DNA of 64,000 nt, taken from contig NZ_CP005083.1 in assembly GCF_001563265.1 (NCBI RefSeq), forward strand, positions 2,855,001 to 2,919,000, given 5' to 3'. This DNA is from Sphingobium sp. TKS (lineage in GTDB: Bacteria; Pseudomonadota; Alphaproteobacteria; Sphingomonadales; Sphingomonadaceae). Numbering within the stretch: position 1 is the stretch's first letter; the number at the start of each line of letters is the position of its first letter. Of this stretch, positions 1-64,000 are shown piece after piece. Below the pieces are notes generated by a model, which was not told the DNA's origin, ran no database searches, and saw nothing but the letters and a program-made list of their open reading frames with translations. The position numbers and the translations under genes are program-made.

Positions 1-1
1 C

Positions 2-52
2 GGGCAGAATGACCGGCTGGACGTGCTCAAGGGCCGGTTGGCTCAGCCTTGA
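2..52 (+). CDS. Possible 3' end of an upstream gene (partial)
   Basis: An open frame enters from the left edge and stops at TGA 50-52, giving a 16-residue tail with an amphipathic look (NDRLDVLKGRLA). It is too short to identify. The tail would run convergently to the carbonic anhydrase gene, with a hairpin repeat between them. It could equally be chance, because stop-free frames are common at this GC content. Confidence 0.3.
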   Translation, partial: GQNDRLDVLKGRLAQP

Positions 53-71
53 TCCTGAGCATTTCGCATTT

Positions 72-97
72 CGTGCTCCTGCCTTCGCAGGAGCAGG
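72..97. repeat. Half copy of the family-A palindromic repeat
   Basis: A hairpin with a perfect 9-bp stem (TGCTCCTGC / GCAGGAGCA, positions 74-82 and 87-95) and a CTTC loop. The same arm appears in the longer copies near 22.5, 34.7 and 40.9 kb. It sits about 25 bases beyond the 3' end of the minus-strand carbonic anhydrase gene, where it could act as an RNA 3'-end structure. Confidence 0.75.
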
Positions 98-120
98 ATT
101 CATATAAACCTTAGGCTGCT

Positions 121-705
121 TCAATCCGACGCGAACGCCGCCTTGACCGCGCCCTTATGCGCCTTGCCGTTATGGACATAATGTTCGACGCCTTCGCGCA
201 TGTCGATCAGCACTTCGTCGGATAGATCACGCATATATTTGGCGGGGCGGCCTGCCCAAAGCTGGCGGTGCGGCACCGTCTTCCCCGGCGAAAGCAGCGC
301 GCCCGCCGCGAGCATGGCGTCGCTTTCCACCGTGCACCCGCTCATGACGATGGCGCCAAGACCTACGAAAGCCCGGTCCTTCAGGATACAGCCATGGACC
401 ATCGCCATATGGCCGATCAGCACATCTTCCCCGATGACGGTCGGCCAGCCTTCGGACGGGCGGCCGTCGATATGGTCGCCGGGGCTGTCGCAATGGACCA
501 CCGTGCCGTCCTGGATATTCGTCCGCGCGCCGATATGGATGAAATTCACATCCGCCCGGATCACGCAATTATACCAGATGCTGACATCGGGACCGATCTC
601 CACATCCCCGATGATCCGGCAGCCGGGCGCGATGAAGGCGCTGGGGTGGATCTTCGGCGTCTTGCCGTTGAAGGGGATGATGGAGGCTTCGGGGTGATCG
701 GTCAT
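121..705 (-). CDS. Gamma-class carbonic anhydrase-like hexapeptide-repeat protein
   Basis: A 194-residue left-handed beta-helix protein with repeated hexapeptides such as IGDVEI, IGPDVS and IGEDVL. Three histidines match the metal ligands of gamma carbonic anhydrases: H71 (VVHC), H99 (IGHM) and H104 (VHGC). The family reversibly hydrates CO2 or, in many bacterial members (YrdA/PaaY type), has weak or unknown activity. The length is normal for the family. The gene follows hemB with a one-base gap and is probably co-transcribed with it. The fold assignment is firm, but the activity is only inferred. Confidence 0.88.
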   Translation of the reverse strand: MTDHPEASIIPFNGKTPKIHPSAFIAPGCRIIGDVEIGPDVSIWYNCVIRADVNFIHIGARTNIQDGTVVHCDSPGDHIDGRPSEGWPTVIGEDVLIGHMAMVHGCILKDRAFVGLGAIVMSGCTVESDAMLAAGALLSPGKTVPHRQLWAGRPAKYMRDLSDEVLIDMREGVEHYVHNGKAHKGAVKAAFASD

Positions 706-706
706 T

Positions 707-2153
<1,447 letters not shown>

Positions 2154-2172
2154 TCCCTATTGGGCTCAGATC

Positions 2173-3753
2173 CTATTTCACAAAGCGGCGGAAGAAGCTG
2201 TCCCCGTTCCATTGCGGCCGTCCCGGCGCATTGGCGACGCGCAGAGTCACGGCGGCGACATAGTCGTTGAGCTTCACCGATTCCGCCGGCATCACCGGCT
2301 GGTTCGCATCGTCCCTGGGCGAATGGTAGATATTGGCGCGCCAGGCCTTTTCAACCGCCGCCTCCGGCGTGTCCGCCTTGAAGCCATATTTGAAGAATAG
2401 CGCGGGGATGCCCGTGCGGATGAAGCTATATTGGTCGGAGCGGATGAAGACGTTCCGGTCGGGGAAGGGATCGGGCGTGATCGGCAGGTTCATCTGCGCG
2501 CTCACCGCTTCGGCATCCTTCCCCAAGCTGCTCTGATCGTAGCCGATCGGCGTAACGCTGGTCAGCGGGAAGATCGGCAACGCCATGTCGAAATTCAGGT
2601 CCGCCACCATCGCCTTGTGCGGCACGGTCGGCCGCCGGGCGAAATAGGTGGAGCCGAGCAGCCCCTTTTCCTCCGCCGTCACGAAGGCGAACAGGATCGA
2701 TCGCCTGGGCTTCACCTTGCTCTCGCGCAGGGTGCGGGCGATTTCGAGCAGGCTGGCCACGCCGGAGGCATTGTCGATCGCGCCATTATAGATCGCATCG
2801 CCCTTGATCGGCGTGCCGACGCCATAGCCGTCGAGATGGGCGGACAGGATGACATATTCCTTTCGCAGCGCCGGGTCCGTTCCGGGCATGAGCGCGATGA
2901 TGTTGGGCGATGAGATGTCCGAGCGTCTGGCCGCCACCTTCGCGTCCAGTCGCCGGGCAAGCGGGAAAGAAGGCACGGGCGCGGATTTGTCGGCGGCGGC
3001 GGCGATCTCCGTGAAATCATGACCGGAGCCCGCAAAAAGCAGCGCGGATTTGGCGGGATCGAACTGCGCGCTCAGGAAAGGCGCGGCAGTCTCTCGCAAG
3101 GCCTGGTCGCGGAAGAACAGAGCGGGTTGGCTGGCCAGGGCCATGCGGCGGTCCCAGGGAATCTCGACCTGCTTGGGCGTGACCAACTGGATCAGGCCGA
3201 GCGCGCCCTGTTTGGCCAGCCATGCGGCGCGTTCCGAGCGTGCATGGGATTTGAGCGCGCCGGAAATGGTCGAGGGGCCGCCGGAAACGACCACCACGAT
3301 CTTGCCCTTAAGGTCGAGCCCGGCGAAATCGTCATGGTTCACTTCGGGCAGATGCAGGCCATAGCCCGCGAAGACCAGCGGCGCGCTGACGGTTGGCGGA
3401 ACGGGGCCGCCGCCACCCGAGAAAATGATGTCGGCGGGCACGGCAAGCGCCGTTTCGCCCTCCGCTCCGGTCAGGCTGGCGCTGCTGTCCTGCGACAGGA
3501 TCACCTGCTCCGTGAAGGCGATGGGCTGTTTATAGCCATGCGTGCCCGCTGGCTGGAGGCCGAGCGCCTGAAGCTGAGCGATCACATAGTCGGCTGCCTT
3601 GTCATAGCCCGGTTTGCCGGTGCCTCGTCCTTCATAAGCGTCGCCGGCAAGGGTGCGGACGTGGCTCCACCAGGCTTCCGCCCTATTGTCAGGTGCAGCC
3701 AGGGCCGTCGTGCTGATCAAACCCAGAAGAAGTCCGGAAAATAGTTTGCGCAT
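2173..3753 (-). CDS. Secreted M28-family zinc aminopeptidase with PA domain
   Basis: A 526-residue exported peptidase. Residues 1-20 form a signal peptide ending ALAA. A PA-type insert lies at about 120-260 and the M28 catalytic domain at about 285-510. Co-catalytic zinc residues are visible: H306 (SAHLDG), D327 (AIDNASG), E361-E362 (TAEEKG), D389 (NFDM) and a late histidine in YHSPRDD. It probably trims peptides in the periplasm or outside the cell. The ATG at 3753 is preferred because the GAGGG ribosome-binding site sits about 10 bases upstream of it, whereas it is only one base from the alternative ATG at 3762. Confidence 0.92.
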   Translation of the reverse strand: MRKLFSGLLLGLISTTALAAPDNRAEAWWSHVRTLAGDAYEGRGTGKPGYDKAADYVIAQLQALGLQPAGTHGYKQPIAFTEQVILSQDSSASLTGAEGETALAVPADIIFSGGGGPVPPTVSAPLVFAGYGLHLPEVNHDDFAGLDLKGKIVVVVSGGPSTISGALKSHARSERAAWLAKQGALGLIQLVTPKQVEIPWDRRMALASQPALFFRDQALRETAAPFLSAQFDPAKSALLFAGSGHDFTEIAAAADKSAPVPSFPLARRLDAKVAARRSDISSPNIIALMPGTDPALRKEYVILSAHLDGYGVGTPIKGDAIYNGAIDNASGVASLLEIARTLRESKVKPRRSILFAFVTAEEKGLLGSTYFARRPTVPHKAMVADLNFDMALPIFPLTSVTPIGYDQSSLGKDAEAVSAQMNLPITPDPFPDRNVFIRSDQYSFIRTGIPALFFKYGFKADTPEAAVEKAWRANIYHSPRDDANQPVMPAESVKLNDYVAAVTLRVANAPGRPQWNGDSFFRRFVK

Positions 3754-3874
3754 CAGCCACATGCCCTCTTTTGGAAACCTGACGATCTTGCCCGATCCGG
3801 TGCGACGAACAAGGGGGCTTGGAACCGCTACGCCCTATTCGTATCAGGATCGCGATAGAGGTTGGGAGACCGTC

Positions 3875-4579
3875 ATGCCGCTTCCCCGTTTTCTTGTTCT
3901 TCTGACCGTGACGATAGCGGGATTGGCGGCTCCCGCAGGGGCGGCGACGCGGGGCTTCACCCTCTCCAGCTTCGATGCGATCCGGGTGGATGCGCCGATA
4001 GAGGTCGTGATTACCACGGGCGCCGGAGCTTCGGCGCGGGCGGAGGGTGATCAGGCTGTGCTGGACCGGCTGAAGCTGGACCTGTCCGGACGCCTGCTGG
4101 CGGTGACGATGGAGCGAGCGCAGCCGGGCGAGAAATCCGGCGGGCGGGCGGTGCTGCGGCTGTCGACCGGCGATCTGGGCCGTGTCGTGCTGACCGGGGG
4201 TGGATCGGTTTCGATCAGCCGGATGAAGGGGCTGCGCGGGGAGATCGTGCTGGGCGGCAATGGCGACGTCAGCGTGGCGGCGGTGGATCTGGAGCAGCTC
4301 CATCTGGGCGTGGTGGGGGCCGGGCGGGCGAATCTGGCCGGGCGGGTCGGTGTCGCGACCGTGCGGGTTACTGGTCCGGGCGCGGTGGCGGCGGAGGGAC
4401 TGCGGGCGCGGCAGGCCGTGGTCGCGAATGACGGGCCGGGGAATGTGGCGCTGACGGCGGAGGTGACCGCCAAGGTGACGGCTTCCGGGTCGGGCGACGT
4501 GACGGTGGCGGGAAAAGCGGCGTGCAGCGTCGACAATCGCGGGACGGGGCGGATCAGTTGCGGGGGTGCGGCTTATTAG
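3875..4579 (+). CDS. Exported GIN-domain (DUF2807) auto-transporter adhesin-like protein
   Basis: A 234-residue protein with a clear signal peptide (residues 1-24, ending AGAA) followed by a DUF2807/GIN beta-helix: repeated short strands with G-S/G-D turns such as LTGGGSVSIS, LGGNGDVSVA and SGSGDVTVAG. The ATG at 3875 follows a GGGAG ribosome-binding site, and the upstream extension of the frame has no signal sequence at its front. The function of this family is not established. It is divergent from the M28 peptidase, with a 121-base spacer in which I see no recognisable operator. Confidence 0.85.
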   Translation: MPLPRFLVLLTVTIAGLAAPAGAATRGFTLSSFDAIRVDAPIEVVITTGAGASARAEGDQAVLDRLKLDLSGRLLAVTMERAQPGEKSGGRAVLRLSTGDLGRVVLTGGGSVSISRMKGLRGEIVLGGNGDVSVAAVDLEQLHLGVVGAGRANLAGRVGVATVRVTGPGAVAAEGLRARQAVVANDGPGNVALTAEVTAKVTASGSGDVTVAGKAACSVDNRGTGRISCGGAAY

Positions 4580-4673
4580 GATGGGATTGGAGGCAGGCTC
4601 CCTGATATATCAGGTTAGGCAAGTCTTTACTTCGCATGCGTTACGACGGGCCGAATTCTGGCTGGATTGTTTG

Positions 4674-5942
4674 ATGCGTCGTCTGCTTGCCCTTCTTCTT
4701 CTTTCCGCGCTGATCGCGCCCGAAACCGCGATGGCGCAGGTCGCCGTGGCGGATAGCGGCGATACGGCGTGGATGATCCTGTGCGGCGTGCTGGTGCTGC
4801 TGGCGGCTTTGCCGGGACTGATGTTGCGTCATGCGGGATTGGTCCATGCGCGCAGCGCCCTGTCGGTGGGCATGCAAGGGCTGGTGGTGGCCGCAGGGAT
4901 TTCGCTGCTCTGGGGGATCATCGGTTACAGCCTCGCCTATGCGCCGGGAAGCGGCTGGCTGGGCGGGCGGGCGCATATATTGCTCGCCAATCTGGGGGCG
5001 TTGCGGGATGGGCTGACCGTGCCGGAATCGGCCTTCGCGCTGTTCCAGATGGGGCTGGCCGTCTTCGCCGCCTGCCTGTTGCCCGGTGCGGTGGCGGAGC
5101 GGGTGCGTCTGGGATGGATGACGGCCTTTGCCCTGCTCTGGCTGTTGCTGGTCTATGCGCCGGTGGTGCATTGGGTCTGGGGTGGCGGATGGCTGGCAGG
5201 CCTGGGCGTCATGGATTTTGCGGGCGCGCTGGTCGTGCATCTCTGCGCGGGTTTTTCGGCGCTGGCGCTGGTGCTGATCGTGGGCAAGCGACGGGCGGTT
5301 TCCGGGGGGCATGCGCCGCTTCTGAGCCTTGCAGGTGGCGTGCTGCTGTGGATCGGCTGGGCGGGGATTGTGGGTGGCTGGGCCTTTGGCGCGACGGACA
5401 ATGCCGCGACGGCCATTCTCAACGCCCATTTCGCGGCCTGCGCGGGCGCTTTCGGCTGGATGCTGGTGGAGCGGATCGATCTTGGCCGGGTGACGACGAC
5501 CGGAGCCGTGTCGGGAGCGTTGGCCGGGCTGGTGGCGATTTCCGCTTCGGTGGCCCTGGTCGGACCGGGCGGGGCGATGATGATCGGGCTGATCGCCGCG
5601 CTGCTTTGCCGGGTGGCCAAGGCGCTGCTGGGTGCGCGGATCGACGATGCGGCGGATGTGTTCCTGATCCACGGGCTGGGTGGGCTGATCGGGGTGTTGC
5701 TGCTGGTTCCCTTCGTGCTCCCGGCGCTGGGCGGAGTCGGCTTCGCGGCGGGGATCAGCCTTGGCGGCGCCATCGTCGCGCAGGTCATCGGCATAGTGGT
5801 GGTGGCGCTGTGGGCGATGGCCGGATCAGCGATCATCGCCCTGATGCTGTCGGTGATCGTGCCAGCCCGGATCGGCGCGCGGGAGGAGGAGGAAGGCCTC
5901 GATCTGACGCAGCATAAGCAGCAGAGCTGGGATTTTCGCTAA
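4674..5942 (+). CDS. Ammonium transporter, Amt family (divergent)
   Basis: A 422-residue inner-membrane protein with an apparent signal peptide (to about residue 21) and 11 membrane segments. It keeps the twin-histidine pore residues H189 (VVHLCAG) and H333 (IHGLGGLIG), the conserved aspartate D181 (MDFAG) and the HWVWGGGWL motif. It differs from typical AmtB in the region that usually reads F-N-x-G-S, here GIVGG (231-235), so one of the gating phenylalanines appears to be missing. No glnK is adjacent, which is also unusual for a nitrogen-regulated amtB. A role in ammonium uptake is likely, but sensing or another substrate cannot be excluded. The stop is followed 2 bases later by the glycosyltransferase start. 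Confidence 0.88.
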   Translation: MRRLLALLLLSALIAPETAMAQVAVADSGDTAWMILCGVLVLLAALPGLMLRHAGLVHARSALSVGMQGLVVAAGISLLWGIIGYSLAYAPGSGWLGGRAHILLANLGALRDGLTVPESAFALFQMGLAVFAACLLPGAVAERVRLGWMTAFALLWLLLVYAPVVHWVWGGGWLAGLGVMDFAGALVVHLCAGFSALALVLIVGKRRAVSGGHAPLLSLAGGVLLWIGWAGIVGGWAFGATDNAATAILNAHFAACAGAFGWMLVERIDLGRVTTTGAVSGALAGLVAISASVALVGPGGAMMIGLIAALLCRVAKALLGARIDDAADVFLIHGLGGLIGVLLLVPFVLPALGGVGFAAGISLGGAIVAQVIGIVVVALWAMAGSAIIALMLSVIVPARIGAREEEEGLDLTQHKQQSWDFR

Positions 5943-5944
5943 AG

Positions 5945-6790
5945 GTGGGCATCGCCGTCGGCATATTCGCGCATCAGGAGGAACGGCGGATCGGGCTGTG
6001 CCTGGCGTCCCTGCCGCTGGACCGGGCGGACATCGTCTTTCATGTGCTGGTGAACGGGTCGACGGACGCCACTGCGGCGCGGGCGCGGGAGGCGAGCGGC
6101 GGACGAGCGAATGTTATCGTCCATGACATGGCCGCCGGTGGCAAGGCGCGGACATGGAATCATTTCGTCCACGACCTGCTCCGCGGCGATGAGGATGCCG
6201 TCATCTTCATGGATGGCGATGCCGAAATCGTCGCCGGGTCGATCGACGCGCTGACGGCGGCGTTGGCGGCACGGCCCGATGCCAATGCGGCTGCGGGGAT
6301 GCCGGTCAATGGGCGGTCGGTCGAGGTCTATCGCCAGAGCCTGCGGGATGAACGGGGGCTGTTCGGTGATCTTTATGCGCTGTCCGGACGGTTCGTCGCA
6401 GCAGTCCGGGCGCGAGGCTTGCGCTTGCCAGAGGATCTGGTGGGAGACGATGGGCTGGTGGCCGCCTGGGCGCATACCGATCTGGGGCGTGATGCCGATT
6501 GGGATCGGGAGCGGGTGCTGGCGTGCGAGGATGCGGGCTTTCGCTGCGAGGCGGTGAGCCTGCTGCGGCCCTCCACGCTTCACATGCAATATCGGCGGAT
6601 GATCAATTATTCGCTGCGCTATTTCCAGAACCGGATCATTTCCGACATCATGGCACGTGACGGAGTATCGGGGTTGCCGGTTCGCATGGATGCGCTTTAC
6701 GGCGAATGGTTGCCGCGTTTTCGGCCCCGGCCCTTGCCGACAGGATGGTTCGATCGCAGGGCTTTGGCGCGAATGAGGGGGAAGCGATAA
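5945..6790 (+). CDS. Family 2 glycosyltransferase
   Basis: A 281-residue soluble GT-A fold protein. The nucleotide-sugar site starts with VGIFAHQEE. The DxD-type metal motif is MDGDAEI (D90, D92), and a GDDGLV acceptor-side motif follows near residue 160. It starts at GTG 5945, only two bases after the amt stop, and is surely co-transcribed with it. No polysaccharide cluster surrounds it, so the acceptor is unknown. Coupling to an ammonium transporter has no obvious metabolic logic. Confidence 0.85.
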   Translation: MGIAVGIFAHQEERRIGLCLASLPLDRADIVFHVLVNGSTDATAARAREASGGRANVIVHDMAAGGKARTWNHFVHDLLRGDEDAVIFMDGDAEIVAGSIDALTAALAARPDANAAAGMPVNGRSVEVYRQSLRDERGLFGDLYALSGRFVAAVRARGLRLPEDLVGDDGLVAAWAHTDLGRDADWDRERVLACEDAGFRCEAVSLLRPSTLHMQYRRMINYSLRYFQNRIISDIMARDGVSGLPVRMDALYGEWLPRFRPRPLPTGWFDRRALARMRGKR

Positions 6791-6809
6791 GGCCTCCCCC
6801 CTTTCCTTC

Positions 6810-8147
6810 TCAGCGGTCGCGGGCCGCCAGTTCCTTGTTGACGTAGAGCGCCACCATGGTCGCCACCGCGCCCGAGAGCAGGTAGATGCCCGAGGCGGCC
6901 AGACCGAACTTCACCGACAGCAGCAACGCCACCAGCGGAGCGAAGCCCGCGCCGACCAGCCATGCAAGGTCGGAGGTCAGCGCCGATCCGGTATAGCGCG
7001 CTTCGGTGGCGAAGTTGGACGCGACCACGCCGGAGGACTGGCCGAAAGCCAGGCCCAGCAGCATGAAGCCCAGGATCATGAAGGCGACCTCGCCCAGATC
7101 CCCGCCATTCAAGAGCAACGGCGCCATGACGCTGAAGATCGCGATGCCGAGCGCCGACCATGCCAGTAGCGAGCGGCGCCCGATCTGGTCCGCGACGAAG
7201 CCCGAGACGACGATGGCGAGCAGGCCGACCGACGCGCCGATCATCTCGATGATCAGGAAGCGTTCCAGCGGCTGCTTCGTGAACAGCGCGACCCAGCTCA
7301 GCGGGAAGACCGTCACCATGTGGAACAGCGCGAAGCTGGCCAGCGGGGCGAAGGCGCCGATGATGATGTTGCGCCCTTCCGCCTTGACGGTGGGCAGCAC
7401 TTCGGAGGGTTGCAGATCCTTCTGTTCGAACAGGCGCTCGAACTCATGGGTCACGACGATCCGCAGGCGGGCGAACAGGGCCACGACGTTGATCGCGAAG
7501 GCGACGAAGAAGGGATAGCGCCAGCCCCAGTCGAGGAAATCCGCGCGAGACAGCGTCATCAGGAAGAAGGCGAACAGACCGCTCGCCACCAGCAGCGCCA
7601 GCGGTGCGCCCAATTGCGGCACCATCGCATACCAGCCGCGCTGATGCTGCGGCGCGTTCAGCGACAGGAGCGAGGCGAGGCCGTCCCAGGTTCCGCCGAG
7701 CGCGATCCCCTGCGCGGCGCGCAAAATGACCAATACGACCGCTGCATAGTGGCCAATGGTCTCATATCCCGGCATGAAAGCGATCGACGCGGTCGATCCG
7801 CCCAGCAGGAACAAGGCCACGGTCAGTTTCGTGCCCCGACCGAAATGGCGGTCGATGGCCATGAAGATCAGCGAGCCGATGGGCCGCGTGATGAAGGCGA
7901 CGGAAAAGATCGCGAAGGAATAAAGCGTGCCGGTCAGGGCATCCACATAAGGGAAGACCAGGTGCGGGAAAACGATGACCGAAGCGATGGCATAGACGAA
8001 GAAATCGAAGAATTCGGAGGTGCGACCGATGATGACTCCGATGGAAATATCACCCGGCGCGATCTTGTGGTCCCGCGCATTGATCAGGCGCGCATCATCC
8101 TCCAGCGACCGGGAGGTGAAGGTCATGGCCTGTGAACTCATAGGCAT
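6810..8147 (-). CDS. MFS transporter, metabolite:H+ symporter type
   Basis: A 445-residue, 12-helix transporter of the MHS subfamily (ShiA/KgtP/ProP relatives). The start SEFFDFFVYA matches the family's first helix. The inter-helix loop (RPIGSLIFMAIDRHFGRG) resembles the MFS motif between helices 2 and 3, and RAAQGIALGGTWDG matches the fourth-helix motif. The substrate is probably a small carboxylate or zwitterion but cannot be specified. It is transcribed away from the cyo operon across a 183-base spacer. Confidence 0.87.
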   Translation of the reverse strand: MPMSSQAMTFTSRSLEDDARLINARDHKIAPGDISIGVIIGRTSEFFDFFVYAIASVIVFPHLVFPYVDALTGTLYSFAIFSVAFITRPIGSLIFMAIDRHFGRGTKLTVALFLLGGSTASIAFMPGYETIGHYAAVVLVILRAAQGIALGGTWDGLASLLSLNAPQHQRGWYAMVPQLGAPLALLVASGLFAFFLMTLSRADFLDWGWRYPFFVAFAINVVALFARLRIVVTHEFERLFEQKDLQPSEVLPTVKAEGRNIIIGAFAPLASFALFHMVTVFPLSWVALFTKQPLERFLIIEMIGASVGLLAIVVSGFVADQIGRRSLLAWSALGIAIFSVMAPLLLNGGDLGEVAFMILGFMLLGLAFGQSSGVVASNFATEARYTGSALTSDLAWLVGAGFAPLVALLLSVKFGLAASGIYLLSGAVATMVALYVNKELAARDR

Positions 8148-8330
8148 CCGCTCCTTGGCTTAAGCCACCGGAACCCTTTTTCTGTTCTGCCGGCGGCCAC
8201 GAACAGGCAACATAACAGAAAACCCGCAGAGTCTAAGCAGTATCCCGCAATCCAAGCATTTTTTGCACCTGCGCACTATGGGACAAATTGCCCACTGTTC
8301 GACTCCCTGTGGACGGGTTAGCGCGCGCTC

Positions 8331-9446
8331 ATGCCACACCCCCTCTTCCCCAACTGGACCCGAATTTTCCGCTGGTCCGCTCCGATTCTGGCGCTGCCGC
8401 TGACGGCATGCAACTGGGTCGTGATGAACCCGTCGGGCGATATTGCGGTGCAGCAGCGCGACCTGATCCTGATCTCGACCGCGCTGATGCTGCTGATCGT
8501 CATTCCCGTCATGGCGCTGGTCGTCTTTTTCGCCTGGCGTTACCGCTCTGCGAACGAGGCGGCGGAAAAGGAATATGATCCGGATTGGGATCATTCGACC
8601 AAGCTGGAGCTGCTGATCTGGTCCGCGCCGCTGCTGATCATCATCTGCCTGGGCGCGCTGACCTGGGTGAGCACGCACAAGCTGGACCCCTATCGGCCGC
8701 TGGACCGGATCGACGCGCAGACCCCCATCGACCCCAAGGTGAAGCCGCTGACTGTCGAGGTCGTCGCGCTCGACTGGAAATGGCTGTTCATCTATCCGGA
8801 GCTGGGCATCGCCACGGTCAATGAGCTGGCGGTCCCGACCAATGTGCCGGTGCGTTTCGACATCACCGCCTCGACGGTCATGAACAGCTTCTACATTCCT
8901 GAACTGGCGGGGCAGATCTATGCGATGCCGGGCATGAAGACGCAGTTGCATGCGGTCGCCAACAAGGCGGTCGGTGGCGTGGGCTTTTCCGCCAACTATT
9001 CGGGCGCGGGCTTCAGCCATATGCGCTTTGCTTACAAGGCGCTGGACCGGGCCGGTTTCGACGGCTGGGTGGCGAAGGTGAAGGCTGGTGACGTCAATCT
9101 GGACCGCAATGTCTACCTGACGCTCGCCAAGCCCAGCGAGAAGGCGCCGGTCGCCTATTTCTCCGCCGTCGATCCCAAGCTGTTCGACGCGGTCGTGAAC
9201 CTTTGCCCCAAGCCCGGCCAGCGCTGCATGGGCGAGCTGATGCACATCAACATGATGGGCGGCGCGGGCAAGGAATCGGCGCATGAGACCGAAGGCCTTC
9301 GCTACGACTTCCCCAACAGCCATGTGATCGACCAGACCGAGCGCAATAAAGGCGTGCAGACCGCGCCGGACGCTCCGGGGGCCACCGAGGCTCCAGCCGA
9401 TCACTCCTCCCATAGCGGCGCTGACGCGCACGCGCAGCATCGGTAA
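8331..9446 (+). CDS. cyoA: Ubiquinol oxidase subunit II
   Basis: A 371-residue lipoprotein subunit of a bo3-type quinol oxidase. A lipobox LTAC places the lipidated cysteine at C27; two membrane helices (about 45-70 and 90-112) and a periplasmic cupredoxin domain follow. The CuA ligands of cytochrome c oxidases are absent, which marks it as a quinol-oxidising enzyme. It is the first gene of a seven-gene operon. The 183-base upstream region must hold the main promoter, but I could not assign a -35/-10 pair or an FNR box. Confidence 0.95.
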
Positions 9447-9451
9447 GGCCC

Positions 9452-11458
9452 ATGACTGGCACAATGACAACAGCACAGATGATCTTCGGTCGTCTGACAT
9501 GGGACAGCTTCCCATGGCATGAGCCCATCATTGTCGCGACCTTCGCGGCGGTGGTGCTGGGCGGCGCGGCGCTGGTCGCGGCGCTCACTTATTTCAAGCT
9601 CTGGGGCTATCTCTGGAAGGAGTGGTTCACCAGCGTCGATCACAAGAAGATCGGCATCATGTATATGGTGCTGGGCCTCATCATGTTCCTGCGCGGCTTT
9701 GCCGACGCGATCATGATGCGCTTACAGCAGGCGCTCGCCTTCAACGGGTCGGAGGGCTATCTCAACGCCCACCATTATGATCAGGTGTTCACGGCCCATG
9801 GCGTCATCATGATCTTCTTCGTGGCGATGCCGTTCATCACCGGTTTGATGAACTATATCGTCCCGTTGCAGATCGGTGCGCGCGACGTCAGCTTCCCCTT
9901 CCTGAACAATTTCTCGTTCTGGATGACCACGGGCGGCGCGGTGTTGGTGATGATGTCGCTGTTCCTGGGTGAGTTCGCCCAGACCGGCTGGCTCGCCTAT
10001 CCGCCGCTTTCGGGGATCGCCTACAGCCCGGCCACGGGTGTCGATTATTATATCTGGGCGCTACAGGTGGCCGGTATCGGCACGACCCTGTCCGGCATCA
10101 ACCTGATCGCGACCATCGTGAAGATGCGCGCGCCGGGCATGTCCCTCATGAAGATGCCGGTGTTCACCTGGACCTCGCTCTGCGCGAACATCCTGATCGT
10201 CGCGTCCTTTCCCATCCTGACCGCCACGCTCGTCCTGCTCTCGCTCGACCGCTATCTGGGCACCGCCTTCTTCACCAATGATTTCGGTGGCAATCCGATG
10301 ATGTATGTCAACCTCATCTGGATCTGGGGCCACCCGGAAGTCTACATCCTCATCCTGCCGCTGTTCGGTGTTTTCTCCGAAGTCACCTCGACCTTCTCGG
10401 GCAAGCGTCTCTTCGGCTACACCTCCATGGTCTATGCGACCTGCTGCATCATGGTGCTGTCCTACCTCGTGTGGCTGCACCACTTCTTCACCATGGGGTC
10501 GGGCGCCAGCGTCAACAGCTTCTTCGGCATCACGACAATGATCATCTCGATCCCGACGGGGGCCAAGCTGTTCAACTGGCTGTTCACCATGTATCGCGGC
10601 AAGATCCGTTTCGAGCTGCCGATGATGTGGACCGTCGCCTTCATGCTGACCTTCACGATCGGCGGCATGACCGGCGTGTTGCTCGCCGTTCCGCCCGCGG
10701 ACTTCGTGCTGCACAACTCGCTGTTCCTGATCGCGCACTTCCATAATGTGATCATTGGCGGCGTGCTGTTCGGCCTGTTCGCAGCGATCAATTACTGGTG
10801 GCCCAAGGCGTTCGGCTTCAAGCTGAACGTCTTCTGGGGCAAGGTGAGCTTCTGGTGCTGGCAGATCGGTTTCTGGATGGCCTTCACCCCGCTCTACATC
10901 CTGGGCCTGATGGGCGTCACCCGCCGCATGCGCGTGTTCGACGATCCGTCGATCCACATCTGGTTCATCATCGCCGCCGTCGGCGCTGCGATCATCGCGG
11001 CGGGCATCGGCGCCATGCTGGTCCAGTTCGCAGTCTCCATCTGGAAGCGCGAGGAACTGAAGGACGAGACGGGCGATCCGTGGAACGGCCGCACGCTGGA
11101 ATGGGCGACGTCGTCGCCGCCGCCGGAGTATAATTTCGCCTTCACGCCGGTCGTCTACGACACCGACACATGGGCGGACATGAAGCGGAACAATTATCAG
11201 CGTCCGCTCTCCGGCTACCAGCCGATCCATATGCCGAGCAGCACCGGCGCGGGCGTGATCCTCGCGGGTCTGGCGACGCTCTGCGGCTTTGCGCTGATCT
11301 GGTACATCTGGTGGCTCGCGGGTCTCAGCTTCGTCGGGATCGTCGCGGTCGCGATCGGCCACACCTTCAACTACAAGCGCGACTTCCACATCCCGCAGGA
11401 TGTCGTGACGCGCACCGAGGAAGAGCGCACGCGCACCCTCGCGGCGGCAGGAGCCTGA
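9452..11458 (+). CDS. cyoB: Ubiquinol oxidase subunit I
   Basis: The catalytic heme-copper subunit, 668 residues, about 15 helices. Low-spin heme ligands are H116 and H431, the high-spin heme ligand is H429, and CuB ligands are H294, H343 and H344, with the cross-linked tyrosine Y298 in HPEVY. The quinol-site residues R81, D85, H108 and Q111 correspond to R71, D75, H98 and Q101 of E. coli CyoB. It reduces O2 to water, oxidises ubiquinol and pumps protons at the inner membrane. It starts 5 bases after the cyoA stop. Confidence 0.97.
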
Positions 11459-11463
11459 CACTC

Positions 11464-12093
11464 ATGACTAGCGCAACTGCAATGGCGCATCGGGAAGAGC
11501 GGGCCTACCACCTGCCCGAGGAGCCGCACCTCCACGAAGGCCACAGCACCAATCTGGGCTTCTGGATGTATCTGATGAGCGACTGCCTCATCTTCGCCAT
11601 CCTCTTCGCCACCTATGCGGTGCTGGGCGGCAGCTATGCCGGCGGGCCGGGGCCGAAGGATCTGTTCGACTTGCCGCTCGTCGCGCTCAACACCGCGATG
11701 CTGCTGTTCTCGTCGATCACCTATGGCTTTGCCATGCTGGCGATGGAGAAGAACAGGGTCAGCGCCACGCAGGGCTGGCTGGTCGTCACGCTGCTGTTCG
11801 GCGGGGCGTTCCTGTTCATCGAACTCTACGAATTCGCGCATCTCATCCATGAGGGCGCGGGTCCGCAGCGTTCGGCGTTCCTGTCCTCCTTCTTCACGCT
11901 GGTCGGCACGCACGGGCTGCACGTCACCTTCGGTTCGATCTGGCTGATCACGCTGATGGTGCAGGTCGCGAAAAAAGGTCTGATCCCGGCCAACAAGCGC
12001 CGGCTGATGTGCCTTTCCATGTTCTGGCACTTCCTCGACGTCATCTGGATCGGCGTCTTCACCTTTGTCTATCTGATGGGAGTCCTGCGGTGA
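11464..12093 (+). CDS. cyoC: Ubiquinol oxidase subunit III
   Basis: A 209-residue, five-helix subunit III of the quinol oxidase. It has the family's [15 protein letters not shown] first helix and a closing [18 protein letters not shown]. The frame is open well upstream, but the ATG at 11464, 5 bases after the cyoB stop, gives the expected length and N-terminus. The stop overlaps the cyoD start in a GTGA arrangement, implying translational coupling. Confidence 0.95.
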
Positions 12094-12521
12094 GCAACGC
12101 TGTCCATCCTCATGGTGGCCACGGCCACCATCATGACGATCATCATGAAGAAGGCTCGCACGGCAGCTACGGCAGCTACATGATCGGCTTTGGTCTGTCG
12201 GTGATCCTGACGGCCATCCCCTTCTGGCTGGTGATGAGCGGCGTGCTGCACGATCCGCAGCTGACCGGCGTGGTCATCATGGGCTTTGCCGCGGTGCAGG
12301 TGATCGTCCACATGATCTACTTCCTGCACATGAACACCCGCGTCGAAGGCGGCTGGTCGTTCATGGCGATGATGCTGACCATCGTTCTGGTCGTTATCGT
12401 CCTGTCGGGATCGCTGTGGGTCATGTATCATCTGAACGCCAATATGATGCCGCATGCGGACATGGACATGAGCGCCATGCACGACATGTCAACGATGCAG
12501 AATATGAGCGAAATGCCGTGA
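12090..12521 (+). CDS. cyoD: Ubiquinol oxidase subunit IV
   Basis: A 143-residue, three-helix subunit. It starts at GTG 12090, overlapping the cyoC stop by four bases. The N-terminus is rich in histidine ([12 protein letters not shown] within the first 20 residues) and the tail is rich in methionine and histidine (residues about 120-143). Both could bind copper or other metals, which may help to load the enzyme. That idea is only an inference from composition. Confidence 0.93.
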
Positions 12522-13243
12522 AAACGGCCCAAGACGGGGGGCGCTCCAGGCGCTCCCCGGCCTTTCTGATCGGCCTGACGCTGATCGCCCTTCTGTTTTT
12601 TGCCGGTTTCTGCGCGCTCGGCGCCTGGCAGGTCCAGCGCCTGAGCTGGAAGCGCGACCTGATCGCCCGCGTCGATGCGCGAATCCACGCCCGCCCCATC
12701 CCCGCTCCCCGTGCCGCCGCAAGGGCCGATGAATATCGCCGGGTGAGGATTTCGGGCCATTTCCTTCATGGCAAGACTGCGCTCGTACAGGCGGTGACCG
12801 TGCGCGGCCCCGGTTTCTGGGTGCTGACGCCGCTCGTCACTGACCAGGGCTTCACCTTGATCGTCAATCGCGGCTTCGTGCCGCCGGACAGGCGCCGGGA
12901 TTATGCCCGGCCCCAGGGCGAAGTGCATGTCGCGGGGCTGTTGCGCCTGAGCGAACCGGGCGGCGGTTTCCTGCGCTCCAACGATCCGGCGACGGATCGC
13001 TGGTATTCGCGTGACGTGGCCGCGATCGCCGCCGCTCGCGGGATCGATGGGCCGACCGCCGATTATTTCATCGACGCCGATGCAGCGAGCGGTCCCGACA
13101 GCCTGCCGGTCGGCGGTCTCACGGTCATCAAATTCCCCAACAGCCATCTGCAATATGCGATCACATGGTTCGTGCTGGCGGCGATGGTCGCGGGCGCGTA
13201 CATGTTCGTCATGCGTCAGGAGCGGAAAGACCGCCGGGGATGA
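12518..13243 (+). CDS. SURF1-family oxidase assembly factor
   Basis: A 241-residue protein with one N-terminal helix (about 14-34), a periplasmic domain with the family motif VNRGFVP (about 113-119), and a C-terminal helix. SURF1 proteins help to insert heme into heme-copper oxidases. Paracoccus has separate SURF1 copies for the cytochrome c oxidase and the quinol oxidase, and a position directly after cyoD points to the quinol-oxidase version. It starts at GTG 12518 in a GTGA overlap with cyoD and ends in an ATGA overlap with regB. No cyoE (heme O synthase) is present in this operon. Confidence 0.92.
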   Translation: MKTAQDGGRSRRSPAFLIGLTLIALLFFAGFCALGAWQVQRLSWKRDLIARVDARIHARPIPAPRAAARADEYRRVRISGHFLHGKTALVQAVTVRGPGFWVLTPLVTDQGFTLIVNRGFVPPDRRRDYARPQGEVHVAGLLRLSEPGGGFLRSNDPATDRWYSRDVAAIAAARGIDGPTADYFIDADAASGPDSLPVGGLTVIKFPNSHLQYAITWFVLAAMVAGAYMFVMRQERKDRRG

Positions 13244-14565
13244 ACCGGAACCTGCCGATCAGCACCCTCTGGCAGCCCAGCCAGTGGCCGGCCGATGCTG
13301 CGGGCCGCAAGAATCTGGCGCTGCTGGTGCAATTGCGCTGGCTGGCGATTGCGGGCCAGCTCATCACCATATTGGCGGTGCATTTCGTCATGGGCATCCG
13401 TCTGCCCATCGCCCCGATGCTGCTGGTCGCGGGCATGGCGATATTGATGAATGGCCTGAGCTTCGGCGTTCTGCGCAAGCGGACGGACGTGTCCCATGCC
13501 GAACTGTTCCTCTCGCTGCTGTTCGACGTGCTGCTGCTGACGGCGCAGCTTTATCTTTCCGGCGGGGCGACCAATCCCTTCATCTCGCTCTATCTGGTGC
13601 AGGTGGCGCTGGGCGCGGTGCTGCTCGACCGCTGGAGCATCTGGGGGATCGTCTTCGTTTCGACGCTCTGCGCGGGACTGCTGGCGCTGCATTATCGGCC
13701 GCTGGACCTGAATGGCGTGCTGGAAGGCCATTTGTTCGACCTGCATATCATCGGCGCCTGGATCTGCCTGACCATGATCGCGGTGCTGCTGGTGCTGTTC
13801 GTGCTGCCGGTGACACGCAACCTCCAGGTGCGGGACGCCTATCTGGCGAAACTGCGGCAACAGGCGGCGGAGGAGGAGCATATCATCCGGATGGGCCTGT
13901 TGGCGTCGGGCGCGGCGCATGAACTGGGCACGCCCCTGTCGCAGCTTGCGGTGGTGCTGGGCGACTGGAAGCATATGCCGGAGATCACCGGCCATCCCGA
14001 CCTGGTGGAAGAAGTGGAGGAGATGCAGGCGGCAGTGCAGCGCTGCAAGGCGATCGTGACCGGCATCCTGCTGTCTTCCGGCGAGGCGCGGGGCGAAGCG
14101 CCGGAAGTCACCAATGTGCGCGATTTCATCGACGGCATCGCCATGGAGTGGCGCAGAGCCAATCCGGGCATGCCGCTGCGCTGCGATTTCGGGCCGCATG
14201 ACTATCCGCGCATCATTGCCGATCCGGTGATCCGGCAGGCGATCGGCAATCTGCTCGACAATGCGCGGGAGGCAGGCGCGACCTATATCGACCTGCTGGT
14301 CGGGCGCGACAGCAGCTCGCTCAACATCGCGGTGCGCGACAATGGCAGCGGCTTTTCCGAGGCCATGCTGGAGGATTTCGGCAAACCCTACCGATCGAGC
14401 AAGGGCAAGGAAGGTCACGGCCTGGGCCTCTTCCTGGTCGTCAATGTCGTACGCAAGCTGGGCGGCAGCGTCAGCGCAAGCAATGGCGCGGATAGCGGGG
14501 CGCTGATCCTGTTGCGCCTGCCGCTGGGCACCGTGGCGATGGAAGAGGAAAATGCCGATGTCTGA
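13240..14565 (+). CDS. regB: Redox-sensing histidine kinase, RegB/PrrB/ActS type
   Basis: A 441-residue membrane kinase: six N-terminal helices to about residue 192, then the dimerisation/H-box with H227 (AAHELGTPL), then an ATPase domain. The GGATNPF motif at 108-114 is the conserved quinone-interaction loop of RegB. C269 in QRCKAI lies where RegB has its redox-active cysteine (C265 in Rhodobacter); this alignment is by eye. It should autophosphorylate under reduced or low-oxygen conditions and phosphorylate RegA. It starts in a four-base overlap with the SURF1 stop, so the sensor is made with the oxidase that sets the quinone redox state. Confidence 0.93.
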   Translation: MNRNLPISTLWQPSQWPADAAGRKNLALLVQLRWLAIAGQLITILAVHFVMGIRLPIAPMLLVAGMAILMNGLSFGVLRKRTDVSHAELFLSLLFDVLLLTAQLYLSGGATNPFISLYLVQVALGAVLLDRWSIWGIVFVSTLCAGLLALHYRPLDLNGVLEGHLFDLHIIGAWICLTMIAVLLVLFVLPVTRNLQVRDAYLAKLRQQAAEEEHIIRMGLLASGAAHELGTPLSQLAVVLGDWKHMPEITGHPDLVEEVEEMQAAVQRCKAIVTGILLSSGEARGEAPEVTNVRDFIDGIAMEWRRANPGMPLRCDFGPHDYPRIIADPVIRQAIGNLLDNAREAGATYIDLLVGRDSSSLNIAVRDNGSGFSEAMLEDFGKPYRSSKGKEGHGLGLFLVVNVVRKLGGSVSASNGADSGALILLRLPLGTVAMEEENADV

Positions 14566-15088
14566 GCGCGTGCTGGTGATCGTCGAGGATGATGAGGCAT
14601 TTGCCAAGACGCTCAAGCGCTCCTTCGAGCGGCGCGGCTATGTGGTGCTGACGGCGGACAGCCATGCGGCACTGGAAATGGTGCTGACGGGCAGCAAGCC
14701 GGGCTTTGCGGTGGTCGACCTGAAGCTGGGCGCGGAGTCCGGGCTTGTCTGCGTGCAGACATTGCATGCCCATGATCCGGCGATGGTGATCGTCGTGCTG
14801 ACCGGCTTTGCCAGCATCGCGACGGCGGTCGAAGCGATCAAGCTGGGCGCTTCCAACTATCTCGCCAAGCCGTCCAACACCGATGATATAGAGGCGGCGT
14901 TTGCGCGCTCCACTGGCGACCCATCCACGCCGCTGGCGCCCCGTCCGACATCGATCAAGACGCTGGAATGGGAGCATATCCATGAAGTGCTGAAAGACAG
15001 CGACTTCAATATTTCCGAAGCGGCGCGGCGCCTGGGGATGCACCGGCGGACGCTGGCGAGGAAGCTCGCCAAGCGGCAGGTGGGCTGA
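14552..15088 (+). CDS. regA: Redox response regulator, RegA/PrrA/ActR type
   Basis: A 178-residue regulator. The receiver domain has D13/D14, phospho-acceptor D56 (VVDLKLG) and K106 (AKPS); a proline-rich hinge (about 122-133) follows, then a Fis-type helix-turn-helix at about 152-172 (NISEAARRLGMHRRTL), the hallmark of RegA. The start overlaps regB by 14 bases. Known RegA targets include oxidases, heme synthesis and carbon or nitrogen metabolism. Self-regulation of this operon is plausible but not shown, since I could not identify a RegA box upstream of cyoA. Confidence 0.95.
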   Translation: MPMSERVLVIVEDDEAFAKTLKRSFERRGYVVLTADSHAALEMVLTGSKPGFAVVDLKLGAESGLVCVQTLHAHDPAMVIVVLTGFASIATAVEAIKLGASNYLAKPSNTDDIEAAFARSTGDPSTPLAPRPTSIKTLEWEHIHEVLKDSDFNISEAARRLGMHRRTLARKLAKRQVG

Positions 15089-15102
15089 ACCTAAGTTTCA
15101 GA

Positions 15103-15176
15103 TGGAGCGGGTGAAGGGAATCGAACCCTCGTCGTAAGCTTGGGAAGCTTCTGCTCTGCCATTGAGCTACACCCGC
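15103..15176 (-). tRNA. tRNA-Gly (CCC anticodon)
   Basis: A 74-base cloverleaf on the minus strand. The acceptor stem GCGGGTG pairs with CACCCGC, the D arm is GCTC/GAGC, the anticodon loop TTCCCAA gives CCC, and the T arm contains GGTTCGATTCC. The CCA end is encoded. The outermost anticodon-stem pair (27-43) is G-A rather than a Watson-Crick pair. It is convergent with regA, whose stop is 14 bases away. Although tRNA genes are common integration sites, no integrase or duplicated 3' end is visible here. Confidence 0.95.
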
Positions 15177-15326
15177 CTGCCTGCGCGGCTTAGCCGTTGA
15201 TCCGAATGGCGTCAACGACATCGCGGCGGAGAATTTCAGAGGGGATGGCGCCATGGCGGCCGATATTCCAGCCGGCAAGGCGATGGCCCGCCAGCCCGGC
15301 GCCCGCGAACAATCGCTTTCGGAAGC

Positions 15327-15351
15327 GGAACGTCCGGCACGCAGAAGCGTT
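15327..15351 (+). promoter_or_regulatory. EcfG-type general stress response promoter (candidate)
   Basis: GGAAC at 15327-15331, a 16-base spacer, and CGTT at 15348-15351 match the -35/-10 consensus of the alphaproteobacterial general stress sigma factor EcfG exactly. The predicted start would be near 15358, leaving about 29 bases of leader before the hybrid kinase ATG at 15387. Confidence 0.65.
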
Positions 15352-15386
15352 GTTCAGGGCGAACAAGATAATCCACGGGGACCCAC

Positions 15387-17348
15387 ATGAGCACGGCGGC
15401 ACCGGAAGGATCTGGAAACCGCTTCGAGTTGCTGGTCCAGAACGTCACTGACTATGCGATCTACATGCTGTCGCCCAACGGCATCATCGTCAGTTGGAAT
15501 CCCGGCGCGCGCCGCTTCAAGGGCTATGAGGCCGAAGAAATCATCGGTGAGCATTTTTCCCGATTCTATACGCCGGAGGATCAGGCGGCAGGCATTCCCG
15601 CGCTGGCGCTGGAAACGGCGGAGCATGAGGGCCGGTTCGAGGCCGAGGGATGGCGCGTTCGCAAGGACGGTTCGCGTTTCTGGGCCCATGTCGTCATCGA
15701 TCCCATTCGCGAACCCGGCGGCCAGTTGATCGGCTTTGCCAAGGTCACGCGCGACCTGACCGAACGCCGCGCAGCCGAAGAGGAATTGCGGCGCAGCGAG
15801 GAACGATTCCGCCTGCTGGTGCAGGGCGTGACGGACTATGCCATCTACATGCTCGACCCGGTGGGGACGATCACAAGCTGGAATCCGGGGGCCGAACGGT
15901 TCAAGGGCTATAAGGCCGAAGAGATATTGGGCCAGAATTTCGCCCGCTTCTATTCGGAGGAGGACCGCATGGCCGGCCTGCCCTCACGGGCGCTGGAAAC
16001 AGCGGCCAGGGAAGGACGGTTCGAAGCTGAGGGATGGCGCATCCGCAAGGATGGATCGCGCTTCTGGGCGCATGTCATCATCGACGCGATCCGGGAAGCC
16101 GATGGCGAACTGATCGGCTTTGCCAAGATCACCCGCGACCTCACCGAACGGCGCGAGACGCAATTGGCGCTGGACGAAGCGCGGGAAGCAATCTTCCAGG
16201 CGCAGAAGATGGAGGCCATCGGCAAGCTGACCGGGGGCGTCGCCCATGATTTCAACAATCTGCTGGCGGTGATCGTCGGCAGCCTGGACCTGGCCAGGCT
16301 GCGGCTGGCGACTGGGGCCGACATATCCCGCTATATCGACAACGCCATGACCGCGGCCGAGCGCGGAGCGACGCTGACGCAACGGATGTTGGCCTTTGCC
16401 CGCAAGCAGGAGTTGAAGCTGCAAAGCGTCGATTGCGTCGCCCTGGTGCGGAACATGGCCGATCTGCTGAAGACGACGCTGGGCACCGGAGTCTCCATCG
16501 AAACGCGCTTTCCCCTGCATCTGAGCGCCGCCCATGCCGATCCGGCGCAACTGGAACTGGCGCTGCTGAACCTGGCGGTGAATGCGCGGGACGCGATGCC
16601 GGGCGGCGGGCGGATCATCATCGAGGGCGCCGAAGCGACGCTGTCGAAAGCGCAACGGCCCGATCTGGACGGCCGACGCTATGTGCGCCTGTCGATCATC
16701 GATGAGGGCGAAGGCATGAACGCGGCCACGCTGGATCGGGCGCGCGAACCCTTTTTCACCACCAAGGGGATCGGCAAGGGCACGGGCCTGGGCCTGTCCA
16801 TGGCGCATGGCTTTGCCGAACAATGCGGCGGATCGCTGACCATCGTCAGCGAGCAGGGACATGGGACCACCGTGTCGCTATGGCTGCCCGTCGCACCCGC
16901 AGGCATGGTGGCGGACGAGCCGGTCGTGACGTCCGACATAATGGCTGCCGCGTTTGTGGAACCGCTGGTCATTCTGGCGGTGGACGATGACGATCTGGTG
17001 CTGACCAACACCGCCGGCATGCTGGAGGAATTGGGGCATACCGTGTTCCAGGCGACATCGGGGCTGGATGCGCTGCGGGTGCTGGAGCAGGGCAGCGTCG
17101 ATCTGGTGATCACCGATTATGCCATGCCGGGCATGACCGGCACGCAACTGGCGGACGAGATAGAGGAACGGTTGCCCGGCCTGCCCGTCGTCATCATCAC
17201 CGGCTTTGCCGAATTGCCGCCGAACATGACCAGGCGGCCAAGGCTGGACAAGCCGTTCAAGCAGGCCGAACTGGCCCGAATGGTGACGTCGGTGACGCAA
17301 GGGGGGCAGAAGCTCGTCAAGCTGGCCGCCCATTCGGACGATCTGTAA
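15387..17348 (+). CDS. Tandem-PAS hybrid sensor kinase with C-terminal receiver
   Basis: A 653-residue cytoplasmic protein with no membrane segment. Two PAS/PAC units lie at 13-128 and 141-256 and are about three quarters identical to each other. They are followed by a HisKA domain with H287 (GGVAHDFNNLL), an ATPase domain (about 385-502, with the GKGTGLGLS box) and a receiver domain (about 527-645) with D577 (VITDYAMPG). The kinase class (HDFNNLL) is common in soluble blue-light, redox or energy sensors, but no flavin cysteine motif is seen. No DNA-binding output follows, so the receiver probably takes part in a phosphorelay or feedback. A consensus EcfG promoter lies upstream, suggesting induction in the general stress response. 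Confidence 0.9.
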   Translation: MSTAAPEGSGNRFELLVQNVTDYAIYMLSPNGIIVSWNPGARRFKGYEAEEIIGEHFSRFYTPEDQAAGIPALALETAEHEGRFEAEGWRVRKDGSRFWAHVVIDPIREPGGQLIGFAKVTRDLTERRAAEEELRRSEERFRLLVQGVTDYAIYMLDPVGTITSWNPGAERFKGYKAEEILGQNFARFYSEEDRMAGLPSRALETAAREGRFEAEGWRIRKDGSRFWAHVIIDAIREADGELIGFAKITRDLTERRETQLALDEAREAIFQAQKMEAIGKLTGGVAHDFNNLLAVIVGSLDLARLRLATGADISRYIDNAMTAAERGATLTQRMLAFARKQELKLQSVDCVALVRNMADLLKTTLGTGVSIETRFPLHLSAAHADPAQLELALLNLAVNARDAMPGGGRIIIEGAEATLSKAQRPDLDGRRYVRLSIIDEGEGMNAATLDRAREPFFTTKGIGKGTGLGLSMAHGFAEQCGGSLTIVSEQGHGTTVSLWLPVAPAGMVADEPVVTSDIMAAAFVEPLVILAVDDDDLVLTNTAGMLEELGHTVFQATSGLDALRVLEQGSVDLVITDYAMPGMTGTQLADEIEERLPGLPVVIITGFAELPPNMTRRPRLDKPFKQAELARMVTSVTQGGQKLVKLAAHSDDL

Positions 17349-17440
17349 CGCGATCTTTACCAAGCTGGGCGAAACATACGTAAAACATAGATTTTTCGGT
17401 CTTCACCCCTTGCATGCAGTGGGGAGTTCGCCAAAGAGAC

Positions 17441-18355
17441 ATGAACATCGTCCGCCCCTTTTCCACCAGTTCGCAGGATCGCATGAACACGCCAGCCGCG
17501 CCGACTTCGCATTTCTACACGTCGCTGCGCATGCGCCTGCATTATCTGGACTGGGGCAACAGCGCGGCGCCGACGCTGATCCTGGTGCATGGCGGGTTCG
17601 ATCATGCGCGGAGCTGGGACTGGACGGCGCGGGCGCTGGCGAGGGATTATCATGTCATCGCGCTCGACCTGCGCGGCCATGGCGACAGCGCCTGGTCGGC
17701 CGAAGGTTCCTATATGATGGCGAACTATGTCTACGACCTGGCGCAGTTGGTCGAACAATTGGGCCGGGGTCCGGTGATATTGGTCGGCCATTCGCTGGGC
17801 GGTTCGATCGCGCTGCGCTATGCCGGACTGTTCCCGGAAAAGGTCGCCAAGATCGTCGCCATAGAGGGGCTGGGCCTATCGCCCAGCCGGATCCAGGAAC
17901 ATGCGGCGAAACCGGCGCCCGAACAATGGCTGCAATGGATAGAAAAGCGGCGGACGCGGGCGCGGCAGACGCGTCGGCATTACCCGACCATAGAGGCGGC
18001 AGTCGCGCGCATGCGGGAACGCAACGACCATCTGTCAGTCGAGCAGGCGATGCACCTCACCATCCACGGCGTCAATCGCAATGAGGATGGCAGTTACCGC
18101 TGGAAATTCGATCCCTATCTGCACGACCCGGCGCCGCAGGCCTGGAACGACATGGACCTGCCCGAATTCTGGAGCCGGATCGCTTGTCCGACCCTGTTGT
18201 GCCTAGGGCTGGATAGCTGGGCGTCCAATCCGGTGAAGGACGGACGCGCCGCGCATTTTCAGGATGCCCGGCTGGTCGAATTCGCGGATGCGGGCCACTG
18301 GCTGCACCATGACCAGTTCGACCGCTTCATCGCGGAATTGCGCGGATTCCTGTGA
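17441..18355 (+). CDS. Alpha/beta hydrolase
   Basis: A 304-residue hydrolase of the alpha/beta fold. The oxyanion motif is LVHGGFDHARSWD, the nucleophile elbow GHSLGGS, a late acid lies near CLGLDSW, and the catalytic histidine is in AGHWLHHD. The ATG at 17441 is used; an ATG at 17483 preceded by AGGA is a fair alternative. The substrate is unknown. It follows the hybrid kinase by 92 bases on the same strand and is convergent with nitronate monooxygenase. Confidence 0.85.
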   Translation: MNIVRPFSTSSQDRMNTPAAPTSHFYTSLRMRLHYLDWGNSAAPTLILVHGGFDHARSWDWTARALARDYHVIALDLRGHGDSAWSAEGSYMMANYVYDLAQLVEQLGRGPVILVGHSLGGSIALRYAGLFPEKVAKIVAIEGLGLSPSRIQEHAAKPAPEQWLQWIEKRRTRARQTRRHYPTIEAAVARMRERNDHLSVEQAMHLTIHGVNRNEDGSYRWKFDPYLHDPAPQAWNDMDLPEFWSRIACPTLLCLGLDSWASNPVKDGRAAHFQDARLVEFADAGHWLHHDQFDRFIAELRGFL

Positions 18356-18375
18356 TTCGACCTTCCTGAGAGTAG

Positions 18376-19308
18376 CTATGCTCCAAAGGCGGCAACGGCA
18401 GCCTGATATTCCGCTTTAAGTTGCGCGATGAAGGCCGTGGCGGACTGGATTTGGCGGATGGCGCCAATCCCCTGCCCCGCGCCCCAGACGTCGCGCCAGG
18501 CCTTTTTATCGCCGCCCGCTATGCTGGAAAAATCCATGTCCGACGCCTTGGGCAGCTTGTCGGCGTCCAGCCCGGCGGCGGCGATGCTGGGGCGCAGATA
18601 ATTGCCGAGCACGCCGGTGAAATAGTCGGAATAGACGATGTCGCCCGCGCCGCTATCGACGATCATCTGCTTGTAGGCCGGTTCGGCATTGGCTTCCTCG
18701 GTCGCGATGAAGGGGGAACCCATATAGGCGAAGTCCGCCCCCATCATCCGCGCCGCCGCGATCGATCGTCCCGTGGCGATCGCGCCCGACAGGGCCAGCG
18801 GCCCATCGAACCAGGCGCGGATTTCCTCCACCAGCGCGAAGGGCGACAGCGTGCCTGCATGGCCGCCCGCCCCCGCCGCCACGGCGATCAGCCCATCGGC
18901 GCCCTTCTCGATCGCTTTGCGCGCGAAGCCATTGTTGATGACGTCATGCAGGACGATGCCGCCAGAGCTATGCACCGCCTTGTTCACATCCTCCCGCGCG
19001 CCGAGCGAGGTGATCACGATGGGCACGCGATATTTGACGCAGAGGGCGAGATCCTCCTCCAGCCGGCTGTTGGTCTTGTGCACGATCAGGTTGACGGCGA
19101 AGGGCGCATCCTTGTCTGTCAGAGCCTCTCCCAAATGTTGCAGCCATTGTTCGAACACGCCCGAAGGCCGGGCATTGAGCGAGGGAAAGGCGCCGATGAT
19201 CCCGGCGCGGCACTGGGCGATCACGAGCGTTGGCTGCGACACGATGAACATCGGTGAGCCGATCAGCGGCAGGGACAAACGGCCTTCTAAAAATGCCGGC
19301 AAGCTCAT
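18376..19308 (-). CDS. Nitronate monooxygenase (2-nitropropane dioxygenase family)
   Basis: A 310-residue FMN-dependent TIM-barrel enzyme. The family signature AAGAGGHAG (144-152) includes the catalytic H150, and the phosphate-binding end is near ALSGAIATG. These enzymes detoxify propionate 3-nitronate and other alkyl nitronates. The length and start (MSLPAFLEGRL) are typical. It is a single gene facing the alpha/beta hydrolase with a 20-base gap. Confidence 0.9.
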   Translation of the reverse strand: MSLPAFLEGRLSLPLIGSPMFIVSQPTLVIAQCRAGIIGAFPSLNARPSGVFEQWLQHLGEALTDKDAPFAVNLIVHKTNSRLEEDLALCVKYRVPIVITSLGAREDVNKAVHSSGGIVLHDVINNGFARKAIEKGADGLIAVAAGAGGHAGTLSPFALVEEIRAWFDGPLALSGAIATGRSIAAARMMGADFAYMGSPFIATEEANAEPAYKQMIVDSGAGDIVYSDYFTGVLGNYLRPSIAAAGLDADKLPKASDMDFSSIAGGDKKAWRDVWGAGQGIGAIRQIQSATAFIAQLKAEYQAAVAAFGA

Positions 19309-19448
19309 GGACGGGTGCCTCTCCTTTGATGTGGCACCGCGCTATCATCGGACAAGCCGCAGAAAAAGGCGAAATTCACCCCAGCACTCAGCTTTGGCAG
19401 GGACGCGGGCAGAAACGGCCGTTCGCCGTAACGACGGCGACAGGGAAA

Positions 19449-19805
19449 TTATTCACCGACGATCTTGAGCAGGCGCCGCTCGACCGGCGCGAGAATTCCC
19501 TGAAGCTCGGTTCCGCGCTTCAGCACATGGCCCGCCTCCCCGATCAGCGCCCACATGCCCTGCCGGTGGCGCAGGGAAGGCCGTTTTTCGATTCGGAATT
19601 CCGGGCGTTCGGCCGATCGGCGGAAGGCGGAGAAGATAGCGGCTTCGCGGCCCATGTCGATCGCATAGTCACGCCAATGACCGGCGGCGACCATGCGGCC
19701 GTACAAATCCATGATCCGCTGAAGTTCGAGACGATCGAAACCGGTCTGACCGGCTGCCCTTGCGCCCTGGGCTGCTTGCGACGGGAACGGCGTCACATTG
19801 CTCAT
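19449..19805 (-). CDS. DUF2794 family protein
   Basis: A 118-residue soluble protein of the alphaproteobacterial DUF2794 family, with a conserved core (HWRDYAIDM, AIFSAFRRSAERPEFRIEK). The function is unknown. Its start codon overlaps the cysE stop by one base (TGATG), so it is translationally coupled to serine acetyltransferase, which hints at a link to cysteine supply but does not prove one. Confidence 0.85.
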   Translation of the reverse strand: MSNVTPFPSQAAQGARAAGQTGFDRLELQRIMDLYGRMVAAGHWRDYAIDMGREAAIFSAFRRSAERPEFRIEKRPSLRHRQGMWALIGEAGHVLKRGTELQGILAPVERRLLKIVGE

Positions 19806-20527
19806 CAGGCGCGGCCACGCTCCTTGAACAGGGGAATGTCATCACCCGGCGCATCACTGGGCACATTGCCGCGTTCCGCGATCAGTTCGGCCAGGCGCTT
19901 CTGCAATTGCTCGACCTCGCACTGAAGCAGTTCCAGCTTCTGCTTTTCCGGATCGAAACAGTCCGTGCAGGGCGTGCCATAGGGCAGGAATTCGCGCTGA
20001 TAGGCGGTCACGTCGACCAGCATGGCGCGGGCGGGAATGCCGACCATGGTGGCGCCTTCCTTCACATCCTTGGTCACGACGGCATTGGCTCCCACGCGGG
20101 CTCGGGCGCCGACGCGCACCGGACCCAGAACCTGCGCGCCGGACCCGACGATGACGCCGTCCTCCAGCGTGGGATGCCGCTTGCCGGCGATGCCGTTCGC
20201 AGGGTCGGTGCCACCCAGCGTCACATTCTGGTAGAGAGTGACGTCATCACCGATCTCCGCCGTTTCCCCGACGACCGTGAAGCCATGGTCGATGAAGAAG
20301 CGCTTGCCGATTCGGGCGCCTGGATGAATGTCGTTGCCGGTCAGGAATCGCGAGAAATGATTCACCGCCCGGGCCAGGAAATAGAGCCGGGCGCGATAGA
20401 GGCGATGCGCCACGCGATGGAAGGCCAGCGACCAGACGCCCGGATAGAGCAGGATTTCGGCGCGCGAGCGCGGAGCAGGGTCACGGGATTTGACCGAGTC
20501 CAGATAAGCAATAAAATTGCGCAGCAT
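19805..20527 (-). CDS. cysE: Serine O-acetyltransferase
   Basis: A 240-residue left-handed beta-helix acetyltransferase of the EpsC/short CysE type. It converts serine and acetyl-CoA to O-acetylserine, the first step of cysteine synthesis. The active-site D80-H81 (FIDHGFTVVGE) and the acetyl-CoA turn (YQNVTLGG) are present. The ATG at 20527 gives the usual N-terminus (MLRNFIAYLD); the longer open frame would add 47 unsupported residues. A C-terminal heptad-like tail (about 195-225) may form a coiled coil. It is divergent from the TauE/SafE exporter. Confidence 0.9.
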   Translation of the reverse strand: MLRNFIAYLDSVKSRDPAPRSRAEILLYPGVWSLAFHRVAHRLYRARLYFLARAVNHFSRFLTGNDIHPGARIGKRFFIDHGFTVVGETAEIGDDVTLYQNVTLGGTDPANGIAGKRHPTLEDGVIVGSGAQVLGPVRVGARARVGANAVVTKDVKEGATMVGIPARAMLVDVTAYQREFLPYGTPCTDCFDPEKQKLELLQCEVEQLQKRLAELIAERGNVPSDAPGDDIPLFKERGRA

Positions 20528-20687
20528 GCAGCGCCCCTGATGAAACCGACCAACTGGTACATAAGCGCAAAAGGATGAATTTTCCAGATGGCAGGCTATT
20601 TCGGCTTCGCCCGATAAAACAGAAAGTTTCTTGGCGGCCCGTGATATACCAATCAAGGCGGTAGACAATCATAACAGGGACCATTGA

Positions 20688-21461
20688 ATGATCGACACCT
20701 TTATCGCCCATTTCGGCGAAATTCTGCCTTTCATTCTTATCGGTTTCGGCGCCCAGATGATCGACGGCGCCCTAGGCATGGCCTATGGCGTCATTTCCAG
20801 CACGCTGCTGCTGGCGCTCGGCGTGCCGCCCAGCAGGGCTTCGGCCAGCGTGCATGCGGCGGAAACCTTCACCACCGGCGTATCCGCGATCAGCCATATC
20901 GCCCATCGCAACGTCGACTGGCGGCTGTTCGCGCGGCTCATCATTCCAGGCGTGATCGGCGGCGTCACGGGCGCCTATCTGCTGTCCCATGTCGACGGCG
21001 CCGTCATCAAGCCGTTCGTGCAATTCTACCTGACGGCGATCGGCGTCTATCTGGTCTGGCGCGGTTTCCATTACCCGCCCCAGGCGCGCGATCCCAAATG
21101 GGTGGGGCCACTGGGCCTTGTCGGCGGCTTCATGGACGCGACCGGCGGCGGGGGCTGGGGGCCGGTGGTGACATCGAACCTGCTGATCCAGGGATCGAGC
21201 CCGCGGCACACCATCGGCACGGTCAACAGCGTCGAATTCATCCTGACCCTGTCGATCAGCATCACCTTCCTGCTGCATCTGGGATGGGAAACCTTCACCA
21301 CCTACACGATCGGCCTGCTGATCGGCGGCGTGATTGCGGCGCCCTTCGGTGCGAAGTTGGCCCGGCACGTCTCGCCACGGACGCTGTTCATCGCCGTGGG
21401 ATCGATCCTGACGCTGACATCGCTGTTCGGCGTGGCCAAATGGCTTGGATATATCGGCTAA
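20688..21461 (+). CDS. TauE/SafE-family anion exporter
   Basis: A 257-residue inner-membrane protein with about eight helices. Typical features are the GFGAQMIDGALGMAYG start and the repeated GGFMDATGGGGWGP motif in the second half. The family moves sulfite, sulfoacetate or related organosulfur anions. The divergent cysE and the downstream oxyR make a sulfur or thiol role reasonable, but the direction and substrate are not settled by sequence. Confidence 0.88.
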   Translation: MIDTFIAHFGEILPFILIGFGAQMIDGALGMAYGVISSTLLLALGVPPSRASASVHAAETFTTGVSAISHIAHRNVDWRLFARLIIPGVIGGVTGAYLLSHVDGAVIKPFVQFYLTAIGVYLVWRGFHYPPQARDPKWVGPLGLVGGFMDATGGGGWGPVVTSNLLIQGSSPRHTIGTVNSVEFILTLSISITFLLHLGWETFTTYTIGLLIGGVIAAPFGAKLARHVSPRTLFIAVGSILTLTSLFGVAKWLGYIG

Positions 21462-21500
21462 ACCACTTATATTGCACCTTCCAATCGAGGAAGGCGATCA

Positions 21501-22427
21501 ATGTCGAGCTACATGCCCACGCTCAAGCAGCTACAATATCTTGTGGCGCTGAAGGAGCATGGCCATTTCGGCAAGGCGGCGGACAGTTGTTTCGTGACCC
21601 AGTCGACGCTTTCGGCGGGCATTCGCGAGCTGGAGTCGCTGGTCGGCATCACGCTGGTCGAGCGGACCCGCCGGGTGGTGCGCTTCACCGCGCTGGGCGA
21701 CCGCATCGTCGAGAAGGCGCATCGCGTGCTGCGCGAGGCGGAGGAACTGGCCGCCATTGCGGAAGCTTCGGGCAAGCCGCTGACCGGCGAATTGCGCATG
21801 AGCGTCATTCCCACCATCGCGCCCTTTCTGCTGCCCCGCCTGCTGCCCAAACTGCGCAACGAGCGGCCGGAACTGAAGCTTTACCTGCGCGAGGAAACGA
21901 CGCAGGCGGCGATCGAATCCCTGCGGCATGGCAATGTGGATTGCGTGCTGCTGGCCCTGCCCTTTCCGACCGGGGAACTGGACAGCGAAATATTGTTCCA
22001 GGACCGGCTCTATGTCGCCTTCCCGCGCGATGATCCGCGCGATCCGCCCGAATGGATCACGCCCGAGATGATCGACGAGACCAAGCTGCTGCTGCTGGAG
22101 GACGGTCATTGCCTGAAGGACCATGCGCTGGCTGCGTGCAACCGGCCGGAAATCCGGGCGAGCGCGATGATGATGGGGACTTCGCTGCATACGCTGGTGC
22201 AGATGGTGGATAACGGCCTGGGCATGACCATCATGCCGGAAATGGCGATCGCCAGCGGACTGCTGGACCATACGCAGATCACCGCCCGGCCGCTGCGGTC
22301 GGAACGGGCGCATCGCGACATCGCGCTGGTGTGGCGCAAGAACAGCCCCCGGGACAAGGAATTCCGGTTGTTGGCGGAGCTGCTGCGCGATGCGGCGGAT
22401 TTGCCGGAGGTCAGCCGGGCGGCTTAG
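21501..22427 (+). CDS. oxyR: Hydrogen peroxide sensor, LysR-type regulator OxyR
   Basis: A 308-residue LysR-type regulator with a winged helix-turn-helix at the N-terminus (residues about 6-64). Two cysteines, C204 and C213, sit nine residues apart in EDGHCLKDHALAAC, matching the peroxide-reactive C199/C208 disulfide pair of OxyR. Oxidation should switch it to an activator of peroxide-defence genes. No catalase or ahpC is next to it; the nearest thiol-related genes are cysE and the TauE exporter. The start could be M1 or M5. Confidence 0.92.
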   Translation: MSSYMPTLKQLQYLVALKEHGHFGKAADSCFVTQSTLSAGIRELESLVGITLVERTRRVVRFTALGDRIVEKAHRVLREAEELAAIAEASGKPLTGELRMSVIPTIAPFLLPRLLPKLRNERPELKLYLREETTQAAIESLRHGNVDCVLLALPFPTGELDSEILFQDRLYVAFPRDDPRDPPEWITPEMIDETKLLLLEDGHCLKDHALAACNRPEIRASAMMMGTSLHTLVQMVDNGLGMTIMPEMAIASGLLDHTQITARPLRSERAHRDIALVWRKNSPRDKEFRLLAELLRDAADLPEVSRAA

Positions 22428-22458
22428 ACAACGAGCGTTGCCTTGGACGAAGAATCAC

Positions 22459-22527
22459 CGTGCTCCTGCGCAGGCAGGAGTCCAGTTCAGACGGCGGGAC
22501 TGGGCTCCTGCCTGCGCAGGAGCACGG
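22459..22527. repeat. Family-A palindromic repeat, full copy
   Basis: A 69-base inverted repeat: the two 29-base arms (22459-22487 and 22499-22527) match at 28 positions. The centre contains CAGACGGCGGG, also found in the copy near 40.9 kb. It lies between the converging oxyR and moaE 3' ends and could serve as a bidirectional 3'-end structure. Confidence 0.85.
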
Positions 22528-22554
22528 AGGTTTGGCAGCGTAAGTCAGAGCGCG

Positions 22555-22995
22555 TTACCGCTTCCAACTATCAGCCTTCACATCATCCTCGGCGCGGGCT
22601 TCGACCCAGGCGGTGCGGTCATCGAAATGCTCCTTCTTCCAGAAGGGCGCCTGCGATTTCAGCCAGTCGATGAGGAACGCGCAGGCCTCCAACGCAGCCG
22701 TGCGGTGGCGTGAGGCGGTGCCGACGAAGACGATCCGCTCGCCCGGCTCAAGCCGCCCGAAGCGATGGATCACCCGCACGCCAAGCAACGGCCAGCGTTC
22801 GCTTGCCTCGGCAACGATGCGTTCGACCTGCGCCGTCGTCATCGCCGGATAATGTTCGAGTTCGAGCGCGATCAGCCCGCCATCCCCCCGCACGATGCCG
22901 GTGAAGCTGGCGACGCCGCCGCCGCCGCTTGCCTCCAGCACGGCGAGTTCCGTCGCCGGGTCGAAATCCCCGGTCTGGATGGAAACGCTGCTCAT
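22555..22995 (-). CDS. moaE: Molybdopterin synthase catalytic subunit
   Basis: A 146-residue MoaE, which transfers sulfur from MoaD thiocarboxylate to precursor Z to form molybdopterin. Diagnostic segments are GGGGVASFTGIVR near the start, HRFGRLEPGE, and WKKEHF with the catalytic lysines. The ATG overlaps the moaD stop by four bases. The order is pgsA-moaD-moaE on the minus strand. Confidence 0.94.
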   Translation of the reverse strand: MSSVSIQTGDFDPATELAVLEASGGGGVASFTGIVRGDGGLIALELEHYPAMTTAQVERIVAEASERWPLLGVRVIHRFGRLEPGERIVFVGTASRHRTAALEACAFLIDWLKSQAPFWKKEHFDDRTAWVEARAEDDVKADSWKR

Positions 22996-23252
22996 CCGCC
23001 CGTGACCGGCGGAAAGATCGCCAGTTCCTTCGCTTCCCCGATCGGGCTGTCGAGCGGCACGAAGCGCTGGTCGAGCGCCGCGCGCAGCTTGTCCGGTCGC
23101 GCAAAGGCCTCGGCATAGCCGCCGCCCCGCGCCGCCAGCGTGGCGATAAGCGCGCCGATGGTGACATCGGCGGCGGGCCGCTCGACCTGCTCCTCATCCC
23201 GGCCGATGGCTTCGCGGACCCAGGCGAAATAGACGAGGCTAAGCCGTGCCAT
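22992..23252 (-). CDS. moaD: Molybdopterin synthase sulfur carrier subunit
   Basis: An 86-residue ubiquitin-like protein ending in the required Gly-Gly (PPVTGG), which is adenylated and thiocarboxylated before giving sulfur to MoaE. The start has the typical VYFAWVREAIG segment. It begins three bases after the pgsA stop and overlaps moaE by four bases. Confidence 0.93.
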   Translation of the reverse strand: MARLSLVYFAWVREAIGRDEEQVERPAADVTIGALIATLAARGGGYAEAFARPDKLRAALDQRFVPLDSPIGEAKELAIFPPVTGG

Positions 23253-23255
23253 CGC

Positions 23256-23819
23256 TCAATCCATATGCTTGATGCCGACGCGCAGATAATCCCAGCCCGT
23301 GACCAGGGTCAGGATCGCCGCCGCCCAGAGAGTGGCGATGCCGACCAGTTGCACGAAGGGGAATTGCGGGACAGCGCCTGCGAGAATCAGCGCACCCAGG
23401 GCGATGAGCTGAAAGGTGGTCTTCCATTTGGCGAGGCGGGACACCGGCACGGACACCTGGAGCCCCGCCAGAAATTCGCGCAGGCCCGACACGGCGATCT
23501 CCCGCAGCAGGATGATCATCGCCGCGGCGATATGGATGCCCGAAATGTCGCGGGTGGCCGACAGCATCAGGATCACCGCGCCGACCATGATCTTGTCGGC
23601 AATGGGATCGAGGAAAATGCCCAGTCTCGACACCGCGCCCTGCGCCCGGGCGAGATAGCCGTCGAAATAATCGGTGATCCCCATCAGGCAATAGAGCGCG
23701 AAGGCCAGCATATAGCCCGTGGTCCAGCGCGCGCCGATTTCGGCGGGCCAGAGCAGGGCGACCAGCAGGGGTACGGTCAATATACGCGAAAGCGTCAGCA
23801 AATTGGGCAGCGTCAGCAT
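23256..23819 (-). CDS. pgsA: Phosphatidylglycerophosphate synthase
   Basis: A 187-residue membrane enzyme joining CDP-diacylglycerol and glycerol 3-phosphate. The CDP-alcohol phosphotransferase motif D-G-x2-A-R-x8-G-x3-D-x3-D is intact (FDGYLARAQ...LGIFLDPIADK). It has about five helices. It leads the pgsA-moaD-moaE set, a combination seen in other alphaproteobacteria without a clear functional reason. It is divergent from the LplT-like transporter. Confidence 0.93.
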   Translation of the reverse strand: MLTLPNLLTLSRILTVPLLVALLWPAEIGARWTTGYMLAFALYCLMGITDYFDGYLARAQGAVSRLGIFLDPIADKIMVGAVILMLSATRDISGIHIAAAMIILLREIAVSGLREFLAGLQVSVPVSRLAKWKTTFQLIALGALILAGAVPQFPFVQLVGIATLWAAAILTLVTGWDYLRVGIKHMD

Positions 23820-23966
23820 GGCGGCGGACTGCCACAGTCAGCGCCGGTGCACAAGCGGTCGCACGAGCAAGGCGACACGCCTTCGCGCACGGGAGGATTG
23901 GACAGACCAGTCATCTATGGCTAGACCCCGCCACGCTCATCCACAGCGAAGAAGACCCCCTCGCCC

Positions 23967-25262
23967 ATGCAAGCCTCTCTCAGGCTCCTCAACAAGCGAC
24001 GTTTTCTGCCGCTTTTCATCACCCAGCTCCTCGGCGCCTTCAACGACAATCTGTTCAAGAATGCGATGGTGCTGTTCGTCGTCTACACCGTCTACAATGA
24101 CGAGAAATCCGAAACCTGGTTCAGCGCGCTGGCGACGGGCGTGTTCATCCTGCCCTTTTTCCTGCTGTCCGCCCTCTCCGGACAATTGGCGGATCAACGG
24201 GACAAGGCGACCATCATCCGCATCGTCAAGGCCGCCGAAATCGTCATCATGACCGTCGGCGCGGCCGGGCTGGCGCTGATCTGGAGCGGGATCGCGGTCC
24301 ATACGCTCGCCATTCCGCTGCTGCTGGTCGCGCTGTTCGCCATGGGGGTGCATTCGACCTTCTTCGGGCCGATCAAATATGCGATTCTGCCGCAGCATCT
24401 GCATGATGAGGAAGTGCTGGGCGGAACCGGACTGGTCGAGGCGGGAACCTATATCGCGATTCTCGCCGGGACCATATTGGCCGGGGTCATCCCGGTGCAG
24501 GCGGCGGCGGTCGGCATCATCCTGACCGCCGTGATCGGCTGGCTCGCCGGCCGCAAGGTGCCGCCCGCCCCATCGCTGCTGGAGCGGCAGCCGATCGATT
24601 TTCACATCATCCGATCCTCGATAACGCTGGTGCGGGGAACGATGCATATCAGGCGGCTTTACCTTGCCATCATGGCGATCAGCTTCTTCTGGGCCGTGGG
24701 CACCGTGCTGTTCATCCAGTTCCCGCCGCTGGTCAAGAATGTGCTGAGCGCCGACAAGTCGGTCGCCAGCCTGTTCCTGGGCATTTTTTCGATCGGCATC
24801 GCCATCGGATCTGTCGCGATCAACCGGATGCTGGGGGGGCATGTGTCGGCCAAATATGCCCCGGCTTCCGTGATCGGCATGGGAATCAGCATCATCGCCT
24901 TCCATATCGTGTGCGATCTCTGGATGGCGGGGTCCGACGGGCGGATGCTTTCGCTGGCGGGATTTCTGTCCCATCCACTGGCGATTCCGCTGTCGATCTG
25001 CCTGCTATGCGTGGCGACCTTCGGCGGCATGTTCGTGGTGCCGCTCTATGCCTTCCTCACCACCACGGTCGAGAAATGCGAGGCGGCGCGGACGGTCGCG
25101 GCGAACAATATCGTCAATTCGGGCGCGATGGTGATCGGATCGCTGATCACCATCAGCCTCAGCATCGCCGGGCTATCGGTGGTGAACCAGTTGCTGCTGG
25201 TGGCGGCGCTGTGCCTGCCCTGTGCGTGGATCGCATGGACGCTGCACAAGGCCTGCGATTGA
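23967..25262 (+). CDS. LplT-like MFS lysophospholipid transporter
   Basis: A 431-residue, 12-helix MFS protein. The start FLPLFITQLLGAFNDNLFKNA is the signature of LplT and of the transporter half of Aas-type fusions, which flip lysophosphatidylethanolamine inward for reacylation. No acyltransferase is fused or adjacent, so the partner must be elsewhere. Divergence from pgsA puts two phospholipid genes back to back. Confidence 0.85.
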   Translation: MQASLRLLNKRRFLPLFITQLLGAFNDNLFKNAMVLFVVYTVYNDEKSETWFSALATGVFILPFFLLSALSGQLADQRDKATIIRIVKAAEIVIMTVGAAGLALIWSGIAVHTLAIPLLLVALFAMGVHSTFFGPIKYAILPQHLHDEEVLGGTGLVEAGTYIAILAGTILAGVIPVQAAAVGIILTAVIGWLAGRKVPPAPSLLERQPIDFHIIRSSITLVRGTMHIRRLYLAIMAISFFWAVGTVLFIQFPPLVKNVLSADKSVASLFLGIFSIGIAIGSVAINRMLGGHVSAKYAPASVIGMGISIIAFHIVCDLWMAGSDGRMLSLAGFLSHPLAIPLSICLLCVATFGGMFVVPLYAFLTTTVEKCEAARTVAANNIVNSGAMVIGSLITISLSIAGLSVVNQLLLVAALCLPCAWIAWTLHKACD

Positions 25263-25276
25263 GGCAGCGGCGGCTC

Positions 25277-25474
25277 CTAAAAAATGAAGCTGTAGAAGGC
25301 AGTGAAGAAGGCGCCGAAGCTTAGCATGAACAGCTTCCAGTCATTGTCGTCGGATGGCTGCGCACGGGGACGACTGGCCGCTTCATCGGCCAGGCGCAGC
25401 ACGTGGCGCGGCAGCCGCTGGCGGAACGGATGGCGGGCCGACTCGCTCGTCAGGACTAGAGGTCTCGTTCTCAT
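25277..25474 (-). CDS. Small single-span membrane protein, unknown
   Basis: A 65-residue protein: a basic N-terminal half rich in arginine, then one C-terminal helix (KLFMLSFGAFFTAFYSFIF, residues 47-65) ending at the stop. The aromatic-rich tail and the DNDWKLF lead-in look conserved rather than random, and I believe similar small proteins occur in other sphingomonads. The ATG at 25474 is chosen because the remaining upstream frame overlaps the divergent penicillin-binding protein. No function is known; it shares an intergenic region with that cell-wall gene. Confidence 0.6.
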   Translation of the reverse strand: MRTRPLVLTSESARHPFRQRLPRHVLRLADEAASRPRAQPSDDNDWKLFMLSFGAFFTAFYSFIF

Positions 25475-25536
25475 GAGCGACAAGTTAAGAGATTCTTTAC
25501 CATTTGGAACATCGCGATTCACGGTTAATCCGGGGC

Positions 25537-25553
25537 TGTCCCGCGACGGGACA
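25537..25553. promoter_or_regulatory. Perfect 7-bp inverted repeat, possible operator
   Basis: TGTCCCG-CGA-CGGGACA, a 17-base near-palindrome in the 109-base spacer between the small membrane protein gene (minus) and the penicillin-binding protein gene (plus). It is not followed by a T-run, so a terminator is unlikely. A TTAA-N7-TTTA sequence at 25485-25499 in the same spacer resembles a weak CtrA box. Confidence 0.45.
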
Positions 25554-25583
25554 TGCTTGACTGTATCAGGCAAATAACACAGC

Positions 25584-27662
25584 ATGACCGAAGCGATGAA
25601 AGACCCCCAGCCGACTCCGGAGCCCGAAACCCTGCCGCCCCGCGTCTTCGGCGCCGGCCCGCCAAGCGCCTTTGCGCCGCCAAGACCCTGGAGGCGCCGG
25701 GTGCAGATCGCCGGATGGGTGGTCGCGGCCCTGCTGGCGCTGCTGATGATCATCATCGCCTGGCTTGCGGTGACGGCGCCGATGTCGCGTTCCTTGAAGC
25801 CCATCGCGCCGCCCAGCATCAGTCTGATGTCGGCGGACAGCCATCTGATCGCGCGGCGCGGCGCGATCATCGACAGGCCGGTGACGGTCGCCGCGCTGCC
25901 CAAACATGTGCCGCAGGCCTTCATGGCGATCGAGGACCGGCGATTCTACGATCATTGGGGCGTCGACCCTCGCGGCGTGGCGCGGGCGGCCTGGCATAAT
26001 CTCTGGTCCAGCGGCTCGTCCCAGGGCGGCAGCACGATCACCCAGCAGCTCGCCAAAGGCGTGTTCCTCTCCAGCGACCGGACTTTCGGCCGCAAGGCGC
26101 GGGAGGCGCTGATCGCCTTCTGGCTGGAAGCGTGGCTGACCAAGGACCAGATCATGGAGCGCTACCTCTCCAACGTCTATTTCGGAGACAATGTCTACGG
26201 CCTGCGGGCCGCGTCGCTGCATTATTTCAACCGCCAGCCCGAACGGCTGACCATCCCGCAGGCGGCGATGCTCGCCGGGTTGCTGAAGGCGCCCTCCCGG
26301 CTTGCGCCGACCGCCAATCTGAAAGGTGCGCGGGACCGGGCGGCGCTGGTGACTCAGGCGATGGTCGAAGCGGGCTATATCAGCAAGGCGCAGCGCGATG
26401 CCCTGCCCCCCGCGCGGCTCAATGTGCATGAGGCGCCCGATCCGACCAGCGGCACTTATTTCGCGGATTGGGTTCTGCCCCAGGCGCGGGATCGGGCGGG
26501 CGCGGTCTATGGCGCGCAAAATGTGACGACCACGCTGGATTGGCGCATTCAAAGGCTGGCGGAAGCCGCGATCCGCCGCGCACCGTTGGGCAAGGCGGAA
26601 GCGGCGCTAGTGGCGATGAAGCCCGATGGCAGCGTCGTCGCCATGGTGGGCGGCAAGGATTATGGCAAAAGCGCCTTCAATCGCGCTGTGCAGGCGAAGC
26701 GCCAGCCGGGTTCGACGTTCAAGCTGTTCGTCTATCTCGCGGCATTTCGCGCAGGCATGACGCCCGACGATTTCATCGAGGACACGCCGATCACCACCGG
26801 CACCTATCGCCCGGCCAATCATGGCGGCAAATATCGCGGCCGGATCACGCTGCGTCAGGCCTTTGCCGCGTCGAGCAACGTCGCGGCGGTGCGGCTGACG
26901 CAGAAGATCGGCGTCGACAATGTCATCAAGGTGGCGCGCGATCTGGGCGTCACCGCGCCGCTGACCGAGGACTTAAGCCTGGCGCTCGGCACCTCGGAAA
27001 TCCCGCTGGTGGAACTGACCGAGGCCTATGCGGCGGTGGCGGCGGGCGCCTATCCGGTGCTGGCCCATGGCCTGCCGCCCGAGGAACAGGGCTGGTTCGA
27101 CCGGCTGCTGAGCCGCCGAAAAGCTTTCAGCGACGATCAGTTGGAGATGATCCGCGACCTGCTGTCCTCCGCCGCCAATCGCGGAACCGGAAGCGCGGCG
27201 GCGTTGCGGACCAGCACCTTCGGCAAGACCGGCACGACGCAGGACAGCCGGGACGCGATCTTCGTCGGCTATGCGGGCGGGCTGGTGACGGCGGTATGGA
27301 TCGGCAATGACGACAACACCCCCCTGCCCGGCGGCGCGGCGGGTGGCGGCGTGCCTGCGCGGATCTGGCGCAATTTCATGGCGGGCGCGATCAACGAGCC
27401 GGTCGAGGATGCGCCGGAGGAGACGAAAGACAGCGATCTGGTCAACGCCATCGCCAATGTCGCGACGGAGGCGGGCCTGGGCAATATGAGCGTTGGCCTG
27501 GATACGCAGGGCGTGACGGTGAATATCGGCAACGGACAGCTTCGTTTGCCGATCGACCAGCCGCCCGAACCTCCGCCGGGCGCGCCCGGACCGCAGCCCG
27601 GCACGCCACCGCCGCGCATCGTCGTCCCGACCGATCCGGCCGCGAGCGATCAAAGGCCTTGA
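25584..27662 (+). CDS. Bifunctional penicillin-binding protein (class A, PBP1-type)
   Basis: A 692-residue peptidoglycan synthase. A proline-rich cytoplasmic tail (1-38) and a membrane anchor (about 41-63) precede a GT51 transglycosylase domain with E117 (AIEDRRFYDHWG) and GGSTITQQLAK. The transpeptidase domain has S377-x-x-K380 (STFK), an SxN motif (SSNVA) and KTGTT. A proline-rich tail (about 645-692) follows. It polymerises and cross-links glycan strands at the inner membrane. The 17-base inverted repeat upstream is a candidate control site. Confidence 0.92.
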   Translation: MTEAMKDPQPTPEPETLPPRVFGAGPPSAFAPPRPWRRRVQIAGWVVAALLALLMIIIAWLAVTAPMSRSLKPIAPPSISLMSADSHLIARRGAIIDRPVTVAALPKHVPQAFMAIEDRRFYDHWGVDPRGVARAAWHNLWSSGSSQGGSTITQQLAKGVFLSSDRTFGRKAREALIAFWLEAWLTKDQIMERYLSNVYFGDNVYGLRAASLHYFNRQPERLTIPQAAMLAGLLKAPSRLAPTANLKGARDRAALVTQAMVEAGYISKAQRDALPPARLNVHEAPDPTSGTYFADWVLPQARDRAGAVYGAQNVTTTLDWRIQRLAEAAIRRAPLGKAEAALVAMKPDGSVVAMVGGKDYGKSAFNRAVQAKRQPGSTFKLFVYLAAFRAGMTPDDFIEDTPITTGTYRPANHGGKYRGRITLRQAFAASSNVAAVRLTQKIGVDNVIKVARDLGVTAPLTEDLSLALGTSEIPLVELTEAYAAVAAGAYPVLAHGLPPEEQGWFDRLLSRRKAFSDDQLEMIRDLLSSAANRGTGSAAALRTSTFGKTGTTQDSRDAIFVGYAGGLVTAVWIGNDDNTPLPGGAAGGGVPARIWRNFMAGAINEPVEDAPEETKDSDLVNAIANVATEAGLGNMSVGLDTQGVTVNIGNGQLRLPIDQPPEPPPGAPGPQPGTPPPRIVVPTDPAASDQRP

Positions 27663-27740
27663 GATGAGAGCGGCGCGGCTGCAACAAAACATGGGGTTGC
27701 GCCCTTTCTCCCCGGCGCATCCTGCCCTACATGGGTGGGG

Positions 27741-28163
27741 ATGAGCGCCCCCCTCTACAATAAGGACATTTTGCGGCTGGCCGCGAACATTCCCCATCAC
27801 AAGCGGCTGCCCGATCCGCAGGCGAGCGTGGAGAAACGCTCGCCCACCTGCGGGTCGCGGGTGACGGCAGATGTCAGGATGGAAGCGGGAAGGCTTGCCG
27901 ATTTGGGACTGGACGTGAAGGCCTGCGCCCTGGGGCAGGCTTCGGCGGCGCTGATGGCGGCGCAGGCGATCGGCCTCACCGCCGATGAGCTGGCCGATGC
28001 GCGGGACCGGCTGACCGCCTATCTGGCCGGGGAAAGCGACGATCTGGATTTCTGGCCAGGGCTGGCGGTGCTGGCGCCTGCCCGGGGCTATCCGGCGCGC
28101 CATGCCTCCATCCGGCTGGGCTTCGAAGCCATTGCCGAAGCCGCGCGCATGGCCGACGCCTGA
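27741..28163 (+). CDS. IscU/NifU-N-like iron-sulfur scaffold protein lacking the third cysteine
   Basis: A 140-residue IscU-like protein. The first two cluster cysteines are present, C37 (SPTCGSRV) and C62 (ACALGQASA). The third, which in IscU lies in an HCS motif, is replaced here by HAS (ARHASIRLGFEAI). A normal IscU cannot assemble clusters without it, so this protein may do something else or use a partner residue. The ATG at 27741 fits the GGTGGGG upstream better than the GTG at 27735. Its stop overlaps the antiporter start by one base. Confidence 0.75.
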   Translation: MSAPLYNKDILRLAANIPHHKRLPDPQASVEKRSPTCGSRVTADVRMEAGRLADLGLDVKACALGQASAALMAAQAIGLTADELADARDRLTAYLAGESDDLDFWPGLAVLAPARGYPARHASIRLGFEAIAEAARMADA

Positions 28164-29983
28164 TGCAGGGACAGGTTGCGCAGGTCGCCGCTTCGCCGGT
28201 TTCCGCCACCGACATATTGCTCTCCGAAGGGGTGGTGCTGCTTGGCGCGGCGGTGCTGTTCGTCATGGTTTTCCGCCGCCTGGGACTGGGCGCCGTGCTC
28301 GGCTATCTGGTTGCCGGCGCACTGGTCGGGCCGCAGGGGCTGAGGCTGGTCGGCGGGGCGGAATCGAAGCTTGCCATTGCAGAGATCGGCATCGTTCTGC
28401 TGCTCTTCCTGGTCGGGCTGGAACTGCATCCGGCGCGCTTGTGGCGGCTGAAACGGGATATTTTCGCTCTGGGCACGGCGCAGGTGGTGCTGTGCGGATG
28501 CGCGCTGACGGCGATCATCTTCTACACCACGGGCTTCACCTGGGGGGCAGCGATCGCACTGGGGTTGCCGCTCGCGCTTTCCTCCACCGCGCAGGTTCTT
28601 CCCGGCCTCAAGAGCAGCGGCCGCATCAATTCGCCCTTTGGCGAGAAGGTGTTTTCGATCCTGCTGTTCCAGGATCTGTCGATCGTTCCGCTGATCACCA
28701 TCGTCGCGGCCCTGTCGCGCAATCCCGAAGATGTCGGCGGGCCGCCGGGATGGATGATGGCGGGCTATACGGTCGCGGCGATTGCCGGGCTGGTGCTGGC
28801 GGGCCGGTTCATCCTGCGCCCGCTGCTGCAACTGGTCGGGCGGCTGGGCGAGCGGGAGCTGTTCGTCACGGTCGGGCTGTTCACGGTGCTGGCGGCGGCG
28901 GCGTTGATGCATAGCCTGCACCTCTCGACCGCGCTGGGCGCCTTTATCGCAGGCGTGATGCTGGCCGATTCGCCCTATCGGCACGAGATAGAGGCGGATG
29001 TCGAACCCTTCCGCTCGATCCTGCTTGGCCTATTCTTCCTGGCGGTCGGCATGGTGCTCGACCTGCATGTGGTGGCGGCCAATCCCTTCTTCGTCATCGG
29101 CATGGCGGCGATATTGGTGCTGACCAAGGCGGGGCTGATCACCGGCCTCGCCCGGCTGTTCGGCATGGAGTGGAATCAGGCCATCGGCGCGGGGCTGCTG
29201 CTGAGCCAGGGCGGCGAATTCGGCTTCGTCCTGTTCGCGCAGGCGCAGAACGCCCTGCTGATCGCGCCCCAGGCGGCCAGCCTGTTCAGCGCCATCGTCA
29301 CCTTCTCCATGGCGACGACGCCCTTCCTGATGCTGTTCGCCCGCAGGCTGGAATTCGCCAAGCCCAAAGCTAGGCCGGACCTGCCCAAGCCCGAGGATGC
29401 GCCGCGCGGCACCGCCATCATCGTCGGCTATGGCCGTTTCGGGCAAACCGTTGCGCAAATGCTGATGGGCCATGGCTTCGGCGTGGTGCCGATCGACAAG
29501 AAGCCATCCCAGATCGAAGTGTCCAGCCGCTTCAACATGAACGTCTATTATGGCGACGGCACGCGGATCGACCTGCTGCGCCGATCGGGCGCGGAAGAGG
29601 CGCGGCTGATCGCCTTCTGCATCGACGATCCCTCGCTCGATGCGCGGGCGCTGGAACCGATTGCGGAGGCTTTCCCGCAGGCTGCGCTGGTGGTGCGCGC
29701 CTTTGACCGGCGGCAGTTGCTGGCTCTCAAGGACATGGATCTGGCAGGCATCGTGCGCGAAGTGTTCGAATCCGCGATTCTCATGGGCGTGCAGGCGATG
29801 CAGGCGCTGGGCGTGCCGCCCGAGGAGGTCGAGGAGGTCGAGCGCCAATATCGCCGGAATGATGAGCAGCGCATGGCGTTGCAGATCGAGCATGGCAATT
29901 TGCTGGCGGCCAAGGATTTGATGTACCGGCCCGGCAGGCGGATGCGTCTGCTGGCGCGCGGCGAAGGGGAGGAAGAAGCATGA
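28163..29983 (+). CDS. Monovalent cation:proton antiporter, KefB/KefC type (CPA2) with RCK domain
   Basis: A 606-residue inner-membrane protein: about 12-13 helices (to residue about 395) with the conserved FLVGLELHP motif, then a Rossmann RCK/TrkA-N domain beginning IIVGYGRFGQTVAQ (about residue 417). It exchanges K+ (or Na+) for H+. In KefB/KefC the RCK domain is gated by glutathione adducts, but the glutathione-binding residues cannot be confirmed here by eye. It overlaps the IscU-like gene by one base and the DUF423 gene by four. Confidence 0.88.
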   Translation: MQGQVAQVAASPVSATDILLSEGVVLLGAAVLFVMVFRRLGLGAVLGYLVAGALVGPQGLRLVGGAESKLAIAEIGIVLLLFLVGLELHPARLWRLKRDIFALGTAQVVLCGCALTAIIFYTTGFTWGAAIALGLPLALSSTAQVLPGLKSSGRINSPFGEKVFSILLFQDLSIVPLITIVAALSRNPEDVGGPPGWMMAGYTVAAIAGLVLAGRFILRPLLQLVGRLGERELFVTVGLFTVLAAAALMHSLHLSTALGAFIAGVMLADSPYRHEIEADVEPFRSILLGLFFLAVGMVLDLHVVAANPFFVIGMAAILVLTKAGLITGLARLFGMEWNQAIGAGLLLSQGGEFGFVLFAQAQNALLIAPQAASLFSAIVTFSMATTPFLMLFARRLEFAKPKARPDLPKPEDAPRGTAIIVGYGRFGQTVAQMLMGHGFGVVPIDKKPSQIEVSSRFNMNVYYGDGTRIDLLRRSGAEEARLIAFCIDDPSLDARALEPIAEAFPQAALVVRAFDRRQLLALKDMDLAGIVREVFESAILMGVQAMQALGVPPEEVEEVERQYRRNDEQRMALQIEHGNLLAAKDLMYRPGRRMRLLARGEGEEEA

Positions 29984-30306
29984 TTGCGGTTCTGGCGGCG
30001 CTATCGGCGGCTTTGGCGATTGCGGCGGGAGCCTTTGGCGCGCATGGCGCGGCCAGCCCGCAGGCCGCGGAATGGCTGCGCACTGGCGGCCTCTATCAGC
30101 TCATCCATGCCGTGGCCGCACTCGCCATCATGGGGGTGGCGCGGGGTCCGGCGGCGCTGCAATTGGGCGGAGCGGCGATTTTCGCTTTCACCCTCTATGC
30201 CATGGCGTTCGGAGCGCCCAAATGGCTGGGCGCGGTGACGCCGATCGGCGGAACCCTGATGATCGCCGGGTGGATATGGGCGGCCTGGATATATTGGCGC
30301 GGATGA
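29980..30306 (+). CDS. DUF423 small membrane protein
   Basis: A 108-residue, four-helix membrane protein of the DUF423 (YgdD-like) family, with the typical AAGAFGAHG motif after the first helix and YQLIHAVA in the second. Its function is unknown. The start overlaps the antiporter stop by four bases, so the two are co-translated. Confidence 0.85.
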   Translation: MIAVLAALSAALAIAAGAFGAHGAASPQAAEWLRTGGLYQLIHAVAALAIMGVARGPAALQLGGAAIFAFTLYAMAFGAPKWLGAVTPIGGTLMIAGWIWAAWIYWRG

Positions 30307-30365
30307 TGGCGCGCCTCCAACGCCCACCACTTGCCCCCATCCCCGCCCACGCTTAGATTGAACTT

Positions 30366-30836
30366 ATGGCCGATCACCACCAACACGACCATCATGAACC
30401 GGCAGGCGCCAGTCTGGCCGATGCCGCACGCGCCACGCTGGAGGCGAGCCAGGAACAATGGACGCCGATGCGCGCTGCCATTTTCGACGCTCTGGCAGCG
30501 GAGGAGACCCCGGCCTCAGCCTATGACATAGCCGATACCGTGTCCAAGGTGCGCGGAAAGCGCGTGGCGCCCAACAGCGTTTACCGCATCCTCGACCTGT
30601 TCGTGAGCAACAATATCGCGATGCGGGTGGAAAGCGCCAATGCCTATATCGCCAATGTGCATCCGGGCTGTCATCACGACTGCATCTTCCTGGTGTGCAA
30701 GAACTGCAAGCAGGCCACGCATGTCGACGACGACAAGGTGACGGACAAGGTCCGCGCCGTCGCCAGGGCGGAGGGGTTTCAGCCGGAACGCCCGGTCATC
30801 GAGATATTGGGCACCTGCGCCAAGTGCGCGGCGTGA
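30366..30836 (+). CDS. Fur-family metalloregulator (Zur-like)
   Basis: A 156-residue Fur-family repressor: a winged helix-turn-helix (about 30-95) and a dimerisation domain. Two CxxC pairs, C111/C114 (CKNC) and C151/C154 (CAKC), form the structural zinc site, and H103/H104 with nearby residues could form the sensory site. A histidine-rich leader (residues 4-10) may also bind metal. A zinc sensor is likely from the overall pattern, but no zinc-uptake genes are adjacent. Confidence 0.85.
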   Translation: MADHHQHDHHEPAGASLADAARATLEASQEQWTPMRAAIFDALAAEETPASAYDIADTVSKVRGKRVAPNSVYRILDLFVSNNIAMRVESANAYIANVHPGCHHDCIFLVCKNCKQATHVDDDKVTDKVRAVARAEGFQPERPVIEILGTCAKCAA

Positions 30837-30885
30837 TGGAGACATTGCGCTTCGGCCCGGAACGGCCTAGCGCGGTCAGGAGTCT

Positions 30886-32820
30886 ATGTCTTTCATGAAC
30901 GATCGCCCCTCCACCCCGCTGCTCGACCAGGTCGCCTGGCCTGCGGAGCTGCGTAAGCTGCAACCCGATCAGCTTCGGCAACTGGCCGATGAGCTGCGGC
31001 AGGAAGTGATTTCCGCCGTGGGCGTGACGGGCGGTCATCTGGGATCCGGGCTGGGCGTGGTGGAGCTGACCGCCGCCATTCATTATGTGTTCGACACGCC
31101 GAACGACAAGCTGGTGTGGGACGTGGGGCATCAATGCTATCCGCACAAGATCCTGACCGGGCGGCGCGACCGTATCCGCACCTTGCGTCAAGGCGGCGGG
31201 CTCAGCGGTTTCACCAAGCGGGCCGAGAGCGACTATGATCCCTTCGGCGCGGCGCATAGCTCGACATCGATCAGCGCGGCCTTGGGCTTTGCCGTGGCGA
31301 ACAAGATGCAGGGCAAAGCCGGCAAGGCCATCGCGGTCATCGGTGACGGCTCCATGTCGGCGGGCATGGCCTATGAGGCGATGAACAATGCGCGGGAAGC
31401 GGGCAACCGGCTGATCGTCATATTGAACGACAATGACATGTCGATCGCTCCGCCGGTCGGCGGGCTGTCGGCCTATCTGGCGCGGCTGGTGTCGAGCCGG
31501 GAGTTCCTTGGCCTGCGCGACCTTGCCAAGCGGCTGGCGCGCAGACTGCCCCGCCCGCTCCATAATGCGGCGCGCAAGACCGACGAGTTCGCGCGCGGCA
31601 TGGCGATGGGTGGGACATTGTTCGAGGAATTGGGCTTCTATTATGTCGGCCCGATCGACGGGCATAATCTGGACCAGTTGATCCCGGTGCTGGAAAATGT
31701 GCGCGATGCGGCGGAAGGGCCATGCCTCGTCCATGTCGTGACGCAGAAGGGCAAGGGCTATGCCCCGGCCGAGGCGGCGGCGGACAAATATCATGGTGTG
31801 CAGAAGTTCGACATCATCACCGGCGCGCAGGCCAAGGCGCCTCCGGGACCGCCCAGCTATACCGGCGTCTTCGCCAAGGCGCTGATCGCGGAGGCTGAGC
31901 GCGATCCCGCCGTGTGCGCGATCACCGCCGCCATGCCTTCGGGCACGGGACTGGACAAATTCGCCGCCGCCTTTCCCGACCGGACTTTCGACGTCGGCAT
32001 TGCGGAGCAACATGCCGTGACATTCGCGGCGGGCCTCGCCGCGCAGGGAATGCGGCCCTTCTGCGCGATCTATTCGACCTTCCTGCAGCGGGCCTATGAT
32101 CAGGTCGTGCATGACGTGGCGATCCAAAATCTGCCGGTGCGCTTCGCCATCGACCGGGCGGGTCTGGTGGGCGCGGACGGTTCGACCCATGCGGGCAGCT
32201 TCGACGTGACCTACCTCGCCAGCCTGCCCAATTTCGTTGTCATGGCAGCCGCCGACGAAGCGGAACTGGTCCATATGGTCCATACCTGCGCCGTGCATGA
32301 CGACGGGCCCATTGCAGTGCGCTATCCGCGCGGCAATGGCACGGGGATCGCCCTGCCCGAAACACCGGAAAGGCTGGAGATCGGCAAGGGCCGGATCGTG
32401 CGGGAGGGGCGCCAGGTCGCGATTCTGTCACTTGGCACCCGGCTAGAGGAAGCGATGAAGGCGGCAGAAGCGCTGGAAGCCAGGGGTCTGTCCACCACCG
32501 TGGCCGATCTTCGCTTTGCCAAGCCGTTGGATGAAGCCCTGATTCGCAAGCTGCTGACGACCCATGAAGTCGCGGTCACGATCGAGGAAGGCTCGATCGG
32601 CGGCCTTGGCGCGCATGTGCTGACATTGGCGAGCGACCAGGGACTGATCGACAATGGCCTGAAGCTGCGGACCATGCGCTTGCCCGACATCTTCCAGGAT
32701 CAGGACAAGCCCGAAAAGCAATATGCCGATGCGCGGTTGGATGCGGAAGCGATCGTGGACACGGTGCTGACGGCGCTACGCCACAACAGCGCGGGCATCG
32801 GGACAGAGGTGCGGGCCTGA
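30886..32820 (+). CDS. dxs: 1-deoxy-D-xylulose-5-phosphate synthase
   Basis: A 644-residue thiamine-diphosphate enzyme that makes DXP from pyruvate and glyceraldehyde 3-phosphate, the first step of the MEP isoprenoid pathway. The thiamine site [15 protein letters not shown]...NDND (about 148-185) and the pyrimidine-domain [15 protein letters not shown] are intact. The ATG at 30886 follows AGGAG by four bases. Sphingomonads need this flux for carotenoids, ubiquinone and hopanoids. An operator-like palindrome begins 3 bases past the stop but belongs to the next operon. Confidence 0.96.
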
Positions 32821-32822
32821 TT

Positions 32823-32840
32823 GGCAACCAAAAGGTTGCA
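32823..32840. promoter_or_regulatory. Operator-like inverted repeat 1 of the SRPBCC-arsR operon
   Basis: GCAACC-AAAA-GGTTGC (32824-32839), directly after the dxs stop. It shares its sequence with repeat 2, 41 bases downstream (about four helical turns). It overlaps the -35 region of the candidate promoter. Confidence 0.6.
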
Positions 32841-32863
32841 TGAATTCCAAACGCGTGCATATT
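32836..32863 (+). promoter_or_regulatory. Candidate housekeeping promoter between the two operators
   Basis: TTGCAT (32836-32841), a 16-base spacer, then CATATT (32858-32863) gives a moderate sigma-70-like pair. It lies between the two matching inverted repeats, an arrangement suited to repression by the ArsR protein encoded in the same operon. Confidence 0.4.
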
Positions 32864-32881
32864 GGCAACCAGGAGGTTGCC
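32864..32881. promoter_or_regulatory. Operator-like inverted repeat 2, overlapping the ribosome-binding site
   Basis: GGCAACC-AGGA-GGTTGCC, a perfect 7-bp inverted repeat. The AGGAGG at 32871-32876 is the ribosome-binding site of the gene starting at 32885. The palindrome could therefore bind a repressor as DNA, or fold in the mRNA and hide the site. Confidence 0.65.
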
Positions 32882-32884
32882 GAC

Positions 32885-33340
32885 ATGACCGATTCCATCA
32901 TCAAGACCATCGAGATTGCCGCCCCCATCGCGAAGGTTTGGGACGCGCTGATCGATCATGAGAAGTTCGGAGCCTGGTTCCGGGTCGCGCTGGATCAGCC
33001 TTTTGCCGTGGGTCAGGCTTCGACCGGGCATATGACCTATCCCGGCTATGAGGATTATCGCTGGGAAGCGCGGGTCTTGGCGATCGAGCCGATGACGCGC
33101 TTTGCCTATGAGTGGCCGGCGACCGGAGGCGACAAGGCGCTGATGGAGAGTGGCATGGCCGTGCCGGAATGGACGCTGGTGGAGTTCGTGCTGGAGCCGT
33201 TAGAGAATGGCACGCGGCTGACTGTGACCGAGAGCGGGTTCGACAAGGTGCCGGAGCCGCGGCGGAGCAATGTCATGCGGTCCAATGACGGCGGCTGGGC
33301 GGAGCAGGTGAAGAATATCCGCGACTATGTTGAGGGTTGA
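32885..33340 (+). CDS. SRPBCC (AHSA1-type) ligand-binding domain protein
   Basis: A 151-residue START-like protein (IKTIEIAAPIAKVWDALID...FGAWF), a helix-grip fold that encloses hydrophobic ligands. The ATG at 32885 lies 8 bases after AGGAGG. It overlaps the arsR-like gene by 14 bases. Pairs of ArsR-type regulators with SRPBCC proteins are frequent in bacteria, and their inducers are mostly unknown. Confidence 0.88.
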   Translation: MTDSIIKTIEIAAPIAKVWDALIDHEKFGAWFRVALDQPFAVGQASTGHMTYPGYEDYRWEARVLAIEPMTRFAYEWPATGGDKALMESGMAVPEWTLVEFVLEPLENGTRLTVTESGFDKVPEPRRSNVMRSNDGGWAEQVKNIRDYVEG

Positions 33341-33668
33341 GAAGACCCCTCCCCCCGATCCGGCGCGGCTGTTTGCGGCTTTGGGTGACGCGACGCGGCT
33401 GGGGCTGATCGGGAGGCTTTCCGATGGTGGAGAGCGGTCCATCGTTCAACTGGGCGATGGATTGCCGATCAGCCGTCAGGCGGTGGCCAAGCATCTGGAT
33501 GTGCTGCTGGGCGCGGGGCTGGTGCGGCGGACCAGGAGCGGGCGGGAGGTGCTGTTCACCTTGCAGCCGGAGGTCTTCGCGAAGGCCCGGAACTGGCTCG
33601 ACCAAGTGGGGAGCCAGTGGGACGGGACTTTGGGCCGGTTCAAGGATTTTATCGAGAACCAGCCCTAA
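33327..33668 (+). CDS. ArsR-family repressor
   Basis: A 113-residue winged-helix regulator (ARLFAALGDATRLGLIGRL, recognition helix about ISRQAVAKHLDVL). No cysteine is present at all, so it cannot use the cysteine-based metal sites of ArsR or SmtB and probably senses an organic ligand. It is translationally coupled to the SRPBCC gene. The two GCAACC-N4-GGTTGC repeats upstream are its likely operators. Confidence 0.88.
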   Translation: MLRVEKTPPPDPARLFAALGDATRLGLIGRLSDGGERSIVQLGDGLPISRQAVAKHLDVLLGAGLVRRTRSGREVLFTLQPEVFAKARNWLDQVGSQWDGTLGRFKDFIENQP

Positions 33669-33678
33669 GTTTCTGCTT

Positions 33679-34092
33679 TTACTGCTGCGGGGTGGAAGCG
33701 CGAGCGTCCTGGCCGTCACCTTCCGGGGCAGCGATGATGTCGCGAGTTGTGGCGCCCTTGTCCACGACTTCGGTCGCCGGATCGCCAGCCGAGGAGCGGA
33801 TGCCAGCGGCGGCATTGGCACGGCCGGCGGCGTTCAGCGTGGCGCTTTCGCCGGGGCTGCGGGCGGCGGGGCCGCCGAACATGGCTTCCATGGCGGCCTT
33901 GCTCGAATCGATGGACGCAGCCGCCGGGGTGCCCGGTGCGGGCGGGACCAGCGCGAAGTCGGGCGGGATCACCAGCGGAGCCTGACGCGCCACGGCGAAC
34001 TCGTCGGGGCGGGCACGGCCGAAGAGGCCGCCGCCGCCGCCGCAAGCGGACAGCATCGAAATCAGGCCAGCGGCGAGGATCAGTTTACGCAT
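33679..34092 (-). CDS. DUF3035-type lipoprotein
   Basis: A 137-residue exported protein with a lipobox at LSAC (C17), a glycine run, and a segment (PDEFAVARQAPLVIPPDFALVPP) typical of the DUF3035 family. The rest is low-complexity and rich in alanine. Its ATG overlaps the lspA stop by one base (TAATG), so a lipoprotein is coupled to the peptidase that matures lipoproteins. Its function is unknown. Confidence 0.82.
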   Translation of the reverse strand: MRKLILAAGLISMLSACGGGGGLFGRARPDEFAVARQAPLVIPPDFALVPPAPGTPAAASIDSSKAAMEAMFGGPAARSPGESATLNAAGRANAAAGIRSSAGDPATEVVDKGATTRDIIAAPEGDGQDARASTPQQ

Positions 34093-34607
34093 TAGTTCAA
34101 TGACTCCGTCTTTGCGCCCTTCTCGCGCAGCAGAAGCGCCCGCGCAAGCAGGATCAGCACGCCGAAAGTGATGGCCGCATCGGCCAGGTTGAAAATCAGG
34201 AAAGGCCGCCATTCGCCAAAATGCAGGTCGGCATAATCGACGACATAGCCAAGGCGCACGCGGTCGACGATATTGCCGATCGCGCCGCCAAGGACGAGGC
34301 CGAGCGCCGCAACATCCTGCCGCGCCTTTTCGCGCCACATCCACACGCCGACGAAGCCCGCGATCAGCATGGTCATGCCAACCAGAATCCAGCGCATCAT
34401 GTCGCTGTCGGCGTGGAAGAAACCCATGGAAACGCCGCGATTTTCCAGCCAGCGCAAGCGGAAGATCGGCAGGATTTCGATGCCGTCATCCATCCGGCTT
34501 TTCAGCGCCAGCGGATAGGTGACGGTATATTTGACGAGTTGGTCGAGCGCGAGCGTGACGATCGCGACGATCAAGCCAAGCGGGCGGTGGTTGACGGGAT
34601 TTGGCAT
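34092..34607 (-). CDS. lspA: Lipoprotein signal peptidase (signal peptidase II)
   Basis: A 171-residue, four-helix aspartyl protease that removes signal peptides from diacylated lipoproteins. The catalytic aspartates lie in GNIVDR and FNLADAAI. The ATG at 34607 gives the usual length. It follows ileS on the same strand, a widely conserved pairing, but here the two are separated by 146 bases that contain a family-A repeat. Confidence 0.94.
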   Translation of the reverse strand: MPNPVNHRPLGLIVAIVTLALDQLVKYTVTYPLALKSRMDDGIEILPIFRLRWLENRGVSMGFFHADSDMMRWILVGMTMLIAGFVGVWMWREKARQDVAALGLVLGGAIGNIVDRVRLGYVVDYADLHFGEWRPFLIFNLADAAITFGVLILLARALLLREKGAKTESLN

Positions 34608-34638
34608 CAATAAGTGCTCAACCTGAAATTCGAGCGCC

Positions 34639-34731
34639 CCGTGCTCCTGCGAAAGCACTCGAGTAAGACGAGTGGTTCGCGAGAGCCCAGTTCGGACCTC
34701 TAGACTGGGCTCCTGCCTTCGCAGGAGCACG
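34639..34731. repeat. Family-A palindromic repeat, diverged and enlarged copy
   Basis: The outer arms (GTGCTCCTGCGAA at 34641 and TTCGCAGGAGCAC ending at 34730) and part of the inner arm (AGCCCAG / CTGGGCT) match the other copies. The left side carries an extra small hairpin (CACTCG / CGAGTG, about 34656-34673). It sits between ileS and lspA, so it would lie inside the mRNA if the two genes are co-transcribed. Confidence 0.75.
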
Positions 34732-34753
34732 AAGCACTGGCAAGCGCTTCATA

Positions 34754-37729
34754 TCAAACCGACAGCACTTCGTCGCAGCGGTTGCAGAGTGCGCCGTCTT
34801 CCTCCACTTCCGGCAGCAGGCGCCAGCAGCGGCCGCATTTGTGCCAGTCGCTGGGCTTGACGACGATGCCATCGCCCTTGCCCATTTCGATGCGGGCGAC
34901 GATGGCGATTTCGGCGAAGTTCACACCGTCACTGGGGACCAGCTGACCCATGGTGACGTCGGCCTCCAAGCTGGAGCGGACGATCTTTTCGCGGCGGAGC
35001 GGCTCGATGGCTTCGTTTACCTGATCGCGCTGGTCGCGCAGCTCGGTCCACTTGGCGTCGAGCGCTTCATTCGCCCAAGCCGCGTCGACTTCCGGCCATT
35101 CGAGGAAATGGACGCTTTCTTCGGGGTTTGTGAAGCGGCTTTGCCAGACCTCCTCAGCGGTGAAGGGGATGATCGGCGCAGCATAGCGGACCAGCGCGTG
35201 GAACAGCGTGTCCAGCACGGTGCGATAGGCGCGGCGCTTGGGATCGCTCTTCGCGTCGCAATAGAGGCAGTCCTTGCGAATGTCGAAGAAGAATGCCGAC
35301 AGGTCGCTATTGGCGAAGTCGAACAGGGCGCGGGTATAGCGGCTGAATTCGAGCCAATTCTCGCTGCCGGCCGCCTTGTCCACCACCGCCTTGAGGTCCG
35401 CGTCGAGGCTGGCAAGCCGGTGGAGCATATAGCGCTCCAGCTCCGGCATTTCCGAAACGGGCAGCTTTTCCTCTTCCGAAAAATCGGAAAGAGCGCCCAG
35501 CAAGTAACGGAAAGTGTTGCGAAGTTTGCGATAGGCGTCGGACGAACCGGCCAGCACTTCCTTGCCGATGCGGACATCGTCGAAATAGTCGGTGCTGGCG
35601 ACCCAGACGCGCAATATGTCGGAGCCGCTCTCCGCGATGACCTTCAGCGGATCGACCACATTGCCCAGGCTCTTCGACATTTTGCGGCCCTGCCCGTCCA
35701 GCGCGAAGCCGTGGGTAAGGACGGCGTCATAGGGCGCGCGGCCGCGGGTGCCGCTGCTTTCGAGCAGCGAGGACTGGAACCAGCCGCGATGCTGGTCGGA
35801 GCCTTCCAGATAAAGGTCGGCGCGGGCATCGGGGCCGTAGCGGCCCTCGACCACGAAGCTGTGAGTCGAGCCGCTGTCGAACCAGACGTCGAGAATGTCG
35901 TTGACCACCTCATAGTCATTGAGGTCGTAATCCGGGCCGAGCAGCGCCTGATGGTCGGCGCCGAACCAGGCGTCGGCGCCTGCGCCCTTGAATGCTTCGA
36001 CGATGCGGGCATTTACTGCCTTATCAACGAGATATTCGCCAGTCTTGCGATGAACATAGAGGGCGATGGGTACGCCCCAGGCGCGCTGGCGGCTGATCAC
36101 CCAGTCGGGGCGGCCCTCCACCATCGAGCGGATGCGGTTGATCGAGCGTTCCGGCACCCAGCGGGTGTTTTCGATCGAGTTGAGGGCGAGGTCGCGCAGG
36201 GTGGCGCCATTGCCCTTAAGCCCCTCCCCTTCATGGGAGGGGTTGAGGTGGGAGATCAACCCAAGCCCCGAACTATCTGGAGAGCCCCCACCCCCGGCCC
36301 CTCCCCTGAAGGGGAGGGGTGAAGTCTGGTCCATCGGGATGAACCATTGGGGGGTGCAGCGGAAGATGATCTTCGCCTTGGAGCGCCAGCTATGGGGATA
36401 GCTGTGCTTGAAGTCGTCGGAGGCAGCCAGAAGCCCGCCCACTTCGCGCAGGTCGGTGCAGATCGGGCCGTCCTTGCTGACGAATTTCGGGTTGATAACC
36501 GATCCTTGGCCGCCGAGCCAGAGCCAGTCCTCGCGATATTTGCCGTCATTTTCGACGGCGAAGACCGGGTTGATGCCGTTCGCCTTGCAGAGCGCGAAGT
36601 CGTCCTCGCCATGGTCGGGCGCCATGTGGACAAGGCCGGTGCCCGCGTCGGTGGTGACGAAATCGCCTGCGAGGAACGGGCGCGGCCTGGCGAAGAAGCC
36701 GCCGAGGGCGTGCATCGGGTGGCGGGCGATGGCTCCGGCGAGTTGGGAACCTTTGAGCGAAGCCACCTTCTTCATGACTTGGCCACCCAAAGGCGAGTTC
36801 TCGGGAGAGCCAGTGATGCGCGCCCTTACAGACTCCGCCAATGGTTCAGCCAACAGGTAACGGAACTCCGCGACACTTTCGGTCGTCAGAACGCCTTCCG
36901 GCCTGACATTGTCAGTGGTATCAAACGGCCACTCAAAAACATAAACGCCGTACTCAACCTCCGGCCCATAAGCCAGCGCCTGATTGACCGGGATCGTCCA
37001 AGGCGTCGTGGTCCAGATCACCGCATGAGCGCCGACCAGTTCCGGCGCGTTCGGCGCTTCAACAATCTCGAACGCCACGTCGATCTGGGTCGAGACGATG
37101 TCCTCATATTCCACTTCCGCCTCGGCCAACGCGGTCTTTTCGACCGGGGACCACATGACGGGCTTGGCGCCGCGATAGAGCTGGCCGCTTTCCGCGAATT
37201 TCAGCAGTTCCCCGACGATGGTGGCTTCGGCGTCGAACTTCATGGTGAGATAGGGATCGTCCCAATCGCCCATCACGCCAAGGCGCTTGAACTGCTCCTT
37301 CTGCACGCCGACCCATTTGTCCGCATAGGCGCGGCATTCGGCGCGGAACTCCTGCGCGGGAACCTCGTCCTTGTTCTGTTTCTTCTTGCGATATTCCTCC
37401 TCGATCTTCCATTCGATCGGAAGGCCGTGGCAATCCCAGCCGGGGACATAGGGCGCATCTTTACCCAGCAATGACTGGCTGCGGACGATGATGTCCTTGA
37501 GCACCTTGTTCATCGCGTGGCCCATATGGATGTCGCCATTAGCATAGGGCGGGCCGTCGTGGAGGATGAAGCGTTCGCGGCCCTTCCGCCGCTCGCGCAG
37601 CTTGCCATAGAGGTCCATTTCCTCCCAGCGCGCGAGGATCGCCGGTTCCTTCTGCGCGAGGCCCGCCTTCATCGGGAAGTCGGTGACGGGCAGGAATACG
37701 GTGCTCTTATAGTCTGGCTGGTCGGTCAT
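34754..37729 (-). CDS. ileS: Isoleucyl-tRNA synthetase with in-frame repeat insertion
   Basis: A 991-residue class I synthetase charging tRNA-Ile. The HIGH motif is HMGH (near residue 68), the KMSKS motif is intact (GRKMSKSLGN), an editing domain lies at about 200-400, and the C-terminal zinc finger has four cysteines (CGRC...CNRC). After QWFIPMD (D467), about 38 residues (468-506) have no place in normal family members: in E. coli IleS only a few residues separate this aspartate from the following LR. The extra DNA is a palindromic repeat (36214-36327) read through in frame. The gene is presumably functional because it is essential and otherwise complete. Confidence 0.95.
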   Translation of the reverse strand: MTDQPDYKSTVFLPVTDFPMKAGLAQKEPAILARWEEMDLYGKLRERRKGRERFILHDGPPYANGDIHMGHAMNKVLKDIIVRSQSLLGKDAPYVPGWDCHGLPIEWKIEEEYRKKKQNKDEVPAQEFRAECRAYADKWVGVQKEQFKRLGVMGDWDDPYLTMKFDAEATIVGELLKFAESGQLYRGAKPVMWSPVEKTALAEAEVEYEDIVSTQIDVAFEIVEAPNAPELVGAHAVIWTTTPWTIPVNQALAYGPEVEYGVYVFEWPFDTTDNVRPEGVLTTESVAEFRYLLAEPLAESVRARITGSPENSPLGGQVMKKVASLKGSQLAGAIARHPMHALGGFFARPRPFLAGDFVTTDAGTGLVHMAPDHGEDDFALCKANGINPVFAVENDGKYREDWLWLGGQGSVINPKFVSKDGPICTDLREVGGLLAASDDFKHSYPHSWRSKAKIIFRCTPQWFIPMDQTSPLPFRGGAGGGGSPDSSGLGLISHLNPSHEGEGLKGNGATLRDLALNSIENTRWVPERSINRIRSMVEGRPDWVISRQRAWGVPIALYVHRKTGEYLVDKAVNARIVEAFKGAGADAWFGADHQALLGPDYDLNDYEVVNDILDVWFDSGSTHSFVVEGRYGPDARADLYLEGSDQHRGWFQSSLLESSGTRGRAPYDAVLTHGFALDGQGRKMSKSLGNVVDPLKVIAESGSDILRVWVASTDYFDDVRIGKEVLAGSSDAYRKLRNTFRYLLGALSDFSEEEKLPVSEMPELERYMLHRLASLDADLKAVVDKAAGSENWLEFSRYTRALFDFANSDLSAFFFDIRKDCLYCDAKSDPKRRAYRTVLDTLFHALVRYAAPIIPFTAEEVWQSRFTNPEESVHFLEWPEVDAAWANEALDAKWTELRDQRDQVNEAIEPLRREKIVRSSLEADVTMGQLVPSDGVNFAEIAIVARIEMGKGDGIVVKPSDWHKCGRCWRLLPEVEEDGALCNRCDEVLSV
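36214..36327. repeat. Family-B palindromic repeat inserted inside ileS
   Basis: Two G/C-rich hairpins face each other: CCCCTCCC-N6-GGGAGGGG (36221-36242) and CCCCTCCCC-TGAA-GGGGAGGGG (36298-36319, a perfect 9-bp stem). Between them is a spacer with AGGTGGG and CCCCCACCCCC segments. The insertion adds a whole number of codons and no stop. Similar CCCCTCCC-type palindromes are common between genes in sphingomonads; finding one inside a coding region is unusual. The ends are approximate. Confidence 0.85.
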
Positions 37730-37763
37730 GAAGGTCCGCGCGTGTTAATCTGATCGCGCGGCA

Positions 37764-38702
37764 TTAGGCGAGGTACGGCGTTCCCGCAAGGATTTGCCGC
37801 GCATCGTCGCAGTCCTTCGCGATCGCCGCCATTAGCGGGTCGAGACCGTCATATTTCGCTTCCGGGCGGAGGAAGTGGATGAGTTGGACCTCTATCACCT
37901 GATCGTAGAGGCTTTCGGCGAAATCGAAGAAATGCGGCTCCAGCAGTTCCTTGGGCGGATCGAAGCTGGGGCGGATGCCGAGATTGGCGGCGCCGTCCAG
38001 CACACGGCCGTCGGCAAGCAGGCCGCGCACGGCGTAAATGCCATAGGCCGGGCGCAGATAATGGCCAAGGTCGACATTGGCGGTCGGAAAACCGATGGTG
38101 CGGCCAAGCTTGTCGCCATGCTGAACCATGCCTTCGATGGTGAAGGGGCGGGTCAGCAGGCGGGTCGCGGTGGCGCAGTCGCCCGATTTGAGCGCCTGAC
38201 GGATGTGGGTGGAGGAGATGATTTCTCCGCCTGCTCCGGTAACCGGCGCGACGGCTTGCGCGCTAAGGCCCATGGCGCCGCCCAATTGCGCGAGGGTTTC
38301 GGTGGTGCCTGCGCGGTCCTTGCCGAAGGTAAAATCCTCGCCGGTGACGACTCCCGCGACGCCCCAGCCGGTCAGCAGGCGGACGAAGGCTTGCGGGTCG
38401 AGGGCCGCGAGTTCGCGGGTGAAGTCGAACACCAGCATGGCATCGGCGCCGGCTTTGGTGAACAGGCGTTCGCGCTGGTCGAGCGTGGTCAGGCGGAACC
38501 AGGGCGTTTCGGGTCGAAAGAGCCGCATGGGATGCGGGTCGAATGTGGCGATGATCGCGGGGCGGCCTTCGGCCCGGGCAAGCTCTATGGCGCGGCGGGC
38601 GACAGCCTGATGCCCGGCATGAAATCCGTCGAAATTTCCCAGCGCCATGATGCTGCCGCGCAGATGGGCAGGCATCGGGTCGCTGCTGTGCAGCCGCTCC
38701 AT
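37764..38702 (-). CDS. ribF: Bifunctional riboflavin kinase/FAD synthetase
   Basis: A 312-residue enzyme making FMN and then FAD. The adenylyltransferase domain opens with GNFDGFHAGHQAV (about residues 22-34); the kinase domain has the GFPTAN motif (about residues 200-205). The ATG at 38702 gives the usual length; a much longer open frame upstream overlaps folA and is not coding. It sits 8 bases after folA in the minus-strand cofactor and translation gene run. Confidence 0.94.
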   Translation of the reverse strand: MERLHSSDPMPAHLRGSIMALGNFDGFHAGHQAVARRAIELARAEGRPAIIATFDPHPMRLFRPETPWFRLTTLDQRERLFTKAGADAMLVFDFTRELAALDPQAFVRLLTGWGVAGVVTGEDFTFGKDRAGTTETLAQLGGAMGLSAQAVAPVTGAGGEIISSTHIRQALKSGDCATATRLLTRPFTIEGMVQHGDKLGRTIGFPTANVDLGHYLRPAYGIYAVRGLLADGRVLDGAANLGIRPSFDPPKELLEPHFFDFAESLYDQVIEVQLIHFLRPEAKYDGLDPLMAAIAKDCDDARQILAGTPYLA

Positions 38703-38710
38703 GAGGGGCG

Positions 38711-40302
<1,592 letters not shown>

Positions 40303-40303
40303 C

Positions 40304-40798
40304 TTATTCGGGCGTGTCCGCTACGTCGTTGGTCTGCTTGGCGCGCCACGCGTCGAGGCGCTCGGCAAGCGCGGCGTCGGTGGTGGCGAGGATGGAGGCA
40401 GCGAAAAGCGCGGCGTTGATCGCGCCGGGCTTGCCGATGGCGAGCGTGCCGACGGGAATGCCGCCGGGCATCTGGACGATGGAGAGCAGGCTGTCCATGC
40501 CCTTGAGCGCCTTGGATTCAACCGGAACGCCAAGGACCGGCAGGCGGGTCATGGAGGCGGTCATGCCAGGAAGATGCGCAGCACCCCCGGCTCCGGCGAT
40601 GATGACTTTGAGGCCGCGGGCTACGGCGCCGGTGGCGTAGTCGTAGAGGCGTTGGGGGGTGCGGTGGGCGGAGACGACCTTGCACTCATGGGCGACGCCG
40701 AGCGCTTCGAGAGTCTCGGAGGCGTGGCGCATCGTTTCCCAATCGGAACGGCTGCCCATGATGATGCCGACTTCCACGGCTTCGACTGCCCCGGTCAT
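40304..40798 (-). CDS. purE: N5-carboxyaminoimidazole ribonucleotide mutase
   Basis: A 164-residue class I PurE that converts N5-CAIR to CAIR. It has the [10 protein letters not shown] phosphate loop, [12 protein letters not shown] and the GGAAHLPGM motif. The ATG at 40798 is chosen over a TTG 36 bases upstream. It heads the run purE-purK-folA-ribF-ileS-lspA-lipoprotein. No PurR-like operator is obvious upstream. Confidence 0.94.
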
Positions 40799-40896
40799 TT
40801 CGCTTGGCACTTTCCCTGATAGTGCGGAAAGCAAAGCCCCTTAGCGGGAGGTTGGCGGAGGGGCAATGCGGGAATTGCTGCTTTCCGTTCCTATTT

Positions 40897-40963
40897 CGTG
40901 CTCCTGCGAAGGCAGGAGCCCAGCTCAGACGGCGGGACTGGGCTCCTGCCTTCGCAGGAGCAC
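40897..40963. repeat. Family-A palindromic repeat, perfect copy
   Basis: Two perfect 26-base arms (40898-40923 and 40938-40963, beginning GTGCTCCTGCGAAGG and mirrored) flank the centre CTCAGACGGCGGGA. It lies 8 bases beyond the gpmA stop and upstream of purE, so it would be transcribed at the 3' end of gpmA mRNA. Confidence 0.88.
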
Positions 40964-40971
40964 ATCGGATT

Positions 40972-41658
40972 TTAACGTTCTGAAAGGTAATAGCGGTCCT
41001 TCGCCGTCAGGTCGTCATTCAACTCATAGACGATCGGCTGGCCGGTCGGGATTTCCAGTTCGGTGATCTCGTCATCGGGGATGTTGGACAGGTGCTTCAC
41101 CAGCGCGCGGAGCGAGTTGCCGTGGGCGGAAATGACGACGCGCTTGCCCGCCTTCAGGTCGGGAGCGATGCGTTCTTCCCAATAGGGCAATACGCGGGCG
41201 ATGGTGTCTTTCAGCGATTCCGTCGACGGGATCGGGATGCCGGCATAACGGCGGTCCTTCGACAGGTCGAACTCGCTGCCTGCTTCCAGCGGCGGCGGGG
41301 GCGTGTCGAAGCTGCGGCGCCAGATCTTCACCTGATCGTCGCCATGCTTGGCCGCCGTCTCCGCCTTGTTGAGGCCGGTGAGGCCGCCATAATGACGCTC
41401 ATTGAGGCGCCAGTCCTTCTCCACCGGGAGCCAGAGGCGGCCCATTTCCTCCAGCGCGAGGTTCAGCGTCTTGATCGCGCGGGTCTGGACCGAGGTGTAG
41501 CACTGGTCGAAATCCAGCCCCTTTTGCGCCATCAGGCGACCGGCGGCGCGGGCTTCCTCGGCGCCCTTTTCGGTCACGTCCACATCCCACCAGCCGGTGA
41601 AGCGGTTTTCGAGATTCCAGGCCGACTGGCCGTGACGGATGAGGACGAGCGTGGGCAT
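40972..41658 (-). CDS. gpmA: 2,3-bisphosphoglycerate-dependent phosphoglycerate mutase
   Basis: A 228-residue glycolytic enzyme. It has the phosphohistidine motif [10 protein letters not shown] (H10), [13 protein letters not shown] and the second catalytic histidine in [12 protein letters not shown]. The ATG at 41658 follows AGGAG at a slightly long spacing and gives the normal N-terminus. It is divergent from sppA and ends at a family-A repeat. Confidence 0.95.
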
Positions 41659-41813
41659 GAAGCGTGTCTCCTGCAAGAGAAACCATGAGTTGCGGCCTCC
41701 CATAACGCCGGAATCATCCGACGCAAGCTTGCGCAAGCCCCGCCTGCCCCCACATTGCAGTCGGTCCGTCGATCGGTTAGCCCACTCAAGAGCTTAAGGA
41801 AGGAACCGGCATC

Positions 41814-43715
41814 TTGGCATTTGTGAAGGGCATGTGGCGCATATTGGTCGCCATCAAGGACGGGCTGGTGCTGCTGTTCCTGCTGATGTTCTTCGGGCTG
41901 CTCTATGCCGCCCTGTCCTGGTCGCCCAAGCCCGCGCAGAGCGTGAGCAGCGGCGCGCTGTTGCTGAAGCTGGACGGGAGCATCGTCGAGCAGCCTTCCG
42001 AGGTCGATCCGATGGCGTTGCTCACCGGCTCCCGCGACAAGAGCAAGGAATATGGGCTGGCCGATATCGTCGCCGCGCTCGACGCCGCGAGGGACGACAG
42101 GCATGTGAAGGCCGTGGTGCTGAACCTGGACGGGTTCGCGGGCGGCGGTCAGGTCGCGCTGGCGCGGGTCGGCAAGGCGCTGGACGCGGTGCGCGCGGCG
42201 AAGAAGCCGGTCTTCGCCTATGCCACCATCTATAGCGACGACAGCTATCAACTGGCCGCGCATGCGACCGAAAGCTGGGTCGATCCGCTGGGCGGCGTGG
42301 CGATTGTCGGGCGCGGCGGATCGGGGCTTTATTATAAGGGGCTGATCGACAAGCTGGGGGTCAATACCCATGTCTATCGCGTCGGCACCTATAAGAGCTT
42401 TGTCGAACCCTTCACCCGCACCGACCAGTCGCCTGAGGCCAAGCAGGCCAATCAGGCGCTTGCCAACGCGCTGTGGGAGGATTGGCAGCAGGAAGTCGCC
42501 AAGGCGCGGCCCAAGGCAAGGCTGGCAGCCTATGTGCGCGATCCGGCCGCCTTGGCGGAGGCTGCGGGCGGCAATCTGGCGAAGGCGGCCCTGGGCGCCG
42601 GGCTGGTCGACAGGCTGGGCGACGAGGCGGCCTTCGGCGCCCGCGTGGCCGAGGTAGCGGGCGATGCGCCGGACGACAAGGCCGGGGACTTTGCGGCCAT
42701 CGATCTGAAAAACTACATGAAGGCGCATAAGCCCGCCAATGGCGGCGAGATCGGCGTGCTGACCGTCGCGGGCGATATCGTCGATGGCGAGGCGGGTCCG
42801 GGCACTGCTGCGGGCGACACGATTTCGGCGCTGCTGCGCAAGGCACTGGCGGAGAAGGACTTGAAGGCCCTGGTGGTGCGAGTGGATTCGCCGGGCGGGT
42901 CGGTGATGGCGTCGGAGAAGATTCGCAGCGCCATCATGGAGGCCAGGTCCGAAGGCCTGCCGGTGGTGGTCTCCATGGGCAATGTGGCGGCGAGCGGCGG
43001 CTATTGGGTGTCGACGCCCGCCAATGTGATCTTTGCCGAACCGGACACGATCACCGGCTCGATCGGCGTGTTCGGCATCATTCCGAGCTTCGAGGGCACG
43101 CTGGCGAAGATGGGCGTGACCACCGACGGCGTGAAGACGACGCCATTGTCGGGACAGCCGGACATTGCCGGAGGGACGACGCCCGAGTTCGACCGGATCA
43201 TGCAGATGGGGGTCGAAGATATTTACGGCCGCTTCGTCGGGCTGGTGGCGCAATCCCGGCGCAAGACGCCGCAGCAGATCGACGCGATCGCGCAGGGACG
43301 CGTCTGGGACGGGGGCACGGCGCGGCAGATCGGGCTGGTGGATCGCTTCGGCGGGCTGGAGGACGCGATTGCCGAGGCGGCGAAGCTGGCGAAGATCGAT
43401 CCGGCCAAGGCCAAGCCCTATCGGATCGCAAAGAAACCGGACAAGTTCGCGGAGTTCGTCCAGTCGATCGTGGACCGCGAGGATGAGGATGATGCGGGAG
43501 CTCCGGATGGGGCGATGGGGCGCGATCTGCTAGGACGGCAGGCGATGGTGCAGAGGAACTGGGCCTTGCAGGCCGTTGCCGACGTGCGGGCGCTGGTGAG
43601 CGGCGCGGGTGTGCGGGCGGATTGTCTGGAGTGCCGGGGCTATGGCGCGCCACGGGTGGCTAAGGCAGCGGATGAGCGGGGGTTGATGGCGGTTTTGCTG
43701 GGGCTTTGGCGGTGA
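41814..43715 (+). CDS. sppA: Signal peptide peptidase SppA, long (67K) type
   Basis: A 633-residue membrane-bound serine protease degrading leftover signal peptides. One N-terminal helix (about 12-33) anchors two tandem S49 domains. The catalytic dyad is K194 (GTYKSFVEP) in the first domain and S394 (AASGGYW) in the second, exactly 15 residues short of E. coli K209/S409. It starts at TTG 41814, 9 bases after an AAGGAAGGA ribosome-binding site. Confidence 0.93.
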   Translation: MAFVKGMWRILVAIKDGLVLLFLLMFFGLLYAALSWSPKPAQSVSSGALLLKLDGSIVEQPSEVDPMALLTGSRDKSKEYGLADIVAALDAARDDRHVKAVVLNLDGFAGGGQVALARVGKALDAVRAAKKPVFAYATIYSDDSYQLAAHATESWVDPLGGVAIVGRGGSGLYYKGLIDKLGVNTHVYRVGTYKSFVEPFTRTDQSPEAKQANQALANALWEDWQQEVAKARPKARLAAYVRDPAALAEAAGGNLAKAALGAGLVDRLGDEAAFGARVAEVAGDAPDDKAGDFAAIDLKNYMKAHKPANGGEIGVLTVAGDIVDGEAGPGTAAGDTISALLRKALAEKDLKALVVRVDSPGGSVMASEKIRSAIMEARSEGLPVVVSMGNVAASGGYWVSTPANVIFAEPDTITGSIGVFGIIPSFEGTLAKMGVTTDGVKTTPLSGQPDIAGGTTPEFDRIMQMGVEDIYGRFVGLVAQSRRKTPQQIDAIAQGRVWDGGTARQIGLVDRFGGLEDAIAEAAKLAKIDPAKAKPYRIAKKPDKFAEFVQSIVDREDEDDAGAPDGAMGRDLLGRQAMVQRNWALQAVADVRALVSGAGVRADCLECRGYGAPRVAKAADERGLMAVLLGLWR

Positions 43716-43758
43716 TGTAAGGGTGGCCGGCGAAACGGGGATGACGGCCGGCAGCAAG

Positions 43759-43785
43759 ACCCTTCGACAAGCTCAGGGCGAACGG
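43759..43785. repeat. Family-C short repeat in the sppA-rnr spacer
   Basis: A 27-base unit (ACCCTTCGACAAGCTCAGGG and seven more bases) with internal inverted segments CCCT/AGGG and TTCG/CGAA. I recognise this word as a frequent intergenic repeat in sphingomonads. Only one copy is seen in this window. The rest of the 203-base spacer (43716-43918) shows no gene or terminator. Confidence 0.55.
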
Positions 43786-43918
43786 GAACTGAAGGTCCGC
43801 CTTCCACCCATCCTGTTCACTCCACTCAAAGGCCGCTCCACACGGTCGCCACGATGTCGGGCAGACCTTCCGCCATGGAGTACTGGCGTGACGGGGCCGC
43901 TCTCCCTATAGCTGATCC

Positions 43919-46231
43919 ATGGCATCGACCGAAAAGAAGAAGAAATCCGTTCCCTCCCACAGCAAGGTGCGGCCCGCAGGCTTCCCGACACGCGAACAGG
44001 TGATGGATTTCATCACCTCCGCCGACCAACCGGCGGGAAAGCGGGAAATCGCGAAAGCGTTCGGCCTCAAGGGGCAAGAGAAGATCGCGCTCAAAGCCCT
44101 GCTCAAGGATATGGCGGATGAGGGACTGATCGACATCGGTCCGGCGCGCGCCTTTCACAAGATGGGCGGCGTGCCGAAGGTGACGGTGCTGCGGATCGTC
44201 GATGTCGACGATACGACCCTGATCGCCACGCCCGAACGCTGGGAGGCGGAGGGCCAACCTGCGCCCCGGCTGCGCATCGTGGAACGGGGCAAGAGAGGCG
44301 CCCTCACCATCGGTGACCGGATATTAGCGCGGACGGAGGAGGCCGGGCGCGGCTGGGTCGCGCATCCGATGAAGAAGCTCGCCAAGGCCAGCGAGGAATT
44401 GCTGGGCGTGGTCGAGGAAGGAGATGGCGGCAAGCTGTGGCTGCGCCCCGTCGACAAGCGCATTCGCCGGGACACGCCGATTTCGGATGTGGGGACCGCG
44501 AAGAAGGGCGATCTGGTGTTGGCCGAGCCGGTGGGCCGCCCGCCGCGCATCACGGCGCGGGTAACGGATATATTGGGCGATCCCTTCGCGCCGCGCAGTT
44601 TCAGCCTCATCGCCATTCACAAACATGGCATTCCCCACGTCTTTTCCGAGCGGGTGGAGGAGGAGGCGGTCACGGCTTCCGACCTGGCTCTGCATGAGGA
44701 AAAGCGGGAGGATCTGCGGCATCTGCCCATCGTCGCCATCGATCCGGTCGATGCGCGGGATCATGACGATGCGGTCTGGGCTGCGCCGGATGAAGACCCG
44801 GACAATGCCGGCGGTTACAAGGCGATCGTCGCGATCGCGGACGTCAGCTATTATGTGCGGCCGGGCAGCGCGCTCGACCGGGAGGCGCGCAAGCGCGGGA
44901 ACAGCGTCTATTTCCCTGACCTCGTCGTGCCGATGCTGCCGCATCAGCTATCTTCGGACATGTGTTCGCTGCGGGCGGACGAGGATCGGGCGGCGATGGC
45001 CTGTCACCTCGTCCTCGACGCTTCGGGCAAGGTGAAGAGCTGGCGTTTCTCCCGCGCGATTATCAGGGTGGCTGCGGTGCTGGCCTATGAGGACGCGCAG
45101 GCGGCCATAGACGGGACGCGGGAGGAGCCGCTGCTGGAGACGGCATTGAAGCCGCTCTGGGCCTGCTGGGCGCTGCTGCGCAAGGCGCGGGACAAGCGGG
45201 AGCCGCTGGCGCTGGACCTGCCGGAGCGGCGGGTGGTGCTGGACGAATATGGCAAGATCGTCAGCGTGGCGGTGCGCGAGCGGCTCGACGCGCATATGGT
45301 GATCGAGGATTATATGATCGCCGCCAATGTCGCGGCGGCCAAGGCGCTTGAAGCAAAGAAGGCGCCGGTCATGTATCGTGTCCATGAGCCGCCGAGCCGG
45401 GACAAGCTGGTGGCGCTGAAGGACTATCTGGCGACTTTCGACATCGAATTCGCGCTGGGACAGGTGGTGAAGCCCGCGACCTTCAACCGCCTCATCGAGC
45501 GCGTCGGGGAGGCCGAGGAAAAGCCGCAGATCATGGAGCAGATCCTGCGCAGCCAGACCCAGGCCTATTATGCGCCGTCCAATCTGGGTCATTTCGGGCT
45601 GGCTTTGGGTTCCTATGCCCATTTCACCTCACCGATCCGGCGCTATGCGGACCTGCTGGTGCATCGGGCGCTGGTCGGCGCCTATGGACTGGAACTGCCC
45701 GCGCCCAAGGGCGGCGTCATTCCCGACCGGTCTTCGCTGAGCGGCGAGGATATGGAGAATATGGGCCGCGTGGGCGAGATGATCAGCCAGCATGAGCGCC
45801 GCGCCATGGAGGCGGAGCGGGAGACGATCGACCGCTATGTCGCGGCCTTTCTGGCGGCGCATGTGGGCGATCTGGTGGAGGCGCGGATCACCGGGGTGCA
45901 GAGCTTCGGCTTCTTCGCCACGGTCGAGGGGCTGGGCGGCGACGGGCTGGTGCCGGTCTCGACTCTGGGCGACGAGCGTTTCTTCTATGACGAAGCCGGG
46001 CGAGCGCTGGAGGGGGTTGAGAGCGGAGATCGCTATACGGTCGGGCAACGCCTGCAATTGCGGCTGGCGGAGGCGGACCCGATCAACGGCGCGCTGCGCT
46101 TCGAACTGCCAGATGCCCTGCCCCAACGGCCGAGTTTCCGGAAGGATCGCGCACGTCCGGGCAGCGCCCGGCGCGGACGGCCCACCAATATCCGCCATAT
46201 CGGGGCGAAGCGGGGCAAGCATCGGCGGTGA
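43919..46231 (+). CDS. rnr: Ribonuclease R
   Basis: A 770-residue 3'-5' exoribonuclease acting on structured RNA. An N-terminal winged-helix region (about 20-90) and cold-shock/OB regions precede the RNB domain (about 270-610), which has the metal-binding aspartates in IDPVDARDHDDAVW. An S1 domain (about 640-730) and a basic tail follow. A strong hairpin terminator begins 6 bases past the stop. Confidence 0.95.
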   Translation: MASTEKKKKSVPSHSKVRPAGFPTREQVMDFITSADQPAGKREIAKAFGLKGQEKIALKALLKDMADEGLIDIGPARAFHKMGGVPKVTVLRIVDVDDTTLIATPERWEAEGQPAPRLRIVERGKRGALTIGDRILARTEEAGRGWVAHPMKKLAKASEELLGVVEEGDGGKLWLRPVDKRIRRDTPISDVGTAKKGDLVLAEPVGRPPRITARVTDILGDPFAPRSFSLIAIHKHGIPHVFSERVEEEAVTASDLALHEEKREDLRHLPIVAIDPVDARDHDDAVWAAPDEDPDNAGGYKAIVAIADVSYYVRPGSALDREARKRGNSVYFPDLVVPMLPHQLSSDMCSLRADEDRAAMACHLVLDASGKVKSWRFSRAIIRVAAVLAYEDAQAAIDGTREEPLLETALKPLWACWALLRKARDKREPLALDLPERRVVLDEYGKIVSVAVRERLDAHMVIEDYMIAANVAAAKALEAKKAPVMYRVHEPPSRDKLVALKDYLATFDIEFALGQVVKPATFNRLIERVGEAEEKPQIMEQILRSQTQAYYAPSNLGHFGLALGSYAHFTSPIRRYADLLVHRALVGAYGLELPAPKGGVIPDRSSLSGEDMENMGRVGEMISQHERRAMEAERETIDRYVAAFLAAHVGDLVEARITGVQSFGFFATVEGLGGDGLVPVSTLGDERFFYDEAGRALEGVESGDRYTVGQRLQLRLAEADPINGALRFELPDALPQRPSFRKDRARPGSARRGRPTNIRHIGAKRGKHRR

Positions 46232-46236
46232 TGGCC

Positions 46237-46277
46237 GAACGAAAAAGGGCGGCCCGCGGGACCGCCCTTTTTCGTTC
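46237..46277. terminator. Bidirectional intrinsic terminator between rnr and the converging gene
   Basis: A perfect 16-bp stem (GAACGAAAAAGGGCGG at 46237-46252, mirrored at 46262-46277) with a 9-base loop. The stem itself contains an A-run on one side and a T-run on the other, so it can end transcription in both directions. Confidence 0.9.
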
Positions 46278-46296
46278 TCAACCCGGCGGCGAAACG

Positions 46297-46617
46297 TCAG
46301 GCCGCCGCGCTCTCCGGCTCGACGGCGAACAGGGTCACGCCCTTATATTTACTGTCGCCCTGATCATACAGGCCGTGCATCGCCTCGAACTTTTCATCGA
46401 TCAGGCAGACGTCGTTCAATCCCGCCAGCTTGAAGGTGCCCAGTTTCAATTCCCGCGGCGGGCGCCCATCCCGTTCGATCGTCACGGCGTCGATGAACAT
46501 TTCGTCATGGCGCGTGTAGAGAATGTGCGGGGCCAGCTTCACGACCATCTTGTTATAGGTCGCCGTCAGACATTTCTGGAGCGCGATGGCTTCGAAGAAC
46601 ATGGTAGGAGCGTTCAT
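46297..46617 (-). CDS. Conserved small protein, unknown function
   Basis: A 106-residue soluble protein of two halves: MFFEAIALQKCLTATYNK...LAPHILYTRHDEMFIDAVTIERDG, then RELKLGTFKLAGLNDVCLIDE. The strand pattern and the basic KLGTFKLAGL segment faintly resemble a stand-alone WYL-like ligand-binding fold, but I cannot confirm this. The ATG at 46617 avoids a non-conserved 28-residue leader. It is a single gene facing rnr. Confidence 0.7.
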   Translation of the reverse strand: MNAPTMFFEAIALQKCLTATYNKMVVKLAPHILYTRHDEMFIDAVTIERDGRPPRELKLGTFKLAGLNDVCLIDEKFEAMHGLYDQGDSKYKGVTLFAVEPESAAA

Positions 46618-46719
46618 AGTGCGCTTTTCATGACAAATTTGGCGCCCCGGTTCAATTGCTTTGTGCGTCGCACCATCATCTGATGACGCAACCTGGCGCA
46701 TTTGCGGAACGAATAAACA

Positions 46720-48099
46720 TCAGATGCTTCGCGCCTGCGGCAACAGGTGCAGCCGCTCGCGCAGCGCCCAGCGCGCCACGAGCGAGATCGCCACGACTCC
46801 AAGGCCGCTCGCCAGGCCCAGCCAGATGCCCAGCCCCTTGAGGCCCAGCGGAAAGGCAAGGATGACGCCGATGCCGATGCCGATCACCCAATAGCCGATC
46901 AGCGCGACGATCATCGGCACCCTGGTATCCTGTATGCCCCGCAGCACACCCGCGCCGACCGCTTGCGCGGCGTCCACCAATTGGAATAACGCGGCCACGC
47001 CGAGAAAGCTGATCGCCAGCGCGGCCGTTCGCTGATTGGCCGGGTCGCGCAGATCCAGAAAGGCCGAGATCAGCGTCCGGGGAAAGAGGATCAGCATCGT
47101 CGCAGCCATGAGCGCGAATCCGGTCCCGATCGCCAGCGCCAGCCAACCCGCCCGGCCGACCGCCGCCCGGTCCCGCTTCCCATAGGCGAGGCCCACGCGC
47201 ACCGTCGCGGCCTGGCCAATGCCCATCGGCACCATGAAGACCAGCGCCGCGATCTGGATCGCCACCGCATGCGCCGCCAGCGAGTCGCGGTCGATCAGCC
47301 CCATCAGAAAGGCGGAGGCGTTGAACACGGTCGTTTCCAGCCCCAGGGTGATCGCGATCGGCAGGCCCAGCGCCCAGACCGTGCGGTGCCGTTCCCGGTC
47401 CCGCGTCCAGAAACGCCCGAGCAGCCGATAGCGACGGAACCGCCGGTCGATCAGGATGACGGAGAGCAGCCCGAAGAACAGGAAGGAGGAGGACAGGCTG
47501 CTGGCGATCCCCGCGCCGAACATCCCCAGCGCGGGAAAGCCCAGATGCCCGAAGATCAGCGCCCACCCCGCCAGCACGTTGATCGGGATGGCGCAGACCA
47601 TGATGACCAGACCCCAGACAGGACGTTCGAGCGCGGAAATGAAATTGCGCAGGGTGGTAAAGCCCAGGAAGGGCAGCAGCGCCCATTGCAGCCCGCGCAT
47701 CAATTCGCCTGCTTGGGCCGCAAGGTCGGCTTCCTGCCCCATCAGCAGCAGGATCGCCTCGCTTTCCCATAGCAAGGCCCAGGCGGGCAGCACGAACAGC
47801 GCCGCCGCGCGCAGCGTCTGGTGCACCGTCCGCCGGACATCGCGCACCGAATGCCGCCGCCGCCCGCGCTCCGTGGCGATCAGCGGCGCGGCGGCGGTGA
47901 CCAGCCCCATGCCGAAGATCAGCAGCGCGTTGAACAGGTTGATCGCCAGCGCCCCTGAAGCCACCGCGCTCGCCCCCAACCGGCCGAGCAGCAGCAGATC
48001 GGTCGCGGCGATCCCCGCCCAGGCGATATTGCCCGCGATCATCGGCAGCGCGAGCGCCGTCAGCGCCCCGGCCTCCAGGCGCCAGGGTGAAGGCATCAA
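46720..48099 (-). CDS. MATE-family multidrug/toxin exporter
   Basis: A 459-residue, 12-helix membrane protein with the two-fold MATE layout (LALPMIAGNIAWAGIAATDLLLLGRLG start; second half from about residue 235). It exports cationic drugs or metabolites using Na+ or H+. It begins in a four-base overlap with the DUF808 stop. The substrate is unknown. Confidence 0.88.
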   Translation of the reverse strand: MMPSPWRLEAGALTALALPMIAGNIAWAGIAATDLLLLGRLGASAVASGALAINLFNALLIFGMGLVTAAAPLIATERGRRRHSVRDVRRTVHQTLRAAALFVLPAWALLWESEAILLLMGQEADLAAQAGELMRGLQWALLPFLGFTTLRNFISALERPVWGLVIMVCAIPINVLAGWALIFGHLGFPALGMFGAGIASSLSSSFLFFGLLSVILIDRRFRRYRLLGRFWTRDRERHRTVWALGLPIAITLGLETTVFNASAFLMGLIDRDSLAAHAVAIQIAALVFMVPMGIGQAATVRVGLAYGKRDRAAVGRAGWLALAIGTGFALMAATMLILFPRTLISAFLDLRDPANQRTAALAISFLGVAALFQLVDAAQAVGAGVLRGIQDTRVPMIVALIGYWVIGIGIGVILAFPLGLKGLGIWLGLASGLGVVAISLVARWALRERLHLLPQARSI

Positions 48100-49025
48100 T
48101 GCTTCTTGAAGAGGTGCAGCACCGCCACGACGATGCCGCCGATGACCAATCCGACGATGCCCGCGCCCACGGCGTTCACGACCCAGTCGACCACCGGCGC
48201 GACGGCGGGCAAGCCATGGGCGGCGCCCTCCGCGACATGATGGATCGCGCCGGGTATCAGATCCCAGTGAAATTCATGCAGCCCGTGGACGATCAGCCCG
48301 CCGCCGACCCAGAGCATCGCCGCCGTGCCCACCACGCTCAATATCCGCATCAGTAGCGGCATGGCCTTCACCATCGCCCGGCCCAATGCCCGTGCGCCCA
48401 CCGAGCGCCGCTCGGCCAGATGCAGGCCGATATCGTCCATCTTCACGATGAAGCCGACGACGCCATAGACGCCCGCCGTGATCAGGAAGGCGACGACCAC
48501 CAGGATAATCGCCTGTTCCCAGATCGGTTCCGCCGCCACCGTGCCCAGCGCGATCGCCATGATCTCGCCCGACAGGATGAAATCGGTGCGAATCGCGCCG
48601 GCTACCTTCTCATCCTCCAGATCCTTCGAACTGTGGGTCTCCAGCGCTTCTTCCGCCAGATCATGGCCGCCCTGAAGCGCTTCGAGCAGCTTTTCGGCCG
48701 CTTCGAAACAGAGAAAAGCGCCGCCCAGCATCAGCAAGGGCGGCAGCAGCCAGGGCGCGAAGGCGCTCAGCACCAGCGCCGCGGGCAGCAGGAACAGCAG
48801 CTTGTTGCGCAGCGATCCCTTGGCGATCTTCCAGATGATGGGCAGTTCGCGGTCGGGCGTCAGGCCCATGACATAACGCGGCGTGACGGCGGTGTCGTCG
48901 ATCACGACTCCCGCCGCCTTCGACCCGGCCTTGCCTGCTGCGGCGGCGACATCATCCAGCGAACTGGCGGTAAGCTTGGCAATCCCCGCTACGTCATCGA
49001 GCAGCGCGATCAGACCCGAAGGCAT
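48096..49025 (-). CDS. DUF808 (YedI-like) membrane protein
   Basis: A 309-residue inner-membrane protein of the DUF808 family, with the diagnostic start SGLIALLDDVAGIAKLTA, the VIDDTAVTPRYVMGL segment and about seven helices. Its function is unknown. It is coupled to the MATE exporter gene by a four-base overlap. The 182-base stretch on its upstream side (49026-49207) holds no gene I can support. Confidence 0.85.
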   Translation of the reverse strand: MPSGLIALLDDVAGIAKLTASSLDDVAAAAGKAGSKAAGVVIDDTAVTPRYVMGLTPDRELPIIWKIAKGSLRNKLLFLLPAALVLSAFAPWLLPPLLMLGGAFLCFEAAEKLLEALQGGHDLAEEALETHSSKDLEDEKVAGAIRTDFILSGEIMAIALGTVAAEPIWEQAIILVVVAFLITAGVYGVVGFIVKMDDIGLHLAERRSVGARALGRAMVKAMPLLMRILSVVGTAAMLWVGGGLIVHGLHEFHWDLIPGAIHHVAEGAAHGLPAVAPVVDWVVNAVGAGIVGLVIGGIVVAVLHLFKKH

Positions 49026-49207
49026 TGATAAAATTCCCCTGTTGGTTCCGGCACGAGGCCGGAAGCGGTCTCCATAGAGGCGGGACCGGGGTGGGGCAAT
49101 GGATTGGAAGAGCCAATTGAACAGACGAACAAAGGCCGCTCATGAAAATATCGTCATGCTGAAACCAGTCCGGCATGACGATGAAGGGCGCAGCTTCGCG
49201 CAGGCTC

Positions 49208-49456
49208 TCAATGCAGCCCGCGATAATTGCCGGGCGGGTCGCTGGCGGGGAAGCTCTCATCATTCTGCTCGTCGACCAGATCCCAGTCGCGCGCATCGAT
49301 ATGCTGCTCGTCCGGCCCGGCATCGCGCACCCGGCCCGAAGTCATGGGGGGCGTCCAATGCTCCTCTGCCTCGCGCTTCGCCTGCCATTCTTTCCACCCC
49401 TTCCACGCCGCGGCGCCCAGTCCGGTAAGGAATGCCAGCTTTAAAAAACCCTTCAT
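49208..49456 (-). CDS. Small anchored protein with DESFPASDPP motif
   Basis: An 82-residue protein: one N-terminal helix (residues 4-20, LKLAFLTGLGAAAWKGW), a charged stretch, and a C-terminal DESFPASDPPGNY motif that I recognise from small alphaproteobacterial proteins of unknown function. AGGAG lies upstream of the ATG at 49456. It is co-transcribed with the gene ending at 49453 (four-base overlap), behind an EcfG-like promoter, which suggests a stress role. Confidence 0.72.
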   Translation of the reverse strand: MKGFLKLAFLTGLGAAAWKGWKEWQAKREAEEHWTPPMTSGRVRDAGPDEQHIDARDWDLVDEQNDESFPASDPPGNYRGLH

Positions 49457-49797
49457 CTCGGCTTCTCCTGTGCTTCGTGCAAATGGACCCATTCGGCGCG
49501 ATTGCCGCCGATGCTGTCGGGCGGCAGAGGGATTTCGCCTTCCTCATCGGTGCCGCCGGGCGGCTCGACCGAAGGAGCGGCGGGCGCGATCGCCCATCGC
49601 TCACGCAGCGCCGCGTCGATCATCGCCTGCCAGACGCGCTCGTCGCCAGCCTCCCGCATGACGTCATCGGGACTTTTGATGATGGCGAGCAAGCTGGCGG
49701 CATCCTCCACCTGATCCTGCCAGCGGTCCGGCCCAAGGTCGGGATTGCCGGCCGCCAGATGGCGCGCCAGCCGTTCGAGAAGAGAGCGCTGCTCCAT
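49453..49797 (-). CDS. Small acidic hypothetical protein
   Basis: A 114-residue soluble protein with an N-terminal helical region (LLERLARHLAAG...WQDQVEDAASLL) and a disordered acidic tail. I do not recognise a family. The ATG at 49797 is only 9 bases past the -10 element of a consensus EcfG promoter, so its mRNA would be leaderless or nearly so. It is the first gene of a two-gene unit. Confidence 0.65.
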   Translation of the reverse strand: MEQRSLLERLARHLAAGNPDLGPDRWQDQVEDAASLLAIIKSPDDVMREAGDERVWQAMIDAALRERWAIAPAAPSVEPPGGTDEEGEIPLPPDSIGGNRAEWVHLHEAQEKPR

Positions 49798-49806
49798 GCA
49801 CCTTTG

Positions 49807-49831
49807 AACGCGGTTCCGGCTGGTCTGTTCC
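49807..49831 (-). promoter_or_regulatory. EcfG-type stress promoter (candidate, minus strand)
   Basis: Read on the minus strand: GGAAC (49831-49827), a 16-base spacer, CGTT (49810-49807), an exact consensus. It drives the two small genes at 49797-49208. The expected start lies within about five bases of the ATG. Confidence 0.65.
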
Positions 49832-49858
49832 GCAGATCGTAACGCTTGTGCAGCGGTG

Positions 49859-49883
49859 TGAACGGCCGCGCGCGTCAGTCGTT
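49859..49883 (+). promoter_or_regulatory. EcfG-type stress promoter (candidate, plus strand)
   Basis: TGAAC (one mismatch to GGAAC), a 16-base spacer and CGTT (49880-49883), divergent from the minus-strand site 27 bases away. It would give a leader of about 25 bases with GGAAGGAG before the ATG at 49915. Confidence 0.55.
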
Positions 49884-49914
49884 ACATCGGGCAGGAAAGC
49901 GGAAGGAGAAGATC

Positions 49915-50229
49915 ATGCCCCAAGGCGACAAGAGCAGCTACACCGACAAGCAGAAGCGCAAGGCCGAGCATATCGAGCAGGGCTATGAGGATCGCGGCGT
50001 TTCCCGCCAGGAGGCGGAACGGCGGGCCTGGGCGACGGTGAACAAGGAATCGGGAGGCGGCAACAAATCCGGTTCCGGCCGGGGCAAGCCGGACAGCCAT
50101 GCCTCGTCGCGCAAGGGCGGCAGGAAGGGCGGCGCCGCATCGGCCCGGCGCCCGGCGGCGGATCGCTCCGCCGCCGCTAAGAAGGGCTGGGAAACCCGCC
50201 GAAAAAGGACACATGCCAAAAGCGGTTAG
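49915..50229 (+). CDS. Small basic, glycine-rich protein (often mislabelled 'plasmid stabilization')
   Basis: A 104-residue, highly charged protein. The N-terminal half (DKSSYTDKQKRKAEHIEQGY, then GVSRQEAERRAWATVNKESGGG) is a conserved helical domain, and the tail is rich in lysine, arginine, glycine and alanine, like DNA-binding stress proteins. Databases often call it a plasmid stabilization protein, without support that I know of. GGAAGGAG precedes the ATG and an EcfG-like promoter lies upstream, so a stress-induced nucleoid or RNA-binding role is a fair guess. It overlaps the converging TRIC gene by four bases. Confidence 0.78.
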   Translation: MPQGDKSSYTDKQKRKAEHIEQGYEDRGVSRQEAERRAWATVNKESGGGNKSGSGRGKPDSHASSRKGGRKGGAASARRPAADRSAAAKKGWETRRKRTHAKSG

Positions 50230-50873
50230 GCGCGGCTATTTCGATCTTCCGGCTGGTAATGCGGCAGACCCAGACCCTTCCATATGGCGATGGCGCGCAG
50301 CAGGAAACCGATCAGGGCGGCGATCAGCCCCGCAAAGGGAACATCCAGCCCCATCCAGCGCAGGAACACGAAAAGGCCCGCCGCCAGCGCCGCCGCCGTG
50401 ACATAGAGTTCGGGCCGCAGCAGGATGGAAGGCTCCCCCGCCAGCAGATCGCGCATGATGCCGCCGACGCAGCCGGTGACGACGCCCATCATCGCCGCCA
50501 CCAGGGGCGGGACGCCATAGCTCATCGCCTTGGCCGCGCCATAGACGGCAAAGGCGGCAAGGCCCACCGCATCGAGCCAGTCGAGAGCATGATCGCTCCA
50601 CCAGCGGCGGGGGGTGAACCAGACGAGCAGCGCCGCGATCATGCAGGCGATGGCGGGCACGGCGTCACGGACCCAGAAGACCGGCGCGCCGATCAGCAGG
50701 TCGCGCACCGTGCCGCCCCCTACCCCAGTCACCAACGCGAAGAAGGCGAAGGTGACGAGCGTCTGGCGCAGGCGCGCGGCCGCCAGCGCGCCGGACGCCG
50801 CGAACACGAAGGTGCCGACGATGCTCAGCGTTTCGAGGACCGGGCCGATCTGCGGCAGCAGCGTCTGGTTCAC
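50226..50873 (-). CDS. TRIC-family cation channel (UPF0126/YicG-like)
   Basis: A 215-residue membrane protein with two homologous three-helix repeats plus one helix. The glycine-rich motif GVGGGTVRDLLIG (first repeat) recurs as GCVGGIMRDLLAG (second repeat). Prokaryotic relatives form trimeric K+-permeable channels. It converges on the small basic protein gene. Confidence 0.88.
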   Translation of the reverse strand: MNQTLLPQIGPVLETLSIVGTFVFAASGALAAARLRQTLVTFAFFALVTGVGGGTVRDLLIGAPVFWVRDAVPAIACMIAALLVWFTPRRWWSDHALDWLDAVGLAAFAVYGAAKAMSYGVPPLVAAMMGVVTGCVGGIMRDLLAGEPSILLRPELYVTAAALAAGLFVFLRWMGLDVPFAGLIAALIGFLLRAIAIWKGLGLPHYQPEDRNSRA

Positions 50874-50888
50874 GGACGGCGCAGCGCT

Positions 50889-51434
50889 TTATTTCGCCAG
50901 TTCAGCCTCTATGGCCGCGATCAGGCCCGCGTCATCGGGCGCTGTCGTGGGCGCGAAGCGGGCAGCGACCGTGCCGTCCTTGGCGATCACGAATTTCTCG
51001 AAATTCCAGAGCAGCTCGGGTTCGGGATTGGGCGTGATGCCATAGCCCGCCAGCTTTTCGCGGAAAGCGGCGCCTTCGCCCTTGGCCGTCGGCTGGGCGC
51101 TGGTGAGCGCGGCGTAGAGCGGATGCTTTTCCGGGCCGGTGACGACGATCTTCTCGAACATTGGGAAATCGACGCCGAAATTGGTGGTGCAGAAGGTCGC
51201 GATCTCGTCATTGCTGCCCGGTTCCTGCGCGCCGAAATCATTGGCGGGGAAGCCGGCGACGACCAGACCCTTGTCCTTATATTCGGCGTAAAGCTTCTCA
51301 AGACCCTCATATTGCGGAGTCAGGCCGCATTTGGAGGCGACATTGACCGCCAGCACCACCTTGCCCGCATAGTCGGCCAGGCTGGCGTCGGCGCCCTTGA
51401 TGGTCTTGAGCGGGATTTGCTGAATATCGGTCAT
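50889..51434 (-). CDS. Glutathione peroxidase (cysteine type)
   Basis: A 181-residue thioredoxin-fold peroxidase. The peroxidatic cysteine is C36 (NVASKCGLTPQY), and the active-site glutamine and tryptophan appear in FGAQEPG and LWNFEKF. Bacterial members usually take electrons from thioredoxin rather than glutathione. The ATG at 51434 follows AAGGAG. It lies 37 bases after the VIT-family gene on the same strand and may be co-transcribed with it, joining metal handling to peroxide defence. Confidence 0.92.
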   Translation of the reverse strand: MTDIQQIPLKTIKGADASLADYAGKVVLAVNVASKCGLTPQYEGLEKLYAEYKDKGLVVAGFPANDFGAQEPGSNDEIATFCTTNFGVDFPMFEKIVVTGPEKHPLYAALTSAQPTAKGEGAAFREKLAGYGITPNPEPELLWNFEKFVIAKDGTVAARFAPTTAPDDAGLIAAIEAELAK

Positions 51435-51471
51435 TTTTTCGTCTCCTTGGAAATGGGGATGAACCGGGCCG

Positions 51472-52197
51472 TCATATGGCCGCGCCGAAAAGCTTGCCGA
51501 CGCCGGAGGTCGCGAGCATCGCGAACACCCCCCAGAAGACCACGCGGGCGACGGCGCGCACAATCCCGCCGCCGCCGAGCCGCGCCCCGATATAGCCCAG
51601 CGCGGCCAGGCAAATCAGGGACGTGACGGCAACGGCGACGATGGCATGGGAAGGGCTGGCGACCGCGGCCAATACAGGCGCGACGGCTCCGACGGAAAAG
51701 GTCGCGGCGGATGTCAGCGCGGCCTGAATCGGCCGCGCGGTGCTGATTTCGGAAATGCCCAGCTCGTCGCGCGCATGGGCGGCAAGGGCGTCGACATTCA
51801 TCAACTGCGTCGCCACCTGACCGGCGAGATCGGGCGTCAGGCCGCGTTCGACATAGATGTCGCGCAATTCCTCCCATTCCGTATGCGGTTGCTGGGCCAG
51901 CGCCTTCTTTTCCTTGGCCAGATCGGCGCGCTCGGTATCGGATTGGGCGCTGACGGAAACATATTCGCCCGCCGCCATAGACATGGCGCCAGCGACCAGC
52001 GCGGCGATGCCGGAAAGAAGGATGGTATCCCGCGCCGCGCCGGAAGCCGCGATCCCGGTCAGCAGGCTGGCGGTCGAGACGATGCCGTCATTGGCGCCCA
52101 GCACGGCGGCGCGGAGCCAGCCGACCCGGTTGACATAATGGACCGCGTGATGGCCGTCGATCACGTCCATGTCCTGTATGGTTGTGGACTGTTCCAT
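51472..52197 (-). CDS. VIT1/CCC1-family iron/manganese transporter
   Basis: A 241-residue membrane protein with a VIT start (GWLRAAVLGANDGIVSTASLLTGI), five helices, and the acidic cytoplasmic segment (MNVDALAAHARDELGI region, preceded by conserved glutamates at about 70-115) that binds metal in this family. In bacteria it probably exports or sequesters Fe2+ or Mn2+. It is paired with glutathione peroxidase. Confidence 0.9.
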   Translation of the reverse strand: MEQSTTIQDMDVIDGHHAVHYVNRVGWLRAAVLGANDGIVSTASLLTGIAASGAARDTILLSGIAALVAGAMSMAAGEYVSVSAQSDTERADLAKEKKALAQQPHTEWEELRDIYVERGLTPDLAGQVATQLMNVDALAAHARDELGISEISTARPIQAALTSAATFSVGAVAPVLAAVASPSHAIVAVAVTSLICLAALGYIGARLGGGGIVRAVARVVFWGVFAMLATSGVGKLFGAAI

Positions 52198-52271
52198 GCG
52201 CCCTGTCCCCTGACTGCGTCCCGTGAATGCCCGGCATTGGCTAACAGATGAGAGGATCGGCGCAAGGCCTT

Positions 52272-54050
52272 CTATCCACTGAGCCCCTCGGCCTTTTCCG
52301 CCAGTTCCAGCCAGCGCTCCTCCGCCGCGTCCTTTTCGGCGCGGGCCTTTTCGATCGCCTTGGTGAGCGTGTCGAACTTTTTCGGATCGCGGCTGTAGAG
52401 ACTGGGGTCGGCCAGCGCTTCTTCGTCGCGGGCGATGGCGGCCTCGATCTCCTCGATGCGCCTGGGAATCAGGTCGAAATCGCGCTGATCCTTGTAGCTG
52501 AGCTTGGTCGAGGCGCTTTTCTGCGGCGGCGGCGCGGCGGCCTTCTTCTCGGCCTTGGGCGCATTTTTCGGCTGGCGCTTGGCGACCCAGTCGGCATAGC
52601 CGCCGACGATCACGTCGATCGTGCCGGAGCCATCCAGCCCCAGCGTCACGGTGACTGTACGATCGAGAAAGTCGCGGTCGTGGCTGACGATCAGGACCGT
52701 GCCCTCATAATCGGCAATCACTTCCTGGAGCAGATCGAGCGTTTCGAGGTCGAGATCGTTGGTCGGCTCGTCAAGGATCAGCAGGTTCGATTCGCGGGCG
52801 AATTCGCGCGCGAACAAGAGGCGGGAGCGTTCGCCGCCCGAGAGCGTCCCCACCTTCGCCTCAGCCAGCGAGGGGTCGAAGAGGAATTCCTTGAGATAGC
52901 CGTGGACATGTTTCCGCACGCCGCGCACGTCGATCCAGTCGCCGCCTTCGGCCAGCACATCCCGGACACGCTTGTCGGGCTGCATCAGGCTGCGCTGCTG
53001 GTCGATGAAGATCATGTCGAGCGACTTGGCCTGTTTGACCTGACCAGAGTCGGGCGCGAGTTCGCCGGTCAGCAGCTTCAGGAGCGTGGTCTTGCCCGCG
53101 CCATTGCCGCCGACGATGCCGATGCGGTCGCCGCGCTGGATGCGCAAGGAGAAGTCCTTGATGACCGTGCGATCCCCGAAATTTTTCGTGACATGCTCGG
53201 CAGTGATGACGCTTTTCGTCTTGTTGTCGTCGCTGGCGACGGCGATCTTCGCGACGCCCTGCGGCCCCACCATAGCGGCGCGTTGGGCGCGCATTTCCCA
53301 GAGTTTCGCGAGGCGGCCCTGGTTACGCTTGCGCCGCGCGGTGACGCCGCGCTCCAGCCAGTGCGCCTCAATCTTGAGCTTGGCGTCCAGCTTTTCGGCG
53401 GCGCGGGCTTCCTCGGCATAGACCGCTTCCATCCATTCCTCGAAGCCGCCGAAGCCGATTTCATTGCGACGGATGCCGCCCCGGTCGAGCCACAGCGTCT
53501 GGCGCGTCAGCCGGGTCAGGAAAGCGCGGTCGTGGCTGATGACGATGAAGGCGCCGTTATAGCGGCTGAGCCAGCCCTCCAGCCAGTCGATCGCGTCGAT
53601 GTCGAGATGGTTGGTCGGCTCGTCCAGCAGCAGCAGGTCGGGTTTGCTCGCCAAAGCGCGAGCGATCGCGGCGCGGCGACGTTCGCCGCCCGAAGCGGTC
53701 GCGGCTTCGCGGTCGAGGTCGGTGCCAAGCTGGCTGGCGATGGCGTCGACTTCATGGGCGGGCGGCGCGAACTGGCCCGCCAGCGCGAAATCGCGCAGCG
53801 TGGCGAAGCCGGCGACATCGGGGTCTTGCTCCAGCATGATGACGCGCGCGCCGGGGCGGACGGAACGGTTGCCCTCATCCGGTTCGATCTGGCCGGCGAT
53901 GAGCTTCAGCAGCGTGGTCTTGCCCGCGCCGTTGCGGCCGATCAGCGCTAGCCTGTCCTTCTCCCCGACGAAAATGTCGAGATTGCGGAAAAGCCAATGG
54001 GTGCCTTGCGAGAGGCCGAGATTTTCGAAGGAAAGGATAGGAGCCGCCAT
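52272..54050 (-). CDS. uup: ABC-F ATPase, Uup-like
   Basis: A 592-residue soluble protein with two ATPase domains (Walker A GRNGAGKTT and GGNGAGKTT; Walker B LLLDEPTNHLD and LILDEPTNDLD), a basic linker (ERGVTARRKRNQGRL) and a C-terminal coiled-coil (about 515-590) with an alanine/lysine-rich approach, the layout of Uup. ABC-F proteins act on ribosomes, and Uup also affects precise excision and replication forks. The ATG at 54050 drops a 27-residue leader that is not conserved. Confidence 0.88.
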   Translation of the reverse strand: MAAPILSFENLGLSQGTHWLFRNLDIFVGEKDRLALIGRNGAGKTTLLKLIAGQIEPDEGNRSVRPGARVIMLEQDPDVAGFATLRDFALAGQFAPPAHEVDAIASQLGTDLDREAATASGGERRRAAIARALASKPDLLLLDEPTNHLDIDAIDWLEGWLSRYNGAFIVISHDRAFLTRLTRQTLWLDRGGIRRNEIGFGGFEEWMEAVYAEEARAAEKLDAKLKIEAHWLERGVTARRKRNQGRLAKLWEMRAQRAAMVGPQGVAKIAVASDDNKTKSVITAEHVTKNFGDRTVIKDFSLRIQRGDRIGIVGGNGAGKTTLLKLLTGELAPDSGQVKQAKSLDMIFIDQQRSLMQPDKRVRDVLAEGGDWIDVRGVRKHVHGYLKEFLFDPSLAEAKVGTLSGGERSRLLFAREFARESNLLILDEPTNDLDLETLDLLQEVIADYEGTVLIVSHDRDFLDRTVTVTLGLDGSGTIDVIVGGYADWVAKRQPKNAPKAEKKAAAPPPQKSASTKLSYKDQRDFDLIPRRIEEIEAAIARDEEALADPSLYSRDPKKFDTLTKAIEKARAEKDAAEERWLELAEKAEGLSG

Positions 54051-54199
54051 GGGCGTGCAGCTAGGCCTTCGGGCGTCCCAGAGCAAGAGGCGTCCCAAAA
54101 GGGGAACCGGAAGCTGTCTGACGGCTTTCAACGCGTGTCAGCGTCCGTTCATCGCAACCGTCACAATAGACATGCATCGCTTTTTGAGGAGAAAGCCCC

Positions 54200-54943
54200 G
54201 TGAAATCAAAGGCTATGAAATCAATGTTCGCCCTGATGGCCCTTGGCGCTGCCCTGCCGGTTTCGGCCATGGCGCAGACCAGCGTCACCATCGCTGAAAC
54301 CGCGCCGATCGTGACGCTGAACGTCACGGAAACCGTGGAAGCCGCGCCCGACATGGCGACAGTGGGCACCGGCGTCCAGACCCGCGCCCAAACCGCCGCC
54401 CAGGCGATGCGCGACAATGCGGCGCAGATGGACAAGCTGATCGCCGCGCTGGTGAAGGCGGGAATCCCGAAGAAGGATATTCAAACCAGCGGCATCAATC
54501 TTTCCGCGCAATATGATTACAGCAATCGCGACGGGCAGCCGTCGGGGCCGCGCTTCATCGGCTATGAAGCGTCGAACCAGCTTTCGGTGAAGCTGCGCGA
54601 CATCAAGAAGGTTGGTACGCTGCTCGACACCATGGTGGAGGCCGGGGCGACCAATGTGAACGGGCCGAGCTTCTCAATCAGCGATCCCACGCCGATGCTG
54701 GCGCAGGCGCGGGCGGCCGCGCTCAAGACCGCCAGGGCGCAGGCGGATTTCTACGCGCAGGCGGCCGGCTATCGGTCGGCGCGGCTGGTTTCGCTGGCGG
54801 AGAGCAATAGCGGTGGCCAGCCGCCCATGCCGATGATGGTGACGGCGCGGTTCAAGGCGGATTCAGCGCCCGCCACGCCGGTCGAGCCGGGGCAGGTCGG
54901 GTCTTCGGTGACGCTGACGGTGCAGTACGCGCTGGAGAAGTGA
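54200..54943 (+). CDS. Periplasmic SIMPL-domain protein (DUF541)
   Basis: A 247-residue exported protein with a signal peptide to about residue 22 (SAMA-QT), then the SIMPL fold with repeated T-x-E-x-V-E-A-x-P-D-x-A strands and the PPMPMM segment near residue 210. GAGGAG precedes the start. Family members are linked to stress signalling or outer-membrane upkeep, with no known biochemistry. It is followed by the PepSY/two-component group on the same strand. Confidence 0.85.
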   Translation: MKSKAMKSMFALMALGAALPVSAMAQTSVTIAETAPIVTLNVTETVEAAPDMATVGTGVQTRAQTAAQAMRDNAAQMDKLIAALVKAGIPKKDIQTSGINLSAQYDYSNRDGQPSGPRFIGYEASNQLSVKLRDIKKVGTLLDTMVEAGATNVNGPSFSISDPTPMLAQARAAALKTARAQADFYAQAAGYRSARLVSLAESNSGGQPPMPMMVTARFKADSAPATPVEPGQVGSSVTLTVQYALEK

Positions 54944-55037
54944 GTGAGCTTGATCCTTCCCATCGACGGATGGGGAGGATCAAGCTTGGCTTTCCCCATT
55001 CACCACCTGTTCAATGGTTCCCGGCTATGCCAAGGTC

Positions 55038-55352
55038 ATGCGAATGATGCGGTTCAGACTGATAGCAGGGCTGGGAGCCATGGCGGCACTTTCCGTCACG
55101 AATCCCACCGCTTATGCCAGCAGCCAGCGCGACGAGCAGGATGCCGCGCGGCGGGCCATGCTGGACGGACAGGTCATGCCCTTTTCCGTCATCAAGCGCC
55201 GGGTCGACGCCGCCATGAACGGCGCCACCTATCTGGGCAGTGAGTTCAACCCCTCCACCAACCGATATCGCCTGAAATATGTGAAGGACGGCAAGGTGCT
55301 ATGGGTTGATGCGGACGGTCGCACGGGCGATATAATCGGCTGGGCGCGTTAA
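55038..55352 (+). CDS. Exported PepSY-like protein
   Basis: A 104-residue protein with a signal peptide (cleavage near NPTAYAS-S) and one small PepSY-like domain (SVIKRRVDAAMNGATYLGSEFN...YRLKYVKDGKVLWVDADGRTGDI). Such proteins often sit beside sensor kinases and may bind or restrain them. It lies 46 bases before the response regulator. The start could also be the ATG at 55044. Confidence 0.78.
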   Translation: MRMMRFRLIAGLGAMAALSVTNPTAYASSQRDEQDAARRAMLDGQVMPFSVIKRRVDAAMNGATYLGSEFNPSTNRYRLKYVKDGKVLWVDADGRTGDIIGWAR

Positions 55353-55398
55353 GTGCGCGCCGCCTGACCTTTGGGCACAACAACAGAAACGGGGCCAT

Positions 55399-56064
55399 AT
55401 GCGTCTGCTGATCGTCGAAGATGAACCTAGCCTCGGGCAACAGCTCCGCAATACGCTGGAGGGCGCGGGTTACGCCGTGGATCTGGCCGACGATGGCGAG
55501 GACGGACATTTTCTGGGCGCGACCGAAAGCTATGACGCGGTGGTGCTGGATCTGGGCCTGCCGACCATCGACGGCCTGACAGTGCTGGACCGCTGGCGCA
55601 AGGAAGGCCGCAGTTTTCCGGTGCTGGTGCTGACCGCGCGCGATAGCTGGTCGGACAAGGTGGCGGGGCTGGACGCTGGCGCGGACGACTATCTCGCCAA
55701 GCCCTTTCAGAGCGAGGAACTGATCGCCCGCCTGCGCGCGCTCATTCGCCGCGCTTCGGGCAATGCGTCGAGCGAGCTGACCGCCGGTGACGTGCGGCTG
55801 GACACGCGATCGGGCAAGGTGACGCTGAAGGGCGAGCCGGTGAAGCTCACCGCGCAGGAATATAAGCTGCTCTCCTACCTGCTCCACCACAAGGGCAAGG
55901 TGGTGAGCCGCACCGAGTTGATCGAACATATTTACGACCAGGATTTCGACCGCGATTCCAACACGATCGAAGTGTTCGTGACGCGCATCCGCAAGAAGCT
56001 GGGCGCCGACGTCATCACGACGATCCGTGGCCTGGGCTACAGCCTCGACGAACCGGGACGGTAA
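55399..56064 (+). CDS. OmpR/PhoB-type response regulator (FeuP-like)
   Basis: A 221-residue regulator: a receiver with D51 (VVLDLGLP) and the KPF motif, plus a C-terminal winged helix (about 125-219). Together with the kinase and the small PepSY gene it resembles the FeuP-FeuQ/PhoPQ layout of rhizobia, where the input is osmotic or divalent-cation related. The signal here is unknown. Confidence 0.9.
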   Translation: MRLLIVEDEPSLGQQLRNTLEGAGYAVDLADDGEDGHFLGATESYDAVVLDLGLPTIDGLTVLDRWRKEGRSFPVLVLTARDSWSDKVAGLDAGADDYLAKPFQSEELIARLRALIRRASGNASSELTAGDVRLDTRSGKVTLKGEPVKLTAQEYKLLSYLLHHKGKVVSRTELIEHIYDQDFDRDSNTIEVFVTRIRKKLGADVITTIRGLGYSLDEPGR

Positions 56065-56090
56065 TTGGGGCCGAGGTTCCGGCGCCTGCG

Positions 56091-57452
56091 ATGACCGATC
56101 CCCACGCTCCTTCCCAGGTTCTCTCCACCGGCTCGCTGAGCCGCCGCATGATCGGCATTGCCGCGCTGTGGATCAGCCTGCTGCTGCTGGGCGGCGGGCT
56201 GGCGCTGGACCGCGTGCTGTCCGACGCGATCACGCGCAATTTCGACGACGGGATGAACTATGTCCTGACCGCCATGATCGCATCGGCGGAAATCGGCCCG
56301 GATGGCGAAGTATTGTTCAACCGCGAACCCGCCGACCAGCGGTTCCTGGAGCCCAATAGCGGCATTTACTACCAGATCAGCGGCAAGGGGCACGAGGATT
56401 GGCGGTCGCGGTCGCTGTGGGACCGGGCGCTCAAGGTCAATCCCGAGCATCATGACGACGCCCCGCACATTTATGACAGCAACCAGTTTCCTGGCGAAGA
56501 TCTGCGCGTCATGGAGCGTAGCATCATCCTGCCGGGGTCGGATACGCGCTGGATGTTCATGGTGGCGCAGGCGCGCGAAGGGCTGGACGCGCAGATCAAG
56601 ACATTGCGGTCGACCCTGTTCGAAAGCTTCGCGCTGCTGGCCCTGGGGCTGATCGTGCTGGCGACGTTGCAGACGCTTTACGGGCTGCGGCCGCTGCGCA
56701 AGGTGCGGCATGAGATCGTGCGGATGCGGGCGGGCGAGAAGAATCGCGTGACCGAGCCGATGCCCGCCGAAGTCCTGCCCATGGTCGAGGAACTGAACGC
56801 CCTGCTCGCCCATAATGAGCGGCAGGCGGAGGAAGCGCGAACCCATGCGGGCAATCTCGCCCATGCGCTGAAAACGCCGCTGACCGTGATCATGAACGCC
56901 GCCACCGCGCAATCGCCCGATCTGGGCGACACGGTGATCCGCGAAGCGACGACGATGCGGCGGCAGGTCGACCACCACCTCGCCCGCGCCCGCGCCGTGG
57001 GGCGGCGCGGCGCGGCGCACAGCCGGGCGGAGGTGTGGGCCAGCCTGGATGCGGTCGAGCGCGCGGTACAGCGGCTCTATCCGGATGTGCGGATCGACAT
57101 GGATGGCGACAAGGAGGCCGCCGTACGTGTCGAGCGGCAGGATCTGGACGAGATGCTGGGCAATCTGGTCGAGAATGCCGCCAAATATGGCGGCGGCAGC
57201 GTGTTCGCGACCGTCGGGCGCCGGGGATCGATGATTGAAATCCTGGTCGAGGATGACGGGACGGGCATTGCCAAGGCGGACCGCACGCGCATTTTCGACC
57301 GGGGCGTCCGGCTCGATTCGGGAAAGCCGGGCACCGGCCTTGGCCTGGCCATCGTGCGCGATGTCGCGGAAATCTATGGCGGGTCGGTCGCGCTGGAAGA
57401 AAGCGAGGATCTGGGCGGCGCGATGGTCCGGCTGCGGCTGCCTGCCGCCTGA
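56091..57452 (+). CDS. Membrane sensor histidine kinase (FeuQ/PhoQ-like)
   Basis: A 453-residue kinase. Helices at about 19-40 and 178-198 bracket a periplasmic sensor domain of about 135 residues; then come a HAMP-like linker, H258 (NLAHALKTPL) and an ATPase domain ending VRLRLPAA. The sensor is rich in acidic residues, in keeping with cation sensing as in PhoQ. It follows the regulator by 26 bases, and its stop overlaps the DUF454 start by one base. Confidence 0.9.
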   Translation: MTDPHAPSQVLSTGSLSRRMIGIAALWISLLLLGGGLALDRVLSDAITRNFDDGMNYVLTAMIASAEIGPDGEVLFNREPADQRFLEPNSGIYYQISGKGHEDWRSRSLWDRALKVNPEHHDDAPHIYDSNQFPGEDLRVMERSIILPGSDTRWMFMVAQAREGLDAQIKTLRSTLFESFALLALGLIVLATLQTLYGLRPLRKVRHEIVRMRAGEKNRVTEPMPAEVLPMVEELNALLAHNERQAEEARTHAGNLAHALKTPLTVIMNAATAQSPDLGDTVIREATTMRRQVDHHLARARAVGRRGAAHSRAEVWASLDAVERAVQRLYPDVRIDMDGDKEAAVRVERQDLDEMLGNLVENAAKYGGGSVFATVGRRGSMIEILVEDDGTGIAKADRTRIFDRGVRLDSGKPGTGLGLAIVRDVAEIYGGSVALEESEDLGGAMVRLRLPAA

Positions 57453-57802
57453 TGCGGCGGCCTTTCTATCTGGTTGGCGGGTTCCTGTCGCTCGGACTGG
57501 GGACGATCGGAGCCTTTCTGCCGCTCCTGCCGACCGTGCCTTTCATGATTTTGGCGGCCTTTTGCTTTGCGCGGTCGAGCCCGGCGCTGGAGGCGCAACT
57601 GCTTGAGCATCGCCATTTCGGATCGCATATCCGCCGCTGGCGGGAGAAGGGCGCGATCAGTCGGCGGGGGAAGAAGGCGGCATTGGCGGCCTTTGCGTTC
57701 AGCGTGGTGCTCGCGTTGGTATTTTCGCCTTTTCCATGGTTCCTGCTACCGATCGCAGCGGCACTGATCGGCGGAACCTGGATATGGACGCGGCCGGAAT
57801 AA
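57452..57802 (+). CDS. DUF454 (YbaN-like) small membrane protein
   Basis: A 116-residue membrane protein with the DUF454 signature GTIGAFLPLLPTVPFMILAAFCFARSSP and a later I..W...GAIS segment. It has about three to four helices. Its function is unknown. A TGATG overlap couples it to the sensor kinase. It converges on phaZ with a 32-base gap and no evident terminator. Confidence 0.87.
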   Translation: MRRPFYLVGGFLSLGLGTIGAFLPLLPTVPFMILAAFCFARSSPALEAQLLEHRHFGSHIRRWREKGAISRRGKKAALAAFAFSVVLALVFSPFPWFLLPIAAALIGGTWIWTRPE

Positions 57803-57834
57803 AAAGCCCGGAAACTTGCGTAACGCCGTGCCGA

Positions 57835-59058
57835 TCAGTTCATCGCCAGGATCATGTTCCGCACCTGCGGATAGACCTGCTTTTCCCATTTGCTGCCGGA
57901 AAACACGCCATAATGGCCGACGCCAGGCTGGAGATGATGGCGCTTCAGATGCGGGCGCAGGCCCGTGCAGAGCGCATGGGCGGCCGCCGTCTGGCCCACG
58001 GCGCAGACATCGTCCTTTTCGCCCTCGACGGTCAGCAGGGCGGTGTTGCGGATCGCGCCCGGATTGACCTTCCGCCCGCGATAGGTGAGTTCGCCCTTCG
58101 CCAGTAAGGTCCGCTGAAACACCTTGTCCACGGTTTCGAGGTAGAATTCCGCCGTCATGTCGAGCACGGCGAAATATTCCTGGTAGAAGGTCTTGATCTT
58201 GTCGGCCTCCACCTGCTTGCCGTCGGCCAGCAATTGGTAAAGTTCGCGATGCGCCGCGCCGTGCCGATCCATGTTCATCGACATGAAGGCGGAAAGCTGA
58301 AGAAAACCGGGATAGACCCGCCGACCACGCCCCGGATAGCGCATCGGCACCATGCTGATCAGATTTTCCTCGAACCATTCGATCGACTGATCATTGGCGA
58401 GTTCGTTGACCACCGTGGGCGCGGCGCGCGTGTCGATCGGCCCGCCCATCAGCGTCATGGAACGCGGGGTTGCGGGATCCTTGTCCTCCGCCATGATCGA
58501 CACCGCCGCCATTGCCGGAACGCAGGGTTGGCATACCGACACCAGATGCGACCCCGGCCCCAGTTCCTGCATGAAGGTCATGATATAATCGACATAATCG
58601 TCGAAACCGAAGCGCCCGGCGCTCAGCGGCACGTCGCGGGCGTTCTTCCAGTCGGTGATGTAGACGTCATGGTCGCGGAGCAGGGTCTGGCAGGTGTTGC
58701 GCAGCAAGGTCGCGAAATGGCCGGACATGGGCGCTACCACCAGCACCTTGGGCTGGGCGGTCTCCACATCGTCCTTCGCGAAGTGCAGCAGGTTGCCAAA
58801 GGGCAGGTCCAGCGCCACTTCTTCCCGAACGGAGACGACCGCATTGCCGCTGTGCACCTCCGTTATTCCATAGGCCGGGCGGCGATGCGTCAATTTCGCG
58901 CCCTGGAAAACATCCATCAGGGCGAACATGCGGCGCGGCACGGGCCAATCCCCGGCGGGACCCATCCTGTCCTTGAACGAAAGAGCGATCTGAGCACCGA
59001 ATCGCGCGGGGGCCATCATGTCGTTCCAGGCCTGATAACCACTATATAGCATCATCAT
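57835..59058 (-). CDS. phaZ: Intracellular polyhydroxyalkanoate depolymerase
   Basis: A 407-residue granule-bound depolymerase (Ralstonia PhaZ1 type) releasing hydroxybutyrate from storage polymer. It has the MLYSGYQAWNDMMAPAR start, a thiol nucleophile in place of serine (C176 in VSVCQPC), and a late histidine in GVGHYGVFSGSKW. The start is taken as the first of three tandem ATGs. No PHA synthase or phasin is nearby. Confidence 0.9.
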   Translation of the reverse strand: MMMLYSGYQAWNDMMAPARFGAQIALSFKDRMGPAGDWPVPRRMFALMDVFQGAKLTHRRPAYGITEVHSGNAVVSVREEVALDLPFGNLLHFAKDDVETAQPKVLVVAPMSGHFATLLRNTCQTLLRDHDVYITDWKNARDVPLSAGRFGFDDYVDYIMTFMQELGPGSHLVSVCQPCVPAMAAVSIMAEDKDPATPRSMTLMGGPIDTRAAPTVVNELANDQSIEWFEENLISMVPMRYPGRGRRVYPGFLQLSAFMSMNMDRHGAAHRELYQLLADGKQVEADKIKTFYQEYFAVLDMTAEFYLETVDKVFQRTLLAKGELTYRGRKVNPGAIRNTALLTVEGEKDDVCAVGQTAAAHALCTGLRPHLKRHHLQPGVGHYGVFSGSKWEKQVYPQVRNMILAMN

Positions 59059-59104
59059 TTTGCTCAAAATGCGTCCTAAGCTCTTCCGGCACCGATTCGG
59101 CCAT

Positions 59105-59123
59105 CTGTACAATCGTTATACAG
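59105..59123. promoter_or_regulatory. Short inverted repeat in the phaZ-gst spacer
   Basis: CTGTA-N9-TACAG, a perfect 5-bp dyad in the divergent spacer between phaZ and the glutathione transferase gene. It is a possible operator for either gene. The arm is short, so chance is a real alternative. Confidence 0.3.
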
Positions 59124-59185
59124 CTTTTCGATATTGCACCGCATCATGATTGATGGAAACATAGAGACGAAGCGGGAGGATTGCC

Positions 59186-59842
59186 ATGGCCGACGCCGAA
59201 TTAACCATTTCCAGCAAGACTTATTCATCCTGGTCCCTGCGTGGATGGCTGTTGTGCCGTCTGGCGGGCCTGAAGGTCGTGGAAAAAACGATCGCGCTCG
59301 ATGATCCTGAAAACAGGGCGGAATTGCTGCTCTTGTCGCCTTCCGTGCTGGTGCCGCGGCTGACCCACGAAGGGGCGAGCGTATGGGATACGCTCGCAAT
59401 CGCGGAATATCTGCATGAGCTTTATCCGCATGCCGGGCTCTATCCGGCGGATCGGATCGCCCGCGCGCATTGCCGTTCGGTTTCGGGCGAGATTCATTCC
59501 GGCTTCATCAACCTGCGGTCCGCCCTGCCCATGAACCTGAAGGTCAGGCATGAGAAATTTCCCGTCTTTTCAGGCGCCAAGCAAGACATTGAGCGGATCG
59601 AGGAGATCTGGACCGAATGCCTGAACGCCTATGGCGGTCCCTGGCTGTTCGGGGAACGGCCGACCGTGGCCGATGCGATGTTCGCACCGGTGGCGCAGCG
59701 TTTCCTGACCTATGCCGTAGCGCTGTCGTCCAAATCCGCCGCCTATTGCAACTGGAGCAACGACTGGGATCTGATGCGCGAGTGGATCGACGCGGCGCGC
59801 AAGGAGAAGGACGAGGTCGAGGAACTGGAAGTCGAGTTTTAG
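59186..59842 (+). CDS. Glutathione S-transferase family protein
   Basis: A 218-residue protein with an N-terminal thioredoxin-like domain (SSKTYSSWSLRGWLLCRLAGL; S-S at the expected catalytic position; VPRLTHEG at the cis-proline) and an all-helical C-terminal domain with a WLFGERPTVADAMFAP motif. The stop codon TAG (59840-59842) coincides with the left end of an inverted-repeat element, so the original C-terminus may have been altered by the insertion. Confidence 0.88.
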   Translation: MADAELTISSKTYSSWSLRGWLLCRLAGLKVVEKTIALDDPENRAELLLLSPSVLVPRLTHEGASVWDTLAIAEYLHELYPHAGLYPADRIARAHCRSVSGEIHSGFINLRSALPMNLKVRHEKFPVFSGAKQDIERIEEIWTECLNAYGGPWLFGERPTVADAMFAPVAQRFLTYAVALSSKSAAYCNWSNDWDLMREWIDAARKEKDEVEELEVEF

Positions 59843-59985
59843 GGCCAATCGACATTCAGCCCTGACGGCCTGCAAATGGCGCTTTTCCGTGCTTCCGGTG
59901 CTCACGTACTTTTAGTACGCTGCGCTCCAGGTCACGAAAAACCACCATTTTCGGCACGTCATCATCTGAATGTCGATTGGCCCTA
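59840..59985. mobile_element. MITE-like element with 19-bp perfect terminal inverted repeats
   Basis: A 146-base non-coding element. The ends TAGGGCCAATCGACATTCA (59840-59858) and its exact reverse complement (59967-59985) flank an interior that folds further: AAATGG/CCATTT, TTTCCGTG/CACGAAAA and GTACT/AGTAC around a TTT centre. The ends can be read as TA target duplications plus 17-bp repeats, the signature of IS630/mariner-derived MITEs. It supplies the stop codon of the glutathione transferase gene and ends 3 bases before the last codon of the converging amidotransferase gene. Confidence 0.8.
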
Positions 59986-59988
59986 GGC

Positions 59989-60690
59989 CTAGCTCTCGAT
60001 CCCGCTCAACCATTCGGCAATCATTGCGCGACCGGCGGCGACGGCGCCGGGGCCATGATCGGCATGGTCCTGCCGCAGGGCGATGCCGCATTGCTTCGCT
60101 ATGTCGAGATCGGCCCAGAAATGTGTGAGCCAGTCCTCAAAGCGCGGGTCTTCGCCCATTTCCGCGTGGAATTGCAGCGCAAGCAGGTTGCGTCCCCGGC
60201 GGAACGCCTGATGCGCGTAATTATCGGTTGAGGCGAGCAGGTCGACACCGGCGGGCAAGTCGAATGTGTCGCTGTGCCAGTGCAGCACCGGCACATCCTC
60301 CAGATGACGAAGCGGGGAATCGGCCCCCGCCCCGTTCAACCTGACCGGCGCGAAGCCCAGTTCCATATGACCGCCGGGATAGACGGGGGCGCCCAGAGCC
60401 GCGGCGATCATCTGGCTGCCGAGGCAAACGCCGAGCGTCGGCAAATCCTGCTCCAGCCGGGCGGCGAGCTTTTCGATCTGGTGGGGTATCCAGGGGTGAA
60501 TGTCATGCTCATAGACGCCCATCGGGCCGCCCATCATGATCAGCAGGTCGGGCGTGCACAGGTCGGCATCGAAAAAATCAGGACTGGCGACGTCAATCCG
60601 CTCGATCTCAAAGCCTGCGGCCTCGATCGGCTGGAGATACCCCGCCGCTCCTTCGCGCGGCACATGACGGACGATCAGCGCTTTCTTCAT
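59989..60690 (-). CDS. Class I glutamine amidotransferase-like protein
   Basis: A 233-residue triad-type GATase1 domain with nucleophile C89 (GVCLGSQ) and H175/E177 (LQFHAE). It stands alone, like GuaA-domain proteins of the YfeJ/GMP synthase-like group, and may hydrolyse gamma-glutamyl compounds instead of feeding ammonia to a synthetase. The ATG at 60690 is used; a 71-residue upstream extension is not credible. Confidence 0.87.
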   Translation of the reverse strand: MKKALIVRHVPREGAAGYLQPIEAAGFEIERIDVASPDFFDADLCTPDLLIMMGGPMGVYEHDIHPWIPHQIEKLAARLEQDLPTLGVCLGSQMIAAALGAPVYPGGHMELGFAPVRLNGAGADSPLRHLEDVPVLHWHSDTFDLPAGVDLLASTDNYAHQAFRRGRNLLALQFHAEMGEDPRFEDWLTHFWADLDIAKQCGIALRQDHADHGPGAVAAGRAMIAEWLSGIES

Positions 60691-60761
60691 CTCTACCGCG
60701 TTGGTAGCCAAATGAATCGCCGGCCGCCACCCCAGCCTTTCTTGGCTTTGCGAAATAACTG

Positions 60762-61010
60762 CTATGGGCGCGCGACCCGACGGATGCGCCAGAGCGCGGC
60801 GAAGCCGATGCCGCTCCAGATGATATTGAGCACCATCGAGGGGATGGCGCCATGCCACCAGGTGTTGAGGACGAAGAAGGCCGCGCCGAGCGCGTTCATC
60901 CATTGGAAGGCCGGTGATCCGCCGGAAAGGCGGCCGGTCGAGACGAGGATATAAGCGCCCAGGACGAGGATCGCGCCAAGCCAGCCGACGGCTTCCACAA
61001 GGATGGTCAA
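60762..61010 (-). CDS. Small three-helix membrane protein (CBU_0592-like)
   Basis: An 82-residue membrane protein with three helices (WLGAILVLGAYILVS; FQWMNALGAAFFVLNTWW; MVLNIIWSGIGFAALW), matching the CBU_0592-like small-protein family. Its function is unknown. It lies just downstream of the acnA terminator and so needs its own promoter or read-through. Confidence 0.75.
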   Translation of the reverse strand: MTILVEAVGWLGAILVLGAYILVSTGRLSGGSPAFQWMNALGAAFFVLNTWWHGAIPSMVLNIIWSGIGFAALWRIRRVARP

Positions 61011-61033
61011 GATCGTGTCCCCAAAAAAGAAAG

Positions 61034-61061
61034 GGGCCGCCTCCTTTGCGGGAGGCGGCCC
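61034..61061 (-). terminator. Intrinsic terminator of acnA
   Basis: A perfect 11-bp G/C-rich stem (GGGCCGCCTCC, mirrored) with a 6-base loop, followed on the minus strand by CTTTCTTTTTT. It begins 30 bases past the acnA stop. Confidence 0.92.
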
Positions 61062-61090
61062 TTCTTTCCTTATCTCAGCGCTTCAGCCGA

Positions 61091-63760
<2,670 letters not shown>

Positions 63761-64000
63761 GAGTCGTGCGTCTCCTCGCAGTGCCCCGACCATGCGAAGG
63801 CAGGATGACGCAGTTCCACCAGAGGCTCGCCGGACGGCGGAAAACTACCGAACGGAAAGGTGGCGGGATGCGCCCCAACTCACGGCCGAAGCGGGTATGT
63901 CCCGATGCGCGCCGCCATAGCGCCTGCGCGCCTCAAGTCAAATGCGAAGGCGCGAAAATGGGACAGTGGCCGGAATCTTTCTTGTAGACGCGATCATCCG
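63761..64000. other. Upstream region of acnA; no gene recognised
   Basis: 240 bases to the window edge. Frames here are short and lack ribosome-binding sites. The acnA promoter must lie here, but I could not pick a convincing -35/-10 pair. A divergent gene may begin just beyond 64000. Confidence 0.5.

Follow-up and report, generated by a model that had tools for sequence, protein, structure and literature searches.

A palindromic repeat that lies in frame in a protein gene is a kind of insertion already known, both from the RPEs of Rickettsia and from intragenic REPs. In-frame palindromic repeats have been known in Rickettsia since 2000, and a table of intragenic REPs appeared in 2013. Sphingomonads are among the species concerned, namely E. 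lithoralis and S. alaskensis. The protein-coding palindromes of Rickettsia (RPE) and Wolbachia are described in the accessible text of PMC2229807, which reviews RPEs and other intragenic small repeats, as repeats of about 100 to 150 bp found between genes and in frame in conserved genes; as far as that text goes, proposals on how such repeats move had no experimental backing in 2007. REPs of the GTAG and CGTC types also occur inside genes, including tRNA synthetase genes of E. lithoralis and S. alaskensis (spelling as there) and recB, with nearly the same location in two Xanthomonas (PMC3733652, accessible text). In the same text, GTAG REPs with RAYT form REPtrons, i.e., paired palindromes beside a small nuclease-type gene, gene-less copies being numerous, and CGTC REPs seem to have no dedicated transposase. 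VsrA, a DUF559 protein of Caulobacter, is reported to be responsible for a DNA-damage response in a methylase mutant and was proposed as a mismatch-repair nuclease (PMC12907096, accessible text).

Here we describe an element of this kind in ileS of Sphingobium sp. TKS. The new aspects are the recurrent use of one IleS loop by several repeat families and the bracketing of small nuclease genes by palindromes of the same kinds, from which a concrete, putative mechanism follows. An IleS case may already be in the supplementary list of intragenic REPs of PMC3733652. Our searches of the literature on DUF559, on GIY-YIG with REPs or inverted repeats, and on sphingomonad palindromes, which took in a minority of the subscription journals, found no report of a nuclease link.

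The palindromic element in ileS of Sphingobium sp. TKS

The TKS genome is Sphingobium-like, with 6.23 Mb in 11 contigs, and gives only one match to residues 400 to 600 of IleS at E ≤ 1e-40. The protein passes NCBIfam model TIGR00392 with 785.4 bits (cutoff, 621.4), and its best named relative, within the top 80 of 586 confirmed candidates, is that of Sphingobium sp. 15-1. The original prediction had described a palindromic repeat in frame in this gene, built of two facing hairpins, keeping the frame and adding no stop, and all of this was confirmed. The two arms (Table 1) are 22 nt each, 95% complementary, and spaced by 55 nt; each folds as a hairpin of its own, with perfect stems of 8 and 10 bp, and the open reading frame runs unbroken through the element. 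The bounds of the element were set by aligning it with the family member that occupies another IleS site in Sphingobium sp. AS12. Allowing up to 3 mismatches, the hairpin consensus has three matches in the window (the whole stretch of 64,000 nucleotides analyzed), all inside the ileS element, compared with 0.00 on average in 100 shuffles. An Rfam search of positions 35000 to 38000 returned only sub-threshold chance matches to microRNAs.

Table 1. Position of the palindromic element and its parts in ileS (coordinates of the window)
Feature	Position	Strand	Details
ileS, isoleucine--tRNA ligase	34754..37729	-	991 aa
Palindromic element, ~112 bp, in frame in ileS	36213..36324	-	IleS residues ~470-505
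Arm/hairpin 1, 5' on coding strand	36298..36319	.	CCCCTCCCCTTCAGGGGAGGGG as minus-strand reading
Arm/hairpin 2, 3' on coding strand	36221..36242	.	CCCCTCCCATGAAGGGGAGGGG as minus-strand reading
55-bp centre between arms	36243..36297	.	Inner repeats GGGGGTGGGGG / TCCCACCTC

Against the solved IleS of Staphylococcus aureus (1ffy), the query skips from residue 467 to residue 512 over a stretch in which the chain moves from 417 to 420. In an AlphaFold model, pLDDT is below 50 at residues 470 to 507 and low in the adjacent stretches too; with a mean pLDDT of 69.5 (33 sequences), the model is too weak for placing the loop relative to the active site.

A BLAST search with positions 36214 to 36327 against the TKS genome gave 22 matches, grouped as ileS and nine other places, so the further genomic copies on which the original prediction depended do exist. 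A half element at C1:1452114-1452158 is in frame in a 1000-aa uvrA (identified as UvrA by Pfam), where it falls between the UvrA interaction (residues 373 to 479) and DNA-binding (563 to 674) domains. The suggested likeness to the Rickettsia palindromes also holds in the functional sense: a multicopy palindromic repeat has been captured by housekeeping genes at in-frame, stop-free sites, in ileS and also in uvrA. The host group is different, and the likeness is one of description. Unlike RPEs, several families share one loop in sphingomonads, and nuclease genes are found between ends of the same kinds, a link that does not appear in the accessible RPE descriptions.

By eye, the TKS element has neither the CGTC tetranucleotide at one end nor the GTAG tetranucleotide; it ends in CTTCA and CTTAAG and differs from the CGTC REPs in type, having CCCCTCCCC hairpins. 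RAYT was considered as a mobilizer and rejected: the TKS genome has no match to the Y1 transposase family (PF01797) at E ≤ 0.01.

Repeat families in the hypervariable IleS loop

We aligned 81 IleS sequences, those of TKS and of 80 named relatives (the 80 best among 586 confirmed candidates); QWFIPMDQ, one of the peptides used in the search for relatives, touches the loop. The block at TKS residues 470 to 505 has the widest length spread in IleS, from 0 to 63 residues (median, 23; standard deviation, 11.7). The original prediction had taken the loop as an extra at a point where E. coli IleS has only a few residues. In sphingomonads, an extra loop here is not specific to this lineage: many sphingomonad IleS proteins have a long loop here, often of unrelated sequence, and usually the site is already longer, as the median length indicates.

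Loops were extracted from 172 loci of 80 named and 92 genus genomes, TKS included, some genomes being in both sets. The loop pattern matched 170 of the 172 loci and yielded 139 distinct loop sequences, of which the 132 that were long enough and free of N were used in tests. Inverted arms with at least 12 paired bases were present in 27 of the 132 loops, versus 2 of 396 shuffled loops. When the loops were compared by BLAST with the flanks of nuclease genes, 33 of the 132 scored above the highest null score (30.0 bits), 19 of them closer to ends of the DUF559 type and 14 to those of the GIY-YIG type (L073 is doubtful, GIY by score and DUF559-type by eye). Palindromic repeats other than the TKS one make up roughly a quarter of the distinct loops. 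Judged from sequence, about 35 of the 132 look repeat derived, a count that is approximate because L048, L061, and L118, which resemble ordinary loops, are probable BLAST false positives just above the threshold and because five palindromic CGTC-like loops (L026, L039, L104, L113, and L134) were missed by the BLAST assignment. L070 and L075, which are also repeat-like, do not belong to the 132.

The loop states of the 81 aligned sequences were assigned by eye as DUF559-type (15), GIY-type (7), CGTC-like (3), or none (56). On an IleS tree built without the variable blocks, in which 21 of 78 inner branches are weak, these states require at least 16 changes, gain not being separable from loss. 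Several palindromic families have thus entered the IleS loop, repeatedly and, in those sequences that were read, in frame. Several long nonpalindromic loop types also recur, in scattered species and genera. Near relatives of TKS carry an unrelated nonpalindromic loop instead of a loop-free site, and no exact empty version of the TKS insertion was found among the IleS relatives compared.

Insertions are not confined to this loop. At a second site (site B, TKS residues 342 to 344), 75 of the 81 sequences have no insert of 8 or more residues. CGTC-type repeats (CGTC or a close variant) occupy site B in L032, L033, L038, L074, and L075; by eye, the CGTC REPs of PMC3733652, as its accessible text presents them, resemble these repeats and some of the GIY-YIG flanks (CGTCAT hairpin). 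L074, a metagenome IleS, has CGTC-type inserts at two additional sites. In Sphingobium sp. AS12 (L041), site B holds a repeat of the same family as the TKS element, with the first 41 bases identical and the right end CTTAAGGG in both. L034, L031, and L043 have no insert at site B. Comparison of L041 with L034 by eye showed no target site duplication at site B, where the flanks are too diverged.

Nuclease genes between inverted ends

Ends of the ileS-element type about 400 bp apart bracket a DUF559 gene in longer units, one of which is in the TKS genome. In that unit (G000:C1:4073547-4073980), two halves of the ileS-element family enclose a gene with a Pfam E value of 1.5e-31 for DUF559, whose frame gave only a weak restriction-enzyme match (E 0.0025) in a PADLOC scan. 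The ends of the ileS insert are those of this unit, as in a gene-less (MITE-like) derivative; in gene-bearing units, a nuclease domain of about 310 bp occupies the position equivalent to the 55-bp centre.

Counting perfect hairpins near GIY-YIG genes found little, the filter being too strict for imperfect palindromes, and therefore an arm-against-arm test was used. The 260 bp upstream of the domain was locally aligned with the reverse complement of the 260 bp downstream. The maximum score of 297 random placements in the named ileS loci was 14.5; in a second null, drawn from the neighborhoods of nuclease loci, 3 of 400 placements scored above 14.5, with a maximum of 40.0.

DUF559, a Vsr-like PD-(D/E)XK family, was found in 85 of 94 genus genomes, and its test set comprised 30 loci, the best hits with one per genome. 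Matching inverted ends were found at 27 of 28 DUF559 loci, plus 1 of 2 loci near a contig end, and at 24 of 30 GIY-YIG best hits, 26 of which have frames of at least 359 codons; among 40 selected short-frame GIY-YIG genes, 39 had such ends. These loci are not independent, since some are at a place shared by related species (24 of 351 pairs for DUF559, 397 of 1953 for GIY-YIG). As an ordinary small-gene control in the same genus, cold-shock genes (PF00313) passed at 0 of 28 usable loci, 2 of 30 having been skipped. Outside the genus, DUF559 was present in 51 of 192 genomes of a class draw, where 18 of 28 loci passed and 10 failed (2 of 30 skipped), and in 57 of 199 genomes of a phylum draw, where 16 of 27 newly fetched loci passed and 11 failed. 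For GIY-YIG in the class draw, 15 of 26 loci passed and 11 failed (4 of 30 skipped).

The DUF559 ends are C/T-rich hairpins (CCCTCTCCC.., CCCCTCCC..), and many GIY-YIG genes have CCGTTCG.. or CGTCAT..-like palindromes as ends. The end types that bracket GIY-YIG genes also occur in the same IleS loop. Across different loci, the similarity of GIY-YIG ends tracks protein similarity (rho, 0.635 for 63 units; permutation P = 0.0005). Among the 27 DUF559 units, end type and protein similarity are uncorrelated overall (rho, -0.05; not significant), and the 13 closest pairs show more similar ends. Compared with REPtrons, the gene here is DUF559 or GIY-YIG and not a Y1 transposase; and whereas CGTC REPs are said, in the accessible text of PMC3733652, to seem without a dedicated transposase, sphingomonad GIY-YIG genes are flanked by such ends.

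Different versions of one site coexist among species of the genus. We examined the interval from yqeY (so named on the basis of its sequence) to dnaG in 90 genomes, out of 93 with a dnaG match. It holds a full DUF559 gene in 35 and a full GIY-YIG gene in 23 (either one in 58 of 90), is at most 60 nt long in 12 (10 to 16 nt in nine of these), and contains part of a nuclease gene in 3, among them TKS, with part of a GIY-YIG gene within about 256 bp. Longer gaps without a nuclease match occur in 15 genomes, two of them of about 830 bp, and in 2 genomes yqeY is out of reach of dnaG. Thus, empty, either-nuclease, and remnant versions are all found at this site. Short forms and long gene-bearing forms likewise coexist: among the listed places, on one contig each, hairpin spacing has two peaks, at 65 to 77 or 393 to 400 bp in G004 and at 90 to 104 or 397 to 409 bp in G002.

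Hairpins of the DUF559 families, for which reversed-pattern controls gave at most 2 per genome, are fewer in the 9 genomes that lack DUF559 (median, 4) than in the 85 that have it (median, 24; rank test, P = 8e-6), and the difference persists, at medians of 4 and 16, when two hairpins are deducted for each gene (P = 2e-4). Hairpin number correlates with DUF559 gene number (rho, 0.69, or 0.56 after removal of two per gene), kinship being uncorrected. The number of GIY-YIG genes also correlates with DUF559-type hairpins (rho, 0.54), and part of the correlation may therefore reflect general element load. Seven of the nine genomes without a DUF559 match (E ≤ 1e-5) still hold hairpins of these families, in low number (2 to 12).

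Origin and spread of the element

We consider the ileS insert to be, with somewhat better than even probability, a gene-less short copy of a palindrome-ended DUF559 nuclease unit. The nuclease would recognize the hairpin ends and nick or cut there, and the unit would spread through repair-templated copying, with gene-less derivatives carried along on the same ends. Some insertions would land in genes; in an essential gene, only those that are in frame, free of stops, and in a length-tolerant loop would be retained. On this view, the ileS insert would be one of these, tolerated but of no particular use. The finding that palindromes of the same kinds bracket small nuclease genes suggests a route by which repeats spread into proteins.

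On a broader reading, to which we give an even chance, a large share of alphaproteobacterial REP-like repeats, CGTC REPs included, would be gene-less offspring of minimal nuclease elements, and these elements would compete for shared intergenic sites and for tolerant loops of essential proteins, the IleS loop being a recurrent one. Such minimal elements would have hairpin ends and a small nuclease, either DUF559/Vsr-like PD-(D/E)XK or GIY-YIG, as their sole protein.

The main rival explanation treats the nuclease genes as passengers, homing-like invaders of existing palindrome pairs, with another enzyme, e.g., an unrecognized or lost transposase, moving the repeats. It would account for the excess of gene-less copies over nuclease genes (the TKS genome has 23 + 4 hairpins and one DUF559 gene), for DUF559 end types that do not follow protein similarity overall, and for the hairpins that persist in genomes without DUF559. 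It fits less well with the lack of a PF01797 (RAYT-type) match in TKS, with the nearly complete bracketing of the tested DUF559 loci in the genus, with a gene-bearing site that also has empty versions, and with GIY-YIG ends that follow the protein, and we regard it as rather unlikely.

Less probable still is that sphingomonads swap IleS loop alleles, repeats included, by homologous recombination and that the TKS insert arrived with a transferred ileS segment. The recurrence of nonpalindromic loop types across scattered species and genera, and the unrelated loop, rather than an empty site, in the close relatives of TKS, would be expected from such exchange. However, Sphingobium sp. AS12 has the same family elsewhere in IleS, and closely related species differ in loop family, which exchange alone does not create.

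DUF559 and GIY-YIG could instead be ordinary repair genes, the flanking palindromes being transcription terminators or mRNA stability hairpins. VsrA, which shares its Pfam family with the gene enclosed by the ends, acts in the Caulobacter DNA-damage response (PMC12907096, accessible text), so mobility need not extend to every DUF559 gene, and the family can have host roles. In contrast to the mobile-unit role proposed here, VsrA is described as a putative repair nuclease, and the accessible text of that paper contains no word beginning with "palindrom". REPs, moreover, are often at gene ends (PMC3733652, accessible text). As an account of the units described here, the repair-gene explanation is nevertheless very improbable: the ends are mutual inverted copies flanking the gene and are absent at the 28 cold-shock genes, gene-less pairs occur elsewhere in the genomes, and one site varies among species from empty to occupied by either nuclease class. 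Chance G+C-rich drift of a disordered, low-complexity loop would agree with the variability and Gly/Pro richness of the loop but hardly merits consideration given the DNA-level identity with copies elsewhere (22 matches) and the excess of long inverted arms over shuffled loops.

The bracketing nucleases are a candidate for the mover of such palindromic families. With bracketing in one genus at 27 of 28 tested loci for DUF559 and at 39 of 40 for the selected short GIY-YIG genes, this candidate is a concrete one and cheap to test. If it is true, many small nuclease genes of unknown role would be mobile units. In the IleS loop, an essential protein has repeatedly been fed by repeats at one place, in bacteria other than reduced intracellular ones, and the cost or benefit of an extra peptide can therefore be measured on natural alleles.

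Palindromic elements in and around genes of the Sphingobium sp. TKS genome

A second palindromic pair, GTGCTCCTGCGAAAGCAC ... GGGCTCCTGCCTTCGCAGGAGCAC, was noticed immediately downstream of ileS, and its end type resembles the flanks of two GIY-YIG genes (loci L283 and L291). More copies of this palindrome are present in the window (see the table). In uvrA, half an element was found in frame between the UvrA interaction domain and the DNA-binding domain; PMC3733652 lists uvrA among the REP targets of other species. The open frame of the genome's own DUF559 gene continues through both flanking palindromes; at either end of the frame, the repeat is thus open.

Coordinates of palindromic elements and the DUF559 unit in the Sphingobium sp. 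TKS genome
Feature	Coordinates	Loci
Second palindromic pair	window 34641-34733	
Further pair of the same palindrome	window ~40902-40968	
Further copy of the same palindrome	window, near position 77	
Half element in uvrA	G000:C1:1452114-1452158	L014
DUF559 unit (gene with flanking palindromes)	G000:C1:4073547-4073980	L005, L008

IleS loops in related genomes

The metagenome-assembled genome of Sphingobium sp. UW_MP_SPHING1_2 (L074) encodes an IleS of 1099 residues, with CGTC-type palindromic inserts at three sites. A nonpalindromic loop type (..PRCAEEEAILARQ.. and kin) was found repeatedly across several sphingomonad genera (L029, L035, L050, L080, and L085, among other loci), and is perhaps the ancestral IleS loop or an exchanged allele.

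Nuclease units at other sites

The short intergenic gap between yqeY and dnaG holds either of two unrelated classes of nuclease unit in 58 of 90 genomes (L354-L443), and looks like a preferred landing site for such units. In a 1.4-Mb genome of the same class (G097), a GIY-YIG gene has long inverted ends, starting CTGTCATCC (L487). It may offer a lead to the palindromes found in Rickettsia and other reduced genomes.
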